DNA of 23,880 bases from IMG/VR virus record IMGVR_UViG_3300025098_000290, positions 1 to 23,880 of that record, one strand, 5' to 3'. A program made the position numbers and the translations under genes. The notes below the pieces were generated by a model that worked only from the letters and a program-made list of their open reading frames with translations, did not search any database and was not told the DNA's origin. This document shows, in pieces, positions 1 to 23,880 of the stretch (position 1 is its first letter; each line of letters begins with the position of its first letter). This DNA is from a virus.

Positions 1-9
1 GGGATATAT

Positions 10-70
10 GGTACATCTAGTACCTATGAAGGGTACTACTAGTGCCATAGTATGGTACTACTAGTGCCAT
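10..70. repeat. Three tandem 22-bp iteron-like repeats
   Basis: The 17-mer GGTACTACTAGTGCCAT occurs exactly at 32-48 and 54-70. A diverged copy (GGTACATCTAGTACCTA) starts at 10, so the period is 22 bp. Each unit is an imperfect palindrome around CTAG, with GGTAC- and -GTRCC ends. About two helical turns of spacing places all units on one face of the helix. This is typical of multi-site operators or replication iterons. No gene is visible around it in 1-195. The function (repressor or initiator binding) is inference. Confidence 0.7.
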
Positions 71-80
71 TAAATGAGAA

Positions 81-181
81 GATTGTGCAACCAGGCATGG
101 AGAAATTGCCCCTCTTAGGGGGGTAGTTCCGGGGCAATTCTCATCATTAATTAAGGAGAGTAGAATCCCGATTGCACAATC
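81..181. repeat. Nested inverted repeat, possible structured RNA or cruciform
   Basis: The outer arms are a perfect 10-bp inverted repeat, GATTGTGCAA (81-90) with TTGCACAATC (172-181). Inside, GAGAAATTGCCCC (100-112) pairs with GGGGCAATTCTC (131-142) with a single bulged base, around an 18-nt loop containing CCCCT and AGGGG. No U-tract follows on either strand, so it is not a standard intrinsic terminator. It lies just downstream of the last gene of the leftward operon, between that gene and the iteron-like repeats. It could be an RNA 3'-end structure, a small RNA or a replication/packaging site. Confidence 0.6.
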
Positions 182-195
182 AAAGTTTAACATTA

Positions 196-366
196 TTACT
201 TATGATTCCCGAAGGCTAATTGATGAATAATATTCTCAATGGATTTAAGGTTCCGCTTATCTTCCATCGTTGGCTTGGCCTTGTTGATGATTGGTTTACC
301 ATGTTCCGCCAAGGCGTTGATGATTAGCTGAACTTCTTTATCACTTGCTTGAATTTTTACTAGCAT
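196..366 (-). CDS. Hypothetical 56-aa protein, last gene of the early operon
   Basis: Reading leftward from the ATG at 366 gives 56 residues beginning MLVKIQASDKEVQLIINALA and ending in TAA at 196. It is mostly predicted helix, with alternating hydrophobic and charged residues, and has no cysteines or recognised motif. A ribosome site, AAGGAAAAT, lies about 8 nt upstream. The start falls inside the end of the GKGDKPRP gene (26-nt overlap), consistent with translational coupling. I do not recognise the family. The reading frame is supported by position in the chain and by the ribosome site rather than by homology. Confidence 0.6.
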   Translation of the reverse strand: MLVKIQASDKEVQLIINALAEHGKPIINKAKPTMEDKRNLKSIENIIHQLAFGNHK

Positions 367-469
367 TTTTATTTTCCTTTTTCTTTTTTTTGTTAAATAT
401 TCGATCCCAGTTATCTCGATATTCTTGCGAGTAAGTTCCAGGTCTTGGCTTATCTCCCTTACCTGCCAT
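341..469 (-). CDS. Small conserved GKGDKPRP phage protein
   Basis: This 42-aa product starts MAGKGDKPRPGTY, followed by YRDNWDRIF and a lysine/asparagine-rich tail. The GKGDKPRP...WDRIF combination is a recurrent signature of very small proteins in many tailed phages, often near replication genes. Its function is not established as far as I know. It is basic and could bind nucleic acid or protein, but that is inference. The ATG at 469 overlaps the end of the zinc-ribbon gene by 11 nt, and its 3' end overlaps the next gene by 26 nt. The homopolymeric lysine codons near the end (poly-A on the coding strand) also provide the purine-rich leader of the next gene. Confidence 0.8.
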   Translation of the reverse strand: MAGKGDKPRPGTYSQEYRDNWDRIFNKKKKKENKNASKNSSK

Positions 470-629
470 GACTTAAACCCTGGTTATCATCTTTGGGTGG
501 ATAGGCATTGGCCACCGCACCGCATTCATTACACTCAAAGGTAATCTTGAGATTAAAACAGTCGTTGTAATAACTGATATCTGTTTCTTTCACTACAACC
601 ATATTGGCATTGCAATTAAAACATTTCAT
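459..629 (-). CDS. Small zinc-ribbon protein
   Basis: The product is 56 aa. It has a CxxC knuckle at C3-C6 (MKCFNC) and a second at C33-C36 (CNEC), about 26 residues apart, the classic layout of a two-knuckle zinc ribbon; a further Cys is at 24. Zinc ribbons of this size usually bind nucleic acid or protein. The ATG at 629 overlaps the stop of the preceding 19-aa ORF as ATGA, and GGAAG lies about 6 nt upstream. The specific role is unknown. The ribbon assignment rests on cysteine spacing only. Confidence 0.75.
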   Translation of the reverse strand: MKCFNCNANMVVVKETDISYYNDCFNLKITFECNECGAVANAYPPKDDNQGLSHGR

Positions 630-685
630 TTTGTACTTCCTGGTAATTGTTCTTTATCAAACCATCCACATGGGTAATTAATCAT
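626..685 (-). CDS. 19-aa mini-ORF with strong ribosome site
   Basis: An ATG at 685 opens a 19-residue frame (MINYPCGWFDKEQLPGSTK) that ends in TGA overlapping the ATG of the zinc-ribbon gene as ATGA. A strong Shine-Dalgarno, AGAGAGG, lies about 7 nt upstream. Its own ATG overlaps the stop of the upstream 42-aa ORF, again as ATGA. It may be a genuine micropeptide, or a coupling leader that carries ribosomes between genes. No family is recognisable at this length. Confidence 0.45.
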   Translation of the reverse strand: MINYPCGWFDKEQLPGSTK

Positions 686-810
686 ATTTTCCTCTCTTTT
701 TTAAAAAACCGAGGCTCTGAGAGGCCCGTGGTGAGCTTTTCTTTGCCTGGTCCATGGTTTACCCTTAACGAAGTTATCACGTTTCCGGGCATTTTTAATT
801 CCTTACTCAT
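682..810 (-). CDS. Hypothetical 42-aa basic protein
   Basis: I start it at the ATG at 810, immediately after the helicase stop (TAA at 812-814), because longer in-frame starts run back into the helicase gene. The product begins MSKELKMPGNVITSLRVNHG and ends FFKKERKI, with many Lys/Arg residues. The stop TGA (682-684) overlaps the next ATG as ATGA. No clear Shine-Dalgarno is present, so expression probably relies on coupling to the helicase gene. I do not recognise the family. Confidence 0.5.
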   Translation of the reverse strand: MSKELKMPGNVITSLRVNHGPGKEKLTTGLSEPRFFKKERKI

Positions 811-811
811 A

Positions 812-2647
812 TTAAAAATCAAAGTTAATGTTTTGTTTTTCATAGACTTCCAGGACTGCCTCACGCCTAATCAATGTCATGGCATTGGTATCCATCTCGC
901 TAGAGTTAGCCTTGACCACCTGAAAATTTACAACTCTGGTTCTATCAAATTCTAATCCCTCATCAGCACAAATATTTTCCGCAGTCTTTTCATCTGCCAA
1001 AGAAATTGTGGCAGCCATCCTCATTCCGTCCACGATAGCGGCGGAGCCTCTTATCGAACTTCTGCTATCCCAACTTGATTCTTGGGCCTGGAGTCCGGCT
1101 TTACTCATATGATGAATAGATAAAACGGAACACTCAAACTTAGATGCAATGGAAGAACAGAACTGACAATACAATTGAGCAGCTTCCTGGCTTGTTGTGA
1201 TGGGTGCTGCAACAAAAGATTGTATTGGATCTATGACCACCAAAGATAAATCTGGAATCGTTGAGATCTCATTGATTAACTCATGGGCCTCGGGTGTTAG
1301 ATCTAATCCCCTGGCATCATCTTTTAATAATATTAATGGTTTAGGGGCATCCGGAACTGTATAGGCAAAAACGTCATACTCCGCATCAAATCTTTTATCG
1401 CCTTTATCTAACGCTTTGGTCCGTCTAAAGACTTCGCTTCTATCATCCTCGGCCATCAGCATGAGGACATTACCAGCATTTTTAATTGGTTTATTTAACC
1501 AGGTGCCTTGCCCTTGTGATACTTTGATTGCTAGATCCAGGGCCAACATACTTTTACCAACACCACCGACCGCCGCCAATAGACCAGGTTTAGATTTTTC
1601 TAACAATCCTTCAACCAACCAGGAACGAGGCGGTGGATCACCTTTTAATTGTTTAATTGAGAAACTTCTAATGCCTAGACCTTGATCGCTTATCTCTAAC
1701 TTAACTGCATCCAGGCCTTGCTTGATAGCCAAGTCATTGAAATCACCCTCAATGGATGGGATTCTAACCAAACAATTATAATATCTGGTGGCTATCTCTT
1801 CCGCTTTCTTGCGACCAATATCAGTTTTATCATTATCAAAGGCTAAATAGATCCTGGCGTCCGTCTTTTTTCGTATGTTTTCTACCGCATCATTACCAAA
1901 GTTAGCAGAAAAAACACAAGCTACGGGTATTTGTGTTGCATCCCATACGCTTACACCTGTAGCCATGCCCTCAACAACAACCAAGGATTGAACCTTATCC
2001 AAAGAATTAAAATCAGTACCAATCAAAAAGATATTACCCTTTACTTGTCCGGCAGATACGAACCTTTTAGATCCATCTTCCTGGATAAATTGCAGAGATC
2101 TAATCTCACCATCTACATTGTAGATAGGCACGACCAAAGATTTATTGTGCAGTTTTAAAGAATAACTTTTGATTTGTTTAGCTTCCAGGTAAGGATGCTT
2201 GATAACTTCTGAGTAAGTTTGAAAACGATTCTGACAATCTTTGGCGACTTCCTCATATCTTTGTAGCTTTTGTTTCTTGGCCTCTTCCTGGGCCTGTTGC
2301 ATCTTTAGCTGTAGATCTTGTCTTTCATTTGGAGTAAGTGTATTGATCTGGACAGAACTCCATTTGTATTCCGACCCCGTTCTCCAATTTCCGTAAGTTG
2401 CGAATATGTGATTATGAACAACATTAATGACATACCAACCCGATTTTTCATTACCTTTATCCGGCCTCACTCCCGGAGTTGCTTGTACTGGGATCCTTAC
2501 TAGATCCCCACTTGTATTTAAGAAGCCAACATTTAATCCTATTGTCTGCATTTCTGCAATAAGATCAGCTTCATTGCCTCTATTTTTTTCTAAATAACTC
2601 TTATCTTTATTCAGTCCGTGTCTTATCTTGTATTTTGTAAGATCCAT
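812..2647 (-). CDS. TOPRIM-RecA-like primase/helicase
   Basis: This 611-aa protein probably primes and/or unwinds DNA during phage replication. Residues about 220-275 form a TOPRIM domain, with the glutamate in VVVEGMATG (E226) and the DxD in AFDND (D271/D273). Residues about 340-540 form a RecA/RepA-like AAA_25-type ATPase, with Walker A AAVGGVGKS (358-366), Walker B LVVIDP (D473) and a downstream SIHH motif (511-514). The first ~150 residues contain no zinc-finger cysteines, unlike bacterial or T7 primases. The start overlaps the end of the upstream zinc-binding gene by 41 nt. Neighbouring SSB-like, Sak4-like and RecB-like genes support a replisome/recombination role. It could act as a helicase alone; primase activity is inferred from TOPRIM. 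Confidence 0.88.
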   Translation of the reverse strand: MDLTKYKIRHGLNKDKSYLEKNRGNEADLIAEMQTIGLNVGFLNTSGDLVRIPVQATPGVRPDKGNEKSGWYVINVVHNHIFATYGNWRTGSEYKWSSVQINTLTPNERQDLQLKMQQAQEEAKKQKLQRYEEVAKDCQNRFQTYSEVIKHPYLEAKQIKSYSLKLHNKSLVVPIYNVDGEIRSLQFIQEDGSKRFVSAGQVKGNIFLIGTDFNSLDKVQSLVVVEGMATGVSVWDATQIPVACVFSANFGNDAVENIRKKTDARIYLAFDNDKTDIGRKKAEEIATRYYNCLVRIPSIEGDFNDLAIKQGLDAVKLEISDQGLGIRSFSIKQLKGDPPPRSWLVEGLLEKSKPGLLAAVGGVGKSMLALDLAIKVSQGQGTWLNKPIKNAGNVLMLMAEDDRSEVFRRTKALDKGDKRFDAEYDVFAYTVPDAPKPLILLKDDARGLDLTPEAHELINEISTIPDLSLVVIDPIQSFVAAPITTSQEAAQLYCQFCSSIASKFECSVLSIHHMSKAGLQAQESSWDSRSSIRGSAAIVDGMRMAATISLADEKTAENICADEGLEFDRTRVVNFQVVKANSSEMDTNAMTLIRREAVLEVYEKQNINFDF

Positions 2648-3029
2648 CTACCCCGTTCCTTGCCCTTTCGTTGGCGTGTTTTAAATATTCCCTGGTATAA
2701 CTCTCAAAAAAGTTGATCCTATCGTCCTCACTCCAATCACGAAACGCCCAGCTTTTATTTTTAACAGAAAATTCCTTATATCTTTCTTTCAGTTTAGATT
2801 TAGCATGAAGAACACCGGCTCTAGATACTTGTGCCACCTTGGGCGATCTATTACCTTTCTTAATTTCTTCTTGATGTTCCATGCTACAGGCTCCAAACCA
2901 TTTACCATCAACCTCGACCAGAAGAGGCCCTACCGGATCGCCACAGCAACCGCATAGTGAGGGCCTATCTGATTCTAAAAAGTTAAAATGGGATGTTTTC
3001 TTCCGCTTCGCTGTTGGAAACAGGCTCAT
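2607..3029 (-). CDS. Zinc-binding hypothetical protein
   Basis: The product is about 140 aa when started at the ATG at 3029 (MSLFPTAKRKK). The in-frame ATG at 3065 would add 12 residues but would overlap the SSB-like gene by 83 nt instead of 47. Near the N-terminus are C26, C28 and C29, then C48 and H52 (ACSMEH), a plausible C-C-C-H zinc site. The rest is basic and probably helical, with aromatic residues (RDW, SYTREYL). It lies between the SSB-like gene and the helicase, overlapping both, so it was probably kept for replication or recombination. No family recognised. The start choice is moderately sure. Confidence 0.65.
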   Translation of the reverse strand: MSLFPTAKRKKTSHFNFLESDRPSLCGCCGDPVGPLLVEVDGKWFGACSMEHQEEIKKGNRSPKVAQVSRAGVLHAKSKLKERYKEFSVKNKSWAFRDWSEDDRINFFESYTREYLKHANERARNGVDGSYKIQDKTRTE

Positions 3030-3441
3030 CTTTTTTAACTTCAGTAGTCGTTGACTTAGGTGCAAACCACCCTTTGCCTTTCATATCATCAATAGCAATG
3101 TAGCCTTTTGCATCTTTGATAGCATTTGCTCTTACTCTTACGCCAACCAAATCAGCACTTTCATCTGGAAAACCATCAGGAAATCCGCCGGCAATAGACA
3201 TTGCGTGCAATGATGATAGGCCAAGATTAATAGCATCTTCACTTGTATCATGGTCTGTTGTAAAAGCATGACCAATCATAAAGTTTGGTTTATCAACAAC
3301 CCTAAATAAAAGCTTTAAAGCTTCCCATCCATTCTTGCCTAGAATTGTCTCTTCCTTAACACATTCAAAATCATATGTGCCTGGTTCGAGTTCTTCTAAG
3401 ATACTTCTTTCGGCTTGAGCCTTTTTCATACTTAAATCCAT
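2983..3441 (-). CDS. DUF669-like single-stranded DNA-binding protein
   Basis: The product is 152 aa. The N-terminal part, LEPGTYDFECVKEE followed by a conserved lysine/leucine strand and a glycine/aspartate-rich core, resembles the OB-fold-like DUF669 ssDNA-binding proteins of phages. The C-terminus is a flexible Ser/Thr/Glu-rich tail ending AEENIPF, close to the acidic -DDIPF tip with which SSB proteins recruit partners. A strong ribosome site (AAGGAG) lies 8 nt upstream of the ATG at 3441. It directly follows the ATPase and small ORF, forming a Sak4-SSB pairing typical of single-strand annealing systems. Sequence similarity to DUF669 is judged by eye. Confidence 0.7.
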   Translation of the reverse strand: MDLSMKKAQAERSILEELEPGTYDFECVKEETILGKNGWEALKLLFRVVDKPNFMIGHAFTTDHDTSEDAINLGLSSLHAMSIAGGFPDGFPDESADLVGVRVRANAIKDAKGYIAIDDMKGKGWFAPKSTTTEVKKDEPVSNSEAEENIPF

Positions 3442-3452
3442 ATTAATACTCC

Positions 3453-3653
3453 TTATCCTGGATCGTAGCTGTGATAGTCCGAGATATATTCCACGAACTC
3501 TTCACAGTCTTGGTTAATACAAATAAGTTGATGTAAGCCATCGAGAGGCAAATCGTTGTTATCTGGATCCATGCTATCAATCAAAGGATTTAATAACTTT
3601 TGGATCTTAGTCATAACACGTTTTGTTCTTTCGACTTCCCCCAACTTACTCAC
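3453..3653 (-). CDS. Hypothetical 66-aa acidic protein (GTG start proposed)
   Basis: The C-terminal frame (MTKIQKLLNPLIDSMDPDNN ... DYHSYDPG) is clearly free of the ATPase gene. I place the start at the GTG at 3653, which overlaps the ATPase stop and has GGGGA about 8 nt upstream. The alternative is the ATG at 3614 (53 aa), whose ribosome site is weaker. The segment is amphipathic helix followed by an acidic tail with two cysteines (ICINQDC). No family recognised. It lies between the Sak4-like ATPase and the SSB-like gene. Confidence 0.55.
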   Translation of the reverse strand: MSKLGEVERTKRVMTKIQKLLNPLIDSMDPDNNDLPLDGLHQLICINQDCEEFVEYISDYHSYDPG

Positions 3654-4392
3654 CTTTATCTTCCCCCAACATAGCCTTTCTAATTTCCGGCCATGAGAAT
3701 GGAAGAACATCCGGTAATGCGTACCTATTTTTTGCAAGATAGGCAGGTTTCTCACGACAGTAAGCAACCACATCTCCGGCCACCGCTTTTGTTGTCATTG
3801 TTCCACCTTTCCCCTGGACCTTAACAGTACCAAGTTTATAGTTTGCAAAGAAACAACAATCGCTGTGTTCTAAAATTAAATCTGCGGCCTTGCGGTGCAG
3901 TTTTAACTCATGTCTATCAAAAGCCTCTATCTCTGGAGACTCAAATCTTTTAATCTGATTATGTGCAATCTGCAAAATAATCATACCTTTATCTTCACGC
4001 AAGACATTTAAAAGATCTATGTATTGACGCCAATATCTCAACACCTCTACATAACCTTTACCATATCCAGGTTGCTCAATAGATTTCCAACCATTATCTT
4101 GACAGGCTTTATCCCAAATCAATGGTTCTAACCAGTCTAATGAATCAATAACCACAGTTTTAAATTCGTGGTCTTCATCAATTAGATCTTGTAGATAACC
4201 CATGACTTGCTCAAAAGATTTACACAACGGAAATTGTTGTGCATCAATTGTACCCATACCATCTTCTGTTAATACAAAAATTGGATTTGGCATCTGTGAA
4301 CCAAAGTAAGTTTTACCTACTCCGGCCCCACCATAGGCAACAATCCTGGGTGCTTTCTTTTTAGACTTAGTTCTTATATCAGCTAGACTCAT
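3646..4392 (-). CDS. Sak4/RecA-like recombination ATPase
   Basis: This 248-aa P-loop ATPase has Walker A YGGAGVGKT (residues 20-28) and Walker B TVVIDSLDWLE (around D83), followed by a glutamine/asparagine-containing strand (IILQIAHNQ). The layout matches the AAA_24/Sak4 family, short RecA-core proteins that assist single-strand annealing and recombination with a phage SSB. It is complete and of typical length for Sak4 (about 220-280 aa). It overlaps the upstream small gene by ATGA and the downstream gene by 8 nt, so it is co-translated with them. A packaging or helicase-loading ATPase is less likely. Confidence 0.82.
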   Translation of the reverse strand: MSLADIRTKSKKKAPRIVAYGGAGVGKTYFGSQMPNPIFVLTEDGMGTIDAQQFPLCKSFEQVMGYLQDLIDEDHEFKTVVIDSLDWLEPLIWDKACQDNGWKSIEQPGYGKGYVEVLRYWRQYIDLLNVLREDKGMIILQIAHNQIKRFESPEIEAFDRHELKLHRKAADLILEHSDCCFFANYKLGTVKVQGKGGTMTTKAVAGDVVAYCREKPAYLAKNRYALPDVLPFSWPEIRKAMLGEDKGE

Positions 4393-4637
4393 TTTGCCAC
4401 CTCAACTTTAGTATCATCACCCTCAACAGCTTCTTTTAAAGCGTTGCTGTAGTGCCTTCCAAGTATCTCTAACTTCTCCACTTCAAAGTTAGCGTTGGCA
4501 ATGACCTCTTGTCTTTGTTGGTTCACAAGGGTCACTTTGTTGTATAGAATCTTGTTCTCTTCAGACAAGTCTTCTACTTTGTACTCTTTACCATCTTCAT
4601 TAAAAGTAAAGGTAGGTTCTTTATTTTCATCAGACAT
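4389..4637 (-). CDS. DUF6447-like small coiled-coil protein
   Basis: The product is 82 aa. A short beta segment (FTFNEDGKEYKVEDLSEENK) leads into a heptad-rich helix of about 45 residues and an acidic tail. This DGKEY...LSEE...helix arrangement resembles the DUF6447 phage family, whose role is unknown. It sits between the RecB-like nuclease gene, sharing one base (TAATG), and the Sak4-like ATPase, with a 4-nt ATGA overlap, so stoichiometric co-expression with both is likely. An accessory or scaffolding role in recombination is inference. Confidence 0.65.
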   Translation of the reverse strand: MSDENKEPTFTFNEDGKEYKVEDLSEENKILYNKVTLVNQQRQEVIANANFEVEKLEILGRHYSNALKEAVEGDDTKVEVAK

Positions 4638-5374
4638 TATTTTTCTCCCGTATTAAGTTTAAAAGTTTCACAAAGACTGCGTCCATTACAGAATTTGCAG
4701 TGATCCCCAAATACATATTTAGGGTTTTCATCCATACAAGCATCCGCCCGTGGTTTCAGAAAATCGAATCCCCAGTTAGCAAGATTTTCTCCGGTGGTTT
4801 CCCATGTCTTGACCGCCCGTTCTTTCTTTACTCCCCTAGGTTGAACTATCGTTAGTTCCATAATTGTTTCAGCATTGCCATACCTGGTTAATGCACCCAG
4901 GCCATAGATCATTAGCTGTTTGTTATATTCCGGTGAGACCTGCCATCTACCAGACTTTAAATCTATTACACATATGCGACCCTCTGAAAGTATGATTGCA
5001 TCAGCAGTACCCCATATGTTTTCGCTTATCTCTTCCATTGATACTTGCTCTTCAATAAGCAACTTACCATTAAGTTCTTTTGTTCTTGCCTCTACATAAT
5101 CTGTATAGATCTTTGCACAATCAATCATTTCTTGATCTATCTCTATCTCAAAATCTTCAACCATCTCAACCTTGCCGAGCCAATAATCTTCTAAAGATAT
5201 ATCACCATCTAAATGACCTTTCATTAAGATCTCAGACATTTGGTGTACCAAGGTACCAGTCACAGCAGGGATGCTTGTAGTGTACGGAACTTGTGATGCA
5301 AGTTTAGGCATACCAGGACAGACAGTCCACTTGTCTGAAGCCGAGGGGGACAGTAGTGCGTGTTTACTAGGCAT
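4637..5374 (-). CDS. DUF2800 / RecB-Cas4-like nuclease with Fe-S cysteines
   Basis: The product is 245 aa. It begins HALLSPSASDKWTVCPG, characteristic of DUF2800, followed by H44 (GTLVHQ), GTAD (D125), VIDLKSG (D138, K140) and Q153, which are the PD-(D/E)XK exonuclease motifs in order. Four cysteines, C19 and C226-x2-C229-x5-C235, match the Fe-S clamp of AddB/Cas4-type nucleases. It probably resects DNA ends to make 3' single strands for the Sak4/SSB pair. All catalytic residues appear present. The start overlaps the HTH gene by 8 nt. There is no Cas1 or CRISPR nearby, so a Cas4 adaptation role is unlikely. Confidence 0.85.
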   Translation of the reverse strand: MPSKHALLSPSASDKWTVCPGMPKLASQVPYTTSIPAVTGTLVHQMSEILMKGHLDGDISLEDYWLGKVEMVEDFEIEIDQEMIDCAKIYTDYVEARTKELNGKLLIEEQVSMEEISENIWGTADAIILSEGRICVIDLKSGRWQVSPEYNKQLMIYGLGALTRYGNAETIMELTIVQPRGVKKERAVKTWETTGENLANWGFDFLKPRADACMDENPKYVFGDHCKFCNGRSLCETFKLNTGEK

Positions 5375-5579
5375 TGTTGGAAATGTAAGATTCCTTTTCT
5401 ATTCTTTTTACATCATCAAGATCATACAAAATAGTTCCTGTTATCTTCCAATAACCAGGCCCCATTCCTTTTGATCTTTTATTATCTATTGTTTTTTTGC
5501 TAACGCCCCATCGTCTGGATAGTTCGTCAGCGTCTATAGTGTTAGTGATGTCAAATTCTTTTAGATCTTTAATTTCCAT
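5367..5579 (-). CDS. Helix-turn-helix regulator (AlpA/excisionase-like)
   Basis: The product is 70 aa. The segment IDADELSRRWGVSKKTIDNK reads as a helix-turn-helix of the MerR/AlpA/excisionase type, followed by a wing-like strand (GTILYDLDDVKRIEKE). It is first in the leftward replication operon and faces the rightward DUF3310 gene across an 83-bp control region with a perfect palindrome, so it probably binds there. AAGGGA lies about 5 nt before its ATG. No integrase is visible, so transcription control is more likely than excision. Confidence 0.78.
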   Translation of the reverse strand: MEIKDLKEFDITNTIDADELSRRWGVSKKTIDNKRSKGMGPGYWKITGTILYDLDDVKRIEKESYISNNA

Positions 5580-5662
5580 AAATTTCCCTTTTCTCAGATT
5601 TCACCTATAATACCTCAATATTACTAATAATGGTAATATTTATTAAAAAATAAGGAGTATTT
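5580..5662. promoter_or_regulatory. Divergent promoter/operator region
   Basis: Between the leftward HTH gene and the rightward DUF3310 gene lies AATATTAC (5617-5624), an 8-nt spacer, and GTAATATT (5633-5640), a perfect 8-bp inverted repeat. TATAAT at 5606-5611 could be the rightward -10, though its -35 is poor. On the other strand, TTACCA and TATTAT are 18 nt apart, and the palindrome overlaps that interval, so a bound protein would block leftward transcription. AAGGAG lies 7 nt before the DUF3310 ATG. Autoregulation by the HTH protein is inference. Confidence 0.6.
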
Positions 5663-5968
5663 ATGTCGATAGACAAAGCTACGCCACAGGATTGGGACCA
5701 AGCAAAAGATCGTTTGGCTTCCAACAACCAGGTAGGTGGAGATCACTATAATAAGGGGACCAATATAGAACCGATAGATTACATTATCGCTAATAATATT
5801 GGTTGGTGTTTAGGGAATGTAATCAAGCTTGTGACCAGAGATAAACATGATAAGGTTGAAGATCTCTTTAAGGCCAAGCATTACATAGATCTGGAACTTG
5901 AAAAAGTTTTTGGGTTAGATAGTGATGGTAATAAGATACCAGAGGAGTTATTGAAAAAATCCTTATAG
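5663..5968 (+). CDS. DUF3310 family protein
   Basis: The product is 101 aa. The core QVGGDHYNKGTNIEPIDYI, followed by NNIGWCLGNVIKLVTR and KVEDLFKAKHYIDLELE, matches the DUF3310 (SaV-like) family of phages, often annotated near nucleotide metabolism genes but without a proven activity. The conserved GGDHY and GN(V/I)(I/L)K stretches are intact. Translation starts at an ATG preceded by AAGGAG. It heads a two-gene rightward unit, divergent from the replication operon, and so is probably under the same regulator. Confidence 0.88.
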   Translation: MSIDKATPQDWDQAKDRLASNNQVGGDHYNKGTNIEPIDYIIANNIGWCLGNVIKLVTRDKHDKVEDLFKAKHYIDLELEKVFGLDSDGNKIPEELLKKSL

Positions 5969-5976
5969 GAGTAATA

Positions 5977-6192
5977 ATGAACTTATCTGATTTTGATGAT
6001 CCGGTAATGAATGAGAGAAACAACAATACCCCTGTTTATATAAACAGATACATTGCACGTTCTTTGATTGATATAGCTGGATTAGAAAATAAAGATCCTC
6101 AAGCATTAGCGGAGTATTTCCTGCAAGTAGGAATAAACTCCGTTAAGCATTACAAGGATCAAGAAGTTGTATTTGATATTGAAAGTCTTTAA
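5977..6192 (+). CDS. Hypothetical 71-aa protein
   Basis: A small soluble protein, acidic at the N-terminus (MNLSDFDDPVMNE) and mostly helical afterwards (INRYIARSLIDIAGL, ALAEYFLQVGINSVKHY). It follows the DUF3310 gene by 8 nt with its own AGGAG site, so the two form a bicistronic unit. The stop overlaps the stop of the convergent nuclease gene by 3 nt. I do not recognise the family and assign no function. Confidence 0.7.
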   Translation: MNLSDFDDPVMNERNNNTPVYINRYIARSLIDIAGLENKDPQALAEYFLQVGINSVKHYKDQEVVFDIESL

Positions 6193-6587
6193 CTAAGGTC
6201 TTCCAATATATCTTTGATGTTTTTAACAGCATCATTGTTCTTCATGTGTTCATCAACGATGGTTAGTTGAACTTGGTCTAAAGGTTTAGAAAAGACCACA
6301 TTTCTGTGGGTGATAGAAACAAAAGCAAATATATCTATCTCATTATTTTTATATTTTCTATCGGCAACTTTTTGACCCTTACGCATATCAAACCGCCAAT
6401 TGCCTCTGCGTTCCTCTATTTGTGATTGGGTTTTGACCTGGCACTTATACAGCTTTAGATTGTGTTCAAAGATGATGTCTGCGGATGCGTTGTGTGGAAC
6501 GATGGTTACTGTGTCAGAAACTTGAGAAAGGATTGCTGCTGTGAGATATTCACCAAAACGACCAACTCGTTCCGTTGCTAGGGGCAT
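6189..6587 (-). CDS. PD-(D/E)XK-superfamily nuclease (DUF4365/resolvase-like)
   Basis: The product is 132 aa. GRFGEYLTAAILS supplies a candidate E13. ASADIIFEH supplies D37, and the strand LYKCQVKTQ supplies Q50-x-K52. This E...D...(Q)xK order is that of small PD-(D/E)XK nucleases such as Holliday-junction resolvases and the intron-endonuclease-like group. No HNH or GIY motif is present. It is the last gene of the leftward virion operon, 1 nt after the 1151-aa gene, and its end overlaps the convergent 71-aa gene. It could resolve DNA before packaging or degrade host DNA. Its position outside the replication cluster may also reflect a mobile, late-acquired nuclease. Confidence 0.7.
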   Translation of the reverse strand: MPLATERVGRFGEYLTAAILSQVSDTVTIVPHNASADIIFEHNLKLYKCQVKTQSQIEERRGNWRFDMRKGQKVADRKYKNNEIDIFAFVSITHRNVVFSKPLDQVQLTIVDEHMKNNDAVKNIKDILEDLS

Positions 6588-6588
6588 T

Positions 6589-9500
6589 TTATTCTTTTTC
6601 TACTTTTTTTCTTTTAAGACGCTCTGGTATTTCTGATCTTGCTTCATATTCCGCAAATTCATCAGCTAATAAATTTATTCTTTCTATAGATTCTTGCTCT
6701 AGTCTTGCCATCTCTTCTTTATCATCTCTTAACTCAGCCTCTCTTATTCTTTTACGATAATAATTTTGAGCATCTTCTATATCTTTCTTTTTAAAAAATA
6801 AATTTGTACTCCTGCTTTGCTCTGGATCTATGGGATAAATATTTTGACCAACTAGTCTGTACCATGCTTGTGGTTTTGTAATAGTTGGATCACCATAATA
6901 ATTTGGTTTTTTTGTGACTGCTTCATACATTTTTCCGGCAAACCCAATATCAGTGAGCCATGTTGGGGCGGAGGTTCTCCAAGCATAATTTAAAATGTCT
7001 TCAAATTGTTCTGATGGTGGAGCACCCGTTTCTACTATTTCTCTGTTTGTAAAAGGATCTCTATTAGTAGTAACTGCTGCGGCAATGTTAAGACCTGGAC
7101 CACTTAACAAACCTATGACATCATCACCTGCTTCAGCATATTCTCCGGCGGCCATTTTATTAGCAACACCAGTATAAAAACCCCATGGCATCATGTAAGA
7201 ATAATCATAAAACTGCCATCTGCCCTCATCATCTTTGTATGGTAAAGCCAAAGCACTGCCACCATCTCTTAAATAGTTAGGCAATGTTTCTCTTAAATTA
7301 TCAATATCCTCATTAGTAAGATCTTCGTTTTGTTTTTTCCAAGCTGCTGCTGCGACATATGGAACAGCAAAATATTTAAGATATCTTTCTGGGTGTCGAA
7401 TAAAAGTGTCTAACAGAAACGGAGCTACTTTATATTGAAAGGTTATAAACGATGCACCAAATGGACTCTGCCTAACCTTTCTTAATGTTGGTGGAACTAA
7501 AGAGTAATCAAACAAAGTTTTTTGAGCATTGTAAACAGCAGTTTCAGCATTTTTACCTGCCTTCATATCATCAATAATCTTTATTAGTTTGCCAAATGTT
7601 TCTATAAACCCATAACTATCACCAGCAAAATTTAAAATCCATGATGTCATTCTTTTACCATGAGCAATGTCTATCCAGTTTTTTGATTGTTGAGATTTAA
7701 CAATTTGATATAACCTATTTATTTGCACCATTTCCTGTCTACTAAATGTAGTAGATGCAATACCTTTTGCTTGTGCTTCTTTGTAATACTTTCCCTTGGT
7801 AATAATTTCTTTTATTGCTTGTGCCATTCTTAGCGGCATCCTTGTAGTTGAAACGCCTGATAAGTTTAAAAGAACTAAATTTGATACAAAGTTTCTTACA
7901 ACTGATGGCGGATTTAAAGGAACTTTTAATGTTTTCCAAACTTTTGTGGCTTCTGTACCGAACTTAACCATTTGGTTTGCAATTTCACCTGCCTGTTGAT
8001 AAGAACCATTTATATCATCATAAATTTCTCTTCTAACATATGCTCCTTGCAAATCCCCATATTTTTTTTGGTTTGGAATTTGCACCCATTTTTTAGCATC
8101 AACCTTTGCAATCTTTGGCTCTGCGTCTGCTATTGCTTTTTTTAAATCATTAACTATTGCAGTATCTTTACCATTTTTATCTAGTCTAAGGCCGCTTACT
8201 ATTTCGTCTTGTATTCTATTTAATTCTTCTTTTGCATGAAATATTCCTATTTTATTTCCCCTAAAAGGAACAAGAGTATCTTGCAATGCCCAGTTTGGAT
8301 TTTTTGCTATTTCTTTAAAAAAACCTAACTTTACAACATCACTTAAAGGGTCTTCCATAGCTTTTGCACCTAACAAACCAACATCTTCTATTTCGCCTAA
8401 AAACTCTCTGGTTGCAGCATCTAAATCTTTTCTTTCTTTGAGATAACCCATTGGAGATGATCTCTTATTGAAGTATTTTAAAAATAATCTTGGAAGATAT
8501 GTTCCATAATTTTCTTCCATGGTTTGCTTTGAAATTAAACCATTTGCATCTAACACATCAGAAACAGCATCTATACCTTTTCTCAAATCAAGAGCATCAA
8601 CTTTTAAATTTTCTGGCACATCGTCAATAGTTCTAAGGCCAACCAAATATTCATATACAGGTTTATTTTGTTCTGGAGATAGTTTATTAAAAGATTTAAA
8701 AACACTTTGAGTTAAATCTCTAACTGATTCTAGCTTACCCATAAACAAACCTCTGATACCAAGATATGATGGTTGGTCTGGAAGATCTCCAAGTGCGGTA
8801 AGTTTAGATCCTTTGGCTTGAATTTTGTTTAATACTGTAGTGGCTAATTTTTTGTATGCGTTGCCAATATAAGGAACTTTGCCAACAATCCCAAAGTCTT
8901 CATCTACCACTACATTGATTGGTTTTATTGGCTCAACTATTTCTCCTACCTTTGCTGCAATCGGAGACTCTATAACCTCTCCGGTTACTGTTCGTGGTGT
9001 TATAGGCATAGGCAATTCTGGTTGCTCTGCTTGAATAATTGGCTTAACTTCTGGCACAACCTCTGGCAAAAGTTCTAGTTCTTTTTGTGGTGCTGGTAAT
9101 GCTAGTGGATCTGTTTTTTTGTTTCTTCTGGCAACAGCGTTTGTTATAACGCCTAGCGTTCCGCCAAGTGTTCCACCAAAAATTGATCCAATTCCTGCTG
9201 ACTTTGCAATATCACCAGGCTTATATTCTTCTTGTCCTTCTGCTCTTATTTTTGCTCTTTGTCTTGCAGTTTCATAAGCTCCACCATAAATAGCACCTTC
9301 TCCAGATCCTATCAAGGCATATCTACCAGGATTACTTGTAACCAATGATTTTAAGATATTGCTTCGTATTTGATTTTTAGCCGCTTGTTTTCCAAGAGTT
9401 GAAACAGCTTTTCCAACACCCAATCCAATATATGTTGTTGGACTTTCTAATGGATTTAAAATATTTTTTGCTGCTCTTCCTGCCCCAGCTAAACTTGGAG

Positions 9501-10044
9501 CTTTTGCATCGTACATATCCATAATGTTTACAAAAGCTTCTCTTTGTTTTTCTGTTGCATTGCCTATGGCCTGACCTTCCCTTATTAAATCAACATCACT
9601 AAATGAAATACCACCACCATACTCAAGACCAAATTCCGCATAACCATCGTCACTTAATTTTGGAATAGGCTTTTCTGGATTTTTTCTTTGCCAGTCCCAT
9701 TCATACAATTCTTTAGATGAATTAATCCACTTAGGGTCTTTTTTTATTGATTCTTCGGTAAGTCTTTCTTGAGGTTTGACGGATATGCCTTTTGGTTCTG
9801 CACCAGATATTTGATCTATTCTTTTTTTGTTTTTTATGGATTCTTTTAATTGATCTTCAGATAAACCATATGGTGTTATGCCTAAAGACAACGCTTGTTC
9901 ATCCAAAGATTTGGGTTGAACTAATTCTTTTTTTTCTGGTGCTTGTTGTTTAGCAACTAACGATAATATCTGCTCTTTGGTTGGCTGCGTGTCAGATGTA
10001 ACACTATATTTTTGTCCATCTTTTTCAAATATGTATTTTGGCAT
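6589..10044 (-). CDS. Large internal virion / DNA-ejection protein
   Basis: At 1151 aa this is the largest gene. The N-terminus, MPKYIFEKDGQKYSV followed by PTKEQILSLVAKQQ, resembles the short beta-helix opening often seen in phage internal or injection proteins. A glycine-rich hydrophobic stretch (FGGTLGGTLG, near residues 290-300) may insert in membrane. The long middle and C-terminal part are helical, with a conserved-looking NPPSVVRNFVSNLV segment, as in large polyvalent or ejection proteins. I see no lysozyme or transglycosylase motif. It comes after two other presumed internal proteins, the order expected of an ejection cassette. The role is inferred from size and position, and a fold search would decide. 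Confidence 0.65.
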   Translation of the reverse strand: MPKYIFEKDGQKYSVTSDTQPTKEQILSLVAKQQAPEKKELVQPKSLDEQALSLGITPYGLSEDQLKESIKNKKRIDQISGAEPKGISVKPQERLTEESIKKDPKWINSSKELYEWDWQRKNPEKPIPKLSDDGYAEFGLEYGGGISFSDVDLIREGQAIGNATEKQREAFVNIMDMYDAKAPSLAGAGRAAKNILNPLESPTTYIGLGVGKAVSTLGKQAAKNQIRSNILKSLVTSNPGRYALIGSGEGAIYGGAYETARQRAKIRAEGQEEYKPGDIAKSAGIGSIFGGTLGGTLGVITNAVARRNKKTDPLALPAPQKELELLPEVVPEVKPIIQAEQPELPMPITPRTVTGEVIESPIAAKVGEIVEPIKPINVVVDEDFGIVGKVPYIGNAYKKLATTVLNKIQAKGSKLTALGDLPDQPSYLGIRGLFMGKLESVRDLTQSVFKSFNKLSPEQNKPVYEYLVGLRTIDDVPENLKVDALDLRKGIDAVSDVLDANGLISKQTMEENYGTYLPRLFLKYFNKRSSPMGYLKERKDLDAATREFLGEIEDVGLLGAKAMEDPLSDVVKLGFFKEIAKNPNWALQDTLVPFRGNKIGIFHAKEELNRIQDEIVSGLRLDKNGKDTAIVNDLKKAIADAEPKIAKVDAKKWVQIPNQKKYGDLQGAYVRREIYDDINGSYQQAGEIANQMVKFGTEATKVWKTLKVPLNPPSVVRNFVSNLVLLNLSGVSTTRMPLRMAQAIKEIITKGKYYKEAQAKGIASTTFSRQEMVQINRLYQIVKSQQSKNWIDIAHGKRMTSWILNFAGDSYGFIETFGKLIKIIDDMKAGKNAETAVYNAQKTLFDYSLVPPTLRKVRQSPFGASFITFQYKVAPFLLDTFIRHPERYLKYFAVPYVAAAAWKKQNEDLTNEDIDNLRETLPNYLRDGGSALALPYKDDEGRWQFYDYSYMMPWGFYTGVANKMAAGEYAEAGDDVIGLLSGPGLNIAAAVTTNRDPFTNREIVETGAPPSEQFEDILNYAWRTSAPTWLTDIGFAGKMYEAVTKKPNYYGDPTITKPQAWYRLVGQNIYPIDPEQSRSTNLFFKKKDIEDAQNYYRKRIREAELRDDKEEMARLEQESIERINLLADEFAEYEARSEIPERLKRKKVEKE

Positions 10045-10047
10045 TTA

Positions 10048-10662
10048 TCACAAACTACCCAAATCTATTATTGGTTCACCTGCATCATCAACTGCATTAT
10101 TTTTCGGAGATATATCATTACCATAAATTAAGTTATATGATTCTTCGGCCATTTCTTTTAATTCTTTATTGCTATAAGCCATTTGCCCAGTGAATGTTTT
10201 TAGTGTTCCCTTGTCTTTCATATAATCAGCTATATATTGATTTTTGCTTTGATCTAACAATCGAGCATTTACACCCAAAAGACTGGCTTCTTGATTGAGC
10301 ATTTCTACTGTGTATGTTGGATCATAATTAGGAGAGGTTTCATCAAGTTTGCTTTTTAAAAGACCGAACCTTTCTAGCTTTTGTATGTCTGCTGGTACAG
10401 CTTCAGGCTTTTCTGTCTGGGCCTCAACAAGAACTTTTACCCTGGCTTCATAAGGCAATGATTTAAAAAATCTCTTTTGACTTTCGGGTAAGTTAGACTC
10501 ATCAATCGCTTTGTTAATCTCAGCATCGCTCTGTGCGGTTGCTTGTTTTAATTCTTTGGTTTCTTGCATCTGCGATGCAATTTGCAATCTTCTAGGATCG
10601 CCGGATAGTCTTGCGGTTTCGATATTAAGAATGTCTGCTAGTTTTTGAAATGAATTTGCCAT
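10048..10662 (-). CDS. Hypothetical virion protein (204 aa)
   Basis: A soluble, helical, moderately charged protein beginning MANSFQKLADILNIETARLS and ending IIDLGSL, without cysteines or membrane segments. It contains heptad-like helices in its first half. It lies between the 321-aa Gln-rich protein and the 1151-aa protein, separated by 2-3 nt from each, so the three are co-expressed. By position it is probably a second internal or ejection component. I do not recognise a family. Confidence 0.6.
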   Translation of the reverse strand: MANSFQKLADILNIETARLSGDPRRLQIASQMQETKELKQATAQSDAEINKAIDESNLPESQKRFFKSLPYEARVKVLVEAQTEKPEAVPADIQKLERFGLLKSKLDETSPNYDPTYTVEMLNQEASLLGVNARLLDQSKNQYIADYMKDKGTLKTFTGQMAYSNKELKEMAEESYNLIYGNDISPKNNAVDDAGEPIIDLGSL

Positions 10663-10664
10663 AA

Positions 10665-11630
10665 TTAACCACCAATCAAGTAATCTATTCCTGCACTTCC
10701 GGTGCCTGTACTTGCTCCGCTAAATTTAGGTATTGATGCACCTTGAAAAGCACTTTGCATAAATGGAGAACCAAGAATGTTTAGTGCGGATGTTACGCCT
10801 TCTAGTGAGGATGGTTGATAACCAGATGTTCCGCCAAACTGAGGTTGACCGCTAAGACCCTGAGCCAATAAACCAAGTTGTTGTTTTGGATAATCCAATG
10901 CTCTGCCAAATTCTTGGTAAGGAACATCTAATGCTCTTTGTTGTAAGAGTTGTTGTTGGCCACCGATACCACCAAGCAATCCAAGGCTTCTGTATTGTTC
11001 GCCTAAGAGTTGTTGTTGGATACCAGCCTGGAACTGTCTGTCTCGCATCTGTCTTTCAATATCTGATTCTGCGGCCCTTTGTGCCTGTTCAAAACCAGCT
11101 TGTCTTAATGCGGCTGAAGTTCTTGCTTGTTGTTCTATATAAGGCCTGGTTGCTTCGGTTTCAAGTAAAGCAGATCGAGAACCACCAAAAGCACCAGCAC
11201 CGATTGCTCTGTCCTGCGATAAACCTCTAGCGATATCAGATTGCCTCTGAATATCTGCCATGGTTTGATCTATGACTTGTTGTTGAAAAGGTGATTGATA
11301 TGCACCAATATCGGCTTGTAATAAACCTGGTGTTGGTTGTTGACCTAATTGACTAAGTGTTCCTAGCGGATCGTATTGTTGACCAGTTTCAAACATACCA
11401 CGGGTAGCTTGAAAGGCTCTAAGTTGATCCGGTGAAAAACCTGCAACTCTTGGGCCTGTGTAGGGTACAAATGGTTGTGCGGCTATACCTTGAGATCTTC
11501 TATAAAGATCCTCATACATGGCCCGTTGAGCCGGATCCATTTGCGTGGTTGTTGATCCGGTTTCAGGATCAAATGCAGATTTAGCTGCTGCCGCCCCGCC
11601 TAGTAATGCTGCTATTGTTTGCAATGCCAT
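10665..11630 (-). CDS. Gln/Gly/Ala-rich internal virion-like protein (321 aa)
   Basis: It starts with a small-residue hydrophobic segment (LLGGAAAAKSAF), then MDPAQRAMYEDLYRRSQ. A long, glutamine- and arginine-rich helical core follows, with GAGAFGGSRSALLE and two QQQLL motifs 20 residues apart. A Gly/Ser-rich tail ends SAGIDYLIGG. This composition resembles pore-forming or ejection proteins of podophages. The QQQLL pair reflects a 16-bp direct repeat at 10944-10959 and 11004-11019. It precedes the 204-aa and 1151-aa genes. The 58-nt gap upstream (11631-11688) has no convincing promoter. Specific role unknown. Confidence 0.6.
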   Translation of the reverse strand: MALQTIAALLGGAAAAKSAFDPETGSTTTQMDPAQRAMYEDLYRRSQGIAAQPFVPYTGPRVAGFSPDQLRAFQATRGMFETGQQYDPLGTLSQLGQQPTPGLLQADIGAYQSPFQQQVIDQTMADIQRQSDIARGLSQDRAIGAGAFGGSRSALLETEATRPYIEQQARTSAALRQAGFEQAQRAAESDIERQMRDRQFQAGIQQQLLGEQYRSLGLLGGIGGQQQLLQQRALDVPYQEFGRALDYPKQQLGLLAQGLSGQPQFGGTSGYQPSSLEGVTSALNILGSPFMQSAFQGASIPKFSGASTGTGSAGIDYLIGG

Positions 11631-11688
11631 AGTCTAAAACCTCTTAAATATCCTTTATTGTAAACATTTTATGATTAAATTTCATTAT

Positions 11689-12054
11689 CTAATCGCCTTT
11701 TCCATATTCAATAATACTTAAAACCAGGTGAATGTTTGCATGATTAACCTGTGCTTTTATTATTTCGCCTTGTTGCAAAATAATTCCAGCATTGGTTTGT
11801 AATTCTTCGGTAGCGTGTGCGCCTATGTTATGTTGTTTATAGATAAAAAACTCATTAGAGCTAGTATCTGTTATAGATACATCTAAATTGGTTTGTTGAT
11901 TACCATGGTCACAAGCTAAAAAACCTTTAATAACTGCAAAATCAAAGTCACCACCGCTAGGTGCTGTATAGATAGTTTGCTGTGTGGTAGCTGTAAAAGA
12001 ATACTTAACATTGGTTGCTCTTTGTATGTACTGTCTTTGTGAGGATAAATCCAT
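11689..12054 (-). CDS. Small beta-rich structural protein
   Basis: The product is 121 aa with an alternating polar/hydrophobic pattern throughout (YSFTATTQQTIYTAPSG, NLDVSITDTSSNEFFIY), predicted mainly beta-strand. It resembles short tail or head decoration proteins but I do not recognise a family. It follows the gp10-like gene, sharing 1 nt (TAATG), and precedes the ejection proteins, which places it in the virion. Translation depends on coupling or the purine-rich end of the preceding gene. Confidence 0.6.
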   Translation of the reverse strand: MDLSSQRQYIQRATNVKYSFTATTQQTIYTAPSGGDFDFAVIKGFLACDHGNQQTNLDVSITDTSSNEFFIYKQHNIGAHATEELQTNAGIILQQGEIIKAQVNHANIHLVLSIIEYGKGD

Positions 12055-13562
12055 TATCTTCTACCTCTGTTGCGTACATCTAATCTAATCTTTCCTACTT
12101 GAAAATCTTGTGTGGTACTGCCTGTGACTGTCATTGAGACTTGTCTTGCAGTAAACCTAGCATCAGTATAACCATCACTTTCAAAAGTAAATGATCCAAA
12201 GTCCGTTTCAGGGCCTAGTGGAGTAAATTTACCTTTGAAACTAAGGGTGACACCTGGAAGTGTATTAGCCTCTTCGTCTGGAAGTATTTGATTGCATTGG
12301 ACATAATTGTCACCATTGCCTATTTCAATCGGCCCAGAGGTCGCATATGGAACAGCATCGCCTAAATTAGGTGAGTTACCTAATACAGTTGATTCGTGTT
12401 GATAGATAAACCCAGCGTTATCTGCTGAAGTTGGAAAATCAAAGACACCTTGGTCAACCCAACAACCTCTATCTAGTTCACCAATAGACCAAACATTTTC
12501 ACCATAATTCCAAATCACATATTTGTTTGGTGCGTATTGTAGTTCACCGCTTGGGAATCCCCACCATATTTCATTAAAGCTAGAATTGTGTCCACCCCAA
12601 CAAGCTTTTCTCCCTGGCAAATTAAGTAAATCGTAAACATAATCATGCACTTCACATTGTATTTCTCTTACAGTGCCATCATAAATAAAGAAAGAATTTT
12701 CACCCATCCATGCTAGGAAATTACCAGTAGAAACAATAGATCTTCTACTGACTGCTTTACAGTTAGTTCCAGCATCAGCAATACCATAAACAAAAGGTGA
12801 GCCTGCATAGAACATTCTGCTGATACCTGTATCACTAAAAATGATAATGTCATTACCAAATGAAGCCGCCATGATAGCTCTGCCACCTGTAGGTATTTGT
12901 AAATCACCTGCGGTGTTGGTAGCTTTAGATGTCCAGTTGGTATTATCTTCTCTATCTGACCATGAAATTTTTCTTGGATCTCCGCCCGAACCAATAGCAA
13001 CCAAATGTCTTTCATTGGTCACAATAATTGATTGACACCCTGTGGGTGCATTGGTCACGACTGTTCCTATGGTATCGGCTGTACCGCCTGAATTGGGTCG
13101 CCATTTATAAATTTTGCCATCACCAGAGAAACAAAAGATTAAATGCTCTCCCCAGTTGTCAAAAGAAAAATGACCTGTATCTAAAGGTAAGCTTGATTGT
13201 GAACGAGCATCACCATAGTCTTCTACGCCAAAATGATATGCACCATAACCAAGAGGATCGGCATCTCCATCATTAACAAAACCCGATGGTGTAATATCAG
13301 TCCAGGTGTTGTCGTATAAAACATAAACCTTTTCTGTTGTACCAACCGCTAATATAGGTTCACCCAAGTTATCGTTGTAAGCATACATTCCAATGGGTGA
13401 TCCATCTAAGGCTGTTTGTCTTAGTTTTGTCCAGCCACCTATAGGTTTAAGGTAGCCATTTTCAAAGCGAACTAAATTTCCATCGACCCAACGACCTTTG
13501 TTGCCATAGTCAGTTCCATTTTTGACTATGCCTGCTGGGGGTGTTATTGGAAATAATGCCAT
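12054..13562 (-). CDS. gp10-like packaged-DNA stabilisation / tail protein
   Basis: This 502-aa protein opens with LFPITPPAGIVKNGTDYGNKG and then VRFENGYLKPIGGW. Repeating strand-rich blades follow (SFDNWGEHLIFCF, NERHLVAIG, DIIIFSDTGISRMFY, ECEVHDYVYDLL), suggesting a beta-propeller. Similar openings occur in podophage proteins related to P22 gp10, which closes the portal and stabilises packaged DNA. The family assignment is by overall pattern, not a decisive motif. It follows the 338-aa fibre and precedes the small beta protein, consistent with the tail hub. Confidence 0.58.
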   Translation of the reverse strand: MALFPITPPAGIVKNGTDYGNKGRWVDGNLVRFENGYLKPIGGWTKLRQTALDGSPIGMYAYNDNLGEPILAVGTTEKVYVLYDNTWTDITPSGFVNDGDADPLGYGAYHFGVEDYGDARSQSSLPLDTGHFSFDNWGEHLIFCFSGDGKIYKWRPNSGGTADTIGTVVTNAPTGCQSIIVTNERHLVAIGSGGDPRKISWSDREDNTNWTSKATNTAGDLQIPTGGRAIMAASFGNDIIIFSDTGISRMFYAGSPFVYGIADAGTNCKAVSRRSIVSTGNFLAWMGENSFFIYDGTVREIQCEVHDYVYDLLNLPGRKACWGGHNSSFNEIWWGFPSGELQYAPNKYVIWNYGENVWSIGELDRGCWVDQGVFDFPTSADNAGFIYQHESTVLGNSPNLGDAVPYATSGPIEIGNGDNYVQCNQILPDEEANTLPGVTLSFKGKFTPLGPETDFGSFTFESDGYTDARFTARQVSMTVTGSTTQDFQVGKIRLDVRNRGRR

Positions 13563-14579
13563 TTAGCTTTCTAAGGCTGTAATTCTTGCTTCTAGTTCTT
13601 GTATGGTTTTGACCAATAATGGCACAAGCTTGGCTTGATCTATGCCCTGATATTCAGGATTACCATCATCATCGACTGCATCTTTTGTACCAGTAATGGC
13701 TTCGGGAACTATGTCTGAAACCTCATGTGCAATAAAGCCATCAACCAATGTGTTGTCATCATCAGATATCCAGCTAAACCTTGCTGGCTTGAGTTGTTTT
13801 AGTCTTGAGGTTGCATCCCATGTATAGTCTACATTTTGTTTTAGCCTGTAGTCTGAGGATGTGTTAAATGCTGTTGTGGTTGATGATCCAGTTGGTAGAG
13901 AAATACTACCTGCCAATGTGCCACTAGAATTGTAAAATGTCTGCACGTAAGCATCGTTAATATTCCAATTGGTTACTTTAAATGCAGCTACCGCATTACC
14001 AGTTCCGCCACTACCACCATTATTGTGAAAGTATGCAGCTTCGTTGTTAACACTTTGAACACTTAACTTGCCACCCAAAGTGCTAGATGTTCCTATGTTG
14101 ACTTCTTGAGAGCTATTAGAAGAATCTGTTAAAAATACTCGATAGCCATCTACAGTAATCATCGTAGATGAAGCATTATCATCAATACCAGTTGAAGTAA
14201 ATCCTGTCAGCGTACCAACGCTTGTAATGTTAGGTTGTGCTGCTGTTAAAACTGTTCCTGTAATATTACCTGTGACATTGCCTGTGACATTGCCTGTGAC
14301 GCTGCCTGTTAAATCACCAGTGACATTGCCTGTAACATTTCCTGTAATAGATGTGCTTGCTGTTAGTGTTGTGAATGATCCAGCAGCAGGAGTAGTGCCA
14401 CCAATGACAGAACTATCAATGACTGCTCCGTCTAAGTTCATGGCCACCGAAGTACCAGTGGAACTAAATAATCCATCTACTGTATCGAGGTCAGTATTTA
14501 TTTTTGTTCCCCAGGTATTAGTAGATGCACCTACCTCTGGTTTTGTTAAATTTAAGTTTGTTGTATATGTGTCTGCCAT
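13563..14579 (-). CDS. Tail fibre with S74 chaperone (338 aa)
   Basis: The first 15 residues ([15 protein letters not shown]) are identical to those of the 751-aa fibre and probably form the anchor to the tail. A run of TG(N/D/S)(V/L/I) tetrapeptides occupies residues 79-110. The C-terminal ~97 residues are an endosialidase-type intramolecular chaperone with SDYRLK (S242, K247), the spacing of the catalytic Ser-Lys pair, and GFIAHE. It should trimerise and self-cleave before S242. It is followed immediately by the gp10-like gene. Host receptor unknown. Confidence 0.85.
14250..14345 (-). repeat. 12-bp tandem repeats coding TGNV in fibre gene
   Basis: On the plus strand, near-exact copies of CCTGTGACATTG recur eight times with period 12. 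They encode [16 protein letters not shown] and related tetrapeptides in the 338-aa fibre. In-frame slippage would lengthen or shorten the shaft by four residues without shifting the frame. Confidence 0.8.
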
Positions 14580-14676
14580 AATATTCTATTTTGTTAATTT
14601 GGACTTAATTTAATCAATCCACTCTAGTTTCTTTCTATTAATTATAAAGCTAATAACCTCTATCAGGATAATTATT
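14580..14676 (-). promoter_or_regulatory. 97-bp intergenic gap with possible promoter
   Basis: This is the longest non-coding gap in the virion operon. On the minus strand it contains a perfect TATAAT (14646 to 14641) about 60 nt before the fibre ATG. The -35 side is poor. A purine tract follows. A late or fibre-specific promoter is possible but weakly supported. No terminator is visible. Confidence 0.3.
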
Positions 14677-14928
14677 TCAAGAATTGTTAGAAATGTAATC
14701 CTTACCAGTGGCAATCGCATCTGTATAGCTAGACTTATCTGATGAGTCTCCTGCTACATCGGGTTCTGTATACTCAAGTATAAGCTCAAGATGGTCTACA
14801 TTTTTTTGTACCATGTCATTTATCTCTGCTTGCTCCACGCCCTCTACATCATGTGAACCATTATCAATTGCATTAATTAAATCAACGCTATCGGTTGCTG
14901 CTGTTAGTACTTCTGATACTGTTTTCAT
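14677..14928 (-). CDS. Hypothetical 83-aa acidic protein in the fibre cluster
   Basis: An acidic protein (MKTVSEVLTAATDSVDLINA ... KDYISNNS) with two probable helices and no cysteines. Its ATG follows the stop of the 492-aa fibre by 1 nt and has an AGGAGAAT ribosome site. It lies between two fibre genes, so a fibre-assembly or accessory role is a reasonable guess. I do not recognise the family. Confidence 0.6.
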   Translation of the reverse strand: MKTVSEVLTAATDSVDLINAIDNGSHDVEGVEQAEINDMVQKNVDHLELILEYTEPDVAGDSSDKSSYTDAIATGKDYISNNS

Positions 14929-14929
14929 T

Positions 14930-16408
14930 TTATTCTCCTAGTTGTGATTTAAGTGTTTCAACTTCTGCTGAAAGTTCTTGTATAGCTTTTACCATCATAG
15001 GCATTAAGTTGCTTGGTGCTACTTGTTGAATATCATCAATTCTTTCAGCCCAAAGATTATTACCATTTGCCACTTCAGAGTGAGCATCAATAGTAGCTTT
15101 CATTTCTTGAGCTACAAAACCATGATAGGTTTTACCTGCCACTCCATTTACAGGGTCAGTGCTATCTGCATCGTAATAATGTTTAAAGTCTTTTGATATT
15201 GCATTTTTAGCCTTCCAAGTATAAGTCACTGGGCGTAAATCATTTATAAAACTAAGACCTGCTGTAGAGGTTAAAATGTTTTCTTTAAGACGTTCATCTG
15301 AATGAGCCGCCCAAGAGGTGTCACTACCATCAATGTTTATTGTTGCACCATTACCACTAAGACCCACTGTAGCTGTATTATTTCCCTGCCCTAAAGCATA
15401 ACGACCTATAACAATCTGACCGACACCAGCAGCAGAACTTGTTCTTGCATAAGCACCTATAACAGTATTGTCAGTTCCTGTTGTTATTTGATTTTGATAG
15501 CCACCTGCATAATATCCAACAGCCGTATTGTCATTCCCTGTGCTAACACTTGCTAAACATCGGCTGCCAATTGCTGTATTTGTATACCCAGTTGAAGCTG
15601 ACCCAAGAGCAGCATAACCTAAAGTTGTATTGTCATTTCCTGTCGTTACATAAGACCCTGAAAAAGTACCAATAATTGAATTTCTAGTTCCTGTAGTGTT
15701 TCTTGTTCCTGATAAATAACCCATTGCTATGTTGTAACTTGCTGTGGTATTGGCATCAAGAGAACCATAACCAATGGCCGTGTTGTAATTTCCTGTAGTA
15801 TTTGCATACATTGCATTAGACCCTATCCCTACATTAGCAGCACCAGTTGTATTCAATATCATCGCATAACGACCAATTGACACATTATCACCGCCTGTTG
15901 TAGAAGCATCTAAGGCTGCATATCCTATCGCAACATTGTGACCACCAGTGGTACAACTTCTACCAGCAGAAGAACCAAGAGCAGTATTTTGTGTACCTGT
16001 CGTGTTTGCTGATAAAGCATTATAACCAACGGCTGCGTTGTTAGAAGCTGTGGTGTTTGCGTTCAAAGAATTGTAACCAACTCCTGTATTTTGTAAGCCT
16101 GTTGTATTTAATAGTAAAGTTCCGTAGCCTATCGCTACATTATTATAACCAGTAGAGTTTGAGTTCAAAGTTCCATAACCTAGAGCAGTATTCTTTGAGC
16201 CAGTAGTATTTGAACTTAAAGCAAACGTGCCAAAAGCAGAATTGCTATCTCCTGTAGTTAACGCTGCAAAGACATCTACACCAACCCCAGTATTGTAGTT
16301 AGCTGCATCAATCGTGCCTGTGGTTGTATCTCCAATCATTATGGAAGATGTGCCAAAAGTTTTTACACTTAGCTCTAGTAATTCGTTAGGTATCTTTGTA
16401 TTTGCCAT
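14930..16408 (-). CDS. S74 spike with YadA-head-like repeats (492 aa)
   Basis: After a short N-terminus (MANTKIPNELLELS) comes KTFGTSS, then about 17 tandem 17-residue repeats of the NT(A/G)(I/V/L)GYxALxANTTGxx type from residue 39 to about 330. These are like the left-handed beta-roll of trimeric YadA heads. The C-terminal chaperone has SDERLK (S370, K375), NDLRPVTYTWK and HGFVAQE and ends in a coiled coil. It lacks the [10 protein letters not shown] anchor present in the 338- and 751-aa fibres. It could therefore need another attachment partner or represent a truncated duplicate that remains open. Intact frame and chaperone suggest it is functional. Confidence 0.85.
   Translation of the reverse strand: MANTKIPNELLELSVKTFGTSSIMIGDTTTGTIDAANYNTGVGVDVFAALTTGDSNSAFGTFALSSNTTGSKNTALGYGTLNSNSTGYNNVAIGYGTLLLNTTGLQNTGVGYNSLNANTTASNNAAVGYNALSANTTGTQNTALGSSAGRSCTTGGHNVAIGYAALDASTTGGDNVSIGRYAMILNTTGAANVGIGSNAMYANTTGNYNTAIGYGSLDANTTASYNIAMGYLSGTRNTTGTRNSIIGTFSGSYVTTGNDNTTLGYAALGSASTGYTNTAIGSRCLASVSTGNDNTAVGYYAGGYQNQITTGTDNTVIGAYARTSSAAGVGQIVIGRYALGQGNNTATVGLSGNGATINIDGSDTSWAAHSDERLKENILTSTAGLSFINDLRPVTYTWKAKNAISKDFKHYYDADSTDPVNGVAGKTYHGFVAQEMKATIDAHSEVANGNNLWAERIDDIQQVAPSNLMPMMVKAIQELSAEVETLKSQLGE
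15419..16294 (-). repeat. 51-bp degenerate tandem repeats, 492-aa spike
   Basis: About 17 units of 17 codons each encode NxxxGxxxLxxNTTGxx. Unit 16 is longer by 3 residues. The asparagine and glycine positions are most conserved. Nucleotide similarity is enough to permit recombination between units and with the neighbouring gene. Confidence 0.85.
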
Positions 16409-16409
16409 T

Positions 16410-18665
16410 CTATCCCTCTAGTGTTTCTATTCTTGCTTTTGCAGCATCTAATTCTGTTTTAAGTTCTTGTATAGCTTTTACAAGCATTGGTAGCAATGCT
16501 GTTGGTGCAGCAGTGTAAATTCCATCGTCAGTTTCTTTATATATTTGGTGTCCTAAATCGCCTAAGTCTGAATAGTTTGCTACAGTGGCTTCCAATTCTT
16601 GTGCAATAAAACCATGCATATCTATACCATCACCAGTATCTTGAACCCTGTCCTCTGAATCAGCTTCATGTATATTGGGAAACAAGGTTGAATCTACATC
16701 CTTTTTCTTTTTCCAATTGAATTTGACTGGTCTTAAATCATTTATAAAATCTAAACCCACTGGCTCATCTACAATGTTGGTTTTAAGTCTTTCGTCTGAA
16801 GTAGAACCCCAAGTTGTTGAACCCATAGAAACATAAGTTCTACTAGAGCTTGAACCAAAAGTTGCATAACCTTGACCAACCCCTAAAACATTTCTGCCAA
16901 TAACAACCTCACTATTAGTGCTTGTATTTGCAGGACTAGAATATGCACCCACGATAGTATGATAATTTCCTGTGGTTATATATCTTGCACCAATTCCTAT
17001 TTCAACATTTTCTGAGCCTGTGGTTATATTTTTACCTGCATCTGCTCCTACAGCAGTATTACCTGTACCTGTGGTATTTGCTGCCAAACAATCTGCTCCA
17101 ACACCTGTATTATTATTAGCTGTCGTATTAGCTATCAATGCTCCATACCCTATCGCAGTGTTACTAGCACCCGTGGTACTTGCATACAAAGCACTTCTTC
17201 CAACTGCTACATTATTTACAGCACTGGTATTATTAGCTAAAGAATTAGAGCCTATTCCAACATTATCTGAGCCTGTAGTATTAGAGCCAATTGCATTTAC
17301 ACCTATGGCTACATTTTCAGCTCCTGTTGAATTAGCATCTAAAGCATTTGAGCCAACTGCTGTGTTATAGGATGCTGTGGTGTTGGCATACAGTGCTGCA
17401 TAACCTAAAGCTGTATTGTAATTACCTGTTGTGTTGGTGTCTAAAGCTTCATTACCTATTGCAGTATTTATTGCACCTGTGGTATTTGCTGTAAGTGAAT
17501 TGTAACCAACTGCTGTATTTGTATGACCTGTAGTGTTTGCTGTTAAAGTACTAAAACCAATCGCAGTATTATTATCACCACTTGTTAAAGCATTAAAAAC
17601 ACCAACACCTAAACCTGTGTTGTAATTAGCTGCATTAATTGTGCCTGTGTCTGAGTCGCCAACTAATAAAGATGAAGTGCCAAAGGTTTTGCAATCTGAT
17701 AGTCCATTAAGACTTGTAGCACCGCTGCTTATTGTTGAAAAACTTAAAGTGCCTGCACCATTGGTAGTTAATGCCTGCCCATCAGTACCATCGCTTACAT
17801 TAAGCTGAGTGATGCCAACTGAATTATCTGATGGAGTTCCAATTGAAACAGCTTTGGCATGATAAACAGTAATAACTCTGCCATTTGCAGGAGCGGTTGA
17901 GAAAGTTAAAGTTGTACCAGAAACGCTGTAAGAGTCTTGAGCTTGGAATACACCATCAATGAAAACCATAAGATCGTTTTCATTACCAACGCTTGATGTG
18001 ACTGTAAAGGTTGTATCAGAACCATCGCCAGCAAAAATATCTGTGGTGAATGATCCACCACCACCGCCAATAGCACCCCACTCATTGGTGTAGCCTTCAA
18101 ACTCACCAGTGGTTGTATTGTATCTGAACATACCTGCAGCTGGACTTCCATTTCTTTGAGCAGTTGTACCACTAGAAATCTTAATTGAGTCAGTGCCACT
18201 TAAAGTCATATTGGCAAAAGTAGGTGAATCAGAAGTAGCTACAGCTTGACCTATAGAGACTTGACCACTGCTAACTGTAACGCCAGTACCACCAGTTATT
18301 AGGCCCTGTACTTCTGCATCAGTTCTTTCAGTAAATGAGAATACACCAGTGCTTGAGTTGTAAGCTAAATTACCAGATGCACTAACAGCAGATCTTGCTC
18401 TAGTGTCTGTGTAATAGAGGTTAGACCCCTCTGTTATAGAACTTGTACTAACTCCGCTTAAAGTACCAGTAACATTTAATGTTCCAGCTACCGCTAAAGT
18501 TTTTCCAGATCCTACATTTAAACCTATGCTTGAGCCTGTGCCATCTGATTTAAAAATTGCATCAAGAGTATCAAGGTCTGCATTGAGGGAAATACCCCAA
18601 GTATCTTCTGCTTCACCTGGCTCTGGTTTAGTTAAATTTAGATTAGTTGTGTATGTATCTGCCAT
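16410..18665 (-). CDS. Main S74 tail fibre with anchor and YadA-like repeats (751 aa)
   Basis: Residues 1-50 match the anchor of the 338-aa fibre. Residues about 55-315 are fibre shaft, including a GDGSDTTFTVTSSV...VFIDGVFQ beta domain near 213-270. From residue 326 the sequence parallels the start of the 492-aa spike (KTFGTSS, NYNTGxGVxVF), followed by about 14 YadA-like 17-residue repeats to ~590. The chaperone carries SDERLK (S623, K628), NDLRPVKFNWK and HGFIAQE. Self-cleavage before S623 would release about 129 residues. It is the first and longest of the three fibre genes and the best candidate for the principal receptor-binding protein. Confidence 0.88.
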   Translation of the reverse strand: MADTYTTNLNLTKPEPGEAEDTWGISLNADLDTLDAIFKSDGTGSSIGLNVGSGKTLAVAGTLNVTGTLSGVSTSSITEGSNLYYTDTRARSAVSASGNLAYNSSTGVFSFTERTDAEVQGLITGGTGVTVSSGQVSIGQAVATSDSPTFANMTLSGTDSIKISSGTTAQRNGSPAAGMFRYNTTTGEFEGYTNEWGAIGGGGGSFTTDIFAGDGSDTTFTVTSSVGNENDLMVFIDGVFQAQDSYSVSGTTLTFSTAPANGRVITVYHAKAVSIGTPSDNSVGITQLNVSDGTDGQALTTNGAGTLSFSTISSGATSLNGLSDCKTFGTSSLLVGDSDTGTINAANYNTGLGVGVFNALTSGDNNTAIGFSTLTANTTGHTNTAVGYNSLTANTTGAINTAIGNEALDTNTTGNYNTALGYAALYANTTASYNTAVGSNALDANSTGAENVAIGVNAIGSNTTGSDNVGIGSNSLANNTSAVNNVAVGRSALYASTTGASNTAIGYGALIANTTANNNTGVGADCLAANTTGTGNTAVGADAGKNITTGSENVEIGIGARYITTGNYHTIVGAYSSPANTSTNSEVVIGRNVLGVGQGYATFGSSSSRTYVSMGSTTWGSTSDERLKTNIVDEPVGLDFINDLRPVKFNWKKKKDVDSTLFPNIHEADSEDRVQDTGDGIDMHGFIAQELEATVANYSDLGDLGHQIYKETDDGIYTAAPTALLPMLVKAIQELKTELDAAKARIETLEG
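16896..17621 (-). repeat. 51-bp degenerate tandem repeats, 751-aa fibre
   Basis: About 14 units with a 17-codon period (one unit of 16) encode the NTAxGxxALxANTTGxx pattern. They are paralogous to the repeats of the next gene, so both in-gene and between-gene recombination are possible. Confidence 0.85.
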
Positions 18666-19208
18666 CTAAGCTGCCTCTTGTTTATCTAATACAGTCCAAT
18701 TTGTTGATGGGTTTGTTTGATCTGTCCATGTTGCACCTGCAACATTTTGATCTGTCCATGTTTCGCCTGGAACAATTATATCTTCCCATTTTAAACCACC
18801 GATAGCGACAAGACTACTGGTTTGATTTATGGTTGATGCTCCGCCAAATGTTGCCCTACCTGTTGCATCAAAGTCTGATGTTCCTGCAATCGTTGCAACT
18901 CCATCAAGTATTACAAATCCTTGTGCGTTTAAGTCTGATACTGCTGCTATTGTTGCAGAACCACCATGAGTTTTTCTACCTGCTGCAATTACATTAGAAA
19001 CAGCAGCAATAACTGTTGTTCCTTTATCAATTTGTGTACCAGTAGCAGTAAACCCAGAAACAGCTTGTATAACTGCTGTGGTTCTATCTATTTGTGTTCC
19101 AGTAGCAGTAGCTCCTGAAACGCCTTGAATGGTTGCTTCGGCTTGTATAGCAAGATCGTTGTACCTTGATCTTGAGTAGTAGCCTTTGTTGTAGCCTATG
19201 CTGGCCAT
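18666..19208 (-). CDS. Tandem-repeat structural protein (180 aa)
   Basis: After a Tyr/Arg-rich N-terminus (MASIGYNKGYYSRSRYND), residues 25-144 form six exact-length 20-residue repeats of the (A/T)xIxxVSxxxAxGxxxxxxx type. Three tryptophan motifs follow (ETWTDQN, ATWTDQT, TNWTVL). Such alternating repeats are common in phage tail-associated proteins and probably form a beta-solenoid. It lies 1 nt before the 751-aa fibre gene and 4 nt after the 130-aa gene, so a fibre-attachment role is plausible but inferred. Confidence 0.65.
   Translation of the reverse strand: MASIGYNKGYYSRSRYNDLAIQAEATIQGVSGATATGTQIDRTTAVIQAVSGFTATGTQIDKGTTVIAAVSNVIAAGRKTHGGSATIAAVSDLNAQGFVILDGVATIAGTSDFDATGRATFGGASTINQTSSLVAIGGLKWEDIIVPGETWTDQNVAGATWTDQTNPSTNWTVLDKQEAA
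18777..19136 (-). repeat. Six 60-bp in-frame repeats
   Basis: Six consecutive 20-codon units encode ATIQGVSGATATGTQIDRTT and relatives. The first two share ATGTQID and are most alike, indicating a more recent duplication. The last two are the most diverged. Confidence 0.8.
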
Positions 19209-19212
19209 GATG

Positions 19213-19605
19213 TTAAGCTAATGTTATGTCTAAATCACCAGCATTGAATCTGAACACGTCTCCTGTACTAACAACTTTTGATGCAGTTAAGTTTGCATAT
19301 GCTAATAAGTTTCCTGATGATAGGGCATCAAAGATGCCAACTGCAACTACAGTTCCGTAATCGGCTGTAGCTGTTGGGTATTCAATTGCAGCAGAGTTTG
19401 TTGCTGTTGTTGGATTTGTTCCTGAAACAGTAAAAGCTGCGGTTTGTCTTGCATAAGCTCCACCACTTACTTCAGTACCGCCACCAGTATCAGTAGGTGC
19501 TACTGTATATAAAGCAACATACAATGTTGTAGGTGCTGTATAAGCAGTGCCGCCAAATACATGGTCAAGCACTTTGTCTTCTAAATAATCGCTAAATCCA
19601 GCCAT
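19213..19605 (-). CDS. Conserved phage tail-associated protein (130 aa)
   Basis: The stretch TTLYVALYTVAPTDTGGGTE, followed by GAYARQTAAF and VGIFDALSSGNLLAYANLT, is a recurrent pattern in short phage structural proteins annotated as tail or fibre-like. It is predicted beta-rich, without cysteines. AGGAGTAC lies about 10 nt before the ATG. It follows the SU10-type adaptor and precedes the repeat protein and fibres, consistent with a tail component. Exact family uncertain. Confidence 0.68.
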   Translation of the reverse strand: MAGFSDYLEDKVLDHVFGGTAYTAPTTLYVALYTVAPTDTGGGTEVSGGAYARQTAAFTVSGTNPTTATNSAAIEYPTATADYGTVVAVGIFDALSSGNLLAYANLTASKVVSTGDVFRFNAGDLDITLA

Positions 19606-19616
19606 GTTTTGTACTC

Positions 19617-20267
19617 CTAGTTATTACCAAAATAATAAATATTTTTTCTGCGTTTGCCATATGTTCTTCTTCTTTGCATTAAAGAACCTTTAGCAAACTC
19701 AGCTTTTTCTTGCTCTAGTCTCATTTCTTCTAAAGCTTTCTCGAACTGTGCTGTAAATAGTGGCACTCGTTCATCTTCCATTAAGTAAATAGAAGCGTGT
19801 TTTAGTGATCCATAAAGATAAGCATCTGGATATCCTGTGGATAAAAAATTGCTAGTATTAGAATCGCTTAACGCATCTATCTTGCTGTAGTAGGTTAATT
19901 GTACTGTATAACTTCCGTCTGGGGTAGGTGCAAATTCAATTGAATCATCTACCAATGCAAAGTAAATAGGTTGACCTGTGACGTTATCGTTTGATTTTCT
20001 GTAGACATCTAGTGATTCTATAGATTGTTGAAACAAAGGTGAGAAATCACCGCTATCAATTTGTATGTTTATAGCCTCTAACCAATCAGTTGGTACTGAT
20101 ATGTATTGTGAGTCTAATGTTGCAGTAGCACGTTTTATCATGCCTTTAACCCTTAATCTGCGGTTAAATTCTGATTCTGTGCTATCAATAAATGTGTCAA
20201 TTACATCTGTTAAATCAGAGCGATTTAAAAAGTTTGCAATGTTAGATTTTAATTCTGCATATGTCAT
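19617..20267 (-). CDS. SU10-type head-tail adaptor
   Basis: The product is 216 aa. The N-terminal helix MTYAELKSNIANFLNRSDLT, then FIDSTESEFNRRLRVKGMI, VPTDWLEAINIQ, and the beta region IEFAPTPDGSYTVQLTYYSK are the pattern of the SU10 adaptor family. A basic tail (RRRTYGKRRKN) could contact DNA or portal. It overlaps the preceding 97-aa gene by ATGA and follows the capsid gene, the usual position for an adaptor. Confidence is high for the family and moderate for the exact role. Confidence 0.75.
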   Translation of the reverse strand: MTYAELKSNIANFLNRSDLTDVIDTFIDSTESEFNRRLRVKGMIKRATATLDSQYISVPTDWLEAINIQIDSGDFSPLFQQSIESLDVYRKSNDNVTGQPIYFALVDDSIEFAPTPDGSYTVQLTYYSKIDALSDSNTSNFLSTGYPDAYLYGSLKHASIYLMEDERVPLFTAQFEKALEEMRLEQEKAEFAKGSLMQRRRTYGKRRKNIYYFGNN

Positions 20268-20557
20268 AGTTTACCTTGCCATGTTCTAAAGACTTTATTG
20301 TCTGATTTGTTTAGCCATTTTCTCCATTCGCTCATATCATTGGCCCATCCTTCTCGGCAAGCTCTTTGATATACAACCAATGGTACTTCTGCCACATGGC
20401 GAAGATCTTTACCTGGCTTAACGTATTCTGCAATGTTTTTACAATGTTCAATAACTGGGTTTAGATCTTGTGTTGTGTGATAAATGTCTTTATCGCCCTC
20501 AGTAATAAACTCATTGGTAAAACCAGTCTTGTGATCTATAACAGTTCTTTTAGCCAT
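20264..20557 (-). CDS. Conserved hypothetical next to the capsid gene (97 aa)
   Basis: A compact charged protein (HTTQDLNPVIEHCKNIAEYV, EVPLVVYQRACREGW, EWRKWLN) of a type common beside capsid genes in environmental phages. I do not know its function. Its ATG lies only about 16 nt after the terminator T-tract and lacks a clear Shine-Dalgarno, so expression depends on read-through or on a promoter within the gap (a TAAAAT box is visible). Confidence 0.68.
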   Translation of the reverse strand: MAKRTVIDHKTGFTNEFITEGDKDIYHTTQDLNPVIEHCKNIAEYVKPGKDLRHVAEVPLVVYQRACREGWANDMSEWRKWLNKSDNKVFRTWQGKL

Positions 20558-20573
20558 GCAAGAATTTTACCAC

Positions 20574-20602
20574 AAAAAAAAGGGATGCCGAAACATCCCT
20601 TT
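20574..20602 (-). terminator. Intrinsic terminator after the capsid gene
   Basis: Reading leftward, AAAGGGATG pairs perfectly with CATCCCTTT around the six-base loop TTTCGG, followed by an eight-T run. It starts 20 nt after the capsid stop. It is a textbook Rho-independent terminator and would reduce transcription of the adaptor and tail genes relative to scaffold and capsid. Confidence 0.92.
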
Positions 20603-20621
20603 AAGGTTATTAACCTAGAAC

Positions 20622-21557
20622 TTAGCTAGTGCTAAGGTCAGCAACGATACCATGAGCAGCTTCGTTGGATACTTCTAATCCATACTCAACTACGATCATT
20701 TTGGTGACTGCATCACCGATTGTTGCGATATCAACTGTTTTGAAATCACGCAAGTAAGCAACTTTTGCGAACTCAGGATCAACTAACAGTAAAGATCTTT
20801 CTCTTGATCTGTTTGATGGAACGATTTTGAGTTCACCAAAGTCAGAAGAGTAGATAGATACTGATGCTTCAACTGTGTTTGCATCAATCATTTGTCTTGC
20901 TTGAGATCTACCTGTGAAACCAGAGATAACTTGTTTGTTATGTGGGCCACAGATTGCCAATGAAGGCTCTCCACCATTAGAGAAACATAGTTCAAGAGTA
21001 TCTTTTAACAAAGTTTCTGTTAAAGCTCTTTGAGTTCCGTCAGTTGGAGCAGCACCGCCACCTGTTGATGCACCATTAGTTCCTCTTGAATCGTTAGATG
21101 TAATCCAAGATTCGAAACCACCAGTTACACGAGCAGTTGTAGCATTACCAGTTGTTTTAGCACCTTTTTGACAAAGTGCTTCTTCCATATCTCTTTTAAG
21201 AGCTTTAGACATGATAGCTAGTTGGTGAGCCATTTCTGATCTCTTACCAGCTGGGTCTGAAGACTCTTGTGAGCCTGATACAGTTGCATCTCTTTTTGAA
21301 ATCATAGCAACATTGCTTAGACGAGTTGTTGCAACTGAAGCTGATCTTGAAAGTTCAAAACCTTCTAGTTCACCTGTAGCAACTGGAGTTGCTAATACTT
21401 CTGTTTGCCAATCGAAGACAACATTGTTAATACTTCTTTTTCCAATTGATGACATAAACGGAGTTTGCATTGGAGAGATGTTGTAAATGATATTACTTAA
21501 ATCTTCTCTGTCCGCAGTCGCTGTATATGTATCAAATGCGTTTGTTACTTTAGCCAT
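20622..21557 (-). CDS. Major capsid protein (SU10/DUF5309 family)
   Basis: The product is 311 aa. The opening AFDTYTATADREDLSNIIYN, ISPMQTPFMSSIG, the ELEGFELSR segment, RTxRLSN-like strand (TTRLSNVAMISK), KRDMEEAL helix and ICGPHNKQVISGF are hallmarks of the SU10 (DUF5309) HK97-fold capsid proteins. The length is typical, and no proteolysis domain is evident. It follows the scaffold gene by 17 nt and ends 20 nt before a strong terminator, so it is probably the most abundant product of the operon. Confidence 0.93.
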   Translation of the reverse strand: MAKVTNAFDTYTATADREDLSNIIYNISPMQTPFMSSIGKRSINNVVFDWQTEVLATPVATGELEGFELSRSASVATTRLSNVAMISKRDATVSGSQESSDPAGKRSEMAHQLAIMSKALKRDMEEALCQKGAKTTGNATTARVTGGFESWITSNDSRGTNGASTGGGAAPTDGTQRALTETLLKDTLELCFSNGGEPSLAICGPHNKQVISGFTGRSQARQMIDANTVEASVSIYSSDFGELKIVPSNRSRERSLLLVDPEFAKVAYLRDFKTVDIATIGDAVTKMIVVEYGLEVSNEAAHGIVADLSTS

Positions 21558-21574
21558 TATATTTACCTATAAAA

Positions 21575-22582
21575 TTATTTTAAAAATTGTTCAAAAACTT
21601 TAGCTGCATCTTGGACTTTTCCAGATTTAGCTAAAACCTGTTTTGCTCTTTTCGCTGGAGCTACCGATTTTTTTCTAGTAGTTGTTCCAGGTCGGGCCAC
21701 TCTTGCAGGTGCTTTTTGTGTTGGTTTTTTCTTGGTGGCTTCAACTGTCTGAGAGTTTAACCAGCCATTTCTTAAACCAAGTAAAGCACGATAGTCATAG
21801 ATTGCGTCCATTTCTTGAGGTGCATACCCCAAGACATTGATGCCATAGTCTCGAATTGCTAGTTTCTCTTTTTGAGCAACTTCTGCATTTTTCCATTCCG
21901 GTATGATCTCCAGGAGTTTTTTCTGACCTTCTTGCACAAACTGTACAAGTTGTTTTTGCTGTTCTTCCAAAGCCTCTTTTTCAAGTCTTTGTCTTTCAGC
22001 TTTAGTGGCCTCTAACTTTTCCTTTTTCTCATTCCAGATTTGTTGTTCTCTGACATAAGCAACTGGATCTTCATCTACTAAAGTCTTCCAATCCGGTTCA
22101 TCTACCATTGAAGCTTGTAATTCAGCTTCCATCTTTGGTAGCAATTGTGCGTAAAGTGCATCTCTTTGAGTAAGATCTTTGGCTTGTTGCTCAATCGTTT
22201 TTCTTTGATTAGCAAGTTCCTGAGTCTTCCTCGTATAATCTTGTTGGCGTGAATAACCATTAATGAGTTCGTCCTGCGTGACCTCTATCTCTTCGCCATC
22301 AACTGTGACTCTATAGACGGGTTGCTCTTCTACCTCTTCAACTTCCGTTTCTTCTTCACCATCCTCTTCATCATCAAATTCAAGATCTTCTTCTTCAACA
22401 AGTTCTTCAGTACCTAAATCATCTTGTTCTTCTAATTCATCGATCTCAGGTTCAATGCTTTCAGCTTCCTCTATGACTGCTTCTTCTTGCGTGTCCTCTT
22501 CAGGGGCCAAGAAACTTTCAAACGCTGAGGTTGCCTTTTGACCTTCGGTTTGTAAAGCAGTCGGTTTTCCGTTATTGCTCAT
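21575..22582 (-). CDS. Capsid scaffolding protein
   Basis: The product is 335 aa. Residues about 28-90 are strikingly acidic (runs of Glu/Asp), then a short beta domain (VYRVTVDGEEIEVTQDEL) with GYSRQQDYTRKTQEL, a long coiled coil (about 125-215), and a basic tail (KKKPTQKAPARVARPGTTTRKK) that probably binds the capsid protein. This is the usual architecture and position of a scaffold, directly upstream of the capsid gene. AGGAGTATTT precedes the ATG. Confidence 0.87.
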   Translation of the reverse strand: MSNNGKPTALQTEGQKATSAFESFLAPEEDTQEEAVIEEAESIEPEIDELEEQDDLGTEELVEEEDLEFDDEEDGEEETEVEEVEEQPVYRVTVDGEEIEVTQDELINGYSRQQDYTRKTQELANQRKTIEQQAKDLTQRDALYAQLLPKMEAELQASMVDEPDWKTLVDEDPVAYVREQQIWNEKKEKLEATKAERQRLEKEALEEQQKQLVQFVQEGQKKLLEIIPEWKNAEVAQKEKLAIRDYGINVLGYAPQEMDAIYDYRALLGLRNGWLNSQTVEATKKKPTQKAPARVARPGTTTRKKSVAPAKRAKQVLAKSGKVQDAAKVFEQFLK

Positions 22583-22644
22583 ATAAATACTCCTATATTG
22601 TATTTAGGGATATTTTAAACCAATAATGTGGAAAAGGGAAAGTT

Positions 22645-22911
22645 TTAGGCTATGTTGCGAATTTTGTTAATGTTGGCTTTTGTGAGTTTGCCTTTCTCAG
22701 CCATGATACGTAAGTGTCTTTCTACTTCGGGGAGAAGTAATAAAGATCTGTGGAAGTCTTCTCTAACTGCAACATCATCAATGCTTCGGGAGTTTAACCA
22801 ATAGGTAATGTATTCGTTTTTAAGATTTTCTATTGCTTCTTTAAAAACATCAGAATTTAAAATTTGTTGTGCTTGTTCAGCTTTTACCGCTTCTTCGTGT
22901 GTGACTGACAT
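22645..22911 (-). CDS. Hypothetical 88-aa helical protein
   Basis: A small helical protein (MSVTHEEAVKAEQAQQILNS ... INKIRNIA) with the central segment YITYWLNSRSIDDVAVREDF. It is found between the 275-aa gene and the scaffold gene and starts directly at the end of the former. A similar helical protein often lies near portal and scaffold genes in environmental phages, but I do not assign a function. The 62-nt gap after it has no clear terminator. Confidence 0.65.
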   Translation of the reverse strand: MSVTHEEAVKAEQAQQILNSDVFKEAIENLKNEYITYWLNSRSIDDVAVREDFHRSLLLLPEVERHLRIMAEKGKLTKANINKIRNIA

Positions 22912-23739
22912 TTATACTACGCTAAATATTCCTGTTGGTAATCTTCTTGATCTACCACGCATCATTGGAGAAACAATTTCTTCAACATTTGGCGTGACAA
23001 AAGATGGTGGTTTTTGTATATCTTCAATATTTGGAATATTTGCAAAGCTTGGAATAACTGGTTGGTCAAAGATAGATGGAGTTATTGGCTGTGCCTCTAT
23101 TACAGGTTCCTTTAATACATCGCTAAATATACTTATTGATTCCGGTATATCTATTTTATCAATGTCTATTTTTGCAACTTCTTCTAAATCTATTTGATCT
23201 ATTATTTCTTGAAAGTTTTTTAAATTTTCATCAGCCATAAAAAGACCAGGAACAGTTTGTTGCTCTACAGCCGGTTCTTCAATTTGACTTACAATCGGTT
23301 GAAAATTTTCATCTAGCCTTGTTGGTTCTGCAACACCAGGGGGAGCAAAAGGCATCTGATTTGGAATTGAATATGAAATACCTTTAGTAGGTGCTTTTGG
23401 CATAACGGGTGCTGGGCCTTCACCTCTATATCCACTTAGTCTTTTTAAATCTGCTTGTGTATAACCCATTGGTTGATCTGGAGAAAAACTCATACCAGGT
23501 GCAACTACATCTTCAAAAGGCATGCCACCGGCTATCGTTCGTGCGTATTCAAACCCTGATCTATAAGTTGGATCTTCATATGGCATTTTGTAACTTCCAT
23601 ATGAAAAGTCTGGAGAGTAAAATCCGTATGATCCGTCTGGAACCACTTCTGCTGCTTGTTGACCAGCTAAATTTAAACCGCCAGTCTCTCGGAGTAAGCG
23701 TTGAATGTCTTCAGGTGTTGGAACGTAATTTTCTGCCAT
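22912..23739 (-). CDS. Proline-rich hypothetical protein (275 aa)
   Basis: The N-terminal part is rich in Gly, Tyr and Ser (SYGFYSPDFSYGSYKMPYED), the middle in proline (APVMPKAPTKG, MPFAPPG), and the C-terminal half has Ile/Asp/Glu/Pro-rich stretches. No cysteine and no known motif. Low complexity suggests an extended, possibly virion-associated or assembly protein. It precedes the 88-aa, scaffold and capsid genes. Not recognised. Confidence 0.6.
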   Translation of the reverse strand: MAENYVPTPEDIQRLLRETGGLNLAGQQAAEVVPDGSYGFYSPDFSYGSYKMPYEDPTYRSGFEYARTIAGGMPFEDVVAPGMSFSPDQPMGYTQADLKRLSGYRGEGPAPVMPKAPTKGISYSIPNQMPFAPPGVAEPTRLDENFQPIVSQIEEPAVEQQTVPGLFMADENLKNFQEIIDQIDLEEVAKIDIDKIDIPESISIFSDVLKEPVIEAQPITPSIFDQPVIPSFANIPNIEDIQKPPSFVTPNVEEIVSPMMRGRSRRLPTGIFSVV

Positions 23740-23740
23740 A

Positions 23741-23880
23741 TTATTCAGTTATTAGTTTATCTATTTTAGCATCAAGTTTGTCTAATTTGTCGAAAATTCT
23801 TTCTAACTCAATACCAAAGTCTTTTTTGCTTACATATTCTTTTGCAAGTTCTTCACGAGTTTTATTAATTAAAATGTTTT
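23741..23880 (-). CDS. Partial CDS, C-terminus with coiled coil
   Basis: The frame is open from the right edge to TAA at 23741-23743, giving the last 45 residues of a protein whose start lies beyond the window. The end, IFDKLDKLDAKIDKLITE, has a clear heptad (L/I at a and d), so it is probably a trimeric or dimeric coiled coil. It ends one base before the 275-aa ATG. Identity unknown; portal and terminase genes are expected further right. Confidence 0.55.
   Translation of the reverse strand, partial: NILINKTREELAKEYVSKKDFGIELERIFDKLDKLDAKIDKLITE

Follow-up and report, generated by a model that had tools for sequence, protein, structure and literature searches.

The locus analysed here raises a simple question: how many of five tiny, overlapping open reading frames (ORFs) that follow a phage helicase gene are in fact genes? 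The window, that is, the whole 23,880-nt IMG/VR virus record, comes from a tailed phage for which a family search identified an SU10-type capsid protein; this protein shares 52% identity with its counterpart in Microcystis phage MJing1 and 43% with the one in Pelagibacter phage HTVC106P. An initial annotation had listed five ORFs of 42, 19, 56, 42 and 56 codons after the helicase; all five are present, on the minus strand, which that annotation did not give, and we read them on this strand as frames a to e (Table 1). We consider it fairly probable that the locus is a modular cassette downstream of the primase-helicase, in which the microgenes b to e stand behind an 84-nt element, the latter having been misread as a fifth gene of the series.

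Two other regions of the window deserve mention. The non-coding end past gene e (1-190) contains repeats of the unit GGTACTACTAGTGCCAT, together with the inverted pair GATTGTGCAA/TTGCACAATC and a GC-rich hairpin, and is possibly an origin or operator region. At 14930-18665, two long proteins with similar C-terminal domains abound in NTA(I/L)G-type repeats and are probably virion surface proteins.

Table 1. Features of the cassette and its surroundings in the window
Feature	Position	Strand	Evidence
Primase-helicase (Toprim_3 + AAA_25), upstream of the cassette	812..2647	-	Pfam and PHROGs matches
ORF a, 42 aa, open frame above the element, gene status not supported	810..682	-	dN/dS, stops, no SD-like site
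Conserved 84-nt nucleotide element with an interrupted hairpin and T6 (708-703) at its end	703..786	-	38 gap-free versions
Best-conserved block of the element, TAACTTCGTTAA	765..776	-	present in 37/38 versions, partly by construction because the motif served to find many of the versions
SD-like GAGAGG ahead of b	691..696	-	sequence
Gene b, 19-aa microprotein MINYPCGWFDKEQLPGSTK	685..626	-	distinct versions, dN/dS, independent scan
SD-like AGGAAG ahead of c	636..641	-	sequence
Gene c, 56-aa four-cysteine predicted zinc ribbon	629..459	-	invariant Cys, model, fold, dN/dS
Weak SD-like CAGGG ahead of d	478..482	-	sequence
Gene d, 42-aa GKGDKPRP protein with lysine-rich tail	469..341	-	conserved blocks, codon-position ratio
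SD-like AAGGAA ahead of e, within d	374..379	-	sequence
Gene e, 56-aa predicted helical hairpin	366..196	-	dN/dS, model, adjacency to d

Codon-level constraint in the five frames

Scanning IMG/VR with c yielded 45 relatives, and more were obtained through scans with b, GKGDKPRP and the element. Codon-level dN/dS, a check proposed together with the initial annotation, was computed frame by frame on distinct versions (a, 10; b, 110; c, 38; d, 50; e, 23). For b, differences at codon positions 1, 2 and 3 amount to.144,.121 and.464, with a dN/dS of 0.06; the corresponding dN/dS is 0.13 for c and 0.105 for e. Variation at the third codon position exceeds that at the other two 3.5-, 2.2-, 2.0- and 4.2-fold in b, c, d and e, respectively, and this excess stands in for a dN/dS figure in the case of d because its synonymous sites are near saturation. 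By this codon comparison, the four frames b to e are real protein-coding genes under codon-level constraint, and they recur in relatives.

Frame a behaves otherwise. Within its clade, its differences are spread evenly over the three codon positions (.051/.032/.042; ratio 1.0) and its dN/dS is 0.62; the frame is interrupted by a stop codon in 29 of the 44 distinct versions, an outcome named beforehand as telling against the five frames and encountered for a but not for b to e. Shine-Dalgarno (SD)-like sites, counted over versions as an SD-like 4-mer ahead of the start codon, point the same way: they precede b in 99/113, c in 45/49, e in 57/62 and d in 84/162 versions, and a in 0/10. That all five ORFs are genes, a encoding a 42-aa protein whose codons lie above a terminator-like sequence, thus seems to us very unlikely, even though a opens with an ATG at the helicase stop (TAATATG) in the window clade and an ATG with an open frame is likewise found in L368 and in L208/L345; translation of a may still occur in any of these. 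The sequence comparison does not support ORF a as a gene, and the idea of five genes holds for b to e only. Frame a is an example of an open frame that mimics a gene above a conserved nucleotide element.

Overlaps and translational coupling

The overlaps reported for the window (a/b, 4 nt at 682-685; b/c, 4 nt at 626-629; c/d, 11 nt at 459-469; d/e, 26 nt at 341-366) were confirmed, and the last three junctions recur in relatives. Among distinct pairs, b and c meet at -4 nt in 18/19, c and d meet at -11, -8 or -4 nt in 31/31, and d and e overlap in 46/46, by 23-50 nt. Neighbouring genes that are translationally coupled are most commonly spaced at -4 nt (NTGA junctions), and they couple most efficiently at spacings of -4 to +3 nt (review PMC12548453). 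Translational coupling across the cassette junctions is plausible in light of this arrangement.

The 84-nt element under frame a

The conserved part of a belongs to a nucleotide element which aligns as nucleotides rather than codons and is also found in phages without such an ORF. Thirty-eight distinct versions align over 84 nt without a gap, and about 44 distinct versions are known in all. The codon-position analysis of frame a detected no codon periodicity in the element, and upstream ORFs enter it in other frames, ending in ...PNTPKT in the L056 group and in ...KKRDNFVNTKP in L331. A promoter upstream of the element (TTGGCA...TATAGAT, L056 group) was considered and dropped, as this stretch lies within the 3' end of the upstream ORF (...KFWQELYLKAIDPNTPKT).

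The terminal T-run is usually preceded by a hairpin, of about -10 to -14 kcal/mol in many of the versions that stand at operon ends; many of these also have an additional GC hairpin and a T-rich stretch downstream of the element. The hairpin of the window, with its interrupted stem, is weaker than those at operon ends (-7.1 kcal/mol), and a consensus scan for intrinsic terminators, applying its own rules, called none in the window. Covariation, evaluated under three pairing schemes that are each plausible, does not clearly rise above controls. Searches of Rfam returned no match at E up to 5 for window positions 1-1000 and, for eight relatives, only an unrelated Trp_leader match (E 0.74); cultured phages gave chance-level matches only, and plasmids none. 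As far as the alignments indicate, this is a conserved nucleotide element that is not in the reference libraries searched. Of note, L158 (10823-10906) and L087 (near 7568) carry a divergent variant whose GCTTGGTC/GACCAAGC hairpin is strong; it occupies the integrase-side position that the standard element has in L333.

Each of 30 records examined holds a single copy of the element (30/30). In the window clade it follows the helicase; in other phages the preceding gene, named by reading its sequence, is DUF3310-like, a member of a small family 'm' or, in L347, a structural-region gene. Because of its position, its orientation and its T-run, we infer that the element works as RNA. A tentative proposal, less likely than not, is that it represents a new class of phage small RNA (sRNA), self-terminated from 3' untranslated regions (3'UTRs), kept at one copy per genome across marine phages and often accompanied by a minimal host-takeover peptide, namely b, whose core of about 15 residues would act on a conserved host target. 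Among the 53 stretches matched by the element pattern alone, 34 sit on b-carrying records, though these records are not mutually independent.

A single copy at gene 3' ends, with very different neighbours on either side, is also what one might see at a phage attachment or recombination site that is not an RNA and that serves integrases or the exchange of modules, as a joint between them. Six element records have a PF00589 integrase, and in every one its domain ends at a distance of about 140 nt, in convergent orientation; convergence at a terminator would, however, place an integrase there in any case, and most element records have no detected integrase, including two of 48-50 kb, although records may be incomplete. 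Given moreover that the fixed-length conservation takes in the hairpin and the T-run, in a fixed orientation, we regard such a site as unlikely.

In the window clade and in L208/L345, the T-run directly precedes the SD site of the next gene, and region 39-43 can adopt two mutually exclusive pairings, as would suit a riboswitch-like attenuator through which a ligand or protein, once sensed, would govern read-through into b to e. Yet many copies stand at an operon end facing a convergent gene, with nothing downstream to regulate, and covariation is weak, so that we hold an attenuator to be distinctly improbable.

Microprotein b

The core of b reads M[IV][NS]YxxGWFDxEQLP, and the protein is mostly 16-28 aa long with a variable tail. 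A DNA pattern for MINYPCGW matches 116 stretches, and the degenerate codons of the core vary synonymously. Since the first b scans had fixed YPCGW, an independent scan was made for WFDxEQLP, which is preceded by YPCG in 182 of 208 places in the loci examined; most of the remaining places read MINYPGG, MISYLWG, MISYPWG, MINYLWG or MINYPSG. The cysteine is therefore dispensable, being replaced by G, S or W, and a redox or metal role for it was rejected on this ground. A clamp-binding motif was likewise dropped, the positions past QLP not being conserved. Searches of Pfam, NCBIfam and PHROGs found no match to b; the one match in INPHARED was at chance level, and GTDB contigs gave a single chance match within a large protein. 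To judge from these searches, b is a microprotein family absent from the databases searched.

We found b in at least 157 distinct contexts, next to genes that their sequences suggest to be helicase, HNH-like, DUF3310-like, methyltransferase-like, exonuclease VII small subunit-like or integrase-like. This variety argues against a leader peptide for one particular gene. More generally, b could be imagined as a leader peptide on which ribosome stalling controls the next gene, no functional protein being made; it is very short, its W, D and P are conserved, and it joins the next ORF at -4 nt in 45 of 90 contexts. The downstream gene, however, varies widely among phages, and the core is followed by tails of very different length, up to fused forms of 40-54 aa, which leaves this explanation with hardly any probability in our view. 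In L125, as in 10 further contexts, the gene directly downstream of b resembles the exonuclease VII small subunit, and in L064 and L111 the b core runs on into proteins of 51-54 aa that share their second half (..DLDGKD.W.KRSEYQQ..).

The GKGDKPRP protein and its partners

The initial annotation described the GKGDKPRP protein as widespread in phages, and its motif indeed matches at least 120 IMG/VR stretches with varied neighbourhoods. Two blocks of d, GKGD.PR and NW..IF, are conserved. The protein has no match in Pfam, NCBIfam or PHROGs, and a literature search for GKGDKPRP found nothing. Its neighbour e is modelled as a helical hairpin (pLDDT 84.2); apart from one weak, partial PHROG match (phrog_25875, E 1.8e-4), e has none in Pfam, NCBIfam or PHROGs, and a search of viral structure space returned only generic helical hairpins. 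Functional homologs of b, d or e were not found.

Gene e follows d in 50 distinct chains and precedes it in 3 more, and c is adjacent to and upstream of d in 35 distinct chains, chains without c being common. Judged by these adjacencies, it is the hairpin protein e that steadily accompanies GKGDKPRP here, and the zinc ribbon c is an optional member of the cassette. The suggested link between GKGDKPRP and small zinc ribbons is seen in other phages, where it takes the form of gene fusions. Of 106 proteins in an independent GKGDKPRP sample, 12 contain a CxxC motif, and the cysteine fusions of GKGDKPRP comprise about six unlike cysteine modules by count. Stand-alone zinc ribbons occur nearby in 9/106 cases against 3.4% at control positions, a weak enrichment because several of them come from one family. 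In a second phage group (L036-L045), most members have a longer GKG protein (MTKWHGGKGSGKRKNDDQ..NWEKIF..) shortly before a c homolog, and this adjacency supports the link between GKGDKPRP and zinc ribbons. GKGDKPRP also opens larger proteins in L234 (297 aa, phosphoesterase-like by eye) and L228 (148 aa). A comparison of the GKGDKPRP/zinc fusions with the RNA polymerase beta' N-terminus gave E-values of 0.2-0.34 only, which we took as chance.

The four cysteines of c (C3, C6, C33 and C36) are invariant and make up two CxxC motifs, the first of them near the N-terminus. The structural model is a three-strand beta zinc ribbon (pLDDT 85.5) whose nearest fold is that of the NrdR zinc ribbon, with a TM-score of about 0.6 over the zinc ribbon part alone. 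On the strength of this model, c is a zinc ribbon with two CxxC knuckles and three strands. Sequence comparison of c with the zinc ribbons of NrdR and of the RNA polymerase I-II type gave E-values above 0.08, with no family over its cut-off. An identity as a Lar restriction-alleviation protein was rejected (PF14354, 15.1 bits against a cut-off of 28.6), and no solved protein was a convincing relative by sequence. In L016, L018 and L019, a single cassette carries a pair of zinc-ribbon paralogs (MKCWHC... and MKCFNC...).

Discussion

Our current working hypothesis is that the element acts in the transcript, so that part of the helicase transcript would end at its T-run; termination there might leave a small RNA from the 3' untranslated region. 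Since the putative terminator looks weak in the window clade, the remaining transcript would read through into b to e, which would be translated from one message with the help of the start/stop overlaps and of their own SD sites. The weakest step of this scheme is the last, in which the products would, early in infection, bind nucleic acid or proteins of the host or of replication: b as a short linear-motif peptide, c as a zinc ribbon, d as a basic GKGDKPRP peptide and e as a helical hairpin. The core pair would be d and e, and c would be an optional adaptor. That b and d may be peptides binding host or replication proteins is suggested by their small size, strong constraint and position. Members of the cassette are gained and lost modularly in chains around the helicase.

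Two conserved phage parts that are easily missed emerge from this locus, one because it is tiny (b) and the other because it is non-coding (the element). Furthermore, GKGDKPRP gains a defined neighbour, e, together with independent cysteine-cluster fusions, which makes its function approachable.

Intrinsic (Rho-independent) terminators consist of a GC-rich hairpin with a T-run directly behind it, and some 3'UTRs yield small RNAs. Most versions of the element resemble both, since they place a hairpin and then a T-run where a gene or operon ends on its 3' side. Unlike intrinsic terminators, the element also keeps about 50 nt before the hairpin, at a fixed length and in unrelated contexts; it further differs from terminators and from 3'UTR-derived sRNAs in belonging to no Rfam family and in its weak covariation. 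The cassette genes are short, lie on the same strand as their neighbours and, in the case of b and c, mostly meet at the -4 nt spacing typical of NTGA-coupled genes, whereas the d/e overlap extends beyond the range of best coupling (PMC12548453). The predicted protein c shares a three-strand ribbon and two CxxC motifs with the zinc ribbons of NrdR and of the RNA polymerase I-II type; it differs from NrdR in being only 56 aa long and in having no ATP-cone domain, and the fold alone is common. At the level of the whole locus, a close parallel is with the host-takeover gene clusters of phages, which adjoin replication genes and are made of tiny, modular and mostly unannotated ORFs. Any host effects of b to e are hypothetical and their families are undescribed in the libraries searched; the cassette resembles these clusters in its tiny, modular ORFs beside a replication gene.
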